From NCBI RefSeq assembly GCF_003591005.1, contig NZ_QYYD01000008.1:62001-126000 (forward strand): a stretch of 64,000 nucleotides of DNA. Direction: 5' to 3'. The translations under genes were made by a program, and so were the position numbers. Of the stretch, positions 1-64,000 are shown in pieces; within the stretch, counting starts at the first letter, position 1, and every line of letters begins with the position of its first letter. Below the pieces are notes generated by a model that saw nothing but the letters and a program-made list of their open reading frames with translations, did no database searches and was not told the DNA's origin. The DNA comes from Rhodopseudomonas palustris (lineage in GTDB: Bacteria; Pseudomonadota; Alphaproteobacteria; Rhizobiales; Xanthobacteraceae).

Positions 1-31
1 TTTCGGCATGATTTCCCAGGGGTAGGCAAGA

Positions 32-529
32 ATGACACTGCTTCGTTCATCGTTTTCGTTTCACGCGCTGAAGGCGGCCGGCGTTGCTACGGCAATGCTG
101 CTGTCGGCATCCGCGAGCCACGCCGAGGGCCCGTTTGCCGGGTTCGAAGGCTCGTGGTCCGGCACCGGCACCGTCGCTCTATCCGATGGTACGAAGGAGC
201 GAATTCGCTGCCGCGCCACCTACAAGGTCGGCGGCGGCGGCAACCAGCTCGCGCAGACACTGCGCTGCGCCAGCGACAGCTACAAGTTCGACCTGACCGC
301 GGACGTCGCCAGCAATGGCGACCGGATCTCCGGCAATTGGAGCGAAGCCAGCCGCAACATCAATGGCAACCTGCAGGGCAAGGCCGGCGGCGGCAACATC
401 GAAGTGTTCGTCGAAGCGGCTGGCTTTGCCGCCAGCATTTCGTTGACCACCCGCGGCAACAAGCAGTCGGTCGCGATCAGCTCGAAGGGCGACATTCGCG
501 GCGTCAACATCAGCATGACCAGGGGCTGA
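32..529 (+). CDS. exported protein of unknown function
   Basis: A 165-residue protein that I do not recognise. Residues 1-31 form a Sec-type signal peptide: a basic start, a hydrophobic AGVATAMLLSASA core and an SHA|EG cleavage site. The mature part is rich in Gly, Ser and Asn and begins with a GSWSGTGTVAL segment. It has alternating polar and hydrophobic strands that suggest a small beta-barrel or sandwich in the periplasm. The ATG is preceded by an AGGGG ribosome site. It is a single-gene unit as far as the window shows, followed at once by a strong terminator. The exported location is well supported; the function is unknown. Confidence 0.8.
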   Translation: MTLLRSSFSFHALKAAGVATAMLLSASASHAEGPFAGFEGSWSGTGTVALSDGTKERIRCRATYKVGGGGNQLAQTLRCASDSYKFDLTADVASNGDRISGNWSEASRNINGNLQGKAGGGNIEVFVEAAGFAASISLTTRGNKQSVAISSKGDIRGVNISMTRG

Positions 530-554
530 TCCGCACAACAGCCTGCAACCTGAA

Positions 555-590
555 CCCCCTCGGAAGCGATTCCGAGGGGGTTTTTGTTTG
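555..590 (+). terminator. rho-independent terminator of the exported-protein gene
   Basis: A perfect 11-bp stem (555-565 pairing with 570-580) with a GCGA tetraloop is followed by TTTTTGTTTG. It isolates the upstream gene from the seven-gene operon that starts at 736. Confidence 0.93.
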
Positions 591-675
591 TGGCTTCCTG
601 CAACTCTAGCGTGTCAGTAACTACACTTACGACTTTTCTCCTGAGACCGCGGGCGCTCGCCGGCATTGCACATCC

Positions 676-727
676 AAAAGTTGCATATAAACTCACTTAT
701 ACAATTTCTGGTTGTGTAAATAAGGGA
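676..727 (+). promoter_or_regulatory. AT-rich leader of the decarboxylase operon
   Basis: The stretch between the terminator and the decarboxylase start is much richer in A+T than its surroundings. It contains the small palindrome ATAA-N6-TTAT (687-700) and ends in an AAGGGA ribosome site (722-727). It must hold the promoter of the seven-gene operon, but I cannot place clear -35 and -10 boxes. Confidence 0.4.
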
Positions 728-735
728 CAGCCGTC

Positions 736-2268
736 ATGGTGGTATTCAAGGGTCCGATCATTCCGACGCCGAAGACGCTGGACGCATTGTTCGAGCCGAC
801 GATGTTCCGGGACTATGTCGAATTGGTCAGTGGCAGGCTGGAGCATTATCTGGCCGACCGTTCGGTTCGCGGACTGGCGCTGAGCAATCCACCGGCGCTG
901 TTGGAGACGGCACAGGCCCTCACCGAACGTCCTAGCGCCGCCAGCCCCGAGGCCGACGCCGGCCGGCTCGCCGCGATCCTCGATCTCTACATCCGCACCG
1001 GCATCCAGCTGTATTCGCCCGGCTATATGGGGAGGCAATTTTCCGGCCCGCTGCCGCTTGCGGCCGTGGTCGACCTGGCCGGCTCGATCCTCAACCAGCC
1101 CGCCTCGTTCTACGAGGCCGCGCAACTTCCGAACATCGCAGAGCGGATCATGGCGGACGAGTTGAACCGCTTCGTCGGCTTCGCGCCGCATCGGTTCACG
1201 ATGGTCACCACCTCCGGCGGCTCGCTCGCCAATCTGACGGCGCTGCTGGCGGCGCGCAACGACCGGTTGCCGCATGCCTGGAGCGAAGGCCTCGCCGGCA
1301 CCAGACAGCCTCGCCCTGCTATCGCCGTCGGTGCCGACGCGCATTACAGCATCTGCCGCGCCGCCGGAATCCTGGGGATCGGCGAAGGCCAGATCATCCG
1401 GCTGCCAATCGACCGCGAGCGCCGCATCGACATCGCCGCGGCGAAGCGGACGCTGGAGGCGGCGCGGCGGCACGGGCTGCAGCCGTTCTGTCTGGTCGGC
1501 TCGGCCGGCAGCACCTCGGTGGGCGCGTTCGACTCGATCGATCAGCTCGCCGACATCGCCGCCGAACAGGATCTGTGGCTGCATATCGATGGCGCCCATG
1601 GCGCCAGCCTGTTGCTCTGCGACCAACTCCGCCACCGGCTGCACGGCATCGCCCGGGCCGATTCGCTCACCTGGGATGCTCACAAGCTGCTGTTCGTTCC
1701 GGCAGCGTGCACGCTGCTGTTCTACAAGGACAAGGACAAGGCCCGCGGCGCCTTCCGGCAGGACGCCAGCTACGTGTTCGACAAACACGCCAACGGCCAC
1801 GCCGACTACGAGGGCGCCGGCAAGAATCTGGAATGCACCAAGCGCGCGATGATCATGCCGCTGTGGGTGTCGTGGGCGATGTATGGGCCGGCTCCGTTCG
1901 CCGACAAGATCGCGCTGCTCTGCCGGGCGACCACGGATGCGGAGAAGATCATCGCCGGCGAGCCTGACTTCGAGACGCTGCACGTTCCGCAAGCCAACAT
2001 CCTGTGCTTCCGCTATCGCCCGGCCGGACTGCCGGAGTCGCGGCTCGGTAATTTCCAGGTCGAAATCCGCGACCGCGTCCGCGCAGAGGGCGACTTCTTC
2101 ATTTCGCAGGTGGAGCTCGACGGCACCGCCGCGCTGCGGCTGGTGATGATGAACCACCGGATCGAGCCGACGCATGTGCGGCAGCTGCTACGCCAGATCC
2201 GCAAAATCGGACTGGAGATTCTGGCGGGCGCAGAGCGCGCGCAGCCCGAGGTCAGCCAATGGGTGTGA
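736..2268 (+). CDS. PLP-dependent group II amino-acid decarboxylase
   Basis: A 510-residue cytoplasmic enzyme of the aromatic-L-amino-acid/glutamate/diaminobutyrate decarboxylase family. Family landmarks are in order: TTSGGSLANL (158-167) for phosphate binding, the ring-stacking His in GADAHYS (H203), HIDGAHG (D285 contacts the pyridine nitrogen, H288), and the Schiff-base lysine K317 in TWDAHK. The length is normal for the family. The substrate cannot be read from sequence; aromatic amino acids, glutamate and 2,4-diaminobutyrate are all possible. It is the first gene of a seven-gene operon, has an AAGGGA ribosome site, and overlaps the next gene by 10 bp, so the two are probably translationally coupled. 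Pairing with an adenylate-forming enzyme suggests that the amine product is used further, but that is inference. Confidence 0.9.
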   Translation: MVVFKGPIIPTPKTLDALFEPTMFRDYVELVSGRLEHYLADRSVRGLALSNPPALLETAQALTERPSAASPEADAGRLAAILDLYIRTGIQLYSPGYMGRQFSGPLPLAAVVDLAGSILNQPASFYEAAQLPNIAERIMADELNRFVGFAPHRFTMVTTSGGSLANLTALLAARNDRLPHAWSEGLAGTRQPRPAIAVGADAHYSICRAAGILGIGEGQIIRLPIDRERRIDIAAAKRTLEAARRHGLQPFCLVGSAGSTSVGAFDSIDQLADIAAEQDLWLHIDGAHGASLLLCDQLRHRLHGIARADSLTWDAHKLLFVPAACTLLFYKDKDKARGAFRQDASYVFDKHANGHADYEGAGKNLECTKRAMIMPLWVSWAMYGPAPFADKIALLCRATTDAEKIIAGEPDFETLHVPQANILCFRYRPAGLPESRLGNFQVEIRDRVRAEGDFFISQVELDGTAALRLVMMNHRIEPTHVRQLLRQIRKIGLEILAGAERAQPEVSQWV

Positions 2269-3821
2269 AGATGGCCGTCGCAACCGCATCGAGCCGCAAG
2301 TCGCAGCGGAGCGAAGAGACTCCGGTGACGCGGCTGATTCCGCCGGAGGAATTGCAGCCGAACTCGGCCGACGCCGTGGCGCAGCTCCCGGCATTTCTCG
2401 GCAAGCTCCGCAGCTGTGAACGGATGCTGCGGACACCGTTCGCCGAAGCCGCCGCCGCGGTTCAGGATGCTCTGGTGCTGCGGCGGCTGCAGCAGATGGT
2501 CAATACGCTGCGCCTGAACCCGTTGTGGGCGGAGCGGCTGACGCACGCCGGCGTCAAGGCGGCGCCGCGCGACTTCGAGCAGTGGCAGGCGATCCCGCTG
2601 TCCACCAAGGAGTTGATGCAAGACTTCTACATGGGCGAGCGGCCCGGACTGGTGGTGCCGCTACGCCGTGGCGGCTTCGAGATCGTCGCCAGCGGCGGCA
2701 CCAGCAGCGGACTGCCGGCCGAAACAGTGTATTCGCTGCGCGAACTCGCCGACACCTACGAACTCGCCGGCGAGTTCATGGGCCGCTATCAGCTCCGCGA
2801 TCATCTCGCGGGCGAGGCGCCGAAATGGGTGCTGACCACGCTGGCCGATTACCAGATGTGGAGCAGCGGCACGATGGTGGGCGGCGTGCTGCAGAAAATT
2901 CCCGGCGTCAATTACATCGGCGCCGGCCCGGTCACCCGGGACGTGTATCACCACATGATGAGCTATAGGGGTCCGAAGGCGATCCTCGGCATCTCGGCCG
3001 GCATCGGCCTGCTGAGCGAGCTCGGGCTCGGACTTGCGGAGCAGGCCCGCGGCGAGCTTCGCGTCGCGCTGTATGGCAGCGGCTTGCTACCCCAGCGCAA
3101 GCAGGCGGAATTGCGGGCACTTTATCCAAACCTCGCAATCCTGAGTTACTTCGCCGCGACCCAGGCAGAGACCATCGGGCTGCAGCTGTCCACCGCCTCT
3201 CCGCTGCTGGCCACTGTCCCGGGTCTGCATCTCGTCGAAGTCGTCGATGCCGATGGCCGCTGGGTCGCCGAGGGCGAAGTCGGCGAACTCGTCGTGACAC
3301 GGCTGCATGCCCACGAAGCGCCGCTGCCGCGCTACAAACTCGGCGACCGCGTGATCAGGCGGCCGAACCTGACCGGGCCCGGCTTGCGGACACACCAGTT
3401 CGAATTCGCCGGGCGCAGCGGCGACGTGATCCATCTGTGCGACACCCAATACGCCGCGCCGCAGGTCTATGCGGCGCTGAGTCGGAAGACCAAGCCACTC
3501 GGCTTCGATCTCGACGCGGCCTGTCACGACCTGCAGTTCTGCAACGACCGCCGCGGCAAGACCCTCACGCTGCTCGGCGCGGTCGACAATCCGGCCGCGC
3601 TGAATGCCGCGCTGGCCCATGCGCTCGGCCACGACGGCGTCCGCCGCATCTTCGTCGACGCGCTGATTCAGGCGCTGTCACTGTTCAACCAAGGCGAAGC
3701 CAACGTCCCGGCGATCGACCGGACCGGCTACCAATTCGAGCTGCGCTTCGTGGCGCGGTCTTCCGACGAGATCCACCGCACCAGCGTCGGCAAAGTGCCG
3801 TTGTTGCGAGACCAGACCTGA
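2259..3821 (+). CDS. PaaK-like AMP-forming ligase (adenylate-forming enzyme)
   Basis: A 520-residue protein resembling phenylacetate-CoA ligase and its relatives. The N-terminal half has the PaaK-type segment leading to IPLSTKELM (112-120). It then has the nucleotide-binding loop ASGGTSSGLP (144-153), and a late GELVVTRL...YKLGDRV segment as in adenylating enzymes. The first 40 residues are an unusual polar extension. The start is supported by GAGG seven bases upstream inside the preceding gene. Known family members activate aryl or acyl acids with ATP and pass them to CoA or an amine; which one applies here is unknown. It overlaps the decarboxylase, is followed 86 bp later by the AidA/PixA-like genes, and is probably cotranscribed with them. 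Confidence 0.8.
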   Translation: MGVKMAVATASSRKSQRSEETPVTRLIPPEELQPNSADAVAQLPAFLGKLRSCERMLRTPFAEAAAAVQDALVLRRLQQMVNTLRLNPLWAERLTHAGVKAAPRDFEQWQAIPLSTKELMQDFYMGERPGLVVPLRRGGFEIVASGGTSSGLPAETVYSLRELADTYELAGEFMGRYQLRDHLAGEAPKWVLTTLADYQMWSSGTMVGGVLQKIPGVNYIGAGPVTRDVYHHMMSYRGPKAILGISAGIGLLSELGLGLAEQARGELRVALYGSGLLPQRKQAELRALYPNLAILSYFAATQAETIGLQLSTASPLLATVPGLHLVEVVDADGRWVAEGEVGELVVTRLHAHEAPLPRYKLGDRVIRRPNLTGPGLRTHQFEFAGRSGDVIHLCDTQYAAPQVYAALSRKTKPLGFDLDAACHDLQFCNDRRGKTLTLLGAVDNPAALNAALAHALGHDGVRRIFVDALIQALSLFNQGEANVPAIDRTGYQFELRFVARSSDEIHRTSVGKVPLLRDQT

Positions 3822-3907
3822 CGAAATCGCCCGGCGAACGCGCCACGGCGACGGCGATGACCAATGACACCGGTCGGTCAGCCGATCCGGCAACGCGGAG
3901 AATGATG

Positions 3908-4345
3908 ATGCATGCGGTCAATATCGTCACCATCGTCGACACCATCGCCGCGTTGTCGAGCGGCTCGTTGCGCAATCACGTCTACATGGCCGATGACGGC
4001 TGGTGCAGCGAACGCAAGGGCACGGCAGAGCTGGCCACCGCTTGTTATCCGGGCCAGCCGATCAGCTGGACGGTGCACGCGATCGACGTGCAGAGTCCCG
4101 CACTAATCTCCGAAATCCGCATCCTCGATCTGGCCCCCCACGGTCCGGCGGCGAGATTCACGCCGGGTCCGGAGGCGGGCGGTGCGCCGCAGTGGACTTA
4201 TTGGTCCGGGCTGGTGCCCTGCTGCCTGCCGCCGGGACGCTACGGCTACCGGCTGCAATTTCAGCTTGGACGCGGCGAGCGCAGCGTCCTGTCGATCGAC
4301 ACCCCGGCGCTCAACGTCCTGTCGTGGACCGGAGCACAGTCATGA
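3908..4345 (+). CDS. AidA/PixA-like (inclusion body family) protein 1
   Basis: A 145-residue protein with the layout I associate with the AidA/PixA family. A hydrophobic strand and Asp (VNIVTIVDTIAAL) come first, then HVYMADD, a GTAEL motif, GQPISWTV, and a terminal PPGRYGYRLQFQ strand. PixA is an abundant inclusion-body protein of Xenorhabdus; AidA proteins of Burkholderia and Ralstonia are quorum-regulated and linked to host interaction. I chose the third of three consecutive ATGs (3902, 3905, 3908) because GGAG at 3897-3900 then sits seven bases upstream; an ATG at 3857 is a longer alternative. It ends in an ATGA overlap with the next paralog. The assignment is from remembered motifs and was not searched. 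Confidence 0.65.
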   Translation: MHAVNIVTIVDTIAALSSGSLRNHVYMADDGWCSERKGTAELATACYPGQPISWTVHAIDVQSPALISEIRILDLAPHGPAARFTPGPEAGGAPQWTYWSGLVPCCLPPGRYGYRLQFQLGRGERSVLSIDTPALNVLSWTGAQS

Positions 4346-5148
4346 GCCAGCAGCTCGGAATCGTCCTGATGATCGACAGCGCCGCGGCGATCGAGGCCGG
4401 GTCGCTCGAGGGAAATATCTATCTCGTCGACAACGGCAAATCAGCCGGGTCGACCGGCGAAGGCACGCCGCATCTGGTGACAAAGATCAACGGCGTCAGG
4501 ATCACCGGGCAGCCTGACGTGCAGGTGCTGAACTGGCTGCCCTACGGGGTCTCCAGCCCGCCGCCGACGCTGCCGCAGCCGTTCTTCCTCGACGCGCCGT
4601 CGCGTGAAGCACTGGCGCGGCACGTCCAGTCGGCCGAGCCGCGTCTCGCGGCCCGGCGCCTCTCCGCCCAGCGCCTCGCTGCCGGAGAGGAGCCGGCTCC
4701 AGTGCCGGAGCCCGAGCCGGAGCCGGTGCTGCCGCGGCTGACACGACGGATCGTCGATGTTCTCGGCCGCGATCTGCGCGAGGCGGCGAGCCCGGCGCTT
4801 CGCGCCAACATCGCCGCCCGCGCCGCTCCCGAGGGCACGCGCGTGCATTACCCCAATCCGCTGATCAGCAACATCTACGGCGAAGCGGTCGATCTGCGGG
4901 TGATCTACCCGGCGCAATACGGCTCGCCCGATCTGTTCTCCGACGGCCTGTACTGGAGCGCGAGTGTCGATACCAGCCGGGTCGGCTACTACTCCTACCT
5001 GATCGACGTCGTGCTGTTCTACTCGGAGCTGAGCGGCGGACAGTGGGTCGAGCGGTCGATCACCCTGCCCTACGCGGCTTATCTCGACGTCACCGATCAT
5101 ACGGCCATCAACGGCTTCTCGGCCACGCCGGCGATCCTGCCGGCCTGA
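4342..5148 (+). CDS. AidA/PixA-like protein 2, enlarged
   Basis: A 268-residue paralog of its neighbours. The first ~60 residues match the family start (LGIVLMIDSAAAI, NIYLVDN, EGTPHLVT). The region typical of paralogs 1 and 4 is then replaced by an Arg/Ala-rich segment and a Pro-Glu run (about 115-130). A new C-terminal domain follows, rich in Tyr and Ser (SPDLFSDGLYWSASVDTSRV, then YYSYLIDVVLFYSEL). I do not recognise that domain; it could be a second beta-sandwich. The start codon overlaps the previous stop (ATGA), so translation is coupled. Function is unknown. The enlarged form suggests division of labour among the four paralogs. Confidence 0.6.
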   Translation: MSQQLGIVLMIDSAAAIEAGSLEGNIYLVDNGKSAGSTGEGTPHLVTKINGVRITGQPDVQVLNWLPYGVSSPPPTLPQPFFLDAPSREALARHVQSAEPRLAARRLSAQRLAAGEEPAPVPEPEPEPVLPRLTRRIVDVLGRDLREAASPALRANIAARAAPEGTRVHYPNPLISNIYGEAVDLRVIYPAQYGSPDLFSDGLYWSASVDTSRVGYYSYLIDVVLFYSELSGGQWVERSITLPYAAYLDVTDHTAINGFSATPAILPA

Positions 5149-5198
5149 GCGACGCCGCCAACCAGGCGCCGATGTGGCGCACCGTGCTGGAGAGTGAC

Positions 5199-5684
5199 AT
5201 GAACACGATCGCGATCGTCTCGGTGGTGGATGTAGTCGGCGCGCTGGCCGCAAACGATCTGACCGGGAGCTTCTATCTGTTCGACGACAACAAGAGCAAA
5301 GGCTCGCGCGACGAAGGCACCGAGGCGCTCCAGACCAGGGTCTCCAAGGGCGACCAGGTCGTGTGGACGTCGATCCCGCTGGAGTGCGAGGCGTATATCA
5401 GCATCAGCGGCGTCGAGATCGACAAGAAGTACAAGGATTATTGCGACGTCAGAAAAGACGTCTATCCCGGCACCAACGTGGTGTACTGGCTCGGCGAGAT
5501 CAGGAAAGAGCTGGACGGGCCGATCCCCTACACTCTCAAATTCAAGCTCGGCAGCCACAAGGGCGAATTCGCGATCAGCACGTCGCCGGCGCTGATCGGC
5601 GATCCGCCCGCGCCGGCCCAGGCCGCCCCCGCCGCAGCCGCAACCGCTCCGGCCCCGTCGCCGTCGCCCGCAAAGCCGCGGTGA
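5199..5684 (+). CDS. AidA/PixA-like protein 3 with Ala/Pro-rich tail
   Basis: A 161-residue paralog: TIAIVSVVDVVGALAAN, then GSFYLFDDNKSKGSRDEGTE, a GDQVVWTSIPL strand and a PYTLKFKLGS strand. The last ~28 residues are a low-complexity Ala/Pro tail that the other paralogs lack; it may be a linker or tether. The ATG at 5199 has GGAGAG upstream; an ATG at 5172 would add nine residues. It is the third of four AidA/PixA-like genes, 50 bp after the second. The protein is rich in Lys and Asp, unlike paralog 1, so the copies have diverged strongly. Confidence 0.62.
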   Translation: MNTIAIVSVVDVVGALAANDLTGSFYLFDDNKSKGSRDEGTEALQTRVSKGDQVVWTSIPLECEAYISISGVEIDKKYKDYCDVRKDVYPGTNVVYWLGEIRKELDGPIPYTLKFKLGSHKGEFAISTSPALIGDPPAPAQAAPAAAATAPAPSPSPAKPR

Positions 5685-5726
5685 GGTTCGGCGCGCGGCG
5701 AACACCCCCAACAATGGAGAGACCGG

Positions 5727-6197
5727 ATGCTGCTTCCGCTGAATTCCGTCCAGCTCAACATCGTCGCCGTGCTCGACATCGGTGGCGCGCTGATTAAGCA
5801 GTCGCTCGAGCAGGAGTTGTTCATCATGGACAATTGCGTGACTTCCGACGGCTCGCGCAGCGACGGCCAGGGCACGGTGGCGCTGAGCACCACCTGTACG
5901 CAGGGTCAGGTGATCAACTGGATCATTTATCCGATCGGCAATCTCACCGGCGCGCGGATCAGCAAGATCCGCTTTCTCGATCGCGAGGTCTGCACGCATC
6001 TGCAGATCTACGGCGCCCCGGCGATCGCGGTGTCGCCGTCCTACACTCCCGGCGTGACCCCGGTCTACGATTACTGGGCCGGCATGGTGCTGCCCGACCT
6101 GCCGCCCGGCCGCTACAACTATCAGCTCGAAGTGCAGGTCGGCGGCTGCCTGCTGCAAACCGAGTCGCCGTCGCTCAACGTGTTGCCGCTGCAGTGA
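5727..6197 (+). CDS. AidA/PixA-like protein 4
   Basis: A 156-residue paralog most like protein 1. Shared landmarks are VQLNIVAVLDIGGAL, ELFIMDN, GQGTVALSTTC, GQVINWIIYP, the ISKIRFLD strand, the YDYWAGMVLPDLPPGRYNYQ block and the SPSLNVLPL end. Proteins 1 and 4 alone share the Trp/Tyr plus PPGRY block, so they form one sub-pair. The start has a GGAGAG ribosome site. It lies 42 bp after paralog 3 and 7 bp before the cysteine hydrolase, clearly in one transcript. Its function, as for the family, is not established biochemically. Confidence 0.65.
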   Translation: MLLPLNSVQLNIVAVLDIGGALIKQSLEQELFIMDNCVTSDGSRSDGQGTVALSTTCTQGQVINWIIYPIGNLTGARISKIRFLDREVCTHLQIYGAPAIAVSPSYTPGVTPVYDYWAGMVLPDLPPGRYNYQLEVQVGGCLLQTESPSLNVLPLQ

Positions 6198-6204
6198 GGT
6201 CGCG

Positions 6205-6771
6205 ATGACCCGGGCGCTGCTGATCGTCGATGTGCAGAACGACTACTTCCCCGGCGGCGCGCTCGAATTGACGGGGATGATCGAGGCCGCCGACAATTGC
6301 CGCCGGCTGCTGCAGCATTTCAGGTGGGCGCGCGCGCCCGTCGTTCACGTTCGGCATCAGGCGCCGGCCGAACTCGGGGCGCTGGTGGTGCACACGAGCG
6401 GCGCCCAAATCCACGCCAGCCTGCGACCGACCGCCGGCGAAGCGGTGATCGCCAAGACCAGCCCCAACGCGTTTCGCGGCACCTGGCTGCATCCGCTGCT
6501 GAGCCGGGCGGGCATCGCCGAACTGGTGATCTGCGGGGCGATGACGCAAACCTGCATCGACTCCACCGCCCGGGCGGCGTTCGATCTCGGCTACGCCGTT
6601 ACGGTGGCGGCCGACGCCTGCGCCGCCCGGGGTCTGCGGTGGAACGGCGTCCAATTTCCCGCCGCGCAGGTTCAGGCGGTGATCCTGGCGGCGCTGCAGA
6701 CGCCGTTCGCGCAACTGCCGAGCACCGCCGAACTGATCGCAGAGTCGTCGCGACGCGCCGCGAATGCCTGA
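6205..6771 (+). CDS. isochorismatase-family cysteine hydrolase
   Basis: A 188-residue hydrolase of the isochorismatase/nicotinamidase-like fold. The catalytic triad is visible: D9 in LLIVDVQND, K84 in VIAKTSPNAF and C117 in ICGAMTQTCIDST. Family members cleave amide, ester or vinyl-ether bonds of small molecules. The length is typical. It is the last gene of the operon, 7 bp after paralog 4, and is followed by a terminator. With an amine-making decarboxylase and an acid-activating ligase upstream, an amidase-like role on the same small molecule is plausible but inferred. Confidence 0.87.
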   Translation: MTRALLIVDVQNDYFPGGALELTGMIEAADNCRRLLQHFRWARAPVVHVRHQAPAELGALVVHTSGAQIHASLRPTAGEAVIAKTSPNAFRGTWLHPLLSRAGIAELVICGAMTQTCIDSTARAAFDLGYAVTVAADACAARGLRWNGVQFPAAQVQAVILAALQTPFAQLPSTAELIAESSRRAANA

Positions 6772-6809
6772 GGACAGGCAGCTCCAGCTCATACCAAATC
6801 TTGAAACGA

Positions 6810-6840
6810 AACCCTCGGACCAGCTGGCCCGAGGGTTGTT
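6810..6840. terminator. bidirectional terminator between convergent transcripts
   Basis: A 9-bp stem (6810-6818 with 6829-6837), extended inside by CC/GG after one mismatch, is followed on + by GTTGTTTG and on - by a T-rich run. It separates the decarboxylase operon from the convergent exporter gene. Confidence 0.85.
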
Positions 6841-6869
6841 TGCTGCGCTTGCCGATGGGGAAAGGCGGC

Positions 6870-9263
6870 CTACACCACCGGCCCCGCCTTGCGGCTGTTG
6901 CCGCGCAGCCGCTCCGCGGTGCTGATCAGCCACATCGCGGTGGGGCGCAGGATGAACAGATCGGCGATCAGCGCCGCCACCATCGCGAAGGCGCTGAGCC
7001 AGCCGAACAGCCGCAGCGACGGCAGGTCCGAGAACACCGTGACGCCGAGGCCGCAGGCCAGCACCACCGTGGTGAGGATCAGCGCCGGGCCGACCAGCAC
7101 GGTGGCGCGCTCGACCGCGAGCGCCGCGCTGGTGCCGGGCGGGCTCTCCAGCCGCAGACGATTGAGGAAGTGAATCGTCGCGCTGAGGCCGAGGCCGAAC
7201 GACACCGTCAGCGCCACGACGCTGGCAAATTGCAGACCCTCCCCCATCAGCCACAGCAGCGTGCCCGACAGCACCACCGGGAAGATGCCCGGCAGAATGC
7301 AGGCGAACATCACCACCACCGAGCGGAAGGCGAGGCCGATGAACACCGCCACCAGCAGGAATTCGATGGTGAGACCATGATTGAGCTTGGAGATCATGTC
7401 GGCGCTGTTGCGCGCCGCGATCGCCGACAGGCCGGTGACCGCAACCTCGTAGCCCGGATATTTCTGCCGCACGGTGTCGAGCGCGTGGTCGAGCTTCTGT
7501 ACCACCGGAAGGATCTGCGCGGAGTCGAGATCCGGCACGCGGCCGGACACCACCACGGCGGTCTGGTCGGCCGAGATAAAGCGCCGCGTCAGATGCTCGG
7601 GGATGACGTCGACATATTCCTTGAGGGTCGCGACGTCGTCGGTGTGCGCCTTCTCGGCGAGCCAGCGGCGCAGCGTTTCCAGCGACCAGACGTTGCCGAC
7701 GCCGGCCTGCTTCTCGACCATGCTGTGGACGTCGGCGATGACCTGCAGGGTCTCCGGCGAATACAGCGTCTGGCCCTTCGGGAATTCGATCAGCACGTCG
7801 ATCGGATTGGCGCCGGTGAGCTTGGCGTCGAGCCGGCCGCTCGCCTGCACCGCCTGCTCCTTGTCGGGCACCTGATCGGCCAGCCGGTAGCGCGGTTCGA
7901 GATTGGCGTAGATCACGCCGAGACCGCCGACCAGCAGCAGCGCCAGCAGGCTGAACAGGCCGGGATGACCGACCATCCGCTGCGCGATGAAGGCGCAGAA
8001 CCGGCGCAGCGCGTTGACGCCGAAATCGGCGCCCTGAAACTTCGCCGCGAACGCCTGCTCGTTGCGCACCAGCAGCACGCCGAACACCGGCACCAGCGAC
8101 AGCACCGCGATCAGGGCGATCACGGTGGCGACGAGGCCCGCCTCGCCGAACGCGCGGATCAGGTCCGAGTCGGAGAATTGTAGGGCGATGAAGGAAATGC
8201 CGGCGGTGGCGTGGGTCAGCACGCAGGCCGGGCCGACCACCAGCACGGCGTTCCTGAACGCGGTGTATTTGTCCTCGCCGGCGATCAGCCGGTCTCTGGC
8301 CGCGAAGGTGAGCTGCATCGAATCGGCGAAGCTGATCACCATGATCAGCGGCGTCATCACGTTGAGGAACATGTTGAGGCTGAAGCCGGCCCAGCCCAGC
8401 ACGCCGAGCGACAGCAGGATCGCCAGCAGCGGCGGAAACGCCGCCACCACCATGAACGAGATCTTGCGGAAGAACAGGATGGCGATAATGCAGCCGGCCA
8501 GGATGCCGGCGATGTTATAGATCAGGCCGTCGCGCTCGACGGCGTTGCGGATTTCGAGCTGCATCACCGGCACGCCCGACAGCTCTCGAGTGAGGCCGGT
8601 GCCTTCGAGATCTTCGGTCATCACCTTGCGGATCTCGCCGATCGTTCCGGACAGCTTGTTGTTGCTGACGATCTCCGGCGACAGCGACAGCACGATCAGC
8701 GCCAGCGTCCCGTCTTCCGACAGCAGCTTGCCGCGGATGATTTCGTTGCTCTTCACGGTGGCGATGAACTTGTCGTAGGCCTCGCCTTCCGGCAGTTCGT
8801 TGGGAAACAGCGCCGCCGGCAGCTTGCCGGGCTCCGGCGCCTGGCGCGCCGAGAACAGCGAGATCAGCCCGCGGACGCCGTCGACCAGCTGCAGGTCGGT
8901 GACGAGGTCACGCACCTTTTCGAGGTTTTCGCGCTCCAGCAGCGTCTTGCCTTCGACCACCACCAGCACGTCGTATTCGGTCGACGGGAAGCGCTTGGTG
9001 ACCTCCTCGTACTGCTTGAACTCCTTGGTATCGGAGCGAAACAGCTGGCTCAGCGAATCGTCGATCTGGATGCGCTGAATGCCGAAGATCGCGCCGACGA
9101 TCAGCACCGCCAGGATGATGCAGGACAGGATCGGCGCCCGAACCGCGATCAGGCCCATCCGCTCCAGCCCGAAGGCGATGCTGAGCCTTCGGCGATGCGC
9201 CTCGTCGACTTCGGGATCCGGGACGTTCTTGTTCAGCATGCGCTGTTCCGTTCTGGCGGTCAT
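6870..9263 (-). CDS. RND-superfamily (MMPL-type) exporter
   Basis: A 797-residue inner-membrane protein with the duplicated RND layout. A first membrane helix (about 42-62) precedes a large periplasmic loop. A block of helices (about 240-400) carries SFADSMQLTF, then a helix near 430, a second periplasmic domain, and a final helix block from about 640 containing SFGLGLSATIHFLNRL. Such single-gene proteins are proton-driven exporters of lipids or hydrophobic compounds. The start is ambiguous: ATG at 9263, or an ATG seven codons later with GGAA upstream. It lies downstream of eutC and hpnP on the same strand, so a role with envelope lipids is tempting but unproven. It does not look like the longer HpnN family. 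Confidence 0.85.
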   Translation of the reverse strand: MTARTEQRMLNKNVPDPEVDEAHRRRLSIAFGLERMGLIAVRAPILSCIILAVLIVGAIFGIQRIQIDDSLSQLFRSDTKEFKQYEEVTKRFPSTEYDVLVVVEGKTLLERENLEKVRDLVTDLQLVDGVRGLISLFSARQAPEPGKLPAALFPNELPEGEAYDKFIATVKSNEIIRGKLLSEDGTLALIVLSLSPEIVSNNKLSGTIGEIRKVMTEDLEGTGLTRELSGVPVMQLEIRNAVERDGLIYNIAGILAGCIIAILFFRKISFMVVAAFPPLLAILLSLGVLGWAGFSLNMFLNVMTPLIMVISFADSMQLTFAARDRLIAGEDKYTAFRNAVLVVGPACVLTHATAGISFIALQFSDSDLIRAFGEAGLVATVIALIAVLSLVPVFGVLLVRNEQAFAAKFQGADFGVNALRRFCAFIAQRMVGHPGLFSLLALLLVGGLGVIYANLEPRYRLADQVPDKEQAVQASGRLDAKLTGANPIDVLIEFPKGQTLYSPETLQVIADVHSMVEKQAGVGNVWSLETLRRWLAEKAHTDDVATLKEYVDVIPEHLTRRFISADQTAVVVSGRVPDLDSAQILPVVQKLDHALDTVRQKYPGYEVAVTGLSAIAARNSADMISKLNHGLTIEFLLVAVFIGLAFRSVVVMFACILPGIFPVVLSGTLLWLMGEGLQFASVVALTVSFGLGLSATIHFLNRLRLESPPGTSAALAVERATVLVGPALILTTVVLACGLGVTVFSDLPSLRLFGWLSAFAMVAALIADLFILRPTAMWLISTAERLRGNSRKAGPVV

Positions 9264-9542
9264 TCAGGTTCGCGACAATTCCGGCACGATTGCGACCTCG
9301 CCGCACCGGAAGACGCTCAAGCGGGTCCAGTTCTGATCGAAATCGAACCAGCGCTCTAGAAGGTATTCGACGCAATTCCCAGCGCGACGCCATCTCCGTG
9401 TCGCTCGGAAACGATCAACTCCGTGACGGCAGGCGATGGGATCATCGGGCGGATGTACAGGCTCGTGCGCCGTTTCAGGGAGCACACAGGGCACACTCGA
9501 TCAGATTCGCGGGCCCCACGCGATCCGGCGCCATGCCGCGCG

Positions 9543-10307
9543 TCAGGGCGCCGGCAGCTCTGGCGCGGCGCCACCATCCCCGCTTTCGTCCTTGAGGGCA
9601 ACACCGCAGATCCCGCGTGACAACGCCTCACGCACCAGCCACGCAATCTTGAACGCAGCTTCGGCCGGGCTGATACCGGCGGCGTGGATATTCGACACGC
9701 AGTTTCGGTCCGCATCGGTGCGGCCGGGTCCTGGGCCAAGTGTCACATAGGCGCCGAGACTGGCAGGCGCCGACAGGCCGGGACGCTCGCCGATCAGCAC
9801 CAGCACGATGCGGGCCCCGAGCAGCGTGCCGATCTCGTCGCCGAGCGCGACCCGGGCGCCGCTGGCCACCACGGCAGGCCCGACACTGATGCCGCCGGCC
9901 GCCAGCCGCGGCAGCAACCGGCGGACGACCTCGGCGGCCTGCGCGGTGACGGCCGTCGGCGACAGGCCGTCGCCGACCACGATCGCCAGATCGGCGGCCG
10001 AGCCGTGCTGCTGCAGCACGGCGCGCGCCGCAGGATCGAGGCGCCGGCCGAGGTCCGGGCGGGCCAGATAGTCGCGGCGATTGGCTGCCTGGCTCGCTGC
10101 AGCCAGCGGCGCCAAACCCAGCGCAGCGAGTTCCGCCGCGAGGCCGTCCGCGTTGAAGGCGGCGTGAACCGCATCCCGGGCGCGGGCATGCGCCAGCGTG
10201 AAATCGAGCAACGCGTCGGTGGTCAGGCTGACGCCGGAGCGGCCGAGCGCGACGCGGGCCGGCGTCAGCCGGCGCAGATCGGCGAATGAGCGAGTTGGCG
10301 TTGTCAT
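9543..10307 (-). CDS. eutC: ethanolamine ammonia-lyase small subunit
   Basis: A 254-residue EutC. It shows the conserved [14 protein letters not shown] segment, [14 protein letters not shown], the [18 protein letters not shown] block and [12 protein letters not shown]. With EutB it forms the adenosylcobalamin-dependent enzyme that converts ethanolamine to acetaldehyde and ammonia. GGAG lies five bases before the ATG. It is unusual that eutC is not next to eutB: hpnP and a palindromic repeat lie between them. No microcompartment genes are in the window. Confidence 0.92.
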
Positions 10308-10383
10308 GCCTGCTCCGCCAAGCGACTGCCGCGCGGGATCGGCTCAATGCTCGGCCAGAGCTGTTGGCCACTTCCTCTCCCCA

Positions 10384-10512
10384 CGTCATGCCCGGCCTTG
10401 TGCCGGGCATCCACGCCTTTGCAGCGCCACCGCAAGAAAGGCGTGGATGGCCGGGCCTTCGCCGCGCCGAAGGGGCTTCGGCCCCGCAGGCGGGACAAGC
10501 CCGGCCATGACG
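10384..10512. repeat. palindromic intergenic repeat, family D copy 1
   Basis: The left arm starts GTCATGCCCGGC and runs to GGGCATCCACGCC; the right arm has GGCGTGGATGGCCGGG and ends CCCGGCCATGAC. It lies between hpnP and eutC, both on -, so it would be in any shared transcript. Confidence 0.85.
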
Positions 10513-10604
10513 ACTGTAATGAATGAACGACAAGGCGGACGCTCTGCCTGCTGGTCGCAAACGGACCAGCCGACACCAAGTGTCGGGCACTCACCGCCAC
10601 CCGA

Positions 10605-12188
10605 CTACTCCGCCGGCACCGAGGCTTCGCGCAGCCGGATCGAGTAGTTGGACGCGTTGGCCTGGCCCTGCGAAGCCTCGCGCGCGTAGATGATCAGATG
10701 GTGCGCCACCACCATCACCAGCAGCAGGTTTTCGATATCGCCGCGGATCAGCCGCTTCAGCGCGAATTTCCAGAACGCCAGCTTGTAGTCGCCGCGGACG
10801 CCGATCTGCCAGAAAATGTTGCGCAATATGGTCAGTCCGCGCTTGATGTTGGCCTTGGAGGCGCGCTGCGGCGTCACCGGATGCAGCCGCGTCTTGTAGG
10901 CGTGCTCGATCTGATACTCGTAGCGCTTGAGCAGCGCCTCGGGCTCGTAGGCGCGCGCCATGCAGTCCTTCCACATCGCCACGACCTGATCGTGCGGCAG
11001 CAGGAAGTCGACATTGGACTCGCGGCTGTCGTCGTGGACCAGCCGGCCCTCGCGCTCCAGCCGGTCCCACAGCGGCGTCTTCGGCAGCGCCTGCAGCAGG
11101 TTGATGGTGAGCAGCGGGATCTGCGACTGCTCGATGAACTGCATCAGGAATTCGCCGGTCTCCGGCGTGTCGGTGTCGAGGCCGAGAATGATGCCCGACA
11201 CCACTTCCATGCCGTAGCTGGAAATCGTCTGCACGCCTTCGAGGATCGGGACCATCATGTTGTGGTCCTTGTGCATCGCCTTCAGCGCCGTCGGATCCGG
11301 CGTCTCGATGCCGCAGAAGATCGTGCAGAAATACGCTTCGCGCATCAGCGACAGGATCTCCGGCCGCTTGGCGATGTTCAGCGTCGCCTCGCAGGCGAGC
11401 TGCAGCTGGAAGCCGGTGCGCTTCTGCCATTCGACGAGGTGCGGCAGCAGATCGAGCGCGGCCTTGCGATTGCCGATGAAATTGTCGTCGACGAAATACA
11501 CCGAGCCGCGAATGCCGCATTCGACCATGCGGTCGAGTTCGGTGACGATCTGCTCCGGCGTCTTCAGCCGCGGATTGCGGCCGTACAGCCCGGGGATATC
11601 GCAGAACTCGCACTGATACGGACAGCCCGACGAATACTGCACGCTGCCGAGCAGATATTTGCTGCATTCCGCCAGCTCATAGGCCGGGATCGGAAACAGC
11701 GTCATATCGAGCCGGTCTTCGGTGGTGAAGACGATCTGGCGCTGCGGCCGGCTGACGTCGTGCGCCAGCCGGGCGATCAACTGATCGGTGGCGTCGCCGA
11801 GTTCGCCGATGTGCAGATAATCGAAGTTCGGATAGTGATCCGGACAGGCGCTCACAGACGGGCCGCCGATCGCGACCGCCAGATCGAAATCATGGGCGCG
11901 GCGGCAGATGTCGTTCATCTGCTGGCGCTGGATGTGCATGCCGCTGACGAACACCGCGTCCGCCCACTCGAAATCTTCCGCCGTCGCGGCGCGGATATTC
12001 TCGTCGACGAATCGAACCGACCAGTCTTCCGGAAGATAGGCCGCAATCACCAGCAAGCCTTGCGGCGGCATGAACGCGGCGACGCCGTCCATCAACGGGT
12101 AAGCATGCTGAAACGTGCCGAAGGATTTGGTGTAACGCGGGAACACACACAGAATGCGACGGCTCGTGTTGCCGGATTCAGCTCTCAT
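10605..12188 (-). CDS. hpnP: hopanoid C-2 methylase (B12-binding radical SAM)
   Basis: A 527-residue radical SAM protein with an N-terminal cobalamin-binding domain (about 10-150; PPQGLLVIAAYLP, VSGMHIQ) and the cluster motif C189-P-Y-Q-C193-E-F-C196. It ends with a long C-terminal region typical of the HpnP/DUF4070 group. In R. palustris, HpnP methylates hopanoids at C-2; 2-methylhopanes are used as sediment biomarkers. The landmarks VFPRYTKSFGTF and CDIPGLYGRNPRLKTPEQ fit my memory of HpnP well. A GGGGG ribosome site precedes the ATG, and an EcfG-type promoter lies 100 bp upstream, matching published stress control of hpnP. It sits between eutB and eutC. A related non-HpnP radical SAM protein is the main alternative. 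Confidence 0.8.
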   Translation of the reverse strand: MRAESGNTSRRILCVFPRYTKSFGTFQHAYPLMDGVAAFMPPQGLLVIAAYLPEDWSVRFVDENIRAATAEDFEWADAVFVSGMHIQRQQMNDICRRAHDFDLAVAIGGPSVSACPDHYPNFDYLHIGELGDATDQLIARLAHDVSRPQRQIVFTTEDRLDMTLFPIPAYELAECSKYLLGSVQYSSGCPYQCEFCDIPGLYGRNPRLKTPEQIVTELDRMVECGIRGSVYFVDDNFIGNRKAALDLLPHLVEWQKRTGFQLQLACEATLNIAKRPEILSLMREAYFCTIFCGIETPDPTALKAMHKDHNMMVPILEGVQTISSYGMEVVSGIILGLDTDTPETGEFLMQFIEQSQIPLLTINLLQALPKTPLWDRLEREGRLVHDDSRESNVDFLLPHDQVVAMWKDCMARAYEPEALLKRYEYQIEHAYKTRLHPVTPQRASKANIKRGLTILRNIFWQIGVRGDYKLAFWKFALKRLIRGDIENLLLVMVVAHHLIIYAREASQGQANASNYSIRLREASVPAE

Positions 12189-12287
12189 CAGACCCCCACA
12201 GGGAACAATTCTTCAAGCCCGTCCTTGATCTGTTTGCCGGAGCCCAGAGCGGTTCGAATGACGGGGCGAATTCAAGCCGTCTGACCT

Positions 12288-12313
12288 AACCGTTCAATGC
12301 CGAATCTGGTTCC
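12288..12313 (-). promoter_or_regulatory. EcfG-type stress promoter of hpnP
   Basis: On the minus strand GGAAC (12309-12313) is followed after 18 bases by GTT (12288-12290), preceded by G. The alphaproteobacterial EcfG consensus is GGAAC-N16/17-cGTT. It lies 100 bp upstream of the hpnP start. EcfG control of hpnP has been reported in R. palustris. Confidence 0.72.
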
Positions 12314-12435
12314 GAATTCCGCAAAACAATACCAACCGAACTTCGCTATCCCGATCTAATCACGGTGCAATTCGTGCGGCCACTGATTTCTTCGGGAGCC
12401 TTGCGGGACAGCACGGCCGTGGAGCTGCAGACGCG

Positions 12436-13818
12436 TCAGGCGATCAGACGGCTGGCAAATTCAGGCAAACGTCCATCGGTCGCCGCGAGGCGGAAGTCTG
12501 CACCGGCGAGACCAACGCGCCGCAGCCACTCGTCGAACTCCGGCGCGCGCTTCAGGCCGAGCAGGTCGCGGACGTACAGCGCGTCGTGGAACGAGGTCGA
12601 CTGGTAGTTCAGCATGACGTCGTCGGCGCCCGGCACGCCCATGATGAAGTTGACGCCGGCGGTCGCCAGCAGCGTCAACAGCGTGTCCATGTCGTCCTGA
12701 TCGGCCTCGGCATGGTTGGTGTAGCAGATGTCGACGCCGAGCGGCAGGCCGAGCAGCTTGCCGCAGAAATGATCCTCCAGCCCGGCGCGAATGATTTCCT
12801 TGCCGTCGTAGAGATATTCGGGACCGATGAAGCCGACCACGCTGTTGACCAGCAGCGGCGCAAACGCCCGCGCCACCGCGTGGGCGCGCGCCTCGCAGGT
12901 CTGCTGATCGACGCCGTGATGGGCGCCCGCGGACAGCGCCGAGCCCTGCCCGGTCTCGAAATACATCACGTTGTCGCCGACCGTGCCACGCTTCAGCTTC
13001 AAACCCGCGTCGTGGGCCTCCCTCAGCAGCGCCAGGTCGATGCCGAAGCTGCGATTGGCCGCCTCGGTGCCGGCGATCGACTGAAACACCAGATCGACCG
13101 GCGCGCCCCGCTCGATCAGCTGCAGCGAGGTGGTGACGTGGGTGAGCACGCAGCCCTGGGTCGGGATGTCGAGACGCGTGACGACGTCGTCGAGCAGCCG
13201 CACCAGATCGCCCAGCACCGCCGGGTCGTCGCTCGCCGGGTTGATGCCGATGCAGGCGTCGCCGGCGCCGAGCAGCAGGCCGTCGAGAATCGACGCGGTG
13301 ATGCCGCGGGCGTCGTCGAACGGATGATTGGGCTGCAGCCGTACGCTCATTCGTCCCGGCAACCCGATGGTGTTGCGAAAGCGGGTGACGTTCGTGCACT
13401 TCTTCGCCACCAGGATCAGATCCTGATTGCGCATCAGCTTGGACACCGCCGCCGCCATCTCCGGCGTCACGCCGCGGGCGATCGACGCAAGCACGGCCGA
13501 GGTCACAGCATCCGACAGCAGCCAGTCGCGAAAGCCGCCGACCGTGAGCGAGGCGATCGGCGCGAACGCCTGCGCATCGTGGCCATCGACGATCAGCCGC
13601 GTCACCTCGTCGTCTTCGTAGGGGATCACCGACTCGTCGAGAAACCGTCGCAGCGGCAGGTCGGCCAGCGCCATGCGTGCGGCGACCATCTGCTCGGCAG
13701 TTTCGGCGGCAATGCCGGCGAGCCGATCACCGGAGCGCGGCGGCGTCGCCTTGGCGAGCAGGTCGCGCAAATTGTCGAACACATAGGCAACGTTGCCGAT
13801 GACGTGACGATAGGACAT
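12436..13818 (-). CDS. eutB: ethanolamine ammonia-lyase large subunit
   Basis: A 460-residue EutB, the catalytic barrel subunit. Recognisable blocks are GVTPEMAAAVSKLMRNQDL, LPGRMSVRLQPNHP, GDACIGINPASD, FQSIAGTEAANRSFGID, FETGQGSALSAGAHHG and FIMGVPGADDVMLNYQS. The start was set at 13818, where GGAGAGG precedes the ATG; the frame stays open 16 codons further upstream but has no ribosome site there. Together with EutC it deaminates ethanolamine, using adenosylcobalamin. It lies 74 bp after the transglutaminase gene on the same strand and could be read from that operon. Confidence 0.95.
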   Translation of the reverse strand: MSYRHVIGNVAYVFDNLRDLLAKATPPRSGDRLAGIAAETAEQMVAARMALADLPLRRFLDESVIPYEDDEVTRLIVDGHDAQAFAPIASLTVGGFRDWLLSDAVTSAVLASIARGVTPEMAAAVSKLMRNQDLILVAKKCTNVTRFRNTIGLPGRMSVRLQPNHPFDDARGITASILDGLLLGAGDACIGINPASDDPAVLGDLVRLLDDVVTRLDIPTQGCVLTHVTTSLQLIERGAPVDLVFQSIAGTEAANRSFGIDLALLREAHDAGLKLKRGTVGDNVMYFETGQGSALSAGAHHGVDQQTCEARAHAVARAFAPLLVNSVVGFIGPEYLYDGKEIIRAGLEDHFCGKLLGLPLGVDICYTNHAEADQDDMDTLLTLLATAGVNFIMGVPGADDVMLNYQSTSFHDALYVRDLLGLKRAPEFDEWLRRVGLAGADFRLAATDGRLPEFASRLIA

Positions 13819-13892
13819 GGCCTCTCCGGCGCCGCGCCCGGCGGGCGACGCGCTGCATCGTAGCATCGGTGATGCCGATGCGCGACCCGCGC

Positions 13893-14771
13893 TTACTCCA
13901 CCGGGATCACGTCCACCGCCACCGCCAGCTTCTGCCGCCGCGAGCCGACGATGACGCCGTCGACCGGCGAGACGTCGGAGAAATCGCGCCCGACCGCCAG
14001 CACGATGTGATCGTTAGCGACGAGCAGGTCGTTGGTCGGATCGAAATCCACCCAGCCGGTCTCATTGCCACACCACACCGACACCCACGCATGGGTCGCA
14101 TCCGCGCCCTGCAGCCGCTCCTTGCCTGGCGGCGGATAGGTGCGCAAGTAACCACTGACATAGGCGGCCGGCAGCCCGAGCCCGCGCAGTCCGGCGATCA
14201 TCACATGGGCGAAATCCTGACAGACGCCGTGCCGCTTCTCGAACACTTCGGCGAGCGGCGTCGAGATCACCGTGGCCTTGGAGTCGTATTTGAAGTCGGT
14301 GTGGATCCGCCGCATCAGCTCCGCGGTCGCCGCAAGGATGCCGCGCGCCGGCGTAAAGCTCTTGGCCGCATAGCGCGTCACGGCCGACTGGATCGGCGCC
14401 AGCGCGCTCGGAAAGACGTAGCCGACCGGCGCGTGGGCATCGAGGCTGGCGCATTGCAGCGCCGATTCGCGCACGCTCTCCCAGGCGCTGCTGCCGGCAT
14501 CGCGCGCCGGCGGCACGCGGTCGATCGCGACCCGCGAGCGGCTGTCGATCCGCAACGCCTTGTGCGGCGTCTCGATGACGATGCTCTCGGTCGGGATGCC
14601 GAAGAAATCGACGCGCGTTGTTCGCGTCGCCGGCTTCGGCTTGATCTCGATACTGTGCGAGATCAGCTTCTGGTGCACATCGGTGACCGGCGTCAGCCGC
14701 AGCGAGCAGCGCGCGAAGCTGACCTGGCTGCCGTAGCTGTAGCTGGTGACATGACGGATATCGTAGATCAC
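13893..14771 (-). CDS. transglutaminase-like cysteine protease-fold protein
   Basis: A 292-residue protein with an N-terminal beta domain (YDIRHVTSYSYGSQVSFARC) and a C-terminal transglutaminase core. The triad is C184 in RHGVCQDFAH, H227 in ATHAWVSVW and D244 in GWVDFDPTN. It starts with GTG and overlaps the upstream ATP-grasp gene by 4 bp. In the conserved neighbourhood described in work on amidoligases, such a protein is paired with an ATP-grasp/alpha-E protein and a DUF2126 protein and is predicted to cleave or transfer the peptide bond made by the ATP-grasp enzyme. No signal peptide is visible. Confidence 0.88.
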   Translation of the reverse strand: MIYDIRHVTSYSYGSQVSFARCSLRLTPVTDVHQKLISHSIEIKPKPATRTTRVDFFGIPTESIVIETPHKALRIDSRSRVAIDRVPPARDAGSSAWESVRESALQCASLDAHAPVGYVFPSALAPIQSAVTRYAAKSFTPARGILAATAELMRRIHTDFKYDSKATVISTPLAEVFEKRHGVCQDFAHVMIAGLRGLGLPAAYVSGYLRTYPPPGKERLQGADATHAWVSVWCGNETGWVDFDPTNDLLVANDHIVLAVGRDFSDVSPVDGVIVGSRRQKLAVAVDVIPVE

Positions 14772-17269
14772 GCCAGCCCCGTCAGTTTCTCCGGCCGCGT
14801 CGCGCTGGCGCCGTGCGGGAAATAGTGCGAGCCGATCGCGTCGGCGAGCGACAGAAGGTCCTGCTCGAGCGCGAACAGCTTGCGGCTGTCGAGCTCCGAC
14901 GCTTCCGCCGTGGTCAGCGTCGCCTGCAGCGCCACGGCGAGCCGCTGCGGCCGCTCGATCATGCCGCCTTCCTTCAGGGTCGGCAGGCTGGCGATGTGCT
15001 CGTTGAGCTCCTGAACCTGAAACGCGACCGAGCGCGGATTATACGGATCGAGCACCGCGAGATCACGCACCGGCGCCAGCAGCGGCGCCAACAGATAGCG
15101 CGACCGATAGGTGATCTGGCAATCGATCAGCGTCAGCAGGACGTCGAGGTCTTCGGCGGAGGCGTCCTCGCCGGCGAACTGCCGTGTCCAGCGCGCGGTG
15201 TTGATAGCGCGCTCGATGCGGCGGCCGAGCCGCAGGAAGCGCCAGCCGGCGGCGCGGTTCATGTTTTCCTGCGACAGGCCGGAGAAGCTGGCGAGCTCCT
15301 GCAGGGTGATCTCGGCGAGCGCGATCACCGCCTCCTCGTCCTCGGCCGGCTCCGCCAGCCGATCCGCCGTCTGGGTGATCACCTGCCACGCGTCCGGCGA
15401 CAGCCGCTCGCGCAGCGAGGAGGCGTTGCGCTGCGCGGCGCGGATCAGCGACAGCGCGGAGCCGAACTCCTCCTCGCTGTGCAGCGCGTCGGCGGCGATC
15501 TTCGCGGTCTGGGTGCGCGCGGTCAGCGAGGTCGCGCCCCAGCTGATCAGCAGCCGTTGGATGCGCTCGATCGCCTGATGCTGCGGACCCTTGCCGGGGT
15601 CGCGCTGCGGCACGCTGAGCGCCCGCACCAGCCGCAGCGTCGCCTCGGCGCGTTCGAGATAGCGGCCAAGCCAGAACAGATTGTCGGCGGCGCGGCTCGG
15701 CAGCAAGCCGGTGATGCGCCGGATGCGGACATTGTCGACCGCCGGCAGCAGCGACGCGGTCGACACCGCGCCTTCCGACACCACCCAAACGTCGGCGGCA
15801 CGGGCGCCCTCGCCCATCGACACCGCGCGCGAGTCCAGCCGCTCGGCGATCCGGCAAAAGCCGCCGGGCATGATCGACCAGCCGTGCTCGGTGGCGGCGG
15901 CGAAGACGCGCAGCACGAACGGCCGCGGCGCCAGCTTGCCGTCATCCCATACCGGGGTGGTCGACAGCCGGACCTGCTCCTGCGCCACGTAATCCATGCC
16001 GCGCGTCGCGATCGCCTCGCGCAGATGATCGCGCACCACCGGCGGCAACTCGGCCGGCAGCACCGGCCCCTTGTGCGAGAACCCCGGCAGCGTCTGGCCG
16101 TAGGCGCCTTCGATGACGAAGTCGTCGAGCCGCGACAGCACCTCCTCGCGCGCCGAGGCCTGGCCGCACCACCAGGTGGCAATGTGCGGCATCCTCAGAT
16201 CTTCGCCGAGCAGGCGACGGCTGAGGCTTGGTAGAAAGCCGAGAAGCGACCGCGCCTCGATGACGCCGGCGCCGGGCATGTTGGCGACGACGACGCCCGA
16301 CTTGCGCAGCACGTCGATCAGGCCGGGCACGCCGAGCTGCGACGAGGCGTCGAGTTCGAGCGGGTCGAGTGAATTGGAATCGACCCGGCGCAGCAGGACG
16401 TCGAGCCGCTTCAACCCGGCGACGGTGCGGATGTGGACGCGATCGCCGGACACCGCAAGATCGTCGCCCTCGACCAGCAGAAAGCCGAGATAGCGCGCCA
16501 GCGTGGCGTGTTCGAAATAGGTCTCGCTGAACGGTCCCGGGGTCAGCACGCCGATCCGCGGCTCGTCGCGGTCGGCGCTGGCGCGCAGGCTGTCGCGAAA
16601 CGCCTCGAAGAACGGCGCGACGCGCTCGACATTCATCGATTTGTACAGATCGGTGAAGGCGCGGGACAGCACCAGGCGGTTTTCCAGCGCGTAACCCATG
16701 CCGGACGGCGCCTGGGTGCGATCGCCCAGCACCCACCAGCGGCCGTCGGGGCCACGTCCGATATCGGCCGCGTAGATCCGCAGATAGCGCCCGGCCGGCG
16801 GCTTCACGCCCGCCATCGCACGCAGATATTCCGGGCTGCCGGCGATCGCCGCGGGTGGGATCGCGCCCGAGGCGATCAGCTGGCCGTCGCCGTAGAGGTC
16901 CTGCAGCACGGCTTCGAGCAGTGTGGCGCGCTGCGCGATGCCGGCGGCGATCTGCTGCCATTCGGCTTCGTCGATCAGCAGCGGCACGTGGCTCAGCGAC
17001 CACGGGCGCTCGGTGGCATCGGTCGGCGCCCGGTACGTGACGCCGGCGTCGCGCAGATGCCGGTCGGCGGCGCCGAAGCGGCGCTCGATTTCGTCGGCCG
17101 ACAGCGCCGCGAAGGCGTCGAAATAGCGCGACCACACCGGGCGCGGCATGCCGTCGTCGCCGAGGAATTCGTCCGGGATGCCGGGCAGCCTCGTATAATC
17201 GCGCGTCCATTGCGCGACCTTTCGGTCGCGCGGACGGACGCGTTTCGCCTGACTGCCGCCCTGCGCCAT
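14768..17269 (-). CDS. circularly permuted ATP-grasp and alpha-E domain fusion
   Basis: An 833-residue fusion. Roughly residues 60-510 form the circularly permuted type 2 ATP-grasp domain (GDRTQAPSGMGYALENR, LTPGPFSETYFEHA, VWDDGKLAPRPFVLRVF). Roughly 520-830 form the helical alpha-E domain (SRAADNLFWLGRYLERAE). In many genomes these domains are two genes; here they are one. The family is predicted to ligate amino acids or peptides with ATP; the product is unknown. I preferred the ATG at 17269 with GAGGGGG upstream over a TTG at 17296. It is the middle gene of a three-gene operon with 4-bp or near overlaps. Confidence 0.88.
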   Translation of the reverse strand: MAQGGSQAKRVRPRDRKVAQWTRDYTRLPGIPDEFLGDDGMPRPVWSRYFDAFAALSADEIERRFGAADRHLRDAGVTYRAPTDATERPWSLSHVPLLIDEAEWQQIAAGIAQRATLLEAVLQDLYGDGQLIASGAIPPAAIAGSPEYLRAMAGVKPPAGRYLRIYAADIGRGPDGRWWVLGDRTQAPSGMGYALENRLVLSRAFTDLYKSMNVERVAPFFEAFRDSLRASADRDEPRIGVLTPGPFSETYFEHATLARYLGFLLVEGDDLAVSGDRVHIRTVAGLKRLDVLLRRVDSNSLDPLELDASSQLGVPGLIDVLRKSGVVVANMPGAGVIEARSLLGFLPSLSRRLLGEDLRMPHIATWWCGQASAREEVLSRLDDFVIEGAYGQTLPGFSHKGPVLPAELPPVVRDHLREAIATRGMDYVAQEQVRLSTTPVWDDGKLAPRPFVLRVFAAATEHGWSIMPGGFCRIAERLDSRAVSMGEGARAADVWVVSEGAVSTASLLPAVDNVRIRRITGLLPSRAADNLFWLGRYLERAEATLRLVRALSVPQRDPGKGPQHQAIERIQRLLISWGATSLTARTQTAKIAADALHSEEEFGSALSLIRAAQRNASSLRERLSPDAWQVITQTADRLAEPAEDEEAVIALAEITLQELASFSGLSQENMNRAAGWRFLRLGRRIERAINTARWTRQFAGEDASAEDLDVLLTLIDCQITYRSRYLLAPLLAPVRDLAVLDPYNPRSVAFQVQELNEHIASLPTLKEGGMIERPQRLAVALQATLTTAEASELDSRKLFALEQDLLSLADAIGSHYFPHGASATRPEKLTGLA

Positions 17270-17292
17270 GGAAGCCCCCTCTGCAGCTTGAA

Positions 17293-20200
17293 TCAATGCA
17301 GCAGCGGGGTGCGCAAGTCGAGGGTCAAGGGGAATTCAAGTGTGCGTTCTTCGTGCGGCGGGTCGATCTTGCCCGGGGTGTGGCCGTGATCCTGGAAGCG
17401 CGCCAGCCGCCGCGCCTCGGCTTCGTAGGAATTGACCGGGCGCGTTTCGTAGGACCGCCCGCCGGGATGCGCCACATGATAGACGCAGCCGCCGAGCGAG
17501 CGGCCGTTCCAGGTGTCGACGATGTCGAACACCAGCGGCGAATGCACCGGGATGGTCGGGTGCAGCCCTGCGGCCGGTTGCCACGCCTTGAACCGCACCG
17601 CCGCCACCGCCTCGCCGGAGCGCGCGGTCGGCGTCATCGGCAGCCGGCGGCCGTTGCAGGTGATGACGTGGCGGCCCTCGACGAAGCCCTCGGCCTTGAC
17701 CTGGAGCCGTTCGACCGAACTATCGACATAGCGCACCGTGCCGCCGGCGGTGCCCTCCTCGCCGAGCACATGCCACGGCTCCAGCGCCTGCCGCACCTCC
17801 AGCGTGACCCCGCCGTGATACACGCTGCCGAACACCGGAAAGCGAAACTCGAGCTGCGCCGTGAACCACTCCGGCTCGAACGCATAGCCGGCGCGGCCGA
17901 GCTCGCCGAGGACGGCGCGGAAGTCCTCCCAGAGGAAATGCGGCAGCATGAAACGGTCGTGCAGCGCCGTGCCCCAGCGCACGAACTTGCCGTCGAGCGG
18001 CTGCTTCCACAGCATCGCGATCAGCGCGCGGATCAGCAGCTGCTGCGCCAACGACATGCGCGGATCGGGCGGCATCTCCAACGCGCGGAATTCGACCAGG
18101 CCGAGCCGGCCGGTCGGGCTGTCCGGCGAGAACATCTTGTCGATGCAGATCTCGGCGCGGTGGGTGTTGCCGGTGATGTCGACCAGGATGTTGCGAAACA
18201 GCCGGTCGGCCAGCCACAGCGGCGCTTTCACGCCAGGCGGCGGCACCTGGGCCAGCGCGATCTCCAGTTCGTACAGCGAATCGTGCCGCGCCTCATCGAT
18301 CCGCGGCGCCTGGCTGGTCGGGCCGATGAACATGCCGGAGAACAGATAAGACAGCGACGGATGCCGCTGCCAGAACAGCACCAGACTCTTGAGCAGATCG
18401 GGCCGGCGCAAAAACGGCGAGTCGGCCGGGCTGGCGCCGCCGACCACGACGTGATTGCCGCCGCCGGTGCCGGTGTGGCGGCCGTCGATCAGGAAGCGAT
18501 TGGCGCCGAGCCGAACCTGCGCGGCTTCTTCATACAGGCCGAAGGTGGTGCTCACCGCCTCGCGCCAGTTCTGCGCCGGATGGATGTTGACCTCGATCAC
18601 GCCGGGATCGGGCGTCACCTTGATCACTTCGATGCGCGGATCGAACGGCGGCGGATAGCCTTCGACATGGACCCGGAGCTGCATTTCCTCGGCCGTTGCT
18701 TCGACCGCGGCGATCAGCTCGAGATAGTCCTCGATCTTCTCGGTCGGCGGCATGAAGGCGCACAGCACGCCTTCGCGGATCTCGATCGACATCGCGGTGC
18801 GGACGCCGCCCTTGCGCAGCTTCTGCTCCTCGACGGCCTGATTAGCAGCGCCCGTGGTGGCCACCGGCTGTTCGAACACCGGCATCTGCTCGGGCTCGGC
18901 CGCCGGCGGCGGCGCGAAACTCATCGGCGCGTAGTTCGGCAGCGGACCGCGCGGATCGAGCGGATCGCGCTCGGTGATGTACGGATAGTCGTCTTCGGGG
19001 ATATGCGGCAGCGAGGCGATCGGCAACCGCAGCCCCATCGGCGAATCGCCCGGCACCAGAAACAGGTTGCCGCGGCGCAGTTGCCAGCGCTCGCTGCGCC
19101 AGCGCTTCTTCGGCTGCTGCGCTTCGGCCTGCCACGCCTGGATCGGCAGCACGAATCCCTTCGGCGTAGTCAGCCCGGAATCGAACACCCGCGCCATCCG
19201 CGCGCGCTCTTCCGGATCGGCGAGCTTGCTGTCGGACGGATCGACGTTCGGCGGCAGGCTGGCTTCCTTCTGCAGCCAATGGTTCGGATCCTCGAACGCC
19301 GGCAGCACGTAGTCGGTGTCGATGCCGAGCCGCTTGGCGGTGCCGATCGCGAACTGCTCGGCCTCCTCGACCTTGGCGGGGCGCTGGCCGAACACCGGCG
19401 CGATCAGGTCGGCATTCTTCCAGATCGGCGCGCCGTCCTTGCGCCAGTACAGGCCGAACGCCCAGCGCGGCAGGCTTTCGCCGGGGTACCATTTGCCTTG
19501 GCCGAAATGCAGCAGGCCGCCCGGCGCGAACCGGGTGCGCAGCCGGCGGATCAGATCGTCAGCCAGCATCCGCTTGGCGCCGCCGACCGCGGCGACGTTC
19601 CACTCCGGCGATTCCATGTCGTCGATCGACACGAAGGTGGGCTCGCCGCCCATCGTCAGCCGCACGTCCTGCGCGGCAAGATCGGTGTCGACCTGATTGC
19701 CCAGCGCATCGAGCCGCGCCCAGGATTCGTCGGAGAACGGCAATGTGATCCGCGGCGCCTCGCGAATACGCTCGACCTTCATCTCGAAGTTGAAGTCGAC
19801 ATTGGCGAAGCCGACCACGCCGGAGATCGGCGCCGCCGTGCGATAATGCGGCGTCGCGGCGACCGGGATATGGCCCTCGCCGGCGAGCAGCCCCGAGGTG
19901 ACGTCGAAGCCGACCCAGCCGGCGCCGGGCAGATACACCTCGGCCCACGCGTGCAGATCGGTGAAGTCGCTCTCGGCACCCTTCGGGCCGTCCAGCGCCT
20001 GGATGTCGGGCTTGATTTGAATCAGGTAACCGGAGACGAACCGCGCCGCGAGGCCGAGATGGCGCAACGTCTGGATCAGCAGCCACGCCGAGTCACGGCA
20101 CGAGCCGCAGCCGTTGCTGAGTGTCTCCTCCGGCGTCTGCACGCCGGGCTCCATGCGGATGATGTAGTTGACGCGCTCGCGCAGTTTGGCGTTGAGGTCG

Positions 20201-20637
20201 ACCAGGAAGTTGACGGTGCTCTCCGCCTGCCGCGGGATCTGATCGAGATACGCCTGGAACAGCGGCCCTGGCTGCTCGGTGACCAGATAGGGCGCGAGTT
20301 CGTGCTGCAGGTCGGCGCTGTAGGCGAACGGGAAGCTCTCGGCGTAGCTCTCGACGAAGAAGTCGAACGGATTGATCACCGTCATCGCCGCGGTGAAGTC
20401 GACCTCGATCTTGAGCTCGCTGGCCTTCTCCGGAAACACGAACCGCGCCAGCCAGTTGCCCTGCGGATCCTGCTGCCAGTTGATGAAGTGATTGGCCGGC
20501 GTGACCTTCAGCGAATACGACAGGATCGGCGTCCGCGTATGCGGCGCCGGACGCAGCCGGATGGTCTGGGGGCCGAGGTCGATGGGGCGGTCGTATTTAT
20601 AGTGCGTGACGTGATGTAGGGCGACGAAGATCGACAC
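17293..20637 (-). CDS. transglutaminase-DUF2126 protein
   Basis: A 1,114-residue protein. The N-terminal ~300 residues are a transglutaminase domain with C180 in [12 protein letters not shown]229 in DLHAWAEVY and D245 in WVGFDVTSG. The rest is DUF2126, with the conserved [42 protein letters not shown] and [10 protein letters not shown]-like (here [15 protein letters not shown]) blocks. Start is GTG with GGAG seven bases upstream. It is the first gene of the operon with the ATP-grasp/alpha-E and small transglutaminase genes. The proposed role in the literature is synthesis or processing of a peptide or protein tag; no substrate is known. Confidence 0.9.
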
Positions 20638-20730
20638 AGGGCAGCTCCAGCATTCTTTTTAAGCAGAACACCGGAACCCGGACCAATCAAGTGCGAACAA
20701 AGGGCAAGGCGTGCTTAAGGATGGGGCGGA

Positions 20731-20776
20731 GCCCCAAGCACCGCGTCATCGCCCCAAGCACCGCGTCATCGCCCCA
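20731..20776. repeat. 20-bp tandem repeat, 2.3 copies
   Basis: The unit GCCCCAAGCACCGCGTCATC occurs at 20731-20750 and 20751-20770, then continues GCCCCA. It lies in the gap between the DUF2126 gene and the UxaA-type dehydratase gene, which otherwise holds one family A repeat and no gene. Confidence 0.9.
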
Positions 20777-20854
20777 CCCACCACGTTAGCGCCCGCGCAG
20801 GCGGGCGACCCAGTATTCCAAAGCGCTCGAGTTTGTGGCGCGCGCCGCCTCTGC

Positions 20855-20936
20855 GTCATTGCGAGGAGCGAAGCGACGAAGCAATCCAGCTCCGTGCACC
20901 CGGCTGGATTGCTTCGCCTTCGGCTCGCAATGACGT
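20855..20936. repeat. palindromic intergenic repeat, family A copy 1
   Basis: An inverted repeat opening CGTCATTGCGAGGAGCG...GCAATCCAG and closing CTGGATTGC...CTCGCAATGACG. The same element recurs near 25335, 50159, 55208 and 59753. Confidence 0.9.
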
Positions 20937-21000
20937 GGACAAGCAATCGTTTCAATGGCCGACGTGAAGCCCGGCTCTCAGTTCCAGGCTTCACCGCCCC

Positions 21001-22524
21001 CTACATCGTCGCCCCCTGCACCCACGGCGCAAACTCCGCTGCGCCGAAGTCGAAGCTTTCGCTTTTGGTCGGCTGGCCGGACGCGGTCTTCAGGATCAAT
21101 TCGAAGATGCGCTGGCCGCATTGTTCGACGCTCTCGGCGCCGTCGAGGATGGTGCCGCAGTTGATGTCCATGTCGTCTTCCATCCGGGTGAACATCGGCG
21201 TGTTGGTGGCGAGCTTGATCGACGGCGCCGGCTTGCAACCGAACACGCTGCCGCGGCCGGTGGTGAAGCAGACCAGATTGGCGCCGCCGGCGACCTGGCC
21301 GGTGGCGGCCACCGGGTCGTAGCCGGGCGTATCCATGAACACGAAGCCCTTGCGCGTGATCGCCTCGGCGTAGTTGAGCACGTCGACCAGATTGGTTGAG
21401 CCGGCCTTGGCCATCGCGCCCAGCGATTTCTCCAGAATGGTGGTGAGGCCGCCGGCCTTGTTGCCGGGCGACGGATTGGCGTTCATCTCGGCGCCCTCGC
21501 GCGCGGTGTAGTCCTCCCACCAACGCATCAGCCCGACCAGCTTCTCGCCGACCTCACGCGACACCGCACGGCGCGTCAGCAGGTGCTCGGCGCCGTAGGT
21601 CTCCGGCGTCTCCGACAGCACGACCGTGCCGCCGTAGCGGACTAACAAGTCGCTCGCGGCGCCGAGCGCCGGATTGGCCGAGATGCCGGAGTAACCATCC
21701 GAGCCGCCGCATTGCAGCGCGACGGTGAGTTCGCTGGCGGCGACCTTCTCGCGCTTGACATTGTTGGCATCGGCCAGCGCCTCGCGCACGAACGCCACGC
21801 CGGCCTCGACGCTCTTGCGGGTGCCGCCGAGTTGCTGAATCTCGAGTTCGCGCAACCTTCCGGCGAGCTTCTGCTCGGCCATCAGCCCGCCGATCTGATT
21901 GATCTCGCAGCCGAGCCCGAGCACCACCACGGCGGCGAAATTGGCATGGCGCGCGTAGCCGCCGAGGGTGCGGCGCAGGATGGTCAGCGGCTCGTCCTGC
22001 GTCATGCCGCAGCCGGTCTTGTGGGTCAGCGCGACGACGCCGTCGACGTTCGGGAAATCGGCCAGCGGATCGTGGCCGCTGAATGGGTTGCGCTTGAACA
22101 CGTCCGCCACCATCGAGGCGACATGGGCACTGCAGTTCACACTGGTGAGGATGCCGATGTAGTTGCGGGTGGCGACGCGGCCGTCGGCGCGGACGATGCC
22201 GTCGAAGCTGGCGGGTGTATCGACATAGGCGGTCGGCCGCGCGTCGACGCCGTACGCGTAGTCGCGGGAAAAGTCGCCCATGCCGCAATTCTGCGTATGC
22301 ACCCACTGCCCCGGCGCGACCGGCTGCGTCGCGAAGCCGATGATCTGGCCGTAGCGCCGGATCGGCTCGCCCGGCGCGATGACGCGGATCGCCACCTTGT
22401 GGCCGGCGGGAATGCGATCGCTCGTGCTGACACCGGGCGCCACCTCCACGCCGGGCAGCAACGTCGTCCGCGCGATCAGCACCGCGTCGTCGGGATGCAG
22501 GCGGATGGTCGGGGATGGGGACAC
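21001..22524 (-). CDS. UxaA/GarD-family sugar-acid dehydratase
   Basis: A 507-residue protein joining the small SAF domain (about 1-90: IRLHPDDAVLIAR, IPAGHKVAI, RYGQIIGFA) to the large UxaA domain. The latter has the Cys-containing landmarks THKTGCGM, GLGCEINQ, LQCGGSDGYSGISANPA, NPSPGNKAGGL and FTTGRGSVFGC. Relatives dehydrate altronate, galactarate or similar acids (or cleave sulfolactate), using iron. The start is GTG at 22524 with AAGGAG upstream. Downstream (- strand) lies only a repeat-rich gap. An HpaI-type aldolase and an Ldh_2 dehydrogenase precede it on the same strand, which fits a sugar-acid route; the true substrate is unknown. Confidence 0.85.
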   Translation of the reverse strand: MSPSPTIRLHPDDAVLIARTTLLPGVEVAPGVSTSDRIPAGHKVAIRVIAPGEPIRRYGQIIGFATQPVAPGQWVHTQNCGMGDFSRDYAYGVDARPTAYVDTPASFDGIVRADGRVATRNYIGILTSVNCSAHVASMVADVFKRNPFSGHDPLADFPNVDGVVALTHKTGCGMTQDEPLTILRRTLGGYARHANFAAVVVLGLGCEINQIGGLMAEQKLAGRLRELEIQQLGGTRKSVEAGVAFVREALADANNVKREKVAASELTVALQCGGSDGYSGISANPALGAASDLLVRYGGTVVLSETPETYGAEHLLTRRAVSREVGEKLVGLMRWWEDYTAREGAEMNANPSPGNKAGGLTTILEKSLGAMAKAGSTNLVDVLNYAEAITRKGFVFMDTPGYDPVAATGQVAGGANLVCFTTGRGSVFGCKPAPSIKLATNTPMFTRMEDDMDINCGTILDGAESVEQCGQRIFELILKTASGQPTKSESFDFGAAEFAPWVQGATM

Positions 22525-22564
22525 CAGCAGTCTCCTTGGCTCGCGAGGTAGCCGCACTCACAAT

Positions 22565-22678
22565 CGTCATCGCCGGGCTCGACCCGCCTGCCGGGCCGAA
22601 GCCCCTTCGGCGCGGCGAAGGCCCGGCGATCCATCTTGCGACGAGGGATGGATGCGCGGGTCAAGCCCGCGCATGACG
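22565..22678. repeat. palindromic intergenic repeat, family D-like copy 2
   Basis: It opens CGTCATCGCCGGGCTCGACCC and closes GGGTCAAGCCCGCGCATGACG. The right arm is identical to that of the copy at 23512. It lies between the aldolase and dehydratase genes. Confidence 0.8.
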
Positions 22679-22691
22679 CCGTGCTTGTTAC

Positions 22692-23468
22692 TTACGCCTT
22701 GCCACCCGAATTCTTCCGCGTCTCGCCGACCCACTGCCGCGCCGCGACTGCCATGATGCCGCTGTCGTTGAGCAGCGTCACCAGCTTGAAGCCGAGCGCG
22801 ATGTTGCGGGCGGCGCCTTCGGGGCCGGAGCAATGGATGCCCGGATAGATGCCGCGCTTCTCGCATTCCTTGAGCAGCTTGTCGTAGATCTTCAGGATCT
22901 CGGGCTCGTCGCGGTCGAGCTTCGGTACCAGGCCGTAGGAAAAGCCGAGATCGCTTGGGCCGATATAGACGCCGGCGATGCCCTCGACGTCGAGGATCGC
23001 CTCCATGTTCTCGACCGCGGTGCGGGTCTCGATCATCGGGATGCACAGCGTCTCGTCATTGGCGGTCGTCTGATAATTGCCCGACGAGCCGTACAGGCCG
23101 GCGCGGATCGGGCCGTTGCTGCGCGTGCCACGCGGCGGATACTTGCAGTACTGGACGAAGTTCTCGGCTTCCTGCTTGGTATTGACCATCGGGCAGATCA
23201 CCCCATAGGCGCCGCCGTCCAGCACCTTGCCGATGACGCCGGGCTCGTTCCACGGCACCCGCACCATCGGCGTCACCGGATGCGCCTGCATGCCCTGAAA
23301 ACAGGCCACCATCGACTGATAATCCTGCACGCCGTGCTGGATGTCGACCGTGATGCTGTCGAAGCCGCACTGCGCCATCACCTCGGCCGAAAATCCCGAC
23401 GGAATCGCCAGCCAGCCGTTGACCACGACCTTGCCGTCGGCCCAGAGTTGTTTGACTTTGTTTGCCAT
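22692..23468 (-). CDS. HpcH/HpaI-family class II aldolase
   Basis: A 258-residue TIM-barrel aldolase of the HpaI/GarL/RhmA group. It shows SITVDIQHGVQDYQ (metal/pyruvate region), PMVRVPWNEP, CPMVNTKQEAE and the IGPSDLGFSYG block. These enzymes split 2-keto-4-hydroxy acids, releasing pyruvate, with a divalent metal. Two readings fit the neighbourhood: HpaI, the last step of homoprotocatechuate breakdown (the hpa genes are 2 kb away), or a keto-deoxy sugar-acid aldolase partnered with the UxaA-type dehydratase next door. GAGGAA precedes the ATG. Confidence 0.87.
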   Translation of the reverse strand: MANKVKQLWADGKVVVNGWLAIPSGFSAEVMAQCGFDSITVDIQHGVQDYQSMVACFQGMQAHPVTPMVRVPWNEPGVIGKVLDGGAYGVICPMVNTKQEAENFVQYCKYPPRGTRSNGPIRAGLYGSSGNYQTTANDETLCIPMIETRTAVENMEAILDVEGIAGVYIGPSDLGFSYGLVPKLDRDEPEILKIYDKLLKECEKRGIYPGIHCSGPEGAARNIALGFKLVTLLNDSGIMAVAARQWVGETRKNSGGKA

Positions 23469-23511
23469 CTTGTTCCTCGCGTTCTTGCTGGGCGATATTG
23501 TTAGTTCAAGC

Positions 23512-23588
23512 CGTCATTGCCGGGCTTGACCCGGCAATCCATCACCTTGCGAAGAGAGATGGATGCGCGGGTCAAGCCCGCGCATGAC
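23512..23588. repeat. palindromic intergenic repeat, family D-like copy 3
   Basis: CGTCATTGCCGGGCTTGACCC at the left and GGGTCAAGCCCGCGCATGACG at the right, between the dehydrogenase and aldolase genes on -. Confidence 0.8.
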
Positions 23589-23610
23589 GACTGAATGCGG
23601 AGTGAGCACC

Positions 23611-24771
23611 TCACGCCGTCGCCGCCTGGATGGCCTGCTCGGACACGCCGACTTCCCGCGCGGTCGCGACGATCGCCGCCCAGGTGTCGTCGGGCAGCGG
23701 CACGCCATTAGCCGTGCGCTCGGCGCGGGTCTTCTGTTCGGGATCGCCTGGGATCAGAACCTGGTCGACACCGGCGACCGTCCTGGCGCTCTTGAAGTAA
23801 TCGATGTAGCGCGTCACTTCGGCGTCGAATACGTGCGCCGGGTCGATCCGCGCCGGATCGACATAGATCGAGAACATGCCGTTGGCGAACGGCCGGTCCG
23901 GCCCGGTGGCGCCGTTGCCGGTGAGCGCGCCGCCGAGCAGTTCGCAGATCAGCGCCAGGCCCGAGCCCTTGTGCTCGCCGAAGGCGCGGATCGCGCCCTG
24001 GCCGTTGACGTGGTTGATCGGGCCGTCCTTCTCGTGCGGCCCGTAGAGCGTCGCCGGGTCCTCACTAAGGCTGCCGTCGGGATTGATCAGCGCACCTTCC
24101 GGCAGCTTCTTGCCGCCGCGCGCGGCGACCAGCACCTTGCCTTCCGCGACGATCGAGGTTGCGAGATCGAGCACCACCGGCGCGGCGCCAGGACGCGGAA
24201 TGCCGACGCAATACGGCGCCGTCGACAGCCGGCGCTCGACGCCGCCGAACGGCGCGACCAAAATCGATCCCGCCGCGGTGACGAAATGGATCGACACCAG
24301 GCCCTCGGCCGCGGCCATCTCGGCCCAGTCGCCGATCCGGCCGATGTGGCCGGCGTTCTTCAGGCCGACCGCAGACAACCCCTGCGATTTGCATTTGTCG
24401 ATGCCGATCCGCACCGCCTGCGGGCCGACGGTCTGGCCATAGCCGAACTTGCCGTCGACGATCGCCAGCGACGGCAGATCGACCGGCACGTCGACCACCT
24501 GATCGGGATGCACCGCGCCGGCGTTGCGCCAGCGGATATAGACCGGCACGCGGATCACGCCGTGGCTGTCGTGGCCAGTGAGGTTCGCGGTGGTGAGATA
24601 GGAGCCGATGCGGCGCGCTTCGTCCTTCGACGAGCCGGCACGCTCGAACACCGCGGCGACGAAATCGATCAGCCTGTCGACCTGCAGCGTCACCATGGCA
24701 GCGTACGCCCGCGACGAGAAATCTCGCGGCCGCGGCCTTGCCGCGCCGGCCAGCGCTGCCCGATCATTCAT
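23611..24771 (-). CDS. malate/lactate dehydrogenase family 2 oxidoreductase
   Basis: A 386-residue NAD(P)-dependent dehydrogenase of the Ldh_2 family (malate, ureidoglycolate, sulfolactate and 2,3-diketogulonate enzymes). Landmarks are TGHDSHGVIRVP, VGLKNAGHIGRIGDWAE, GGVERRLSTAPYCVGIPRP and GEHKGSGLALICELLGGALTG. Its start codon overlaps the hpaR-like stop (TCAT on +), and GGGAGGG lies just upstream. An internal ATG at 24696 would remove 25 residues but lacks a ribosome site. It is likely to act on a 2-hydroxy acid in the same pathway as the aldolase and dehydratase downstream; the substrate is undetermined. Confidence 0.85.
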   Translation of the reverse strand: MNDRAALAGAARPRPRDFSSRAYAAMVTLQVDRLIDFVAAVFERAGSSKDEARRIGSYLTTANLTGHDSHGVIRVPVYIRWRNAGAVHPDQVVDVPVDLPSLAIVDGKFGYGQTVGPQAVRIGIDKCKSQGLSAVGLKNAGHIGRIGDWAEMAAAEGLVSIHFVTAAGSILVAPFGGVERRLSTAPYCVGIPRPGAAPVVLDLATSIVAEGKVLVAARGGKKLPEGALINPDGSLSEDPATLYGPHEKDGPINHVNGQGAIRAFGEHKGSGLALICELLGGALTGNGATGPDRPFANGMFSIYVDPARIDPAHVFDAEVTRYIDYFKSARTVAGVDQVLIPGDPEQKTRAERTANGVPLPDDTWAAIVATAREVGVSEQAIQAATA

Positions 24772-25301
24772 CGCCCTCCCTGTGCGGCCGCGCGTTTCGC
24801 CGGCCGTCGGTTGCCCGGCGCAGTTGACCGAAAATCCGCGTCGCTGTCCACCGCATCAGCCGCATGCCGCACCGGCATCGCAGTCAGGTGAGCCTCGAGT
24901 GCAATCAACATATCCTGCAGCGCAGCGAGTTTTGCGTTGCCGAAGTGAAGCGCGATATCGGTGTAGATCCGTTCGGAGGACGGCGCGACGGTCTCGATCA
25001 GTTGCAAGCCCTTGGGCGTGATCGACACCCGATTGCGGCGCTGATCGTTCGCGGCGAGCTTGCGCGCGATCAGCCTGCGGCCCTCGAGATCGCGCAGCAT
25101 CCGCGACAGGCTCGGCCCGAGCAGGAACGCGCGCTCGGCCAGTCCGGCGACCTCGATCGCTTCGACATCGGTGAGCGCGCGCAGGATGCGCCATTGCTGC
25201 TCGCTGAGCCCGTGGGCGCGCAGCAGCGGCCGGAAATGCCGCATCACCGCCTCACGGCCGCGCAGCAACGCCATCGGCAGCGAGCGCGAGAAAGTCCGCA
25301 T
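24768..25301 (-). CDS. hpaR: MarR-family regulator, HpaR-like
   Basis: A 177-residue winged-helix regulator. The core (MRTFSRSLPMALLRGREAVM, then LLRAHGLSEQQWRILRAL) matches the homoprotocatechuate repressor HpaR/HpcR, followed by a SLSRMLRDLEGRRLIARK recognition region and a wing with NRVSITPKG. The C-terminal ~35 residues are an extra, basic, disordered tail. I start it at 25301: the frame stays open upstream to 25661, but that extension translates a family A palindromic repeat and is not credible. It diverges from hpaF and overlaps the dehydrogenase. It probably represses hpaFED and itself. Confidence 0.78.
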   Translation of the reverse strand: MRTFSRSLPMALLRGREAVMRHFRPLLRAHGLSEQQWRILRALTDVEAIEVAGLAERAFLLGPSLSRMLRDLEGRRLIARKLAANDQRRNRVSITPKGLQLIETVAPSSERIYTDIALHFGNAKLAALQDMLIALEAHLTAMPVRHAADAVDSDADFRSTAPGNRRPAKRAAAQGGR

Positions 25302-25334
25302 CGGGAGTTGTTTGTTGCCCCCGTGCTTGTCGTC

Positions 25335-25412
25335 GTCATCGCGAGACGCATCGCGTCGTCCCGATCCGGCCTTAGGGCGTGCGGCTGGATTGCTTCGCTT
25401 CGCTCGCAATGA
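25335..25412. repeat. palindromic intergenic repeat, family A copy 2 (decayed left arm)
   Basis: The right arm CTGGATTGCTTCGCTTCGCT...GCAATGAC is intact and the left arm GTCATCGCGAG... is diverged. It lies in the hpaR leader, between the likely operator at 25469 and the hpaR start. Confidence 0.75.
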
Positions 25413-25468
25413 CGGAGGGGCGGACTTTTGCATCGCAACACGCACGGTTTCGGTTTGAGCCGGATCAT

Positions 25469-25480
25469 TTAACATGTTAA
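25469..25480. promoter_or_regulatory. palindrome between hpaR and hpaF, candidate HpaR operator
   Basis: TTAACATGTTAA is a perfect 12-bp palindrome, and its flanks extend it imperfectly. It lies 48 bp before hpaF in the divergent gap. MarR-family repressors bind such AT-rich palindromes. The regulator assignment is inferred. Confidence 0.5.
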
Positions 25481-25527
25481 TCATTCGCCGCGCGACGGTT
25501 TTGTTGAAAGAGCCGCACGGGATCATC

Positions 25528-25926
25528 ATGCCGCATTTCACCATCGAATATTCCGCCAATCTCGACGACCGTGTCGACATGGCCGATGTCGTCGAGCTGG
25601 TGCGCCGGACCGCGATCGAGACCGGGATCTTTCCGGTCGGCGGCGTCCGCGTCCGCGCCATCCGCTGCGAGCACTACGCCATCGCCGACGGCCGCGACGG
25701 CTTCGCCTTCATGGCGATGCTGCTGCGGCTCGGCGAAGGCCGCGACCTTGCGGCGCGCAAGAACGCCGGCCAGCACATCTTCGATCACCTCTCGCACTTC
25801 CTCGATCCGCTGTTCGCGGACGAAGGTTTTTCGCTGTCGTTCGATATGCAGATCAACGACAAGGAAACCAGCTGGAAGCGCAACTCCATCCATGATCTCC
25901 TGATCGCCGAGGCCCGCCATGGCTGA
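25528..25926 (+). CDS. hpaF: 5-carboxymethyl-2-hydroxymuconate delta-isomerase
   Basis: A 132-residue protein of the CHMI branch of the tautomerase superfamily, starting MPHFTIEYSANL with the catalytic N-terminal proline P2. The length matches HpaF/HpcD. It isomerises 5-carboxymethyl-2-hydroxymuconate in homoprotocatechuate meta-cleavage. The ATG at 25528 was chosen because Pro must follow the initiator Met; an upstream ATG at 25474 in the same frame is not compatible. It overlaps hpaE by 8 bp. Confidence 0.9.
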   Translation: MPHFTIEYSANLDDRVDMADVVELVRRTAIETGIFPVGGVRVRAIRCEHYAIADGRDGFAFMAMLLRLGEGRDLAARKNAGQHIFDHLSHFLDPLFADEGFSLSFDMQINDKETSWKRNSIHDLLIAEARHG

Positions 25927-27469
25927 TGCCGCTCCCCCGTCCAGTACATCGCCCGCGCTGCAGGCCAATCTCGACCGCGCCGCGCCGCTACTGAAGCAGC
26001 TACGCGCCGATGGCATCAAGCATCTGATCAACGGCGAGATCGTCGCATCGTCGTCCGGGGAGACGTTCGAGACGCAATCGCCGATCGACAACGCGGTGCT
26101 GGCGCAGGTCGCGCGCGGTACCGTGGATGATATCGACCGCGCCGCCAAGGCAGCGAAAGATGCGTTTCCGGCGTGGCGCGACATGGCGCCGAGCAAGCGG
26201 CGCAAGATCCTGCACAAAATTGCCGACGCGATCGAAGCGCGCGCCGACGACATCGCCGTGCTGGAGTGCGTCGACACCGGTCAGGCGCATCGCTTCATGG
26301 CCAAGGCCGCGGTCCGCGCCGCCGAGAATTTCCGCTTCTTCGCCGACAAATGCGCCGAGGCGCGCGACGGGTTGAATACGCCGAGCGACGAGCACTGGAA
26401 CGTCTCCACCCGCGTGCCGATCGGACCGGTCGGCGTGATCACGCCGTGGAATACGCCGTTCATGTTGTCGACCTGGAAGATCGCGCCGGCGCTCGCGGCC
26501 GGGTGCACCGTGGTGCACAAGCCGGCGGAGTGGTCGCCGGTGACGGCCGACATGCTGACGCGGATCTGCAGGGACGCCGGCCTGCCCGCCGGCGTGCTCA
26601 ACACCGTGCACGGTTTCGGCGAAGAGGCCGGCAAGGCGCTGACCGAACACCCGGCCATCAAGGCGATCGCCTTCGTCGGCGAGACCGCGACCGGCGCCGC
26701 CATCATGGCGCAGGGCGCGCCGACGCTGAAGCGCGTGCACTTCGAACTCGGCGGCAAGAACCCGGTGATCGTGTTCGACGACGCCGATCAGGGCCGCGCG
26801 CTCGATGCCGTGGTGTTCATGATCTACTCGCTGAACGGCGAGCGCTGCACCTCGTCGAGCCGCTTGTTGGTCCAGCAATCCATCGCCGACACATTCATCG
26901 ACAAGCTCGCGGCCCGCGTGCGCGCGCTGAAGGTCGGCCATCCGCTCGATCCGGCGACCGAGGTCGGGCCCCTGATCCATCAGCGTCATCTCGACAAGGT
27001 GTGCTCGTATTTCGACATCGCCAAGAAGGACGGCGCTACCGTCGCGGTCGGCGGCGCGCGCCACGACGGCCCGGGCGGCGGTCACTATGTGCAGCCCACA
27101 TTGGTCACCGGCGCGCGTGGCGACATGCAGGTGGCGCAGGACGAGGTGTTCGGCCCGTTCCTCACCGTGATCCCGTTCAAGGACGAAGCCGACGCGGTTC
27201 AAATCGCCAACGACATCCGCTACGGCCTCACCGGCTACGTCTGGACCGGCGACATGGGCCGGGCCCTGCGCGTCGCCGATGCGCTGGAGGCCGGCATGAT
27301 CTGGCTGAACTCCGAGAACGTCCGCCATCTGCCGACGCCGTTCGGCGGCATGAAACAGTCCGGCATCGGCCGCGACGGCGGCGACTACTCGTTCGAGTTC
27401 TACATGGAAACCAAGCACGTCTCGCTGGCCCGGGGCACCCACAAGATCCAGAAGCTGGGGGCTGTGTAG
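25919..27469 (+). CDS. hpaE: 5-carboxymethyl-2-hydroxymuconate semialdehyde dehydrogenase
   Basis: A 516-residue NAD-dependent aldehyde dehydrogenase. Catalytic residues are visible: N178 in TPWNTPF, K201 in HKPAEWS, E276 in FELGGKNP and C310 in NGERCTSSSR. Its position between hpaF (8-bp overlap) and hpaD gives the substrate: the semialdehyde made by ring cleavage of homoprotocatechuate. The N-terminal ~25 residues are an extra Ala/Pro segment. A double family B repeat separates it from hpaD. Confidence 0.9.
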   Translation: MADAAPPSSTSPALQANLDRAAPLLKQLRADGIKHLINGEIVASSSGETFETQSPIDNAVLAQVARGTVDDIDRAAKAAKDAFPAWRDMAPSKRRKILHKIADAIEARADDIAVLECVDTGQAHRFMAKAAVRAAENFRFFADKCAEARDGLNTPSDEHWNVSTRVPIGPVGVITPWNTPFMLSTWKIAPALAAGCTVVHKPAEWSPVTADMLTRICRDAGLPAGVLNTVHGFGEEAGKALTEHPAIKAIAFVGETATGAAIMAQGAPTLKRVHFELGGKNPVIVFDDADQGRALDAVVFMIYSLNGERCTSSSRLLVQQSIADTFIDKLAARVRALKVGHPLDPATEVGPLIHQRHLDKVCSYFDIAKKDGATVAVGGARHDGPGGGHYVQPTLVTGARGDMQVAQDEVFGPFLTVIPFKDEADAVQIANDIRYGLTGYVWTGDMGRALRVADALEAGMIWLNSENVRHLPTPFGGMKQSGIGRDGGDYSFEFYMETKHVSLARGTHKIQKLGAV

Positions 27470-27487
27470 TGCTGGCTCTCTCCCCAA

Positions 27488-27674
27488 GTCATTCCGGGGC
27501 GATCGCCGCGCAGCGGCGGGCGAACCCGGAATCTCTCCCCGCCCGCTTTTGTCATTCCGGGGCGCGCGAAGCGCGAACCCGGAATCCATACTCTCTGCCG
27601 GCGCGGTCGTGCACAGCCGCCAACACGGGGCTTATGGATTCCGGGCTCGCCGCTGCGCGGCGCCCCGGAATGAC
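27488..27674. repeat. palindromic intergenic repeats, family B copy 1 (nested double)
   Basis: Two left arms (GTCATTCCGGGGCG...CGAACCCGGAATC at 27488 and again at 27551) face one right arm (GGATTCCGGGCTCG...CGCCCCGGAATGAC). It fills the hpaE-hpaD gap. Confidence 0.88.
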
Positions 27675-27722
27675 CAATTTTGCTGCTGTGAACTAACAAC
27701 TAGGATTTCTGGGGACCCTGCA

Positions 27723-28700
27723 ATGCCGGTGCCGCAACACGTGTTCGATCCGCCGTTCAATATCGTCCGCTCGAGCCATGTGGTGCTCGACGTCACCGAT
27801 CTGAACAAGAGCGTCGAGTTCTACGACAACATCATCGGGCTGCACGTCGAGGATCGCGACGACAACGCCGCGTACTTGCGAGGCAGCGAAGAGCATCAGC
27901 ATCACTCGCTGGTGCTGCGCAAGGCGGAACAGGCCGCGGCTGCGCGGCTCGGCTTCAAGGTGGCGAGCGAAGCCGATCTCGACAAGGCCGGCAGCTGGTT
28001 CGCCGAGCAGGGCGTGCTGTATTCGTTCGTCGATCGCCCCTTTCAGGGCCGCACGCTGCACGTCACCGACCCGTTCGGCTTTCGGCTCGAGTTCTACGCC
28101 GTGATGGAGAAGCGGCCGCATCTCTTGCGCCGCTTTGAGCGCTACAAGGGTTGCCATCCGCAGCGGCTCGACCATTTCAACGTGTTCGCGGCCGAGACCC
28201 AGGACACCATCGACTTCTACGCCAAGCTCGGCTTCCGCCTGACCGAATATGCCGAGGAGGATGGCGACGGCGGCCGCATCGCCGCCGCCTGGATGCATCG
28301 CAAGGGCAACGTCCACGACTTCGCCATCACCAACGGCAAGGGCCCGCGGCTGCACCACTTCGCCTATTGGGTGCCCGGCCCGCTCAACATCATCCATCTC
28401 TGCGACGTGATGGCGTCGAGCGGGCTGGCGCTGGAGCGCGGCCCGGGACGGCACGGCATCTCCAACGCTTTCTTCCTCTACGTCCGCGACCCCGATGGCC
28501 ACCGCATCGAGCTGTATTGCAGCGACTACCAGACCATGGACCACGACCATGAGCCGCTGCGCTGGTCGCTGCGCGACCCGCGCCGCCAGACCCTGTGGGG
28601 CGCCCCCGCGCCGCGCTCCTGGTTCGAACAGGGCTCGCCGTTCGCCGGCCAGGAGGTGCGCGAGCCGCGCTTCGTAGCCGATGTGGTGATTGCGGATTGA
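27723..28700 (+). CDS. hpaD: homoprotocatechuate 2,3-dioxygenase (extradiol)
   Basis: A 325-residue vicinal-oxygen-chelate dioxygenase of the HPCD type, with two tandem VOC modules. Likely metal ligands are H151 (RLDHFNVF), one of H211/H212 (LHHFAYWV) and E263 (GHRIELYC). The C-terminal lid with RWSLRDPRRQTLWG is typical of the Brevibacterium/Arthrobacter-type enzyme, not the E. coli LigB-type HpaD. It cleaves 3,4-dihydroxyphenylacetate next to the hydroxyls. The frame is open upstream to 27549, but that stretch is repeat sequence. Confidence 0.9.
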   Translation: MPVPQHVFDPPFNIVRSSHVVLDVTDLNKSVEFYDNIIGLHVEDRDDNAAYLRGSEEHQHHSLVLRKAEQAAAARLGFKVASEADLDKAGSWFAEQGVLYSFVDRPFQGRTLHVTDPFGFRLEFYAVMEKRPHLLRRFERYKGCHPQRLDHFNVFAAETQDTIDFYAKLGFRLTEYAEEDGDGGRIAAAWMHRKGNVHDFAITNGKGPRLHHFAYWVPGPLNIIHLCDVMASSGLALERGPGRHGISNAFFLYVRDPDGHRIELYCSDYQTMDHDHEPLRWSLRDPRRQTLWGAPAPRSWFEQGSPFAGQEVREPRFVADVVIAD

Positions 28701-28735
28701 AGGTGATCCGGACAAGATCGCCGCGTCCAACTTCT

Positions 28736-28838
28736 GTCATTTCCGGTGCGCGCGAAGCGCGAGCCCGGAATCCATAATCCCCGTCGGTGAATATGGATTC
28801 CGGGCCTGCGCTGCTAGCGCAGCGCATCCCGCAATGAC
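28736..28838. repeat. palindromic intergenic repeat, family B copy 2
   Basis: GTCATTTCCGGTGCGCGCGAAG...CCCGGAATCCATA facing TATGGATTCCGGGC...CCCGCAATGAC, between hpaD and the FAH gene. Confidence 0.85.
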
Positions 28839-28858
28839 ACCCTCAAAGGCTGATCACC

Positions 28859-29731
28859 ATGACCACCCCTCGCCTCGCCACCTTCACCGTCAACGGCCTC
28901 ACCCGCTACGGCGCGGTGTGCGATCATGGCGTCGTCGATCTGTCGGCGCGCCATGCCAATGATTATCCGACGCTGCGCGAGGTGATCGCGGCCGGGGCGC
29001 TGTCGCGGATCGTCGACGAGGCCGACCACACCGCGCCGGACTTTGCCCGCGACGCGGTGAAGTTCGAGCCGCCGATCCCGCAGCCGGAGAAGATCATCTG
29101 CGTCGGCGTCAACTATCCGGAGCGCAACGCCGAATACAAGGACGGCAGCGAGGCGCCGAAATTCCCCTCGATGTTCATGCGCACGCCGCGCTCCTTCGTC
29201 GGCCACGGCACGCCGCTGGTGCGGCCGAAGGCGTCAAAGCTGCTCGACTACGAGGGCGAGCTGACGCTGGTGATCGGCCGGGGCGGTCGCCATATCGCCG
29301 AAGCCGATGCGCTGAGCCACATCGCCGCAATCACGCTGTGCAACGAAGGCACCATTCGCGACTGGGTGCGGCACGCCAAGTTCAACGTGACGCAGGGCAA
29401 GAATTTCGACCACACCGGCAGCCTCGGTCCGTGGCTGGTGCCCTACACCGACGAGGCGCAGATCGCCGACATTCGTCTCACCACCCGCGTCAATGGCGAG
29501 ACCCGGCAGGACGACCGCACCTCGCGAATGATCTTCTCGTTCCGCTATCTGATCCACTACATTTCGACCTTCACCACGCTGGTGCCCGGCGACATCATCG
29601 TCACCGGAACGCCGTCCGGCGCCGGCGCGCGCGCCGAGCCGCCGGTGTATCTGAAGCCCGGCGACGTCATCGAGGTCGAAGCCGACGGCATCGGCGTGCT
29701 GCGCAACGGCGTCGTCGACGAAGCCGACTGA
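28859..29731 (+). CDS. fumarylacetoacetate hydrolase-family protein, HpaG-like
   Basis: A 290-residue FAH-fold protein. The metal-site residues sit in YEGELTLVIGRGG, and VGVNYPERN, GTPSGAG and LKPGDVIEVE are family marks. In this context it would be the 2-hydroxyhepta-2,4-diene-1,7-dioate isomerase/5-oxopent-3-ene-tricarboxylate decarboxylase step (HpaG) or the hydratase (HpaH). Only one such gene is present, so the second FAH-type step of the pathway must be elsewhere or this enzyme must do both. It is 26 bp before the TPP enzyme gene. Confidence 0.82.
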   Translation: MTTPRLATFTVNGLTRYGAVCDHGVVDLSARHANDYPTLREVIAAGALSRIVDEADHTAPDFARDAVKFEPPIPQPEKIICVGVNYPERNAEYKDGSEAPKFPSMFMRTPRSFVGHGTPLVRPKASKLLDYEGELTLVIGRGGRHIAEADALSHIAAITLCNEGTIRDWVRHAKFNVTQGKNFDHTGSLGPWLVPYTDEAQIADIRLTTRVNGETRQDDRTSRMIFSFRYLIHYISTFTTLVPGDIIVTGTPSGAGARAEPPVYLKPGDVIEVEADGIGVLRNGVVDEAD

Positions 29732-29756
29732 TCACTCCATCGAGACAGGACATTCC

Positions 29757-31382
29757 ATGAGCGTCATCACCGGCGGCGAAGCGATCGTGCAGGGCCTGGT
29801 CGCGCACGGCGTCGACACCGTGTTCGGCCTGCCCGGCGCGCAGATCTACGGGCTGTTCGACGGCTTCGCCAAGGCGCAGATGAAAGTGATCGGCGCCCGG
29901 CACGAGCAGGCCTGCGGCTACATGGCGTTCGGCTACGCGCGCGCCAGCGGCAAGCCGGGCGTGTTCAGCGTAGTGCCCGGCCCCGGCGTGCTGAACGCCG
30001 GCGCGGCGCTGCTCACCGCGTTCGGCTGCAACGAGCCGGTGATGTGCCTCACCGGCCAGGTGCCGAGCGCTTACTTGGGCAAGGGCCGCGGCCATCTGCA
30101 CGAGATGCCGGATCAGCTCGCCACCCTGCGCAGCTTCATCAAATGGGCCGAGCGCATCGAATATCCGGGCGCCGCACCGGCGCTGGTGGCGCGGGCGTTT
30201 CAGGAGATGCTGAGCGGCCGGCGCGGCCCGGTGGCGCTGGAGATGCCGTGGGACGTGTTCACGCAGCGCGCCGAAACGGCAGCCGCGCTGAAGTTCGATC
30301 CGGTGGCGCCCCCGGCGCCCGATCCGGACCGCATCGCCGCAGCGGCGAAGCTGATCGCACAGAGCAAAACGCCGATGATCTTCGTCGGCGCCGGCGCGCT
30401 GGAGGCCGGCGACGAGATCCTCGAACTCGCCGAGAGCATCGACGCGCCGGTGGTGGCGTTCCGCTCCGGCCGCGGCATCGTCAGCAACCGGCACGAATTG
30501 GGCCTGACCTTTGCGGCGGCGTATCAGCTGTGGCCGCAGACCGATCTGATCATCGGCATCGGCACCCGGATGGAGCTGCCAACCACGTTCCGCTGGCCAT
30601 TCAAACCCGACGGGCTGAAGTCGGTGCGCATCGACATCGATCCGGCCGAGATGCGCCGCTTCACGCCGGATGCGGCGATCGTGTCGGACTCCAAGGCCGG
30701 CGCGCGGGCGCTGGCCGATGCGGTCAGCAAGGTCGGCTATACCAAGACCACCGGACGACGCGAGGTGATCCGCGCCGCAACGGCCAAGACGCAGCAGGAC
30801 ATCCAGGCGATCCAGCCGCAGATGGCGTATCTGAAGATCCTGCGCGACGTGCTGCCGGACGACGCGATCGTCACCGACGAACTGTCACAGGTTGGTTTCG
30901 CGTCGTGGTACGGCTTCCCGGTTTATCAGCCGCGCACCTTCCTCACCTCCGGCTATCAGGGCACGCTGGGCTCAGGCTTCCCCACCGCGCTCGGCGCCAA
31001 GGTCGCCTGCCCGGACAAACCGGTGGTGGCGATCACCGGCGACGGCGGCTTCATGTTCGGCGTACAGGAGCTGGCGACCGCCGTGCAGTACAACATCGGC
31101 GTGGTGACGCTGGTGTTCGACAATTCGGCCTACGGCAACGTGCGGCGTGATCAGCTGCACGGCTTCGAAGGCCGCGTGGTGGCGTCGGATCTGGTCAATC
31201 CGGATTTCGTCAAGCTCGCCGAGTCGTTCGGCGTCGGCGCGGCGCGCGTGACCTCGCCCGACAACTTCCGTCCCGCGCTCGAAAGAGCCCTCGCCGCCGG
31301 CGGCCCGCAACTGATCGCCATCGACGTCCCGCGCGACAGCGAGGCCAGCCCGTGGCCGTTCATTCACCCGGCGAAGCCGTAG
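29757..31382 (+). CDS. thiamine-diphosphate-dependent enzyme, acetolactate-synthase-like
   Basis: A 541-residue ThDP enzyme with three domains. The catalytic glutamate is E50 in ARHEQACGYMA, the central domain runs about 190-330, and the cofactor-binding GDGGFMFG motif with its trailing DNSAYGN lies near 425-455. It resembles the catalytic subunit of acetolactate synthase and related 2-keto-acid enzymes, but no regulatory subunit gene is adjacent. AGGA lies six bases before the ATG. It is the last gene of the + strand hpa run, where such an enzyme is not part of the textbook pathway. Its substrate is unknown. Confidence 0.85.
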   Translation: MSVITGGEAIVQGLVAHGVDTVFGLPGAQIYGLFDGFAKAQMKVIGARHEQACGYMAFGYARASGKPGVFSVVPGPGVLNAGAALLTAFGCNEPVMCLTGQVPSAYLGKGRGHLHEMPDQLATLRSFIKWAERIEYPGAAPALVARAFQEMLSGRRGPVALEMPWDVFTQRAETAAALKFDPVAPPAPDPDRIAAAAKLIAQSKTPMIFVGAGALEAGDEILELAESIDAPVVAFRSGRGIVSNRHELGLTFAAAYQLWPQTDLIIGIGTRMELPTTFRWPFKPDGLKSVRIDIDPAEMRRFTPDAAIVSDSKAGARALADAVSKVGYTKTTGRREVIRAATAKTQQDIQAIQPQMAYLKILRDVLPDDAIVTDELSQVGFASWYGFPVYQPRTFLTSGYQGTLGSGFPTALGAKVACPDKPVVAITGDGGFMFGVQELATAVQYNIGVVTLVFDNSAYGNVRRDQLHGFEGRVVASDLVNPDFVKLAESFGVGAARVTSPDNFRPALERALAAGGPQLIAIDVPRDSEASPWPFIHPAKP

Positions 31383-31392
31383 GCCACGCGGT

Positions 31393-31507
31393 GTCATTTC
31401 GGGGCGCTGACGAAGTCAGCGAACCCGGAATCCAGAGCTGTTCTGCCAGTTCGAATCACACATTGGGATTCCGGGTTCGCGTGCAAGGGCTCGCGCCCCG
31501 GAATGAC
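31393..31507. repeat. palindromic intergenic repeat, family B copy 3
   Basis: GTCATTTCGGGGCG...CGAACCCGGAATCC facing GGGATTCCGGGTTCGC...GCGCCCCGGAATGAC, after the TPP enzyme gene. Confidence 0.87.
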
Positions 31508-31523
31508 GAGCGAGAGCGGTCTC

Positions 31524-31603
31524 GTAGGATGGGTTGAGCGCCAGCGAAACCCATCGCCGCGCCAAAAAGCTTGATGGGTTTCGCTGCGCTCAACCCATCC
31601 TAC
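31524..31603. repeat. palindromic intergenic repeat, family C copy 1
   Basis: GTAGGATGGGTTGAGCG...CGAAACCCATC facing GATGGGTTTCGCTGCGCTC...CCATCCTAC, between convergent genes. It may act as a transcription stop because of its long stem. Confidence 0.9.
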
Positions 31604-31615
31604 GCGGCACGAAGC

Positions 31616-32263
31616 TTACAGCGCTTTGCGGAACGTCAGGTTGATGCGCTGGCGGCCGAGCAGCGGGTGCTCGCCGTCTTTCAGCGTCAGCACACCGTGA
31701 TACACGAGGCGCGTCGGGCCCCCCCAGACGAACACGTCGCCGTGACGCAATTCGTAGCGGCGCGGCTTGTCGCTGCGGGCGAGGCCGCCGAACTGGAAGG
31801 TCGCCGGCAGGCCGAGCGACACCGACACGATCGGCGCCGAGAAGTCGCGCTCGTCCTTATCCTGATGCAGCGCCATTTTGGCGCCCGGCACATAGCGGTT
31901 GATCAGGCAGGCGTCGGGATCGAAGCCGGCGAAGCCGGCCTCCGCGGCCGCGCGCTGCGCCAGATCGCGCAGCACCGGCGGCATCTGCGGCCATGGCTGC
32001 GCGCTGTCCGGATCGTCCGACGCGTAGCGATAGCCGCGGCGATCGGTGACCCAGCCGGCGCTGCCGCAGCTGGTCATCGCCACCGACATCGCATGGCCGC
32101 CGGGCGTCACCATGTGACGAAACGGCGCCCGCGCCACGACTGCGTCGATCGCTTCGATCAATGCGCGGTCCTCACCCCGGGCGAAGCCGCGCAGCAGCGC
32201 CGCGCCGGGCGCGATATCCTCGCGGCGCGGCGGCTCGGGCGCACTGTCGAATAAATCGGCCAT
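31616..32263 (-). CDS. alkB: alkylated-DNA repair dioxygenase AlkB
   Basis: A 215-residue Fe(II)/2-oxoglutarate dioxygenase, almost the length of E. coli AlkB. Iron ligands H133, D135 (ALHQDKDE) and H189 (VYHGV) and the 2-oxoglutarate/substrate arginines R206 and R212 (RINLTFRKAL) are all in place, as are FRHMVTPGG and DACLINRY. It oxidatively removes methyl groups from 1-methyladenine and 3-methylcytosine. I use the ATG at 32263, where E. coli AlkB also begins; a GTG at 32311 with GGAGG inside the LysR gene would add 16 residues. It follows the LysR gene by 22 bp on the same strand. No ada gene is near. Confidence 0.95.
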   Translation of the reverse strand: MADLFDSAPEPPRREDIAPGAALLRGFARGEDRALIEAIDAVVARAPFRHMVTPGGHAMSVAMTSCGSAGWVTDRRGYRYASDDPDSAQPWPQMPPVLRDLAQRAAAEAGFAGFDPDACLINRYVPGAKMALHQDKDERDFSAPIVSVSLGLPATFQFGGLARSDKPRRYELRHGDVFVWGGPTRLVYHGVLTLKDGEHPLLGRQRINLTFRKAL

Positions 32264-32285
32264 GGTCACGCGTATCGCCCTTTCG

Positions 32286-33185
32286 TCATCGCTCGCCGAA
32301 CCGCCAATCACCGTCCTCCGCTAACAAATCGACAAATGCCCGCACCTTGGCCGACAGCAGCCGCGAGGTCGGGTACACCACCGCGATCGGCAGCGGCGGC
32401 ACTTCGTAATCCGCGAGCACGACGCGCAACCGTCCCGCCGCGATCGCGTCCGCCGCCTGATAGGCCAGCACTCGCGTCAGTCCACCGCCGCGCTCGGCGT
32501 CGAGGATCGCGACGTCGGCGACGTTGCTGACAAGCCGCGGCGCGCAGGTTACGCGCACGTCGCGGCCGTCGACCACGAAACGCCAGTCGACCGGCGCTCC
32601 CGGCTGACCGAAATGCACAACGTCGTGCGCCGCGATCTGTGCCGGCGTCGCCGGCGTACCGCGCGACGCCAGATAGTCGGGCGATGCCACCACGATCCGC
32701 CGCATCGTCCCGAGCTGCCGCGCCACCAGGCTCGAATCGGCGAGATGACCGATCCGGACGGCGCAGTCGACGCCGTCGTCGACCAGATTGATCATCAGGT
32801 CGGACAGCCGCAATTCGCCGATCACCTCAGGATATCGTTTCAGATAATCCGACAGCAGCGGCGCGATATAGCGGCGGCCGAAGCCGACCGGGGCCGACAC
32901 CACCAGCCGTCCGGACGGGCGGGTGCGCTCGGCCGACGCGGAGGCGTCCGCCTCGTCAAGGTCGGCGAGGATCTGCCGCACCCGCTCGAGATAGCGCGTT
33001 CCAGTGTCGGTGAGCGCGACCGACCGCGTCGTCCGCTGCAGCAGCCGGGCGCCGAGATGTTGTTCGAGCGCCGCGACCAGCCGCGTCACCGCCGACGGTG
33101 ACAGCCCGAGCTTGCGCGCGGCCGGCGCAAAGCCCTGCAGATCGGCAACGGCGACGAAGGCCGTCATGGCATCCAGGCGGTCCAC
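32286..33185 (-). CDS. LysR-family transcriptional regulator
   Basis: A 299-residue LysR protein. The N-terminal helix-turn-helix (FAPAARKLGLSPSAVTRLVA) is followed by LLQRTTRSVALTDTG and a periplasmic-binding-protein-like effector domain with the VDCAVRIGHLADSSLVAR segment, which marks the group controlling small oxidoreductases and flavin enzymes. It starts with GTG. It diverges from the PPOX-fold gene, its most likely target, and may be cotranscribed with alkB. Confidence 0.92.
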   Translation of the reverse strand: MDRLDAMTAFVAVADLQGFAPAARKLGLSPSAVTRLVAALEQHLGARLLQRTTRSVALTDTGTRYLERVRQILADLDEADASASAERTRPSGRLVVSAPVGFGRRYIAPLLSDYLKRYPEVIGELRLSDLMINLVDDGVDCAVRIGHLADSSLVARQLGTMRRIVVASPDYLASRGTPATPAQIAAHDVVHFGQPGAPVDWRFVVDGRDVRVTCAPRLVSNVADVAILDAERGGGLTRVLAYQAADAIAAGRLRVVLADYEVPPLPIAVVYPTSRLLSAKVRAFVDLLAEDGDWRFGER

Positions 33186-33220
33186 GGCATCATTTCAACC
33201 AGCGCAACAATGAAGTGTCA

Positions 33221-33232
33221 AATCACCTGATT
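33221..33232. promoter_or_regulatory. short inverted repeat in the LysR/PPOX divergent gap
   Basis: AATCA-CC-TGATT, 5-bp arms, midway between the two divergent starts. It could be part of a LysR operator, but it does not fit T-N11-A. Confidence 0.3.
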
Positions 33233-33283
33233 GCTTCGGATGATCTGCAGACCGATATTCCGCCGCATCAGCAGGAGGTTCTC

Positions 33284-33904
33284 ATGACCCTGGCACTGCA
33301 AGCATCCAGCGATATCGCCTTCACCCCGGCCGTCAAGTCGATCCAGGCCCGCAAGGGCTCGCGCGAGGCCTATGCGCGGGTCGAGCGCCACGGCGGCTGG
33401 GCGACGACGATCGACGACAACCTCGCCGCCTTTCTCGCCGCGCAGACCAGCGTGCTGCTCGCCACCGCGAGCGCCGGCGGCCAGCCTTACGTCCAGCATC
33501 GCGGCGGCCCGGCCGGCTTCCTTCATGTGCTCGACGAGCACACGATCGGCTTCGCCGACTTCAAGGGCAACCAGCAGTTCATCACCCAGGGCAATCTGGC
33601 GGAGAACCCCAAGGCTTATCTGTTCGTGATCGACTACGCGCACCGCCGGCGCATCAAGATCTGGGGTCGCGCACGGGTGGTCGAGGACGACCCGGAGCTG
33701 ATCGCCCGGCTGATGCCGACGGACACCAAGGCGCGGCCCGAACAGGCGATCCTTTTCGAGGTCGAGGCCTGGGACAGCAATTGCCCGCAGCACATTCCGC
33801 AGAAATTCGACGCCGCCGATGTCGCCGCGGCGATCACTTCGCGGGACCTCCGGATCGCCGAGCTCGAAGCATTGCTCGAGGCCGCGACCAAGCCGCGCGA
33901 CTAG
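33284..33904 (+). CDS. pyridoxamine 5'-phosphate oxidase-fold protein
   Basis: A 206-residue flavin-binding split-barrel protein. The PPOX core spans about 45-165 (LAAQTSVLLATASAGGQPYV, RGGPAGFLHV, FADFKGNQQFITQGNL). The C-terminal ~35 residues are a helix with HIPQKFDAADV and a coiled-coil-like ending. Such proteins use FMN or F420 for redox chemistry on small molecules; this subgroup is not the vitamin B6 enzyme itself. A perfect AGGAGG sits five bases before the ATG, and it diverges from the LysR gene. Confidence 0.85.
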   Translation: MTLALQASSDIAFTPAVKSIQARKGSREAYARVERHGGWATTIDDNLAAFLAAQTSVLLATASAGGQPYVQHRGGPAGFLHVLDEHTIGFADFKGNQQFITQGNLAENPKAYLFVIDYAHRRRIKIWGRARVVEDDPELIARLMPTDTKARPEQAILFEVEAWDSNCPQHIPQKFDAADVAAAITSRDLRIAELEALLEAATKPRD

Positions 33905-33964
33905 CGATCCGCATCGCCCTCGCAGGCGGTTTGCTATCCTGGCGGTTCAGCCTAAACAGGCGGG

Positions 33965-34297
33965 ATGACGACACAAGCCGCAGCCGCCACAGCCAGCCCC
34001 TGCCAAAGCTGCGGCGCGTGCTGTGCGTATTCGGCCAACTGGCCGCGCTTTACGGTCGAGGACGACGCCGCGCTCGACGCGATCCCTGCGGAACTCGTCA
34101 ACACGCGGCTGTCCGGCATGAAGTGCGAGGGCGAACGCTGCTGCGCCCTCGCCGGGACGATCGGGGAGGCCACCGCCTGCACCATCTATGCGCTGCGGCC
34201 GGAAGTCTGCCGCGAGTGCCAGCCGGGCGATCCGGAATGCGCGATGGCCCGCCGTCGGCATGGCCTTCCGGCGCTGCCGGAATCGATCTCCGGCTAG
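33965..34297 (+). CDS. YkgJ-family cysteine-cluster protein
   Basis: A 110-residue protein with CQSCGACC (residues 13-20), KCEGERCC, CTIYALRPEVCREC and CAMARRRHG. This is the cysteine layout of the zinc/iron-chelating YkgJ family, whose function is not settled. Its stop shares the bases CTAG with the stop of the convergent gene at 34294, leaving no space for a terminator. Confidence 0.85.
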   Translation: MTTQAAAATASPCQSCGACCAYSANWPRFTVEDDAALDAIPAELVNTRLSGMKCEGERCCALAGTIGEATACTIYALRPEVCRECQPGDPECAMARRRHGLPALPESISG

Positions 34298-34731
34298 GCC
34301 AGCCCGGCCAGGCTCGGCTCGGGTTCCTGCTCCGCCTGTAGCGGAAGCTCATCATCGAGATCGTCATCGTCGAGCGGCGCCAGGCTCGACAACGGCGTGG
34401 TCGACAGCGTGATCGCCTTGCGATGGCTGTAATTGGCTGACGGCCGGTGGCGAGGCTTCGCTTCCTCCCGGGCCAGAGCCGCCAGCACGGAGCCGACCCG
34501 GCCACCATGGTGGATCAGATCGCGGACATCGCAGCTTGCGGCGATGGTGAGCGCCAGCGCGTGCAGATGCGCGCGGCGGTAGCAAAACAGAGCCAATTGG
34601 GCTCGAACGTCGGACGAGACACTTTCCACCAGGGCAGGCAGACCGTTCTCGTTGGCGCGATACATGGCGCCAAGGAGATCGTCCCGAACGGGACAGTGGT
34701 CGTTTTCGAAGGCTTCACGGCTCGACAACAT
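34294..34731 (-). CDS. conserved-looking protein of unknown function
   Basis: A 145-residue protein that I do not recognise. The first ~90 residues look helical (RDDLLGAMYRANENGLPALV, then VRAQLALFCYRRAHLHALAL) and the C-terminus is acidic (LDDDDLDDELPLQAEQEPEP). I chose the ATG at 34731, with GGAG seven bases upstream; an ATG at 34767 is in frame too. It has normal codon use for the window. It converges with the YkgJ-like gene and diverges from the phasin gene. Confidence 0.65.
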   Translation of the reverse strand: MLSSREAFENDHCPVRDDLLGAMYRANENGLPALVESVSSDVRAQLALFCYRRAHLHALALTIAASCDVRDLIHHGGRVGSVLAALAREEAKPRHRPSANYSHRKAITLSTTPLSSLAPLDDDDLDDELPLQAEQEPEPSLAGLA

Positions 34732-34851
34732 CGGCGTTTCTCCGAGGGCGACAACGATCGAGAGCATGCGATCGAAGTTGTTAATGAGCTCTTAACTATC
34801 CCTGTGGAACCGAGCGCACGGCTTTGCGCGATTCGCATGGAACGAAAACGC

Positions 34852-34884
34852 GATCACATTTTTTCCGATCGTCCTGTTGTGATC
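34852..34884. repeat. inverted repeat in the phasin leader
   Basis: GATCACA (34852-34858) and TGTGATC (34878-34884) are perfect 7-bp arms around a T-rich 19-base loop, 80 bp before the phasin start. It may be a regulator site or an RNA hairpin. Confidence 0.45.
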
Positions 34885-34963
34885 AGTGCGGCGTTTGGTT
34901 TGGCGTTAACCTCATCGTTGCCCGGTTCCAACAAGCCGCCTGCTGGTCACGATGGAGGATGCG

Positions 34964-35344
34964 ATGAGCGAACCCGTGACACTGTTCCCCAACATGATGG
35001 TCCACGATATCAAGGCGTTCGCCCCGGCCGGTGTGGCCTTCTGGCGAACCGAAGAAACCATTCTGGCCGGCATGAGGGAGTTTTCCGAAGGATGGTTCGA
35101 ACGCCGGCGACTCGGCACCCGTGCGGCGCTCGAAGCCGCCCAGCGGATCGGCCAGGCCGCCACCCCGCTCGATGCGCTGCGCGAGTATCAGGACTGGCTC
35201 AGCGGCGCGATGGCCCGCGTGCTGGAAGACGGGCTCGCATTCCAGCAGCAGTTCACCAAGGCCAACGCAAAGATCGCGTCGCGCCAATCACAGGCTGAGA
35301 CCCCGTCGCCCGGCGCTGGCGTGGAGGAGCGTCTCAGCGCCTGA
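34964..35344 (+). CDS. phasin-family protein
   Basis: A 126-residue, mostly helical amphipathic protein. The pattern (AFWRTEETILAGMREFSEGW, then EAAQRIGQAATPLDALREYQ, then MARVLEDGLAFQQQFTKANA) matches short phasins, which coat polyhydroxyalkanoate granules. GGAGG lies five bases before the ATG. An upstream ATG (34952) overlaps that ribosome site and was rejected. No PHA synthase or depolymerase gene is in the window. Confidence 0.75.
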   Translation: MSEPVTLFPNMMVHDIKAFAPAGVAFWRTEETILAGMREFSEGWFERRRLGTRAALEAAQRIGQAATPLDALREYQDWLSGAMARVLEDGLAFQQQFTKANAKIASRQSQAETPSPGAGVEERLSA

Positions 35345-35380
35345 GACGACGAGCAGCGCCTGTCCTCATGGATTGGTGGA

Positions 35381-35462
35381 GTCATCCCGCCAAGACGAGC
35401 TGCGCCGGCTTTGGCCTTGAACGGCGAGATTCCGGGTTCGCGCAACGGCGCGCGCCCCGAAG
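35381..35462. repeat. decayed family B palindromic repeat
   Basis: Only the right arm (GAGATTCCGGGTTCGCG...GCGCGCCCCGAA) is clear; the left arm (GTCATCCCGC) is mostly lost. It lies between the phasin and DUF3307 genes. Confidence 0.55.
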
Positions 35463-35488
35463 GCCACCGCTGATGCGAGCTCATCCGA

Positions 35489-35878
35489 TCAGGGATTGGC
35501 GGCGAGCAGCACCGACAGGCCGAAGCCTGTAAGGTGATGCAGGGCCTGGTCGGTGCCGATCAGCCACCAGAACCAGCGCGACTCCGGCGTGATGTTGTAG
35601 GTCGCGACGCAGAACCCCTTGGCGCGATCGATCGCGAGATGAATCGCAAAATCGATCAGGCCGACGAACCAATAGCGCGGCGCCACAACCAGCATCAGCG
35701 CGGTGGTCAACAGCAGATGCACGCCGCAATGCGCCAGCAACGGCAGCGCCCAGCCGGTCTTCTGGTCCTTGCCGAGCGCCATCCATTTGTTCTGCAGATA
35801 GAAATCGGCGAACACATGCTTGATCGTGAGCGCGAGCATCCATCCGACGAGCGCACCAACGGAAACCGTCGACGACAT
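35489..35878 (-). CDS. DUF3307-like membrane protein
   Basis: A 129-residue protein with three or four membrane helices (VSVGALVGWMLALTIKHVFA, GVHLLLTTALMLVV, WFVGLIDFAIHLAID, ending LTGFGLSVLLAA). The DFYLQNKWM segment and a conserved His-rich helix (LLAHCGVHLLL) recall the DUF3307 family. The function is unknown. The start is uncertain: ATG at 35878 or GTG at 35932, neither with a ribosome site. The ~230 bp upstream to 36110 hold nothing I can assign. Confidence 0.68.
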   Translation of the reverse strand: MSSTVSVGALVGWMLALTIKHVFADFYLQNKWMALGKDQKTGWALPLLAHCGVHLLLTTALMLVVAPRYWFVGLIDFAIHLAIDRAKGFCVATYNITPESRWFWWLIGTDQALHHLTGFGLSVLLAANP

Positions 35879-36110
35879 GTGGGGAAGGATCAAGCTCACG
35901 CCCTTTGCTGGGCCCGGGGGAAGCGTCGACACGTCAACGGCTTTGCGCCGTCAGGCTCGATCCGACATTCCGCGCGGGCGCGAAGCACCTCGCCGGTCAA
36001 CGACCGTGATGGCTTTATGACATCTTCGGTTCCGGAATGCACGCGGGGGAAAGTCCGAGGCGGGATGCGGGGCGGCTTTATTGTGCGCGGCCGTGCGGCT
36101 TTGCTCGCGA

Positions 36111-37001
36111 TCATCGCGTCGGCACCGATCCCTCAACCGCGGTTGCGTCGCCACCGTCACGGATCGCCGCGAGGCAGCGCTTGAGCGCAGTCTGCCGCCG
36201 GTCCGGCACCGCGGCGGCGCGCGCTTCGGCGATCGCCGCCGGCAGATCATCCACCGCCAATGTGCCGGCGAACACCGGCTTGACCAGGCTGTCGATGATC
36301 AGCGTCCAGTTGGCCAGGCCGTAGCGGTAGGCGTCGCCATAGCCGCCGATCATCGTGGCGCTCTGCACCACGGCCCACACCGCCTCCGGCCGTTTGGCGA
36401 GGCAGCGGTCGATCATGTGCAGCCAGCGCTCCACGAAGGTCCGCTCCTGCGCGTAGCGGATCGACAGCATCCGCCAGCGCCGCAGCCAGGCCTCCATCCG
36501 CAGCCGGCGGATGCCGAGCCAGTCGGTGGCGTTGAACCGCATCTTGAGGTGGATATGCTGCCAGCCCAATGCGCCCAGCAGCCTGAGGAGCGGCCGCGCC
36601 AGCACCACCGGCAGCGCCGATACCCATTCGTCCATCCGAAACCGGCATTTGCGGTCGACGCGGACCCTGGCGACTCCGTCCGGTCCGATCCTCGCTTCGA
36701 TCAACGCCAGCTGCGCCAGCCTGAACGGATCCTCATAGGTCATCCGCGCCAGCATCAGCCGGGCGATTTCGTGAAGCAGGTCTTCGTCGACGTCCGGCCG
36801 CCGCGCGAAGCGCGCGATCCGCTCGAGATACAGCAATGCGTGGCGGCGGCCCTGATACACCACGAGCTGCTCGACGGCGTCGCTGACCAGCGCCTGCATC
36901 GCCGGCGACAGCCCGGCCGGCAGCTGCAAAGCGACAACGCGGTCGCGCTCGCCGATGATCTCGGCGAGCGTGGACCGCATCGCATCGACATAGCCGACCA
37001 T
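36111..37001 (-). CDS. stand-alone DUF6537-like protein (IorB C-terminal-type domain)
   Basis: A 296-residue soluble protein. From about residue 45 it follows the pattern I remember from the C-terminal DUF6537 region of indolepyruvate oxidoreductase subunits: VVYQGRRHALLYLERIARF, then EIARLMLARMTYEDPFRLAQ, ARPLLRLLGALG, and IGGYGDAYRYGLANW. No pyruvate-oxidoreductase catalytic domain or iron-sulphur motif is present, so this is the domain alone. It lies 15 bp downstream of the cNMP-binding membrane protein and is surely cotranscribed. The assignment is from memory of motifs, so moderate. The function is unknown. Confidence 0.6.
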   Translation of the reverse strand: MVGYVDAMRSTLAEIIGERDRVVALQLPAGLSPAMQALVSDAVEQLVVYQGRRHALLYLERIARFARRPDVDEDLLHEIARLMLARMTYEDPFRLAQLALIEARIGPDGVARVRVDRKCRFRMDEWVSALPVVLARPLLRLLGALGWQHIHLKMRFNATDWLGIRRLRMEAWLRRWRMLSIRYAQERTFVERWLHMIDRCLAKRPEAVWAVVQSATMIGGYGDAYRYGLANWTLIIDSLVKPVFAGTLAVDDLPAAIAEARAAAVPDRRQTALKRCLAAIRDGGDATAVEGSVPTR

Positions 37002-37016
37002 CGCTGCCCCTCGCCG

Positions 37017-37691
37017 CTACGCCGTCTCGCTCGCGACTTCGACCGGCACCGGCAGATGCGCCTGCGCCAGCCGGGCTTCCAGCGTCTCGATGTTCTGGAA
37101 CAGCCGCGCGCTGGCGAGCCGCAGGAAGTAGAAGCCGAACTCCGGATTCTGAACGTACAGCTCCTCGACCTGACGATAGCTGACGCCGAGCACCATGCCG
37201 GACTCGATGCATTCCAGGGTCTGGGTCCGGGTGTTCGACGGCGACAGCATGCCGAGCTCGCCGACGATGGCGCCGACCGGCAGCTCGATGCCGGACTCGA
37301 CCAGGCGGAAGCGGCCGCTGACGATGTAGTACATGTGCTCGGCCTTCTCGTCCTTGTAGAAGATCTCCTCGCCGGCCTGGCACTGCCGCTTGGTCATGAA
37401 CGGCTTCAGCCACTCCATCGACAGGTCGCTGTTCACCGACTTCTTCACGTCGCGGACCAGTTGCAGCATCTGCTGCAGCCGCCAGACATTGACCGGCAGC
37501 AGCACGGCGTGCAGCGCCATGGTCGGGTAGTTGTGGGTCGGGATCGAGATCGCGATCAGCAGCACGTTGGCCAGGATGCCGAAAACGCGCAGCGGGATCA
37601 TCGTCCGCATCGTGGCGGTGGCGACCACGAAGATGGTGGCAAACACACTGCCGGCCATGCCGGCATGCTGGGCGATGTGGGACATATCCAT
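37017..37691 (-). CDS. membrane-anchored cyclic-nucleotide-binding-domain protein
   Basis: A 224-residue protein. Residues ~10-65 hold two or three membrane helices (AGSVFATIFVVATATM, VFGILANVLLIAISI, MALHAVLLPVNVW). A linker helix and a cNMP-binding beta-roll follow (about 105-200: GEEIFYKDEKAEHMYYIVSG, PVGAIVGELGMLSPSNTRTQ). The order of helices then CNB domain resembles Popeye proteins, not a channel or Crp. No DNA-binding domain or enzyme domain follows. The frame is open to 38279, but the segment beyond 37691 is non-coding in character. It is the first gene of a pair with the DUF6537-like gene. Confidence 0.78.
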   Translation of the reverse strand: MDMSHIAQHAGMAGSVFATIFVVATATMRTMIPLRVFGILANVLLIAISIPTHNYPTMALHAVLLPVNVWRLQQMLQLVRDVKKSVNSDLSMEWLKPFMTKRQCQAGEEIFYKDEKAEHMYYIVSGRFRLVESGIELPVGAIVGELGMLSPSNTRTQTLECIESGMVLGVSYRQVEELYVQNPEFGFYFLRLASARLFQNIETLEARLAQAHLPVPVEVASETA

Positions 37692-37950
37692 GAGGCCAAC
37701 CCGTGTTCGCGAAGCTGATCGAACCGACGACATCCAGCGCGCGGCGCCGAACCGCCGCTGCGCGCGTCTGGCATACACGTTGGAACGAACGGGATTATAA
37801 ACAATCCACCACCCGGAACGCCACCGCTGCCACGGCCGGCCGCGGCGAGCTCGCAAATCATTGACGGCAGGGGCCGCCCGCGGGCAGTTTGCCGCGCCCG
37901 CCGCCCGTCGTGTTGCAAGACTGCCACCTCGCCTTCCGGAGATACGCCCG

Positions 37951-38733
37951 ATGTCGGACGCCGATAGCGCCAGCCCGCCCGTTCTCAGCATCGACGGCCC
38001 ACGCGCCACGATCCGGTTGAACCGGCCGCACCATTTGAACCGGCTGCTGGCCGACGACCTCGCCGCCCTGCTCGAGCAATTTGCGCAGATCGACGCCGAT
38101 CGAGCGGTCCGCGTGCTGGTGCTGACCGGAACCGGGCGCGCGTTTTCGGGCGGGTTCGATCTCGAGGAGATCTCCGCCCGCGCCAGCTGCGAGACCGAGA
38201 GCGACTCCTCCGCCGCGGTGTTCGGCGCCGTGGTCGATCGTCTCGAGGAGCTGCGGGTGCCGACGATCTGCCGGCTCAACGGCGGCGTCTATGGCGGGGC
38301 GACCGATCTGGCGCTGGCCTGCGACTTCCGCATCGGCGCCAACAGCGCCGAGATGTTCATGCCGGCGGCGCGGCTCGGGCTGCATTACTATCCAAGCGGC
38401 ATCAAGCGCTACGTCACGAGGCTCGGCGTCGACAATGCCAAGAGGCTGTTCCTGACCGCGCAGCGGATTGACGCCCGCGAAATGCTGCGGATCGGTTACC
38501 TGACCCAGATGGTGCCGATGGACCGGCTCGACCCAGAAGTCGACGCGCTGGCAACGACACTGGCCGGCCACGCGCCAGATGCCGTTGCCGGCATGAAACG
38601 CGCCATCAACGAATTCGCCCGGCAGACGTTCGACGAACAAGCCGCCGACGCCCGCTCCCGCGCCTCGATGCGCAGCGACGAGATCAAGGAAGGCATCGCG
38701 GCGTTCAAGGAAAAACGCGCGCCGAAGTTTTGA
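37951..38733 (+). CDS. enoyl-CoA hydratase/isomerase-family protein
   Basis: A 260-residue crotonase-fold protein with the oxyanion-hole segments VLVLTGTGRAFSGGFDLEEI and RLNGGVYGGATDLALACDFR. The usual catalytic glutamate after the second loop is not obvious (RLGLHYYPSGIKRYV), so the reaction could be isomerisation, hydrolysis or another crotonase chemistry. GGAG lies nine bases before the chosen ATG at 37951. It stands alone, flanked by a family B repeat, and diverges from the cNMP gene. Confidence 0.85.
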   Translation: MSDADSASPPVLSIDGPRATIRLNRPHHLNRLLADDLAALLEQFAQIDADRAVRVLVLTGTGRAFSGGFDLEEISARASCETESDSSAAVFGAVVDRLEELRVPTICRLNGGVYGGATDLALACDFRIGANSAEMFMPAARLGLHYYPSGIKRYVTRLGVDNAKRLFLTAQRIDAREMLRIGYLTQMVPMDRLDPEVDALATTLAGHAPDAVAGMKRAINEFARQTFDEQAADARSRASMRSDEIKEGIAAFKEKRAPKF

Positions 38734-38757
38734 CGACTTGGCGCTAACCTAACTTTT

Positions 38758-38900
38758 GTCATTCCGGGGCGCGCGAAGCACGAGCCCGGAATCCATATTC
38801 TCAGTGCTCGCGTCAAGGCAGAGCGATGCAACGTCGTATCCACAAAGAAGCGTCAGGGACTATAGATTCCGGGCTCGCGCTGCGCGCGCCCCGGAATGAC
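38758..38900. repeat. palindromic intergenic repeat, family B copy 4
   Basis: GTCATTCCGGGGCGCGCGAAG...CCCGGAATCCATA facing ATAGATTCCGGGCTCGC...GCGCCCCGGAATGAC, with an 80-base middle, between convergent genes. Confidence 0.87.
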
Positions 38901-38940
38901 GGGGAGAGGTTGTGCGCCGCCTCAACCATCGTCGCGCCCC

Positions 38941-39636
38941 TCACTCCACGAACGTCGCCACCTCGCCGAGCGCGGCGCGGTTCGTGCGGTAGCTGTTGGC
39001 CTTGTGCTCGGCGTCGGCATAGCCGAACGAGATGCCGCAGACGACGCGGCGGTCGTCGCCGAGTCCGAAATGCTGGCGCACCAGGCCGGCATGAAAAGCC
39101 AGCGCCGCCTGCGGCACGGTGGCGATGCCGAGCGCCTGGGCGGCGAGCATGAACGAGGTGACGTAGCCGCCGCAATCGACCGCGCCGTAGATGCCGAGCG
39201 CTTCGTCGGTGGTGATGATCGCGACGTGCGGCGCGCCGAAGAAGTTGAAATTCTCCAGCGCCTGCTTGGCGGCGGCGGCCTTGTCGCCGCGGGCAATGCC
39301 GACCGCGTTGTAAAGCTGAAAGCCGCTCTCGCGGCGGCGGTCGAGATAGACGCCGCGATACTCGCGCGGAAATTCGAAATCGCCCGACATCGGCGCGCCG
39401 CCGGCCGCGGCCGGATAGATCGCGTCACGAAACTTCGTGGTCGCCTCGCCCGACGTGATCACCACCTGCCACGGCTGGCTGTTGCACCACGAAGCCGTCT
39501 TCTGCGCCGCGCCAAGAATCCGCTCGATCGTGGCGCGCGGCACCGGGTCGGACTTGAAGCCACGGCACGAATAGCGCGCCGCCATCAGGTCTTCGAGGAC
39601 GTCGATGGGGGCGGCGGAAGTAAGCGCGTCGGTCAT
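38941..39636 (-). CDS. nitroreductase-family flavoprotein
   Basis: A 231-residue FMN-binding protein: ARYSCRGFKSDPV at the N-terminus (phosphate-binding Arg/Ser), then KTASWCNSQPWQVVI, and AAQALGIATVPQAAL in the core. It reduces nitro compounds, quinones or enones with NAD(P)H; the natural substrate is unknown. It is downstream of the acyl-CoA dehydrogenase genes on the same strand, past a family B repeat. Confidence 0.88.
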   Translation of the reverse strand: MTDALTSAAPIDVLEDLMAARYSCRGFKSDPVPRATIERILGAAQKTASWCNSQPWQVVITSGEATTKFRDAIYPAAAGGAPMSGDFEFPREYRGVYLDRRRESGFQLYNAVGIARGDKAAAAKQALENFNFFGAPHVAIITTDEALGIYGAVDCGGYVTSFMLAAQALGIATVPQAALAFHAGLVRQHFGLGDDRRVVCGISFGYADAEHKANSYRTNRAALGEVATFVE

Positions 39637-39659
39637 GATGGCCTCATTGCTTGATGGTC

Positions 39660-39779
39660 GTCATTCCGGGGCGCGCGCAGCGCGAACCCGAGATCTGAAC
39701 GCATACGGCGTAGCATTCATTGTCAACAACTGCGGGATTCCGGGTTCGCGCCAGCTTCGCAGGCGCGCCCCGGAATGAC
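39660..39779. repeat. palindromic intergenic repeat, family B copy 5
   Basis: GTCATTCCGGGGCGCGCGCAG...CGAACCCG facing GGGATTCCGGGTTCGCG...GCGCCCCGGAATGAC, between the nitroreductase gene and acyl-CoA dehydrogenase 1. Confidence 0.87.
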
Positions 39780-39811
39780 ATCGCAGATGGCAAGGAAGCG
39801 CACTTGCTTCC

Positions 39812-41056
39812 TCACCGCCCCCTGGTCGGGATCTTGTTGAACGGCACGTCCTTGTCCACCCGGATATCGCCCGGCAAACCCAGCACGCGTTCGGCGATAA
39901 TGTTGCGCAGGATCTCGTCGGTGCCCCCGGCGATGCGCATCGACGGCGAGCCGAGCAGCATCGCCTGGAAGCTGCCGCCGGCTTCGGCCTCGGCCGGATC
40001 GGTCAGCACGCCCGCGGCGCCTTCAAGGTCCATCGCAAACGCCGCGATGTCCTGCAGCATCGGGCCGGCGACCAGCTTGCCGATCGAATTCTCCGGCCCC
40101 GGCCGCTCGCCCTTCGACAGCGCCGAGATCGAACGATACGACGTGTACTTCAGGCCGCTGGCCTTGACCGCCCAGTTCGCCAGCTTGCTGCGCACCGCCG
40201 GATCGTCGATCGCCGGGCCGTCGTCGGTGACGAAGTCATTGCAGAACGCAAAAATTTCCGGGAAGCCGGTGGCGAGCCGCGCGCCGATCGACATCCGCTC
40301 GTTCATCAGCGTGGTCAGCGACACGTTCCAGCCGTCGCCGACCGCGCCAAGCCGCTGGCTGTCGGGAATGCGCACGTTGGTGAAGAACACCTCGTTGAAT
40401 TCCTGCATGCCGTTGGCCTGCTTGATCGGCTTGACCTCGACGCCGGGGCTCTTCATGTCCAGGAAGAACATGGTGAGGCCCTTGTGCTTGGGCACGTTCG
40501 GGTCGGTGCGGGTGATCAAGAGACCGTAGTCCGAGTAGTGCGCGCCCGAGGTCCAGATCTTCTGGCCGTTGATGATCCAGTCGTCGCCGTCCTTCTCGGC
40601 ACGGGTGCGCAGGCCCGCAACGTCGGAGCCGCCCGCCGGCTCGGAAAACAGCTGGCACCAGATGTTTTCGCCCGAGGCGAGCTTCGGCAGGTACTTGCGT
40701 TTGTCGTCCTCGCCGCCATAGGCCATCACGGTCGGGCCGCACATGCCCTCGCCGATCTGGAACGGCTGCGTGAGCTTGCCGTAGACGCCCTCTTCCTGCT
40801 GCCAGATCACCTTCTCGATCGGCGTGGCGCCGCGGCCGCCGTATTCCTGCGGCCAGGTCAGGCACGACCAGCCGCCCTCGGCCTTCTTCTTCTGCCAAGC
40901 CTTGCCGACCTCGACGATGTCGGCGTTCTTCAGGCTGATGCGGCCGATCCCGGACTTCGCCAGTTCCTGCTCGTATTGCTTCGGCGCGTTGGCGTCGATC
41001 CACGCGCGCGCCTTGGCGCGAAACTCGGCTTCCTGCGGGGTATCGTCGAAATTCAT
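39812..41056 (-). CDS. acyl-CoA dehydrogenase 1 (tandem paralog)
   Basis: A 414-residue FAD enzyme that introduces a 2,3 double bond into an acyl-CoA. Family marks are WCQLFSEPAGGSDVAGLRTR, WIINGQKIWTSGAHYSDYG and GGTDEILRNIIAERVLGLPG. It is very close to the next gene upstream: by eye about three quarters of residues are identical and the first 28 are the same. GAGAGG precedes the ATG. The frame stays open to 41353 through a family C repeat, but the shared start with its paralog fixes 41056. The substrate is unknown. Confidence 0.92.
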   Translation of the reverse strand: MNFDDTPQEAEFRAKARAWIDANAPKQYEQELAKSGIGRISLKNADIVEVGKAWQKKKAEGGWSCLTWPQEYGGRGATPIEKVIWQQEEGVYGKLTQPFQIGEGMCGPTVMAYGGEDDKRKYLPKLASGENIWCQLFSEPAGGSDVAGLRTRAEKDGDDWIINGQKIWTSGAHYSDYGLLITRTDPNVPKHKGLTMFFLDMKSPGVEVKPIKQANGMQEFNEVFFTNVRIPDSQRLGAVGDGWNVSLTTLMNERMSIGARLATGFPEIFAFCNDFVTDDGPAIDDPAVRSKLANWAVKASGLKYTSYRSISALSKGERPGPENSIGKLVAGPMLQDIAAFAMDLEGAAGVLTDPAEAEAGGSFQAMLLGSPSMRIAGGTDEILRNIIAERVLGLPGDIRVDKDVPFNKIPTRGR

Positions 41057-41084
41057 CTCGGCCTCTCGTTCTGATCTCAGCGCC

Positions 41085-41167
41085 GTAGGATGGGTTGAGC
41101 CCTTGCGAAACCCATCAACGACGCACTTTGCTAAATGATGGGTTTCGCTGCGCTCAACCCATCCTAC
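41085..41167. repeat. palindromic intergenic repeat, family C copy 2
   Basis: GTAGGATGGGTTGAGCCC...GAAACCCATC facing GATGGGTTTCGCTGCGCTC...CCATCCTAC, between acyl-CoA dehydrogenases 1 and 2. Confidence 0.92.
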
Positions 41168-41171
41168 GTTG

Positions 41172-42419
41172 CTAGGCCCGCCCCCGCGTCGGGATCTGAT
41201 TGAACGGCACGTCCTTGTCGACACGAATGTCGCCAGGGAGGCCGAGCACGCGTTCGGCGATGATGTTGCGCAGGATCTCGTCAGTGCCGCCCTCGACGCG
41301 GGTCGCCGGCGAACGCAGCAACATCGCCTGGAAGCGGCCGCCAACGTCGGCATCCTCGGGCGCGCTCAGCACGCCCGCAGCGCCCTGCAGGTCGAGCGCG
41401 TACATCGCGACCTCCTGGATCATCGAGCCCGCGACCAGCTTGCCGATCGAGTTCTCCGGCCCGGGCCGCTGCCCCTTGGACAGCGCCGAGATCGAGCGGA
41501 AGCTGGTGTACTTCAGCCCGCTCGCCTTCACGGCCCAGTTCGCAAGCTTCGAACGCACCGCCCGGTCGTCGAGCGCAGGCGCACCGTCGAGCGTCAGCGA
41601 GTTGCAGTAGTCAAGCAGCTCAGGGAAGCCGGTCGCCACATTGGCGCCGATCGACATGCGCTCGTTCATCAGCGTGGTCAGCGACACGTTCCAGCCGTCA
41701 CCGACGGCGCCGAGGCGCTGGCTATCCGGAATCCGCACGTTGGTGAAGTACACCTCGTTGAAGTCGGAATTGCCGTTGGCCTGTTTGATCGGCCGGATCT
41801 CGACGCCGGGGCTTTTCATGTCGAGGAAGAACATCGTCAGACCCTTGTGCTTGGGCACGGTCGGGTCGGTGCGGGTGATCAGGATGCCGTAGTCCGAATA
41901 GTGCGCGCCGGAGGTCCAGATCTTCTGGCCGTTGATGACCCAGTCGTCGCCATCCTTCTCGGCGCGGGTGCGCAGACCGGCGACGTCGGAGCCGCCGGCA
42001 GGCTCGGAGAACAGCTGGCACCACACCTGCTCGCCGGAGCCGAGCGGCGGCAGATAGTGCCGCTTCTGGTCCTCCGACGCGTAGGCCATCATGGTCGGGC
42101 CGCACATGCCTTGGCCGATGATGAACATCGCCGTGAGCTTGCCGAACACGCCCTCTTCCTGCTGCCAGATCACGCGCTCAATCGGCGACGCACCGCGGCC
42201 GCCATATTCCTTCGGCCAATGCGGCACGGCCCAGCCGGCGTCGGCCTTCTTCTTCTGCCAGGCCTTGGCGACATCGAGGACGTTGGCGCCCTTCAGCACG
42301 ACGCGGCCGAGCGACGCCTTGCGCAGATCGTCCTCGTATTGCTTCGGCGCATTGGCGTCGATCCAGGCACGCGCCTTGGCACGGAATTCGGCTTCCTGCG
42401 GGGTATCGTCGAAGTTCAT
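41172..42419 (-). CDS. acyl-CoA dehydrogenase 2 (tandem paralog)
   Basis: A 415-residue paralog of the preceding dehydrogenase, with the same landmarks (LFSEPAGGSDVAGLRTRAEK, NGQKIWTSGAHYSDYGILIT, GGTDEILRNIIAERVLGL). Differences cluster in about residues 30-130, near the substrate pocket entrance, and in the 270-290 segment, so the two copies may act on different acyl chains. A family C element stands just upstream of each copy. Confidence 0.92.
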   Translation of the reverse strand: MNFDDTPQEAEFRAKARAWIDANAPKQYEDDLRKASLGRVVLKGANVLDVAKAWQKKKADAGWAVPHWPKEYGGRGASPIERVIWQQEEGVFGKLTAMFIIGQGMCGPTMMAYASEDQKRHYLPPLGSGEQVWCQLFSEPAGGSDVAGLRTRAEKDGDDWVINGQKIWTSGAHYSDYGILITRTDPTVPKHKGLTMFFLDMKSPGVEIRPIKQANGNSDFNEVYFTNVRIPDSQRLGAVGDGWNVSLTTLMNERMSIGANVATGFPELLDYCNSLTLDGAPALDDRAVRSKLANWAVKASGLKYTSFRSISALSKGQRPGPENSIGKLVAGSMIQEVAMYALDLQGAAGVLSAPEDADVGGRFQAMLLRSPATRVEGGTDEILRNIIAERVLGLPGDIRVDKDVPFNQIPTRGRA

Positions 42420-42443
42420 TTGCTCATCCTCGAAATCGTCTTC

Positions 42444-42524
42444 GTAGGATGGGTTGAGCGCAGCGAAACCCATCATCCGACGCGAAAGGGAAGATGGGTT
42501 TCGCTGACGCTCAACCCATCCTAC
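42444..42524. repeat. palindromic intergenic repeat, family C copy 3
   Basis: GTAGGATGGGTTGAGCGCAG...AACCCATC facing GATGGGTTTCGCTGACGCTC...CCATCCTAC, between acyl-CoA dehydrogenases 2 and 3. Confidence 0.92.
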
Positions 42525-42535
42525 AAAATCGTGCG

Positions 42536-43663
42536 TTACGCCGCGTTCTTCTGGCGCATGCGGTCGATCAGTTGGTCTTCCCAGTAGGACTGGCTGCCGA
42601 GCGCCAGCGCCAGCGCGTTGGAGCGGCGATAGTACAGATGGCAGTCGAACTCCCAGGTGAAGCCCATGCCGCCGTGCACCTGGATGTTCTGCTTGGCGCA
42701 ATGCTGGAACGCCTGCGTGGCGCTGATCCGCGCCGCAGCCGCGGCTTCGGCGAGTTCACCGGCGTCAGTCGAGAGCGCCCAGGCGCCGTAGTAGCAGTTC
42801 GAACGCGCCAGCGTCGCCGAGACGTACATGTCGGCGAGGATGTGCTTGACGGCCTGGAACGAGCCGATCGGACGGCCGAACGCGATGCGGTCGAGCGCGT
42901 AGTCACGGCCCATCTCCAGCGCGCAGTCGGCGCCGCCGACCTGCTCGAATGCGATCAGCACCGCGGCGCGGTCCATCACGCGCGACAGGATGCTCCAGCC
43001 CTCGCCCGCCGCGCCCAGCGGCTCGGCCTTGGCGCCGTCGAACACCAGCTCGGCCTGCTGCCGCGACGGATCGACGTTCGAGAGCGGCTTGGCGGTGACG
43101 CCGCCGGCCTTGAGATCGACCAGGAACAGCGAGATGTCGGCCTCGCGGCCGCTATTGCTGGTGCGCGCGGCGACGATGGCGAAATCGGCGATGGCGCCGT
43201 CGGCGACCGGCTTCTTGGTACCGGAAATCGTGCCGTTCGACGCCGTCACCTTGACGGCCTTATGCGACGGATTGCCGGTGCCTTCGAACAGCGCCAGCGT
43301 GCCGATCGCCTCGCCCGACGAAATCTTCGGCAACCACTTCTGCTTCTGCGCATCCGTCCCCGCGAGCAGCAGCGCTTCGGCGGCGAGATACACGGTCGAG
43401 GCGAACGGAACCGGCGCCAGCGCGCGGCCGAGCTCCTCGGCGATCACGCAGAGCTCGAGATGTCCCGCACCGCTGCCGCCGAATTCCTCGGGGATCGCAA
43501 CGCCGAGGAAGCCCATCTCGGCGAGGCCCTTCCACAGCTCACGATCGTAATCCGCCTTGCCCTCGAGCACGGCACGCACCGCCTTTGGCGGGCACTTCTC
43601 GGCAAGAAACCGCCGGGCCTGATCGCGCAGTTGCTTCTGGTCGTCGGAGAAATCGAAGTTCAT
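42536..43663 (-). CDS. acyl-CoA dehydrogenase 3 (different subgroup)
   Basis: A 375-residue acyl-CoA dehydrogenase of another branch: short N-terminal DFSDDQKQLRDQARRF, then LGVAIPEEFGGSGAGHLELC, AFGRPIGSFQAVKHILADM and QVHGGMGFTWEFDCHLYYRR. In related clusters a long-form and a short-form dehydrogenase often work as a heteromer; dehydrogenases 1 or 2 with 3 could be such a pair (inference). It is on the same strand as the neighbouring ligase, with a family B repeat between. Confidence 0.92.
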   Translation of the reverse strand: MNFDFSDDQKQLRDQARRFLAEKCPPKAVRAVLEGKADYDRELWKGLAEMGFLGVAIPEEFGGSGAGHLELCVIAEELGRALAPVPFASTVYLAAEALLLAGTDAQKQKWLPKISSGEAIGTLALFEGTGNPSHKAVKVTASNGTISGTKKPVADGAIADFAIVAARTSNSGREADISLFLVDLKAGGVTAKPLSNVDPSRQQAELVFDGAKAEPLGAAGEGWSILSRVMDRAAVLIAFEQVGGADCALEMGRDYALDRIAFGRPIGSFQAVKHILADMYVSATLARSNCYYGAWALSTDAGELAEAAAAARISATQAFQHCAKQNIQVHGGMGFTWEFDCHLYYRRSNALALALGSQSYWEDQLIDRMRQKNAA

Positions 43664-43698
43664 GGCCGTGTCTCGTTTGTTGTTAGTTGTTAGAGTTG

Positions 43699-43801
43699 GT
43701 CATTCCGGGGCGCGCGCAGCGAAGCTGCGTGCGAACCCGGAATCTGAAACTGGCTCCGTCGAGATTCCGGGTTCGCGCGAAGACGCGCGCCCCGGAATGA
43801 C
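43699..43801. repeat. palindromic intergenic repeat, family B copy 6
   Basis: GTCATTCCGGGGCGCGCGCAG...CGAACCCGGAATC facing GAGATTCCGGGTTCGCG...GCGCCCCGGAATGAC, between the ligase gene and dehydrogenase 3. Confidence 0.9.
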
Positions 43802-43820
43802 GAGAGTTTGATTGCGCGGC

Positions 43821-45695
43821 TCACTTCAGCACCACCACCTCGTCGTCCGGCGTCTCGGCATACAGCCGCTGCACCAGCGCGGCGCGGCGGTCGAGGCCGG
43901 CGCGCTGGTTGATGTAGCCCTTGTCGGTGAGTTCGTTGCCGTCGATCGACGGCGGTTCGCTCATCAGCATGGCGCGGGCGATGCGCATCGAGCTGACGCC
44001 CTTGACCTCGGCATTGTGCTTTTCGAGGCCGGCCTTGAACGCCGCGCGCACCGCCGGATGCTGCACCACGTCTTCGAAGGTCGCGTCGGGATTGCCGACG
44101 ATCTGCCGGCAGGCGTGCAGGTTCGGCCACGCCAGCAGGCCGATGAACTCACGGTCCTGCCCCGCGACCAGCGCGTCCTGCACCACCGGCGTCGCCGCTG
44201 CGATCGCGTCGGTCCGCACCGTGCTGACATGCACGAAGGTGCCGGTCATCAGCTTGAAGTCTTCGACCACGCGACCGGCGAAGATGATCCCCTTCACCGG
44301 ATCGTTCGGATCGACGAACACGCCGGCATCACCGATCTTGTAGAAGCCTTCCTCGTCGAACGCCTTCTCGGTCAGCTCCGGCTGGCCGTAATAACCCGGC
44401 ATCACATTGATGCCGCGCAGCCGCAGCTCGTACTTGTCGCCGATCGGCAGCATCTTCAATTCGACGCCGGGGAACGGCAGACCGATCAGGCCGACGCGCT
44501 CGGTGTCCCAATAGGTGCCGGTCGAGGTCGGCGCGGTCTCGGTCGAGCCCCAGCCGGTGTAGAACACCAGCCGCTCACCGGTGGCGCGCACGGCCAGCGC
44601 CTGCATGCGCTCGTAGAGATCGTCCGGCAGCCGCGCGCCCCCATAGGCCATCAGGCCGAGGTTCTTGAAGAAGTTGCGGCACAGCGCATCGTCCTTCTCC
44701 ATCGCGCTCGCGAGCGCGGCGTAACCGGCCGGAACGTTGGCGTAATAGGTCGGCGACAGCTCGCGCAGGTTGCGCAGCGTCTCTTCGATCATGCCGGGCA
44801 CCGGCCGGCCGTCATCGATGTACATCGTGCCGCCTTCGATCAGCAGCGGATTGAACGACGCATTGCCGCCCATGGTGTGGTTCCAGGGCATCCAGTCCAG
44901 ATTGACCGGCAGCGGGCCGTTCGGATCGCGCAGCCGCACCTGCATCATCATCGCGGCGTTGGCGCACATCATGCGCTGGGTGTTGATCACCGCTTTCGGC
45001 ATGCCGGTCGAGCCGGAGGTGAACAGCAGCTTGCCGACGGTGTCCGGGGTGATCTGTGCGACCGAGCGCTCGACATCGGCGGTCACCGGCGTCGCCGCCA
45101 TCGCGGCAAACGGCACGCTGGTGATGCCTTCTGCCGGATTGGCGACGTGCACCACCTGCACGCCGGTGAGATCCAGCGCATGCAGCGCTTTGCTGAACTG
45201 CGCGCCGTCCTGCACCAGCACCACGGCGGGCTTGACCAGATCGAACAGATATTTGAGCTTCTGATGATCCAGGCTCATCAGCGAATAGGCCGGCGACACC
45301 GGCGCGGTCGGGATCCGCGCCTGCATCGCCGCCATCATCATCAGCGCGTGCTCGATCGAATTGCCCGACAAGATCGTCACCGGGCGGCCTTCCGGCAGCT
45401 GCAGGTTCAGCAGTGCCTGGGTCAGTCCGTCAACGGTGCGCTTGGCTTCGGCATACGACACCTTGCGCCACTGCCGGTCAGCGCCCGCGCGTTGGGCAAG
45501 CCAAGTGTGATCGGGGCGCTGCTTGGCCCATTTCGCCAGCGCCATCGGCAGATGCGGATCGTGGTCCATCAGCGGGAAGCGCGACTTCATCACGATGACG
45601 CCACCCTCGCGACGATCGACCTCGATCTCGCGCGGCAACCAATTGACCTTGCGGAAGGCCGGCTTGGTCAGCACTGCGGCGGCGCTTGAAGTCAT
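43821..45695 (-). CDS. feruloyl-CoA synthetase-like AMP-forming ligase
   Basis: A 624-residue adenylate-forming enzyme. The nucleotide loop is LLFTSGSTGMPKA; further marks are MPWNHTMGGNASFNP, YTGWGSTETAPTSTG and KIGDAGVFVDPNDP. The C-terminal domain is KGYINQRAGLDRR-like. The layout and length fit feruloyl-CoA synthetase (Fcs), which activates hydroxycinnamic acids. The hydratase gene adjacent upstream and the dehydrogenases downstream suggest side-chain shortening of an aromatic or long acid. AGGA precedes the ATG at 45695; a longer open frame to 45923 overlaps the hydratase gene and was rejected. Confidence 0.82.
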   Translation of the reverse strand: MTSSAAAVLTKPAFRKVNWLPREIEVDRREGGVIVMKSRFPLMDHDPHLPMALAKWAKQRPDHTWLAQRAGADRQWRKVSYAEAKRTVDGLTQALLNLQLPEGRPVTILSGNSIEHALMMMAAMQARIPTAPVSPAYSLMSLDHQKLKYLFDLVKPAVVLVQDGAQFSKALHALDLTGVQVVHVANPAEGITSVPFAAMAATPVTADVERSVAQITPDTVGKLLFTSGSTGMPKAVINTQRMMCANAAMMMQVRLRDPNGPLPVNLDWMPWNHTMGGNASFNPLLIEGGTMYIDDGRPVPGMIEETLRNLRELSPTYYANVPAGYAALASAMEKDDALCRNFFKNLGLMAYGGARLPDDLYERMQALAVRATGERLVFYTGWGSTETAPTSTGTYWDTERVGLIGLPFPGVELKMLPIGDKYELRLRGINVMPGYYGQPELTEKAFDEEGFYKIGDAGVFVDPNDPVKGIIFAGRVVEDFKLMTGTFVHVSTVRTDAIAAATPVVQDALVAGQDREFIGLLAWPNLHACRQIVGNPDATFEDVVQHPAVRAAFKAGLEKHNAEVKGVSSMRIARAMLMSEPPSIDGNELTDKGYINQRAGLDRRAALVQRLYAETPDDEVVVLK

Positions 45696-45772
45696 TCCTG
45701 GTGTCTCCCGTGTTGGCCTCTTGTCGGGCCGCTGGTTTCTTGATTGTCGCGGGTCACGCCCACGCGCCGTGC

Positions 45773-46579
45773 CTAGCGGCGAATATACACCGGCTTGCGC
45801 TTCTCCAGGAAGGCCGCGATGCCCTCGGCGAAATCTTCGGAGCGTGAGCACAGCACCTGATTGCGATCTTCCATCGCGATCACCTGCTCGATCGAGCCGG
45901 CGTCGACAGCCATATTGAGGCATTCCTTCGACAGCCGCAAACCGACCGGAGAGGCCGCCATCATCGCGTCCACAAAGGGCTGCGCAGCGGCGTCGAGCTG
46001 ATCGTCCTCGACCAGTTCCGAAACCAGTCCGGTCATCAGCGCGCGTTCGGCGCCGATGAATCGGCCGGTGAGGATCAGCTCGGACGCAACCGACACGCCG
46101 ACCAGACGCGGCAAAAAGTAGCTGGTGCCGATATCGCAGCCGCCGAGGCCGAGCTTGATGAAAGCGCAGTTCATGCGCGCCGTCCGTCCGGCAATACGGA
46201 CATCAGCGGCGAGCGCCAGCGCGAAACCGCCGCCGGCGGCGGCGCCCTGCACCAGCGCGATGATCGGCTGCGGGCAGCGGCGCATCAGCATCACGATATC
46301 GGCGATCCGGCGCTGCGAATCCAGCGAGTCAGCGACGCCCGGCGGCTCCTGCTGCTTGCCGCGGCGGCTCATCGCCTCTTTGAGATCGAGCCCGGCGCAG
46401 AAGTTCTTGCCGGCGCCCTTGAGCACGACGACGCGGGTGTCGCGATTGCGCTGCAGCTGGCCGAAATAAGCGTTGAGCGCGTCGACCAGTTCGGGGCTGA
46501 GTGCATTCAGGCTGTCGGGACGGTTGAGCGTCACCCAATCGACGCCATCGCGATGATCGACCAGCAGCACCTGGGACAC
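45773..46579 (-). CDS. enoyl-CoA hydratase
   Basis: A 268-residue crotonase-fold enzyme with VVVLKGAGKNFCAGLDLKEA and ALVQGAAAGGGFALALAADV as the oxyanion-hole loops and FIKLGLGGCDIGTSYFLPRL behind them. It hydrates a 2-enoyl-CoA in the presumed beta-oxidation sequence. I prefer the GTG at 46579 with GGAG eight bases upstream; a GTG at 46588 is in frame but abuts that ribosome site. It lies 77 bp before the ligase gene on the same strand. Confidence 0.88.
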   Translation of the reverse strand: MSQVLLVDHRDGVDWVTLNRPDSLNALSPELVDALNAYFGQLQRNRDTRVVVLKGAGKNFCAGLDLKEAMSRRGKQQEPPGVADSLDSQRRIADIVMLMRRCPQPIIALVQGAAAGGGFALALAADVRIAGRTARMNCAFIKLGLGGCDIGTSYFLPRLVGVSVASELILTGRFIGAERALMTGLVSELVEDDQLDAAAQPFVDAMMAASPVGLRLSKECLNMAVDAGSIEQVIAMEDRNQVLCSRSEDFAEGIAAFLEKRKPVYIRR

Positions 46580-46680
46580 GCTTCTCACTCCCGCAACTTG
46601 TTGTTCTTATGCCCGCTGTGGCGGAGCTTATTATTTTGCCGCGCGGCGCGTGGCCGCCGCATCAGCGTTAGTTGCTGCGC

Positions 46681-46808
46681 CCTCTCCCCTTGTGGGAGAG
46701 GGCTTGTTTGCCGGTGGCCGCGCACTCGGCCCGGTGAGGGGTCCGGACTCGTGGCGCCCCCTCACCCGGCAGCCTTCGGCTGCCACCCTCTCCCACAAGG
46801 GGAGAGGG
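46681..46808. repeat. palindromic repeat, family E
   Basis: CCTCTCCCCTTGTGGGAGAGG at the left and CCCTCTCCCACAAGGGGAGAG at the right surround a GGTGAGGGG...CCCCTCACC inner palindrome. It lies between the SDR and hydratase genes and is the only copy in the window. Confidence 0.88.
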
Positions 46809-46819
46809 TTTAGTCGTGA

Positions 46820-47578
46820 CTACCGCGGCGCCATGCGGATGGCGCCGTCGAGACGGATCGTCTCGCCGTTCAGCATCGGGTTCTCGACGATCTGCACCGC
46901 GAGCGACGCGTATTCCGACGGATCGCCGAGGCGGGCCGGATGCGGCACCTGGGCGCCGAGGCTCTTGCGGGCTTCTTCCGACAGGCCCATCAGCAGCGGC
47001 GTCAGGAACAGGCCGGGCGCAATGGTCATGACGCGGATGTTCATCGAGGCGAGGTCGCGCGCCACCGGCAGGGTCATGCCGACGATGCCGCCCTTCGAGG
47101 CCGAATACGCCGCCTGGCCGATCTGGCCGTCATAGGCCGCGACCGACGCGGTGTTGATGCAGACGCCGCGCTCTTCGCCAATCGTCGGCGCGCTCTGCAT
47201 GCGCTCGGCGACCAGACGGATGCAGTTGAAGCTGCCGATCAGGTTGACGTTGATGATGCGGGTGAAGTGATCGAGCGGATAGGCGCCGTTCTTGCTGACG
47301 GTCTTCACCGCGCCGCCGATGCCGGCGCAGTTCACCAGCACGCGGACGATGCCGTGGGCGGCTTCGGCCTTGGCGATCGCTTCCTTGACGGGCGCTTCCT
47401 GCGACACGTCGCCGACGCAGGCGACGCCGCCGATCTCGGCCGCGACCTTGTCGGCGTTGTCCTTGTTCATGTCGAGCACGGCGACCTTGGCGCCCTTGGC
47501 GGCCATCGCACGCGCCGTCGCGGCGCCGAGTCCCGATCCACCACCGGTGATGAGAACGGAGACGTCTTTCAACTGCAT
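46820..47578 (-). CDS. SDR-family 3-hydroxyacyl-CoA dehydrogenase
   Basis: A 252-residue short-chain dehydrogenase: NAD loop [19 protein letters not shown] after the second strand (NAD preference), the NCAG motif, and the catalytic pair in YSASK with a Ser at [11 protein letters not shown]. It looks like the type-10 17-beta/3-hydroxyacyl-CoA dehydrogenase group, which oxidises 3-hydroxyacyl-CoA. Together with the dehydrogenases, hydratase and thiolase nearby it completes a beta-oxidation set. A GGAAAGGGA ribosome site precedes the ATG. Confidence 0.9.
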
Positions 47579-48132
47579 TGGATATCCCTTTCCTTGGGCG
47601 CTTTCTTGAAGCTTGCGGTCAAGCCTTGATGGGCCGGTCCTTGGGCGTTTCCTGAACTGTTCGACAGACCTCGGCCGGGCCCTTTGGCGTGCTCTTCTTG
47701 CGCTTTCGAACCGGGATGTTCAACGGACCCTTGGGCGTTTCCCCGATTTATCGTTTCCGGACAGCTCTGCGCCACGTCGGCGCGGCCATCCTGGTCAAAA
47801 GGCGTTCACAGGCGCGCGAGCGTTCCTGAGCGAGCTGTTTGGCTCGATTTGTTGTTGCGCTCTCACCCCTTGCGCCGCGTGGCCGCCTGCTGGGTGAGAC
47901 GAGATCGAATCGTCAAAGATACTCGGGCGTTTCCTGGCTGTTTTCTTGTTGTTATCGACACACTTCAAACGATGTCCCGGGGGTGCCTGCTGTTCCATTC
48001 CGCCTGCCTCTTCCGGGCAGATTCCGTGAACTGGTCCTTGGGCGTTATTGTTGTTGTTCGGATTTTCTTCGGCGTGTCCCGGGTCCTGGATGAAGGTCTC
48101 TGAAGTTTTCTTGGGGTCGTTTCTTCTTGTTA
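47579..48132. other. 550-bp gene-free gap with degenerate short repeats
   Basis: The gap between the tetR and SDR genes, both on -, has no convincing gene. CCTTGGGCG occurs at 47592, 47639, 47729 and 48036, with a variant CTCGGGCG at 47924; several copies continue GTTTCCTG or GTTTCCCC. Runs like TTCTTGTTGTTAT recur near 47943 and 48121. Short open frames on - read repeated NAQGP-like peptides in different frames, so they look like repeat shadows. Confidence 0.6.
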
Positions 48133-48828
48133 TTAACTGGTCACCGCGGCGGCCGGCTGCGCGCGCGACGCGCGGTCGCCCTTTTTCAGCAGCAATCCGC
48201 CGAGGATGATTTGTTCGATATGCGCCACATAGGCGCGGCACACCTCGTCGGTGACGGGACCGACGCCCGCCGCCCGCATCATGGTCTGCCGGCCGAAGAA
48301 CAGATGGTCGCAGGCGCCGATCAGCGTGGTGTAGAACAGCACCGGATCGACATCGCGGAATTCACCCGCCGCGACGCCCTCGGCGATCAGCTTGCGGTGG
48401 AAGTCGAGCAAGGGCCCGACGAAGAACTTGGTCACTTCGTCGGCGGCCTCGCGATTCGAGCCGTGCAGCAAATAGTGGATCAGCCGGTTCAGATACGGAA
48501 ACTGATGATACGCCTTGATGATGCCGGCGATGTGCAGCTTCATCTTGGTGCTCGGCGACAGCGGCTGCGACAGCAGGAAATCGAGATGCGTCATCTCGTG
48601 CGCCGCGTCGCGCTCGAGCAGCGCCAACAGCAGGCCGTCCTTGTTGCCGAAGTGATACTTCACCAGCGCAGCGTTGACGCCCGATTTATGCGCGATGTCC
48701 GACAGCGAGATCTCGACCGAGTTGCGCTCGATCATCAATTCGCCGGCCGCAACCAACAGCTTATCCGCGGTGGAATTCTTCACCACCGGTACTCGGGTCG
48801 CCAGCGCTTGGGTCGGTTGAGCTGCCAT
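48133..48828 (-). CDS. TetR-family regulator
   Basis: A 231-residue TetR protein: the N-terminal DNA-binding domain holds SLSDIAHKSGVNAALVKYHF, followed by a helical ligand-binding domain of normal length. It is located between the divergent thiolase gene and the SDR-hydratase-ligase-dehydrogenase run. That, and the presence of acyl-CoA genes on both sides, suggests it represses the whole region and responds to an acyl-CoA. The ligand is unknown. Confidence 0.9.
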   Translation of the reverse strand: MAAQPTQALATRVPVVKNSTADKLLVAAGELMIERNSVEISLSDIAHKSGVNAALVKYHFGNKDGLLLALLERDAAHEMTHLDFLLSQPLSPSTKMKLHIAGIIKAYHQFPYLNRLIHYLLHGSNREAADEVTKFFVGPLLDFHRKLIAEGVAAGEFRDVDPVLFYTTLIGACDHLFFGRQTMMRAAGVGPVTDEVCRAYVAHIEQIILGGLLLKKGDRASRAQPAAAVTS

Positions 48829-48868
48829 CGCCGTGGCAATTAGCCCATCGCGGCGCCGGGCTCAAGCG

Positions 48869-48888
48869 TTAATTGATTGATTGACTAA
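48869..48888. promoter_or_regulatory. imperfect AT-rich palindrome, candidate TetR operator
   Basis: TTAATTGATTGATTGACTAA stands in the tetR-thiolase gap, with six of ten symmetric pairs matching. It is the only AT-rich block there. Confidence 0.4.
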
Positions 48889-48958
48889 ATCGGCCCTCGC
48901 CCCTTAAATCCGCCGCCATCGGCACAGCCGAAACAATCAACATCAAGGGAGAAAACCC

Positions 48959-50134
<1,176 letters not shown>

Positions 50135-50158
50135 GACTGCACACCAACCATCTCTCCC

Positions 50159-50242
50159 CGTCATTGCGAGCGCAGCGAAGCAATCCAGAGGCTCAGTGCA
50201 CGGCGCTGGATTGCTTCGTCGCTTCGCTCCTCGCAATGACGG
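50159..50242. repeat. palindromic intergenic repeat, family A copy 3
   Basis: CCGTCATTGCGAGCGCAGCG...GCAATCCAG facing CTGGATTGCTTCGTCGCTTC...CGCAATGACGG, between the thiolase and ligase genes. Confidence 0.92.
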
Positions 50243-50289
50243 CAATTCAGAGCGGAAGCAATCCGCCGCATCACCATGAGGAAACACCC

Positions 50290-51834
50290 ATGACGCATCC
50301 GTCGATTCACGCCCGCACGACGCCCGACAAGATCGCCTACCAGATGGCCTCGACCGGCAAGGCGATCACCTATCGGCAGCTCGACGAGCTGTCGAACCAG
50401 GGCGCGCAGCTGTTTCGGACGCTCGGCCTCAAGCCGGGCGATCACATCGCGCTGCTGATGGAAAACCGGCTGGCGTTCATGGAGATCTGCTGGGCCGCAC
50501 AGCGCGCCGGGCTATACTACACGGCGATCAGCCGCTACCTCAAGCAGGACGAAATCGCCTATATTGTGCAGGATTGCGGCGCCAAGGTCGTGATCACTTC
50601 GCCGCAGGGCGCTGATGCGATCACCCCGCTGCTCGGCAAGCTGCCGGGCGTCGAATTCTTCATGGTCGACGAGCCGGCCGCGGGTTTCCGCTCCTGGGAC
50701 AAGGAGGCCGGCGCGCAAAAGACGACGCCGATCGCCGACGAAGTCGCCGGCTACGACATGCTGTACTCGTCCGGCACCACCGGCCGCCCCAAGGGCATCA
50801 AGCGCGAGTTCGAAGGCAACGCCATCGACGTGCCGAGCCCGTTCCTGCGGCTGCTGTGCGAAAAGATGTGCGGCATGAACGAAGGCAGCATCTATCTGTC
50901 GCCGGCGCCGCTGTATCACGCAGCTCCCTTGCGCTTCAACATGATGGCGATCACGCTCGGCGGCACCTCGGTGATCATGGAGCACTTCGACGCCGAGCAG
51001 TTTCTGGCGTTGGTCGAGAAATACAAGGTGACGCAGTCGCAGCTGGTGCCGACGATGTTCGTGCGCATGCTGAAGCTGCCGGACGAGGTCCGCGCCCGCT
51101 ACGACGTGTCGAGCCTGAAGGGCGCGATCCATGCCGCCGCGCCCTGCCCGGTCGACGTCAAGGCGAAGATGATCGAGTGGTGGGGGCCGATCCTGATCGA
51201 GTACTACGCCGGCTCCGAGGGCAACGGCGTCACCGTGTCGACCTCGCAGCAATGGTTGAGCCATCGCGGCACGGTCGGCAAGGCGGTGGTCGGCACCATC
51301 AAGATCCTCGACGAGGCCGGCGACGAGCTGCCGGTCGGCGAGATCGGCACCGTGTATTTCGCCGACGCGCCGTCGTTCAGCTATCACAACGATCCGGACA
51401 AGACCAGGAACGCCTACAACGACAAGGGCTGGTCGACGCTCGGCGACGTCGGCTATCTCGACGACGAGGGCTTCCTGTATCTCACCGACCGCAAGAGCTA
51501 CATGATCATCTCCGGCGGCGTGAACATCTACCCGCAGGAGACCGAGGACGTGCTGCTGACGCATCCGGACGTCGCCGACGTCGCGGTGTTCGGCGTGCCG
51601 AACGAGGAGATGGGCGAAGAGGTCAAGGCGGTGGTGCAGCCGCGCGACGGCGTCACGCCCGGCAAGGAGTTCGAAGCCAAGCTGATCGGCTTCTGCCGCC
51701 AGCATCTGTCGCCGATCAAGTGCCCGCGCTCGATCGACTTCGAGGCCGAACTGCCGCGCACTCCGACCGGCAAGCTGGTGAAGCGCCACCTCAAGGATCG
51801 CTATTGGCCCAAGAAGGAAGCCGCCGTCGCGTAA
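50290..51834 (+). CDS. acyl-CoA synthetase (AMP-forming)
   Basis: A 514-residue adenylate-forming ligase with the nucleotide loop YSSGTTGRPKG (159-169), IEYYAGSEGNG, LTDRKSYMIISGGVNIYPQE and the C-terminal lysine motif RTPTGKLVKR. It activates a carboxylic acid to its CoA ester; the chain type is not readable. AGGAAA lies just upstream of the ATG. It is likely to be cotranscribed with the thiolase and under the same TetR regulator. Confidence 0.92.
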   Translation: MTHPSIHARTTPDKIAYQMASTGKAITYRQLDELSNQGAQLFRTLGLKPGDHIALLMENRLAFMEICWAAQRAGLYYTAISRYLKQDEIAYIVQDCGAKVVITSPQGADAITPLLGKLPGVEFFMVDEPAAGFRSWDKEAGAQKTTPIADEVAGYDMLYSSGTTGRPKGIKREFEGNAIDVPSPFLRLLCEKMCGMNEGSIYLSPAPLYHAAPLRFNMMAITLGGTSVIMEHFDAEQFLALVEKYKVTQSQLVPTMFVRMLKLPDEVRARYDVSSLKGAIHAAAPCPVDVKAKMIEWWGPILIEYYAGSEGNGVTVSTSQQWLSHRGTVGKAVVGTIKILDEAGDELPVGEIGTVYFADAPSFSYHNDPDKTRNAYNDKGWSTLGDVGYLDDEGFLYLTDRKSYMIISGGVNIYPQETEDVLLTHPDVADVAVFGVPNEEMGEEVKAVVQPRDGVTPGKEFEAKLIGFCRQHLSPIKCPRSIDFEAELPRTPTGKLVKRHLKDRYWPKKEAAVA

Positions 51835-51916
51835 GCCGCGGCGCCGGCTTCGCCGGACTCGCGGGCAGTTGCAAGACCTCTCCGCCTCGCACGGAACTAG
51901 AACTGTCGACGCTGCG

Positions 51917-51941
51917 GGAACCGAAGCCCGCGGCGTTTGTT
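51917..51941 (+). promoter_or_regulatory. EcfG-type stress promoter of the DUF1328 gene
   Basis: GGAAC (51917-51921), 17 bases, then GTT (51939-51941), preceded by T; this matches GGAAC-N16-nGTT. The start codon follows 64 bp downstream. Confidence 0.62.
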
Positions 51942-52005
51942 CGTGCAGCGCGCGTGAGGAAACCGCCTCGTCACGAGTCGGGAAGGCGCTGGGAGAGCTT
52001 CGACG

Positions 52006-52179
52006 ATGTTGAAATGGGCTATTATCTTTCTGGTGATCTCGCTGGTGGCGGGCTTCTTCGGCTTCACCAATATCTCTGCCGGTGCCGCACGAATCTCGAA
52101 GATTCTGTTCTTCCTCGCCATTGCGTTGTTCGTGCTGTTCCTGATCCTGGCGTTCACCGCCGGACAGCTGGTGTTCTGA
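52006..52179 (+). CDS. DUF1328 small membrane protein
   Basis: A 57-residue protein starting [20 protein letters not shown], then [14 protein letters not shown] and a second hydrophobic helix with [14 protein letters not shown]. Two membrane helices with the FGF...AAR-AKI-like core match the DUF1328 family of small inner-membrane proteins. GGGAGAG lies nine bases before the ATG. The function is unknown; its EcfG-type promoter suggests a general-stress role. Confidence 0.87.
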
Positions 52180-52265
52180 CGCACCCACGCGGGCGAACTT
52201 CGGAGTCCATCGGCCGGGGATGAGGCGCTATGCTGCGAGGCTAGCGCCTTGCCCCGGTCCGTCTG

Positions 52266-53183
52266 ATGAATCCGTCCGTCCAGCTCCGCTCCGGCCTGTT
52301 TGTCTCCGTGCTGGCCCATCTCGGGCTGGTGGCGGCGGTGTTGCTGCTGGCTGAAGTGCGGCCATTCGCCGAGGTGCCGGAGCAACGCGTCGAGGTCGAC
52401 GTCGTCACCGCCGACGAGGCGCCGCCCGAGCCAGAACCGAAGCCCGAGATCAAGCCGGCGCTAGAGCTGCCGAGCGAGACGCCGACGGAGGCCAAACCCG
52501 CGGCGCAGGACCCGGCGCCGCAACAGGCCGCCAAGCCCGAGGCCTCCAAGCCCGAACAGCGCAAGCCCGAACCGCCTCGCACCGAACCTCCGAAACCGGC
52601 GCGAGCCGAGCCTGAGCCGGCCAAGCCTGAACGTCAGGCTGAAAAGCCCGACGCGCCTGCCAAGCCCGAACCGGCGCCCGAGCCTCCGGCCGGCGCGGTG
52701 TCGCAAAGCACGGTCCCGCCAAACCTGATGCCGCAAAGCGCGTTGCCGCAAAACACGTTGCCGATGGCGTTTCCTCCCGCTGTCCCGCAGGAGCCGGATC
52801 TCACCGTGAAATATTCGGTGGCGCTGGGACTGCCGGCGGATCCCACCTTCGACGCGCCTGCCGAACTTGCCGCCGACATCAGCGCCGAGGCCATCGCCGC
52901 GCTGCGTCGCAAGCTGAAGTCCTGCGCGGCGCTGCCGCCGGGCGTCGCGCCGTCCGACAACGTCAAAATCATCCTCCGCGTGCCGCTGCTTCCCGATGGC
53001 CGCCTGGCCCAGGAGCCGTTCCTGATCGAGGCCAGCGCCTCGGTCAAAGGCCCGGCGCTGATGAAGGGCGCGATCCACGCGCTGACGGCGTGCCAGCCCT
53101 ATTCGATGCTGCCAGCGGACAAATACAAGGAATGGAAAGTCCTCGACCTCGACTTCACCCCGCAAAATTTCCGCGGCGGCTGA
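52266..53183 (+). CDS. TonB/TolA-like proline-rich envelope protein
   Basis: A 305-residue protein with one N-terminal membrane helix (about 10-30, GLFVSVLAHLGLVAAVLLLA) in the inner membrane. A long Pro/Glu/Lys/Ala-rich periplasmic stretch (about 50-150, with repeated KPE and EPPKP units) follows, then a folded C-terminal domain with ISAEAIAALRRKLKSC and an ending that contains ALTACQPYSMLP. This is the TonB/TolA layout. No ExbB/ExbD or Tol genes are near, so the partner is unknown. No clear ribosome site precedes the ATG. Confidence 0.75.
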   Translation: MNPSVQLRSGLFVSVLAHLGLVAAVLLLAEVRPFAEVPEQRVEVDVVTADEAPPEPEPKPEIKPALELPSETPTEAKPAAQDPAPQQAAKPEASKPEQRKPEPPRTEPPKPARAEPEPAKPERQAEKPDAPAKPEPAPEPPAGAVSQSTVPPNLMPQSALPQNTLPMAFPPAVPQEPDLTVKYSVALGLPADPTFDAPAELAADISAEAIAALRRKLKSCAALPPGVAPSDNVKIILRVPLLPDGRLAQEPFLIEASASVKGPALMKGAIHALTACQPYSMLPADKYKEWKVLDLDFTPQNFRGG

Positions 53184-53294
53184 CGCGGCACAGAGCGCCG
53201 AGAGGCGATCAGCAGCATCGTTTTGGAAGACAGGCCCCCCGCTTTCGCGCAGGGTGACCGTTGGGGACGGGCGGCCGGCTCGCGAGCATAAAGA

Positions 53295-53318
53295 AAGCTC
53301 CGGCCGGAGCCGGAGCTT
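53295..53318 (-). terminator. hairpin with minus-strand terminator features
   Basis: A perfect 10-bp stem (53295-53304 with 53309-53318) has the loop CGGA. Read on the minus strand it is followed by TTTCTTTATG, a U-rich tail; read on + it has none. No annotated minus-strand gene lies upstream of it in the gap. Confidence 0.6.
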
Positions 53319-53539
53319 CAAGTCTAGGGAGACTGCATGCCACATCCAGTGATGCATCACGGCGACGGGCTCGGCGCGAACGCAGCGCGGCAAGCGCAGC
53401 GGCCAATAATCCGCAAATTCCGAGCGAGGCGTTGATACTCACAGCAATCGTCACTGCTCGTCGGCTGCCGGTCGCTGCTGTCGATCAGCGCCCACGGCAT
53501 CAACCTGGTCAGCAGATCATTCCCGACTAACTCCCATCC

Positions 53540-53553
53540 TTGATTCACATCAA
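53540..53553. promoter_or_regulatory. FNR/FixK-type box
   Basis: TTGATTCACATCAA matches the FNR/FixK/AadR consensus TTGAT-N4-ATCAA in all ten fixed positions. It lies in the 534-bp gap between the TonB-like gene and the amidase gene, which otherwise holds a minus-strand terminator and no gene that I can defend. Confidence 0.7.
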
Positions 53554-53717
53554 ATGCCGGCGCTCTCCATGCACGTCCGAGATGAGCTGTTGCCAAATTG
53601 CGCCATGAGCTTGCAGCATACCTTGCCGGATCGAATGATCTTTCGCTGATGAATGGCATGTGCGTTAAGCTTCACCACCTGCCAAACGCCCGCTGACTGC
53701 CACCTGGAGAGATACCT

Positions 53718-55187
53718 TTGACATCGCAAACGAGCTTCGCCACCGCCACCGAACTGAGCGCCGCGCTGAAGGCCAAGAAAGTCTCTGCCGTCGAACTGGC
53801 GCAGGAAGCGATCGACCGGATCGAGCGCCATGATGACAAGGTCAACGCGGTCTGCGTCCGCGACTTCGACCGGGCGCTGCAGACCGCGCGTGACGCCGAC
53901 CAGGCGCTGTCGAATGGTGGAGGCGGGCCGCTCCTCGGCATTCCGATGACCGTGAAGGAGAGCTTCAACGTCGCCGGCCTGCCGACCACATGGGGCTTCC
54001 CCGATCAGAAGAATTTCGTCGCCGACAACGATGCGCTGGCGATCGAGCGGGTGCGTGCGGCGGGCGGCGTGATCGTCGGCAAGACCAACGTGCCGATCGG
54101 CCTGGGTGATTGGCAGAGCTACAACGAGATCTACGGCACGACCAACAATCCCTACGACCTCAGCCGCACGCCGGGCGGCTCGTCCGGCGGGTCGTCGGCG
54201 GCGCTGGCGGCGGGCTTCGGCGCGCTGTCGCTCGGCTCGGATATCGGCGGATCGCTGCGCGTGCCGGGGCACTATTGCGGCATCTATGCCCACAAGCCGA
54301 CCTTCGCGCTGTGTCCGGCGCGCGGCCACACGCCGCCGGGCATGCCGCCGCTGCCGTCCAACCGAGACCTGTCGGTGATCGGGCCGATGGCGCGCTCGGC
54401 GGCCGATCTCGCGCTGCTGCTCGACGTCATCGCGGGGCCGGATCCGACCTTCGATGGCGTCGGCTACAAGCTCGACCTGCCGGCGGCGCGGCACACGGCG
54501 ATGAAGGATTTTCGCGTGCTGCTACTCGATACGCATCCGCTGCTGCCGACCGGCACCAGCGTGCGGCAGGCGATCGAAACGCTCGCGAGCAACCTCACCA
54601 AGGCCGGCGTCAGCATCACCCGTCAGTCGCCGCTGCTGCCCGATCTCGCCGAGACCTCGCGCGTCTATATGCGGATGCTGCTGTCGTTCCTGGCGGCCGG
54701 CTTTCCGCCGGAACTACTCGCGGATGCGCAAAGTGCCACGTCCAAGCTGGCCGCCAGCGACGACAGCCTCGCCGCCGAGCGGCTGCGCGGCATGGTGCTG
54801 AGCCATCGCGACTGGGTGATCGCCGATAGCCGCCGCACCGGCCTGCGGGCGCAATGGCGCGAGCTTTTCAAGTCGTTCGACGCGGTGATCTGCCCGGTGA
54901 TGCCGACCCCGGCCTATCCGCAGGATCATCACGAACCGCAGGAAGAACGCCGCATCATGATCGACAATCAGCCGCATCCTTATGTCGATCAGCTGGTGTG
55001 GCCCGGCATCGCCACCCTGCCCGGCCTGCCGTCGACCGCGATCCCCGTCGCGCTGTCGAGCGAAGGCCTGCCGGTCGGCGTGCAGATCGTCGGCCCGTGG
55101 CTGGAAGACCGCACGCCGCTGAAGCTCGCCGAACTGATCGAGCGCGAATTCGGCGGGTTCGTTCCGCCGAAGGCGTTTGTAGATTAG
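53718..55187 (+). CDS. amidase (amidase signature family)
   Basis: A 489-residue amidase with the Ser-cisSer-Lys triad in place: K80 in PMTVKESFN, S155 in the glycine/serine loop TPGGSSGGSS, and S179 in DIGGSLRVP. It hydrolyses carboxamides; the substrate is unknown, and no gatB/gatC lies near, so it is not the tRNA amidotransferase subunit. The start is TTG with GGAGAG six bases upstream. A FNR/FixK box stands 165 bp before the start and may control it. Confidence 0.9.
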   Translation: MTSQTSFATATELSAALKAKKVSAVELAQEAIDRIERHDDKVNAVCVRDFDRALQTARDADQALSNGGGGPLLGIPMTVKESFNVAGLPTTWGFPDQKNFVADNDALAIERVRAAGGVIVGKTNVPIGLGDWQSYNEIYGTTNNPYDLSRTPGGSSGGSSAALAAGFGALSLGSDIGGSLRVPGHYCGIYAHKPTFALCPARGHTPPGMPPLPSNRDLSVIGPMARSAADLALLLDVIAGPDPTFDGVGYKLDLPAARHTAMKDFRVLLLDTHPLLPTGTSVRQAIETLASNLTKAGVSITRQSPLLPDLAETSRVYMRMLLSFLAAGFPPELLADAQSATSKLAASDDSLAAERLRGMVLSHRDWVIADSRRTGLRAQWRELFKSFDAVICPVMPTPAYPQDHHEPQEERRIMIDNQPHPYVDQLVWPGIATLPGLPSTAIPVALSSEGLPVGVQIVGPWLEDRTPLKLAELIEREFGGFVPPKAFVD

Positions 55188-55207
55188 TAACTCCACGATC
55201 AACCTCT

Positions 55208-55289
55208 CCGTCATTGCGAGCGAAGCGAAGCAATCCAGCTCCGTGCACGACGCTGGATTGCTTCGTCGCTTCGCTTCTCGCAATGACGG
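55208..55289. repeat. palindromic intergenic repeat, family A copy 4
   Basis: CCGTCATTGCGAGCGAAGCG...GCAATCCAG facing CTGGATTGCTTCGTCGCTTC...CGCAATGACGG, between convergent genes. Confidence 0.92.
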
Positions 55290-55310
55290 GGAGAGTTTGT
55301 GTGTGGGGCT

Positions 55311-57092
55311 TTAAGCCGTCAGCATCGGCGCAACTCTGTCCATTGGCGCCGCGGCGTCGCCGAGGAGCAGTTCGGCGATCGCGTACTCTGCCTTGCCGTC
55401 GCCGCCCTTGAACGGATCGGGCGCATACAGCCGATGCTCGACGACTAACCGCGACAGCAGCGCGCGGCGGGCGTCCCCGCGCATCGCGGCGATCCTGGTG
55501 CCTTCCCAGGCGAGTGAGACGGCGCTGGCGACGTGGTAAAGCGAGCTGGTGGCGCGGCGGGCGTCTGCTTCGTTGTCGGCACGGCCGGCGACATCGCGGG
55601 CGAAGCCGATGGCGCAGTCGATCAAGCCGCGCAAACGGTCGCTCCAGGCTTGGGGCAAACCTGTGGCATCGTCCAACCGCGCATGCAGATCGGCGGCAAG
55701 CGCGGCCTCCGCACCGTGGCGGCCGACGGCGCGCTTGAGCGCGTCCAGCGCAACGATATTACCGGTGCCCTCCCAGATCGATCCGAGATGAGCGTCGCGC
55801 AACAGCCGCGCAGTCGCGAATTCCTCGACGTAGCCGATACCGCCACGCATCTCGAGCGCATCGCCGCAGACCTTGCGGGCGTCCCGGGTGGCACGGAATT
55901 TCAGGGTGGGCGTGAGGATGCGTAGTAAGGCGGCAGCGTCCTGACTGCCGGCCTCGGCGCGGTCGAGCGCGGCGGCGGTGAGGAAACTCATCGACATCGC
56001 CTGCTCGGTCGGCAACAGGATCTTCATCAGCTGACGCCGCGCCAGCGGCAGGTCGACGATGCGCTGACCGAACACGACGCGATTGTTCGCGACGGTGAGC
56101 GCGTCGTGCCAGGCGCGGCGCATCAGGGCGGTCGACTTCACGCCGTTGGAGAGGCGCGATGAGTTGACCATCTCGGCCATCTGCACGAAGCCGCGGTCGA
56201 GCTTGCCGACCGCATAGGCGATCGCACCCTCGAGCTTGATCTCGCCGGAGGCCATCGAGCGGGTGCCGAGCTTGTCCTTCAGCCGCACAATCCGATAGTG
56301 ATTTGGCGCGCCGTCGTCGAGGAAGCGCGGCATCAGAAACAGGCCGACGCCGCGCGTGCCGGGGCCGGCGCCCTGCGGCCGCGCAAGTAACATTACCACC
56401 TTGGCGTCGGCGTTGGAGCAGAACCACTTCTCGCCATACAGCCGCCAGTGATCGCCTTCCGAGACCGCGACCGTGGTCAGCGTGCCGACATCGGAGCCGC
56501 CTTCCTTCTCGGTCATGAACTGACCGCCCTGCGTCAGCTTGCCCATATCGGTCTGCGTCAGACCGTCGAGATACTTCGCCTTCAGCGCGTCGTCGCCGAA
56601 CTTCGACAGCAGCTTGGCGCAGCCGTCGGTGACGTTGATCGGGCAGCCCATGCCGAATTCGGCTTCGTTGAACAGCAGCGTGAAGGCATGCTTCGCCGTG
56701 ACCGGATAGACCTCCGGCCAGCCCATGATGCCCTTGCGGTGCGACAGCGCGTGGATGCCGAAGGTGCCGAACGCGGCGGCCTCCAATTCGCGATACGCCG
56801 GGTGATACTCGACATATTGCGCGTCGCGGCCGAAGCGGTCGCGCTGATGCAGAATTGGCGTGTGACGATCGGCCAGTCGCGCGCACTCGTCGAGTGGACC
56901 GCCGGCGAGTTCGCCGAGCCGGTCGAGATGCGGTTCGATATGCGCGACCAGGTCAGCCGGCAGATGGATGCGCAACAGATCGGCCAGCGACGGATCGGCG
57001 CGATAGAAATTGAGGCCAGTCGTGTCAGGCGCGATCAGGTTCGCGGCATTGCCGGGCGTCGCCGCGAACGCGGCCTGGGTGTTTCCTGCCAT
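55311..57092 (-). CDS. AidB-like/long acyl-CoA dehydrogenase
   Basis: A 593-residue acyl-CoA-dehydrogenase-fold protein. It has the extended N-terminal domain of the AidB/long-chain group (about 1-150), the core with FMTEKEGGSDVGTLTT, GLFLMPRFLDDGAPN and a late RGGIGYVEEFATARLLRDAH, and an extra helical C-terminus. E. coli AidB binds DNA and is part of the response to alkylation damage; many relatives are ordinary dehydrogenases, so the role is open. I set the start at the ATG at 57092. AlkB is encoded in the window but 24 kb away. Confidence 0.85.
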   Translation of the reverse strand: MAGNTQAAFAATPGNAANLIAPDTTGLNFYRADPSLADLLRIHLPADLVAHIEPHLDRLGELAGGPLDECARLADRHTPILHQRDRFGRDAQYVEYHPAYRELEAAAFGTFGIHALSHRKGIMGWPEVYPVTAKHAFTLLFNEAEFGMGCPINVTDGCAKLLSKFGDDALKAKYLDGLTQTDMGKLTQGGQFMTEKEGGSDVGTLTTVAVSEGDHWRLYGEKWFCSNADAKVVMLLARPQGAGPGTRGVGLFLMPRFLDDGAPNHYRIVRLKDKLGTRSMASGEIKLEGAIAYAVGKLDRGFVQMAEMVNSSRLSNGVKSTALMRRAWHDALTVANNRVVFGQRIVDLPLARRQLMKILLPTEQAMSMSFLTAAALDRAEAGSQDAAALLRILTPTLKFRATRDARKVCGDALEMRGGIGYVEEFATARLLRDAHLGSIWEGTGNIVALDALKRAVGRHGAEAALAADLHARLDDATGLPQAWSDRLRGLIDCAIGFARDVAGRADNEADARRATSSLYHVASAVSLAWEGTRIAAMRGDARRALLSRLVVEHRLYAPDPFKGGDGKAEYAIAELLLGDAAAPMDRVAPMLTA

Positions 57093-57264
57093 CTGGGTCT
57101 CGTTTTGTGGTCGTGCATGGCGGCCGGTCAACATGGCCGAGCGCAAGTGAGCCACAAAGCGCAGCGCACAGCAAATCAACACGCGCGGCGTCGATTCCAC
57201 GGCGCGGAATGTGCGATTGCCGACTCGCTGCGACACAGCCCGCGTATGGTTGATGGCATTGACT

Positions 57265-57353
57265 CGTCATGGCCGGGCTTGTCCCGGCCATCCACGCCTT
57301 TTGCGCGGAGTCTCAGCAAGGCGTGGATGCCCGGCACAAGGCCGGGCATGACG
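57265..57353. repeat. palindromic intergenic repeat, family D copy 4
   Basis: CGTCATGGCCGGGCTTGTCCC...ATCCACGCC facing GGCGTGGATGCCCGGC...GCCGGGCATGACG. Confidence 0.9.
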
Positions 57354-57377
57354 GAGGAATGTTTGTTCGCCCGAGTG

Positions 57378-57989
57378 CTACCCGATCCGCGGCGACCGCT
57401 CTCCCTGCAGCGCCGCGAGACGCCAGCTCGCGCAGGGGATCGTCTGGGGCGTGTAGTTCAACGTCTTGACGAAGCGGGTCTGCTTCCAGTCGAGCGAGGC
57501 GGCCAGTTGATAGCCGGCTTTGCGCGCCAGCCCGATCATCGCCGTATTCGAGCGCAGCGTATCGCCGTAGATCAGCTCTGCGCCAAGCGCGGCGGCGCGG
57601 CATTCGAGATTGGCGAGCAGCGCGGCGCCGACGCCCCGCCCCTGCCAGCGGTCGTGCACCGAGACGCCGAACTCGACCGCATGTTCGTCCTGGTGATGGA
57701 CGTAGCGCAGCTCCGCCACGGCGGTCTCGCCATGATCATTCGCTACCGTCGCCAGCACCGTATAGGCGTCGGCCTCGCCCAGCTGTAGAAACCGGACGAG
57801 TTGCCCGGCCGGCAGTTCCGGCGCTGCGCCCATCAGCCGGCTGTAGCGCGAGGACGGCGACAGTGCGCGGAAGTAGTCCTGCAACAGCGCGCCATCGCCC
57901 GGCCCGGCGAACCGCAGCGTCAGCAGCACGCCGGAGTCGAGCCGCAGCTGATCGGTGTACTGAGCCGGATGGTCGAGGTCGAGGCGCAT
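57378..57989 (-). CDS. GNAT-family acetyltransferase
   Basis: A 203-residue GNAT protein. The acetyl-CoA loop is in DRWQGRGVGAALLANLECRA (Q/R-x-x-G-x-G/A pattern), and a GLARKAGYQLAAS strand closes the fold. The substrate is unknown. It lies 18 bp downstream of the DUF1127 gene on the same strand and is probably cotranscribed with it. Confidence 0.87.
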   Translation of the reverse strand: MRLDLDHPAQYTDQLRLDSGVLLTLRFAGPGDGALLQDYFRALSPSSRYSRLMGAAPELPAGQLVRFLQLGEADAYTVLATVANDHGETAVAELRYVHHQDEHAVEFGVSVHDRWQGRGVGAALLANLECRAAALGAELIYGDTLRSNTAMIGLARKAGYQLAASLDWKQTRFVKTLNYTPQTIPCASWRLAALQGERSPRIG

Positions 57990-58007
57990 GGCGGTCGCTC
58001 CGGCTAT

Positions 58008-58211
58008 TCAGGCGCGCCAGAACGGCTTGTCGACCTCGGCCGCCGCCTCGCTCCACGACAGGCCGACATCGTGCAGATCGCGCTCCGACAGACGCGCCAG
58101 GCTGTCCCGGTCGTGCTGACGCTGACGCCATAGCCGAACCGTCTCGGCGACCTGCGTCAGGACGCCCGAAGCATGATTGTTTGTCATCGAATGATCAGTG
58201 CAGATGGACAT
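58008..58211 (-). CDS. DUF1127 small basic protein
   Basis: A 67-residue protein. Its core (VRLWRQRQHDRDSLARLSER, then DLHDVGLSWSEAAAEVDKPF) is the arginine-rich DUF1127 motif. Small DUF1127 proteins bind RNA and tune phosphate or carbon metabolism in some alphaproteobacteria; the role here is untested. I chose the ATG at 58211, with GAGGAG seven bases upstream. It diverges from the LysR gene across a gap with a perfect palindrome. Confidence 0.88.
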   Translation of the reverse strand: MSICTDHSMTNNHASGVLTQVAETVRLWRQRQHDRDSLARLSERDLHDVGLSWSEAAAEVDKPFWRA

Positions 58212-58293
58212 GGTCGACTCCTCTACGTAGGATCTGGCCGAAAATATCGGTCTGCTGCGCTGCAATGACAAACGACATTGGGTGCCGCGTCAG

Positions 58294-58308
58294 ATGAGAT
58301 AATCTCAT
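58294..58308. promoter_or_regulatory. perfect T-N11-A palindrome, candidate LysR operator
   Basis: ATGAGAT-A-ATCTCAT has 7-bp arms around one base and contains T-N11-A (58295 to 58307). It lies 15 bp before the LysR start in the divergent DUF1127-LysR gap. Confidence 0.62.
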
Positions 58309-58323
58309 GCGTGAGGAAGCCCG

Positions 58324-59235
58324 ATGACGGCCCGGCTGCCGTCGCTGAACGGCCTGCGGGCGTTCGAGGCAGCGGCCCGGCACCTCAGCTTCACGCTCGC
58401 CGCGGCGGAGCTGAACGTGACGCAAACCGCGATCAGCCATCAGATCAAACGGCTCGAGCAGGAGCTCGGGCTTAAACTGTTCGTGCGGCAGAACCGGACG
58501 CTGGCGCTGACCCCACAGGCGCGCGAGTATCTCCCCGGCATCCGCGCCGCGTTCAACGATCTGCGGCTCGCCACCGACCGGCTGCTGCGCAAGGACAACG
58601 CCCGGATCCTCACCGTCAGTACGCTGTCGTCGCTCGCCGCCAAATGGCTGCTGCCGCGGCTGCCGTCGTTTCAGGAGGCGCATCCGGATATCGACGTGCG
58701 GATCACCACCTCGACCGCGCTGGTCGATTTCGCCCGCGACGACGTCGATGCCGCGATCCGCTACGGTCGGGGCCGATGGCCGGGGCTGCGCGCCGACTGG
58801 CTTATGGCCGACGAATTGTTTCCGGTGTGTAGTCCAGCGCTGCTTGCGGCCCGCAAGCCGCTGCAGCATCCGCAGGATCTCGCGCAGCATGCGCTGCTGC
58901 ACACCACCGGCGGCTATGGTGACGACTGGCGGCTGTGGCTCACCGCCGCCGGCCTGCCGCCGGACATCTCCAAGCAGCCCGGCCTGTGGTTCGACGTCGC
59001 CTTCATGACCGTGCAGGCCGCGATCGACGGCCTCGGCGTCGCGATCGGCCGCACCTCCTATGTCGAGACCGATCTCGCGAAGGGACGCCTGGTGGCGCCG
59101 TTCAAGATCACATTGCCAGCCGAGTGGGGATTCTATCTGGTGTCCCCGACGGCCAGCGCGGATTCGCCAAAGCTTTCGGCGTTTCGCGACTGGCTGATGA
59201 CCCACACCAGCGGCCATGCCGGAGCCCAGCCATGA
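58324..59235 (+). CDS. LysR-family regulator, GcvA-like
   Basis: A 303-residue LysR protein of the GcvA/AmpR type: LPSLNGLRAFEAAARHLSFT, then LNVTQTAISHQIKRLEQELG as the helix-turn-helix, and the effector domain containing RYGRGRWPGLRADWLMADE. GAGGAA precedes the ATG. The stop overlaps the next start (ATGA). The divergent DUF1127-GNAT pair, its own gene and the CinA-type gene are its possible targets. Confidence 0.92.
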   Translation: MTARLPSLNGLRAFEAAARHLSFTLAAAELNVTQTAISHQIKRLEQELGLKLFVRQNRTLALTPQAREYLPGIRAAFNDLRLATDRLLRKDNARILTVSTLSSLAAKWLLPRLPSFQEAHPDIDVRITTSTALVDFARDDVDAAIRYGRGRWPGLRADWLMADELFPVCSPALLAARKPLQHPQDLAQHALLHTTGGYGDDWRLWLTAAGLPPDISKQPGLWFDVAFMTVQAAIDGLGVAIGRTSYVETDLAKGRLVAPFKITLPAEWGFYLVSPTASADSPKLSAFRDWLMTHTSGHAGAQP

Positions 59236-59723
59236 TGAAGGATCTCGTTCCCCTCGCCGAGAAGGTCGCCGTGCACCTGATCGCGCAGAAGCAGAGGATC
59301 GCGATCGCCGAATCCTCGACCGGCGGACTGATCTCGGCGGCGCTGCTCGCGGTGCCCGGCGCCTCGGCTTACTTCCTCGGCTCGGCGGTGGTGTACACCC
59401 GCGAGGCGCGGCGACTGCTGACCGACATCACCGACGCGGAGATGAAGGTGGAAGGCGTGCGTTCGTCCTCCGAGCCTTATGCGGAGCTGTTGGCGCAGCG
59501 GATGCGGGCACGGTTCGGCTGCGACTGGGCGCTGTCGGAGACCGGCGCCGCCGGCCCCGGCGGCAACCGCTACGGCGACGCCGCCGGCCACACCTGCATC
59601 GCGGTAGCCGGGCCGAGCAACGCGGTGATGACGCTGGAGACCGGAAACGCCGACCGGCTGGGCAACATGCACGTGTTCGCCAGCACGGCGCTGACATTTC
59701 TGCTGCACACGATGGCGAAGTAG
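59232..59723 (+). CDS. CinA C-terminal-type nicotinamide-nucleotide amidohydrolase
   Basis: A 163-residue protein equal to the CinA C-terminal (PncC) domain alone: RIAIAESSTGGLISAALLAV with the catalytic Ser/Thr region, YFLGSAVVYT, and SETGAAGPGGNRYGDAAGHT. PncC deamidates nicotinamide mononucleotide for NAD recycling. This copy has a more diverged middle than standard PncC, so another amide substrate is possible. It overlaps the LysR gene by 4 bp with GGAG seven bases upstream, so the two form one operon. Confidence 0.83.
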   Translation: MMKDLVPLAEKVAVHLIAQKQRIAIAESSTGGLISAALLAVPGASAYFLGSAVVYTREARRLLTDITDAEMKVEGVRSSSEPYAELLAQRMRARFGCDWALSETGAAGPGGNRYGDAAGHTCIAVAGPSNAVMTLETGNADRLGNMHVFASTALTFLLHTMAK

Positions 59724-59752
59724 TCGCTGCGAATCTGAACGGGGCCTCCCCG

Positions 59753-59899
59753 CGTCATTGCGAGCCACCGGGTCCGGCCTTCGGCCGGCCCGATGACAGG
59801 CTCCGCGAAGTAATCCAGGAGCGCTGTGCTCGGCGCTGGATTGCCTCGTCGCTTCGCTCCTCGCAATCACGGCGAGGCCTGGCTTCGCTCGCAATGACG
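59753..59899. repeat. palindromic intergenic repeat, family A copy 5 (expanded)
   Basis: GCGTCATTGCGAGCC at the left and two successive right arms ending TCGCAATCACGG and TCGCAATGACG. The middle holds a CCGGCCTTCGGCCGG hairpin. Confidence 0.85.
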
Positions 59900-59912
59900 T
59901 AGAGGCTCAGTT

Positions 59913-59992
59913 GTAGGATGGGTTGAGCGCAGCGAAACCCATCAAGCGGCAAAGCGGCGTGATGGGTTTCGCAAGGGCTCAACCCATCCTAC
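59913..59992. repeat. palindromic intergenic repeat, family C copy 4
   Basis: GTAGGATGGGTTGAGCGCAG...AACCCATC facing GATGGGTTTCGCAAGGGCTC...CCATCCTAC, next to the family A copy. Confidence 0.92.
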
Positions 59993-60017
59993 AGGCTGCG
60001 GCTGCTAACGGAAAGGC

Positions 60018-60392
60018 TCAGGTGATCGCCCGGATCAGGGCCATGCCGGCGAACAGGCCGGCGATGGCCAGCACCACTGAGCCGAGCACGTAGAGTAGCG
60101 CCAGGCCGACGGCGCCGCGCTCGTACAATAGCGCGGCGTCGAGCGAAAACGCCGAGAATGTCGTGTAGCCGCCAAGGATGCCGGTCATCACGAACAGCCG
60201 CACGTTCTGCGCCGAGCCGCCCTTGAACGCCAGATAGCCGGCGATCAACCCCATCACGATCGAGCCGGTCACGTTGATGAAGAACGTATGATACGGAAAA
60301 GCGGTGCCGAACATCCGGCCACTGGCCGTATTGACGAAGTGGCGAAACATCGCCCCGAGGCCGCCACCGACGAATACGAGCAGATAAGCCAT
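60018..60392 (-). CDS. crcB: fluoride channel CrcB (Fluc)
   Basis: A 124-residue protein with four membrane helices. Family marks are GGGLGAMFRHFVNT, the TFFINVTGSIVMGLIAGY helix with the pore asparagine, and GILGGYTTFSAFSLDA. It forms a dual-topology dimer that exports fluoride. A longer frame to 60455 adds a non-conserved segment, so the ATG at 60392 is used. No fluoride riboswitch motif is visible upstream. It is downstream of the sodB terminator. Confidence 0.94.
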   Translation of the reverse strand: MAYLLVFVGGGLGAMFRHFVNTASGRMFGTAFPYHTFFINVTGSIVMGLIAGYLAFKGGSAQNVRLFVMTGILGGYTTFSAFSLDAALLYERGAVGLALLYVLGSVVLAIAGLFAGMALIRAIT

Positions 60393-60474
60393 TCCACGTC
60401 TCTTGTGTGTTGCGCACCAGCGAGGCGTTGTGACGCAGCTTGGCGGCTGCCGCAAGAGCCGCGCCGATCAAATG

Positions 60475-60501
60475 AAAAGGCGGCCCGCGAGGCCGCCTTT
60501 T
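60475..60501 (-). terminator. sodB terminator
   Basis: An 11-bp stem AAAAGGCGGCC/GGCCGCCTTTT with a 5-base loop. On - it is followed by a TTTTCATTT tail. It separates sodB from crcB. Confidence 0.9.
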
Positions 60502-60531
60502 CGAATTCGATCTGCGCTTGCGCGGTGGCGC

Positions 60532-61128
60532 TTACGCCTTGGAATACAGCTCTTCGACGTATTCCCAGTTGATCAGATTGTCGACGAACGCCTTCAGATA
60601 GTCGGGGCGCTTGTTGCGATAGTCGATGTAGTAGGAGTGCTCCCAGACGTCGACGCCGAGGATCGGCGTGGCGCCGTGCACCAGCGGGTTCTCACCGTTC
60701 GGGGTCTTGGAGATTTCGAGCTTGCCGTCCTTGACCGACAGCCAGGCCCAGCCCGAGCCGAACTGGCCCGCACCGGCGGCGGCGAAATCGGCCTTGAACT
60801 TGTCGAGACCGCCGAGGTCCTCGTTGATCTTCTTTTCCAGCGCGCCGGGCAGCTTGGTGCCACCGCCATTCGGCTTCATCCACTTCCAGAAATGGATGTG
60901 GTTGAAGTGCTGGCCGGCGTTGTTGAACAGCGCCGCATTCTTGCCGAACGAGCCCTTGACGATGTCCTCGAGCGACTTGCCCTCGAATTCGGTGCCCTTC
61001 AACAGGTTGTTGCCGTTGGTGACATAGGCCTGATGATGCTTGTCGTGGTGATATTCGAGCGTTTCCTTCGACATGTACGGCTGGAGCGCGTCGTAGGCAT
61101 ACGGCAATTCAGGAAGCGTGAAGGTCAT
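60532..61128 (-). CDS. sodB: Fe-type superoxide dismutase
   Basis: A 198-residue Fe/Mn superoxide dismutase. Metal ligands are H27 (EYHHDKHHQAY), H77 (AGQHFNHIHFW), D160 and H164 (GVDVWEHSYY). Q73, two strands before H77, takes the place of the iron-type active-site glutamine, and no MnSOD-style Gln stands near D160, so I call it Fe-type. It is cytoplasmic (no signal peptide). An EcfG-type promoter precedes it and a terminator follows, so it is a single-gene unit. Confidence 0.95.
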   Translation of the reverse strand: MTFTLPELPYAYDALQPYMSKETLEYHHDKHHQAYVTNGNNLLKGTEFEGKSLEDIVKGSFGKNAALFNNAGQHFNHIHFWKWMKPNGGGTKLPGALEKKINEDLGGLDKFKADFAAAGAGQFGSGWAWLSVKDGKLEISKTPNGENPLVHGATPILGVDVWEHSYYIDYRNKRPDYLKAFVDNLINWEYVEELYSKA

Positions 61129-61165
61129 GGGTCATCATTTCCACAATGGTGGGGGACGTCGACTT

Positions 61166-61190
61166 AACGAGCCCTCTTATAGAAGGTTCC
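61166..61190 (-). promoter_or_regulatory. EcfG-type stress promoter of sodB
   Basis: On - GGAAC (61186-61190), 16 bases, then CGTT (61166-61169): an exact match to GGAAC-N16-CGTT. The -10 end lies 37 bp before the sodB ATG. A sigma-70-like TTGGGT-N16-CTATAA overlaps it. Confidence 0.75.
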
Positions 61191-61372
61191 GGGCAAGGAC
61201 CCAATATCTATTCTGAATTGCAACAGTCTGTCGCAGCGCAGTCTTTGGCGCAAGAGACGCAGCGTATAGAAGCAGTTACCGGCAATGGCGTGATCTTACC
61301 GGCTCGTGATCTTACCGGCCTCTGGCGCTGCGTAATACTCCGCCGATGTCATCGGCACCAACTTCTCCCCAC

Positions 61373-61462
61373 CGTCATGCCCGGGCTCGTCCCGGGCATC
61401 CACGCCTTGCTGACGGAGAAGTAGGAAAGGCGTGGATGGCCGGGACAAGCCCGGCCATGACG
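61373..61462. repeat. palindromic intergenic repeat, family D copy 5
   Basis: CGTCATGCCCGGGCTCGTCCC...ATCCACGCC facing GGCGTGGATGGCCGGG...CCCGGCCATGACG, in the ~400-bp sodB-MFS gap, which has no gene. Confidence 0.9.
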
Positions 61463-61524
61463 AACGTGGTGAGGGATCGACGACGGAAGCGGCACGTGGT
61501 GTTGAACGTGGTGCCGCCGCGCGC

Positions 61525-62760
61525 TCACGCCGTCGCCGGCACCACGATCTGTTCGCGCTGGCGCGGCGGGCGGACGTTCATCAGCATTTGGGCGGTGCCG
61601 GCGATCAGGCCGATCAGCACTGCGGCCTGCCAGGCGCGATCGTAGGTGCCGAGGTGATCGTAGATCATGCCGCCGCCCCAGGCGCCGATGAAGGAGCCGA
61701 CCTGATGGCTGAAAAAGGCGATGCCGGTGAGCGTCGCCATGTAGCGCAGCCCGAACAGCTGCGCGACCAGGCCGTTGACCAGCGGGATGACGCCGAGCCA
61801 CAGCGCGCCCATCACCGCGGCGAACACCAGCGTCGACGCTGCCGAGGCCGGGAAGTAGAAATACGCCGCGATCGCCAGCGAGCGGACGATGTAGATGCCG
61901 CCGAGCAGATACTGCTTCGGATAGCGGCCGCCGAGCCAGCCGCACACATAGGAGCCGAGCACGTTGAACAGGCCGATCGTCGCCAGGGCGCTGGCGCCGA
62001 GCGACGGATCGAGGCCGCAGATCGCCAGATAGTTCGGCAGATGCGTGGTGATGAACACGAGCTGCAGGCCGCAGACGAAGAACGCGGTCGCCATCACGAC
62101 GAATCCGGAATGGCCGAGCGCCGCCTGCACCACTTCGCCGGCCGAGCGCTCGCTGTCGTCGGCCTTATCGATGTCGATCTTGTCGGAGCCGCCGGCGAAG
62201 AACGCCGACGGCAGCATCACCGCGGCGAGACCGATGAAGCCGATCAGCGCCATCTGCCAGCCCGAATTGGTGATCAGCGTCTGCGCCAGCGGCGACGCCA
62301 GCACCAGGCCGAGCGAGCCGGCGGCCGACACCGCGCCCATCGCGACGCTGCGCTTCGCCGGCGACACGGTGCGCGACGTCGCCGTCATCGTGATGCTCGA
62401 GGCCGTGCACGACAGCGCGATGCCGACGCAGACGCCGCAGCCGAGCGTGAAGGTCAGCGCCGAGTCGGCGGTCATCATCAGCACCAGGCCCGCCGCGTAG
62501 ATCACCACGCCGCCGAGCATCACCCAGCGCGAGCCGTAACGATCCGCCATCAGCCCGACGATCGGCTGGGTCACGCCCCAGATGATGTTCTGCAACGCCG
62601 TCGCCAGCGAGAAGTCGGCGCTGGTGATGCCGACGTCACGGATCACGGAAGGTTGAAACAGTCCGAAGCTCTGCCGCATGCCCATCGCAAGGCTGAGCAG
62701 CACCGAAGCGCCGATCAGGATCGACCAGCGCTGGAACGAGGTGAGCTCTGCTGCCTTCAT
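61525..62760 (-). CDS. MFS transporter (monocarboxylate/oxalate-formate type)
   Basis: A 411-residue inner-membrane carrier with 12 predicted helices. The loop motif after helix 2 is GLMADRYGSRW, near the classic MFS motif A, and the starting SFGLFQPSVIRDVGI segment recalls the monocarboxylate and oxalate:formate branch. The substrate is unknown. GAGGAAA lies seven bases before the ATG at 62760. It stands alone between a repeat and a divergent GNAT gene. Confidence 0.87.
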   Translation of the reverse strand: MKAAELTSFQRWSILIGASVLLSLAMGMRQSFGLFQPSVIRDVGITSADFSLATALQNIIWGVTQPIVGLMADRYGSRWVMLGGVVIYAAGLVLMMTADSALTFTLGCGVCVGIALSCTASSITMTATSRTVSPAKRSVAMGAVSAAGSLGLVLASPLAQTLITNSGWQMALIGFIGLAAVMLPSAFFAGGSDKIDIDKADDSERSAGEVVQAALGHSGFVVMATAFFVCGLQLVFITTHLPNYLAICGLDPSLGASALATIGLFNVLGSYVCGWLGGRYPKQYLLGGIYIVRSLAIAAYFYFPASAASTLVFAAVMGALWLGVIPLVNGLVAQLFGLRYMATLTGIAFFSHQVGSFIGAWGGGMIYDHLGTYDRAWQAAVLIGLIAGTAQMLMNVRPPRQREQIVVPATA

Positions 62761-62887
62761 AGGACGATTTCCTCTGAGTCTTGTATTTATGCGGGCAGTC
62801 TTGCCCTGAATTGCGGCGTTTGACCATCCTTGCGGCCGGTATCGTGGTTCTGCATAGAACGCAGGGGTGGAGCGGCGAGGAGAACGG

Positions 62888-63406
62888 ATGAGCATCGAGA
62901 TCGATATCCTGTCGGGCGACGCGGCGTGGCCGACGGTGCGTCCGCTACTCGAGGCGGTGTGGCCGCCGGACGGCGCGGCTCAGCGCGCCGCCGCAGAGCG
63001 CCACCACCCGACGCTGCGCGTGCTGATCGAGTCCTCGGGAGAGCTCGTCTGCCAGGTCGGGATTACTATCCGGATCATCACCTGGAACGGCCGCAAGTGT
63101 CAGGTCGGCGGCCTCGGTGAGCTCGCCACGCGGCCTGACCGGCGGCGCCAGGGCTTCGGCTCACTGGCGCTGACGGCCGCGGTGCAGACGCTGCGCGATC
63201 ACGAGGCGATCGATTGCGGCCTGGCGTTTTGCAATGCGGAGCAGGCCGGTTTCTTCGAAGCGCGCGGCTGGCAGCGCTACGACGGCGCCATCGCGGCCGA
63301 TCAAGGCGGCGGCAAAGCGCCTTATCGCGAGCTGACGCCGCTGCAGCTCGATCTGCGCCGCAAGGTTCGCGGCGGCACGCTCGACCTCTGCGGCTCGCCG
63401 TGGTGA
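62888..63406 (+). CDS. GNAT-family acetyltransferase
   Basis: A 172-residue acetyltransferase. The acetyl-CoA loop is in ATRPDRRRQGFGSLALTAAV, and the fold closes with AGFFEARGWQRYDG. The LGELATRPDRR segment is reminiscent of aminoglycoside 2'-N-acetyltransferase-like proteins, but no substrate can be claimed. GGAG lies seven bases before the ATG. It diverges from the MFS gene. Confidence 0.83.
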   Translation: MSIEIDILSGDAAWPTVRPLLEAVWPPDGAAQRAAAERHHPTLRVLIESSGELVCQVGITIRIITWNGRKCQVGGLGELATRPDRRRQGFGSLALTAAVQTLRDHEAIDCGLAFCNAEQAGFFEARGWQRYDGAIAADQGGGKAPYRELTPLQLDLRRKVRGGTLDLCGSPW

Positions 63407-63510
63407 CGCCTGCTTTCGGCGCAGGCCCGGCGAGCTTGCGCGCTATTGATATGTCGATCATAATATAAACCGAGCCGCCGGCAGGGAGCGGACCACCAGG
63501 GCGGGAGCCA

Positions 63511-64000
63511 ATGACAATCGACGCACCGGCCAACATGCCCCTGCCCGCTCCGCCGCCGAACCAGTTGCTGACTGCGCCGATCCTGCCGACGCTGACCCGG
63601 CTGGCGATTCCGAACGCCATTGCGATGGTGGGGACCGCGGTGGTGTCGATCGCGGAGACCTCCTATATCGGCCGGCTCGGCACCGAGCCGCTGGCCGCGA
63701 TGGCGCTGGTATTTCCGTTCGCGATGCTGACGCAGATGATGTCGGCCGGCGCGATGGGCGGCGGCGTATCCTCGGCGATCAGCCGCGCGCTGGGTGCCGG
63801 CGATCGGGTCCGTGCCGAGGTGCTGGCGCTGCACGCCCTGATCATCGGGGTGTGCGGCGGCCTGGCGTTCACGCTGCTGATGCAGGTGTTCGGCCGATCG
63901 CTGTACACGCTGCTCGGCGGCCGCGGCGAAGTGCTCGAACAGGCCTGCAGCTACTCGGTGGTGGTGTTCGCCGGCGCGGTGTCGATCTGGCTGGTCAACA
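63511..64000 (+). CDS. MATE-family efflux protein, 5' part only
   Basis: The first 163 residues of a multidrug and toxic compound extrusion (MATE) exporter, cut by the window end. Visible are a Pro-rich N-terminus, LTRLAIPNAIAMVGTAVVSI as helix 1, SYIGRLGTEPLAAMALVFPF as helix 2 and SAISRALGAGDR, the conserved MATE loop. It uses a Na+ or H+ gradient to expel cations. GGGAG precedes the ATG. Confidence 0.9.
   Translation, partial: MTIDAPANMPLPAPPPNQLLTAPILPTLTRLAIPNAIAMVGTAVVSIAETSYIGRLGTEPLAAMALVFPFAMLTQMMSAGAMGGGVSSAISRALGAGDRVRAEVLALHALIIGVCGGLAFTLLMQVFGRSLYTLLGGRGEVLEQACSYSVVVFAGAVSIWLVN

What the first reader, a model, noticed from the sequence alone, without database searches (positions are those of the whole stretch)
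736..6771. Seven-gene operon: decarboxylase, PaaK-like ligase, four AidA/PixA-like proteins and a cysteine hydrolase
The sequence shows seven same-strand genes with overlaps or short gaps, bounded by terminators at 555-590 and 6810-6840. Enzymes that make an amine, activate an acid and cleave an amide-like bond are combined with four paralogs of a family known for inclusion bodies and host interaction. I know of no described system with this content. One model (inference): a small amide or amine is made and stored in, or modifies, protein inclusions built from the paralogs. Another: a diffusible signal is made, and the paralogs bind it.
Basis: partly seen in the sequence, partly recalled or inferred. 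Interest (0 to 1): 0.85.

Follow-up and report, generated by a model that had tools for sequence, protein, structure and literature searches.

The report
Travelling six-gene cassette, function unknown
This is a set of six genes (two enzymes and four related small proteins) that keeps the same order in very distantly related bacteria and appears to move between them; what it makes or does is not known.

Summary
In detail: seven co-directional genes at 736-6771 encode a GAD-type PLP decarboxylase, a PaaK-like adenylating ligase, four paralogs and an isochorismatase-fold cysteine hydrolase. The paralogs are one family; nearest solved relatives are MakC/MakD-type (6tct, 8rqy), with AidA/PixA more distant. 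The core is six genes, dec-lig-A1-A2-A3-A4. All six occur, in this order, in 82 of 83 ligase-bearing loci (the 83rd ends inside the ligase; dec is incomplete in two) from Actinomycetota, Cyanobacteriota, Bacteroidota, Pseudomonadota, Acidobacteriota, Chloroflexota and an Aminicenantes bin. The paralogs form four clades and the six genes' distances correlate. The hydrolase is optional. In the window's genus the cassette is in 1 of 16 genomes, between genes that lie within 250 bp in 10 of 15 sisters; related cassettes sit on rhizobial plasmids. Catalytic residues are invariant apart from gaps; one Kordia locus fuses dec to lig; four Flavobacteriaceae loci have two dec-lig pairs over one A1-A4 set. 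Best reading (inferred): dec and lig make an activated amine or omega-amino-acid conjugate, and A1-A4 form a cytosolic complex that receives or houses it. Storage inclusions find little support and anti-phage defence none. Nine full-text searches listed no description.

The parts
736..2268 (+). dec: PLP decarboxylase, GAD/CSAD-like (P0001). PLP-lysine K317, D285, H203; Q101 aligns with the Q of the GAD67 motif NQLS
   Evidence: PF00282 9e-52; profile vs GAD67 3vp6 1.5e-75; K317 in 88 of 88 rows, D285 in 87 and H203/Q101 in 86, the rest gaps in L031 and L051; the roles of these residues are recalled
2259..3821 (+). lig: divergent PaaK-like adenylate-forming ligase (P0002) with SGGTS loop, YF..Q.E motif, D363, R386 and C-terminal K512
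   Evidence: profile vs PaaK 4r1l 1.6e-14; S145, G146, G147, T148, Y297, F298, Q302, E304, D363, R386 in 88 of 88 rows and K512 in 87 of 88, one gap; overlaps dec by 10 bp; motif roles recalled
3902..4345 (+). A1: MakC/MakD-AidA/PixA-type small protein (P0003)
   Evidence: NF049870 3.5e-12; profile vs MakD 6tct 2.3e-12; own clade
4342..5148 (+). A2: longest paralog (P0004): N-terminal family part, a variable stretch, then a conserved C-terminal part
   Evidence: NF049870 5.2e-9; hhalign to A3 4.4e-15 and A4 1.6e-20 over the N-terminal part; alignment
5199..5684 (+). A3: paralog closest to MakC/MakD (P0005), Pro/Ala-rich tail
   Evidence: NF049870 1.4e-16; profile vs 8rqy 1.3e-19 and MakD 6tct 3.8e-16
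5727..6197 (+). A4: paralog with a YWAG signature (P0006)
   Evidence: NF049870 9.7e-10; profile vs MakD 3e-9; alignment
6205..6771 (+). Isochorismatase-fold cysteine hydrolase (P0007), triad D9, K84, C117; optional companion of the core
   Evidence: PF00857 2.4e-38; 3lqy 1.3e-41; columns (K84 invariant, D9 and C117 nearly so in 15 rows; triad role recalled); a match in 27 of 83 loci, in several positions
552..583 (+). Terminator-like hairpin upstream of the cassette
6810..6837 (.). Palindrome downstream of the cassette, possible terminator
   Evidence: not scored by the terminator scan
32..529 (+). Left flanking gene (P0008), found in 16 of 16 genus genomes
6870..9263 (-). Right flanking gene (P0009; recalled as an MMPL/RND-type membrane protein), found in 16 of 16 genus genomes

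Best explanation
A horizontally spreading six-gene unit, dec-lig-A1-A2-A3-A4. Shown: composition, order, correlated divergence, conserved catalytic residues, patchy distribution, and absence of the cassette from most sister genomes whose flanking genes lie close together. Inferred: the GAD-type enzyme decarboxylates an amino acid, most likely an acidic one, to an amine or an omega-amino acid such as GABA or beta-alanine. The partnered PaaK-like enzyme then adenylates a carboxylate, possibly that of the decarboxylation product itself, and passes it to an acceptor to give an amide, thioester or protein conjugate. A1-A4, four non-interchangeable proteins of the MakC/MakD/AidA/PixA superfamily, form a cytosolic heteromeric complex that receives, shelters or is modified by that product. 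Lineage-specific companions (cysteine hydrolase, aminotransferase, N-acetyltransferase-like protein, SnoaL-like protein) tailor or recycle it.
For: All six genes on one strand in 82 of 83 loci and A1-A4 in order by stop codon in 82 of 82. Four clades for A1-A4. Distance matrices of the six genes correlate 0.85-0.96; none of 999 permutations reached the dec-A4 value. Catalytic residues of dec and lig are invariant apart from gaps. The dec-lig gap is 100 bp or less in 72 of 83 loci, with overlap, abutment or fusion in 33; one in-frame fusion, in Kordia L081; two divergent dec-lig pairs upstream of a single A1-A4 set in L079, L081, L082, L087. The best solved relatives of dec are GAD67, GAD65 and GADL1, and the Gln of the GAD67 NQLS motif is kept. 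MakCD-seeded search, independent of the ligase: 6 of 291 genomes of a cyanobacterial order match, and in 6 of 6 a cluster lies beside the ligase.
Against: No substrate or product is known. The next-best relatives of dec include diaminobutyrate enzymes (DABA decarboxylase 1e-42; 8zpi), so an acidic substrate is not assured. The GAD catalytic-loop tyrosine is not fixed: at the nearest position 68 of 88 rows have Tyr and the window has His, so the chemistry may differ from plain decarboxylation, for example oxidative deamination. Ligase similarity to PaaK is weak and local. The gene-distance correlation largely reflects shared descent. Nothing here shows that A1-A4 touch each other, the enzymes or a metabolite, and no structure model could be made. 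This reading overlaps with the protein-modification rival.
Confidence: 0.45

Rival explanations
1. Ordinary small-molecule biosynthetic cluster: dec and lig (plus hydrolase, aminotransferase, acetyltransferase) make a diffusible amide or amine signal or antibiotic, and A1-A4 are binding, immunity or delivery proteins for it.
For: Patchy cross-phylum distribution and companion enzymes that differ by lineage. An MFS transporter lies 74 bp upstream in L085, and a member of the same similarity cluster lies 27 bp upstream in L089. AidA genes in Burkholderia and Photorhabdus are under LuxR-type control (passages of PMC1766932 and PMC10143992).
Against: No exporter or regulator recurs widely: the MFS cluster was seen in 4 of 83 loci, close by in 2. 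The A1-A4 set does not vary in number in 82 loci, whereas immunity and binding proteins would be expected to vary with the product (inference).
Confidence: 0.3
2. Protein-modification system: lig attaches the decarboxylated amino acid (or another acid) to one or more of A1-A4, and the hydrolase removes it.
For: Fixed ligase-to-A1-A4 linkage; in 22 of 22 cassette genomes examined (of 83 loci) the MakCD-type matches all lie in one cluster; a hydrolase of an amide-cleaving type sits in the window's operon and matches in 27 of 83 loci.
Against: No invariant Lys, Cys or Ser common to the four alignments that would be the modified residue. The hydrolase has no match in 56 of 83 loci as held.
Confidence: 0.15
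3. Inclusion-body or storage system built from the four paralogs.
For: Kinship with a superfamily that includes PixA inclusion proteins (partly weak).
Against: Met 0.6-2.7% in the four proteins, whereas PixA is recalled as Met-rich; closest kin MakC/MakD are cytosolic (PMC11484084); PF12306 PixA is matched, at E 0.039, by only 1 of 31 A3 proteins scanned.
Confidence: 0.07
4. Accessory genes of a toxin or secreted-protein system like mak, with A1-A4 as chaperones of an effector.
For: MakC/MakD are co-expressed with MakABE and their joint loss affects MakB, MakE and MakA secretion (PMC11484084). One locus, L035, has a 2211-aa protein with RTX and cadherin-like repeats on the opposite strand upstream.
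Against: No Pfam match to a pore-forming toxin among 20 neighbour proteins scanned at E up to 1e-5; not every neighbour of every locus was scanned, and several scanned ones matched nothing. The L035 protein was not seen to recur.
Confidence: 0.05

Closest known systems
MakC/MakD of the Vibrio cholerae mak operon (NCBIfam NF049870; PDB 6tct, and 8rqy labelled 'inclusion body protein')
   Same: A1-A4 match this family, and profiles of A1, A3 and A4 match its solved members; small proteins encoded in tandem
   Different: The four score 36-61 bits against a 110-bit cut-off; four members, not two; partners are a decarboxylase and a ligase, not a tripartite pore-forming toxin
AidA/PixA family (PF12306; Burkholderia AidA/Bnr1, Xenorhabdus PixA, PDB 4lzk)
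   Different: Direct sequence match is negligible; not Met-rich
Glutamate/cysteine-sulfinate decarboxylases (GAD65/67, GADL1, CSAD) and PanP
   Same: Sequence family, PLP lysine, Asp, His, and the Gln of the NQLS motif
   Different: 160 bits against the PanP cut-off of 606; catalytic-loop Tyr not fixed; found here always next to the ligase, as the loci were ligase-seeded
Phenylacetate-CoA ligase (PaaK) group of adenylate-forming enzymes
   Same: Profile match to 4r1l and 2y27; adenylation motifs kept
   Different: 520 aa against 436-443; weak, local similarity; CoA use not shown

Membership tests
MakCD (NF049870) | Score above the curated cut-off of 110 bits | tested here: not met
   46.5, 36.2, 60.6, 38.6 bits; also 0 of 22 cassette genomes over the cut-off
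MakCD (NF049870) | Homology to solved MakD (6tct) and 8rqy | tested here: met
   Profiles of A1, A3, A4 hit both at 1e-9 to 1e-19; A2's profile was not run against the PDB
mak operon | Adjacent tripartite alpha-pore-forming toxin genes | tested here: inconclusive
   No Pfam match to one among the seven operon proteins or 20 neighbour proteins of other loci; the window genes either side, P0008 and P0009, were not scanned, and many neighbours elsewhere were not
PixA/AidA (PF12306) | Pfam gathering-score match | tested here: not met
   No match at E 0.1 for the four window proteins; best among 31 A3 proteins E 0.039
PixA/AidA (PF12306) | Shared beta-sandwich fold | not testable with these tools
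Pyridoxal_deC (PF00282) | Above gathering score with PLP lysine | tested here: met
   176 bits against 27; K317 in 88 of 88 rows
Glutamate decarboxylase | Glutamate specificity and catalytic-loop tyrosine | tested here: inconclusive
   Gln of NQLS kept; loop residue Tyr in 68 of 88 rows, His in the window; specificity not testable
PaaK / AMP-binding (PF00501) | Above gathering score | tested here: not met
   12.7 bits against 29.9 for the window's ligase; 11 of 25 family members match at E up to 0.01, best 3.5e-5
PaaK / AMP-binding (PF00501) | Adenylation-site residues | tested here: met
   G146, G147, T148, D363, R386 in 88 of 88 and K512 in 87 of 88 rows, one gap; that these are the motif residues is recalled
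Isochorismatase-fold cysteine hydrolase (PF00857) | Gathering score and Asp-Lys-Cys triad | tested here: met
   132 bits against 27; D9, K84, C117 present; that these form the triad is recalled
Anti-phage defence systems (PADLOC-DB 2023) | Match of any cassette protein to a PADLOC model | tested here: not met
   0 of 7 proteins at E up to 0.01

The most novel reading that the evidence does not exclude
A1-A4 form an obligate four-subunit protein assembly that is itself the acceptor or reaction chamber for an activated, decarboxylated amino acid made by the dec-lig pair: a conjugation or assembly machine of a kind not described, carried between phyla as a self-contained cassette.
Probability: 0.2. 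Interest if true: 0.92.

Novelty: categorically new. Interest (0 to 1): 0.78.

Why it matters
The AidA/PixA/MakC/MakD superfamily has solved structures and host-interaction phenotypes, but the papers read give it no settled molecular function. This cassette ties four of its members, in fixed order, to two enzymes whose chemistry can be assayed, in hosts that include cultured soil and water bacteria. That would make an open question about a protein superfamily directly testable. A unit kept this tightly over such distances, yet rare in each lineage sampled here, also suggests a useful transferable trait; in the three rhizobial plasmid records opened, the ligase and all four A genes are annotated only as hypothetical proteins.

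Tried and rejected
Storage-inclusion model: ranked low on composition and kinship. Defence system: no PADLOC match; in the viral collection 45 stretches matched a ligase pattern but none encodes a relative. Toxin-accessory model: no pore-forming-toxin match among the 20 neighbour proteins scanned, though L035 has an RTX/cadherin-repeat neighbour. An apparent dec-lig fusion in L072 proved to be an over-extended reading frame; only L081 is in frame. Seven apparent swaps of A-gene order were artefacts of over-extended ORF starts; by stop codon 82 of 82 read A1-A2-A3-A4. Upstream dyads: the repeat scan of 530-745 found only the terminator; no sigma-70-like promoter was found at 500-735. GC does not mark the cassette as foreign: 0.64-0.69 over it against 0.61-0.73 around it. 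Papers: nine searches listed no description of the cassette; not all aimed at it directly, listings are capped, and the library holds open-licence papers only.
Full report
OBSERVATION. Adjacent genes overlap by 10 or 4 bp or are separated by 7-80 bp. A terminator-like hairpin lies upstream at 552-583 and a palindrome downstream at 6810-6837 (not scored). Gene 1 is a PLP decarboxylase (PF00282, 9e-52) and gene 7 an isochorismatase-fold hydrolase (PF00857, 2e-38). Gene 2 is a divergent adenylate-forming enzyme, below Pfam's cut-off but matching PaaK 4r1l at 1.6e-14 with a profile of 25 family members.

DISTRIBUTION. The ligase was sought in genomes related to the window's, drawn as samples. It is in 1 of 249 genomes of the order, the window's own. 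In the genus, 2 of 16 match at 1e-10: the own genome at full length and one sister with two weak, partial 27-31% matches. A4-type proteins are in 1 of 296 genomes of the family, and MakCD-type proteins in 1 of 289 of the class and 2 of 398 of the phylum. Beyond these the cassette reappears. Plasmid records: 7 with the ligase, namely 5 Bradyrhizobium, 1 Sinorhizobium, and 1 Nonomuraea whose 11.85 Mb 'plasmid' is evidently a chromosome; 4 of these 7 were opened. Species genomes: 101 stretches matched a ligase pattern, 89 encode a relative, the best 80 were kept, giving 79 loci. By organism title the 83 loci (79 plus 4) are 46 Actinomycetota, 12 Cyanobacteriota, 9 Pseudomonadota, 9 Bacteroidota, 1 Acidobacteriota, 1 Chloroflexota and 5 without a phylum, namely the 4 plasmid-collection loci and an Aminicenantes bin. 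Several are metagenome bins, whose contigs can be misplaced, and many are close relatives of each other.

CONSERVATION. In 82 of the 83 loci all six core genes are present on one strand; the 83rd (L045) ends inside the ligase. In two of the 82 the decarboxylase is incomplete: L051 begins inside it, and in L031 only residues 240-499 are matched, for a reason not pursued. Exactly four A-type ORFs were found in 82 of 82, and by stop codon they read A1, A2, A3, A4 in 82 of 82. The scan was seeded with the ligase, so this says what accompanies the ligase. The converse was tested with MakCD as seed in one lineage: in a cyanobacterial order 6 of 291 genomes match, and in 6 of 6 an A cluster adjoins the ligase (one of these is L025's genome, and others may overlap with loci already seen). 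One of the 6 also carries a separate pair of A-type genes without dec or lig in the 11 kb read. In the 22 cassette genomes examined, chosen from the 83 loci, each genome's MakCD-type matches lie in one cluster. In a tree of 28 sets the four paralogs fall into four groups with the least possible number of changes (3), supports 89, 100, 100 and 90 (quick tree, 137 columns). Pairwise distances of the six genes over 82 loci correlate 0.85-0.96, and 0 of 999 permutations reached the dec-A4 value. Much of that correlation is shared descent; it shows travel as a unit rather than physical contact.

MOBILITY. In the window's genome the cassette sits between P0008 and P0009, both found in 16 of 16 genus genomes. 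From those coordinates the two matches are 83-248 bp apart in 10 of 15 sisters, 0.6 and 1.0 kb apart in two, and 3.0, 4.5 and 5.9 kb apart in three that carry other ORFs there, against 6.3 kb here. The site is thus a recurrent insertion place. In the ligase tree the window's place is not firmly resolved; its nearest rows by path are Rhodospirillales and Sphingomonas sequences, while the rhizobial plasmid copies lie in another clade with Azospirillum, Insolitispirillum, Granulicella and two bins. The window's copy therefore was probably not taken from those plasmids. The tree does not by itself prove transfers: cyanobacterial rows form one group, and Actinomycetota need two changes.

ENZYMES. 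Decarboxylase: K317 is present in 88 of 88 aligned rows (83 loci, the window and 4 second copies), D285 and H288 in 87, H203 and Q101 in 86, the rest being gaps in L031 and L051. The best solved relatives are GAD67, GAD65 and GADL1, then 8zpi (labelled a diaminobutyrate enzyme), 4rit and CSAD; in NCBIfam the first two are PanP at 7e-47 and diaminobutyrate decarboxylase at 1e-42, both far below cut-off. Q101 aligns with the Gln of the GAD67 NQLS motif; that this Gln contacts the substrate carboxylate is recalled. The loop position nearest the GAD catalytic Tyr is Tyr in 68 of 88, Met in 9, and His in 4 including the window, so the reaction outcome is open. Ligase: the adenylation-site residues examined are invariant apart from one gap. 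The two enzymes belong together: the gap is 100 bp or less in 72 of 83 loci, median 9 bp; one Kordia locus has an in-frame fusion; and in 4 of 83 loci, all Flavobacteriaceae, two pairs 44-48% identical precede a single A1-A4 set. Companions vary. A P0007-like hydrolase has a match in 27 of 83 loci, 19 of them at 40% identity or more, before, after or antisense to the core. An aminotransferase lies between lig and A1 in L014, L020 and L027 (L014 and L020 identified). An N-acetyltransferase-like protein occurs in six cyanobacterial loci (the one scanned had no Pfam match and only RimI at 8e-4). A SnoaL-like protein occurs in four (one scanned). A copper amine oxidase lies upstream in Nonomuraea, and an MFS transporter just upstream in L085, with a similar protein in L089.

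HOW IT MOST LIKELY WORKS. Decarboxylation followed by carboxylate activation fits an acidic-amino-acid decarboxylase well, because its product keeps a carboxylate for the ligase. Each of A1-A4 has its own invariant signature, which suggests four non-equivalent subunits rather than redundant copies. I therefore favour a conjugating or assembling pathway in which A1-A4 form a complex that receives or contains the product (0.45). Substrate, acceptor and complex are all inferred. The main rival is an ordinary signal or antibiotic cluster with A1-A4 as binding or delivery proteins (0.3); the adjacent MFS genes in two loci favour it slightly.

NOVELTY. Nine full-text searches listed no paper on this gene set. 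Papers seen beyond listings: PMC11484084 as above; passages of PMC9060813, PMC1766932 and PMC10143992. The parts belong to known families at a distance; the combination of four MakC/MakD-type paralogs with this enzyme pair, present in every ligase locus long enough to show it, corresponds to no system I know of. It may still prove, functionally, to be a biosynthetic cluster of a familiar sort.

Noticed in passing
window 530-735 and 6772-6869; loci L124-L126: The gap between P0008 and P0009 is a recurrent insertion site in the genus: sisters G250, G262 and G249 carry other ORFs there (recalled from their look as multihaem-cytochrome/porin-like, transporter/LysR-like and trehalose-phosphate-synthase-like; not searched).
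   Followed up: partly
L079, L081, L082, L087: Flavobacteriaceae carry two divergent dec-lig pairs before one A1-A4 set; in the second pair of L081 (Kordia) the two enzymes are fused in frame.
   Followed up: yes
L187:5113-6093 (G1295:C157): A tandem pair of MakC/MakD-type genes without decarboxylase or ligase nearby, in a genome of the cyanobacterial order that also has the cassette.
   Followed up: partly
L188 (G912:C148): Two MakC/MakD genes over the NCBIfam cut-off followed by three genes that look like pore-forming-toxin subunits (not searched), in an unnamed Pseudomonadota genome.
   Followed up: no
L010, L011, L012: The cassette lies on plasmids of rhizobia, two of the three from root nodules by their records; on the Sinorhizobium alkalisoli plasmid type III secretion genes lie within about 15-40 kb, and HipA or VapC toxin-antitoxin genes lie near two of the cassettes.
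   Followed up: partly
L031: Only the C-terminal half of the decarboxylase is matched although the contig continues upstream; a truncated gene or an assembly fault.
   Followed up: no
L035:1444-8079: A 2211-aa protein with RTX and cadherin-like repeats lies upstream of the cassette on the other strand.
   Followed up: no
G000:C33:301002-302267: The window's genome has a second decarboxylase 33% identical to the cassette's, which could confound enzyme assays in extracts.
   Followed up: no
NZ_LT559118.1 (L009): An 11.85 Mb Nonomuraea gerenzanensis record is filed as a plasmid; it is evidently a chromosome.
   Followed up: no
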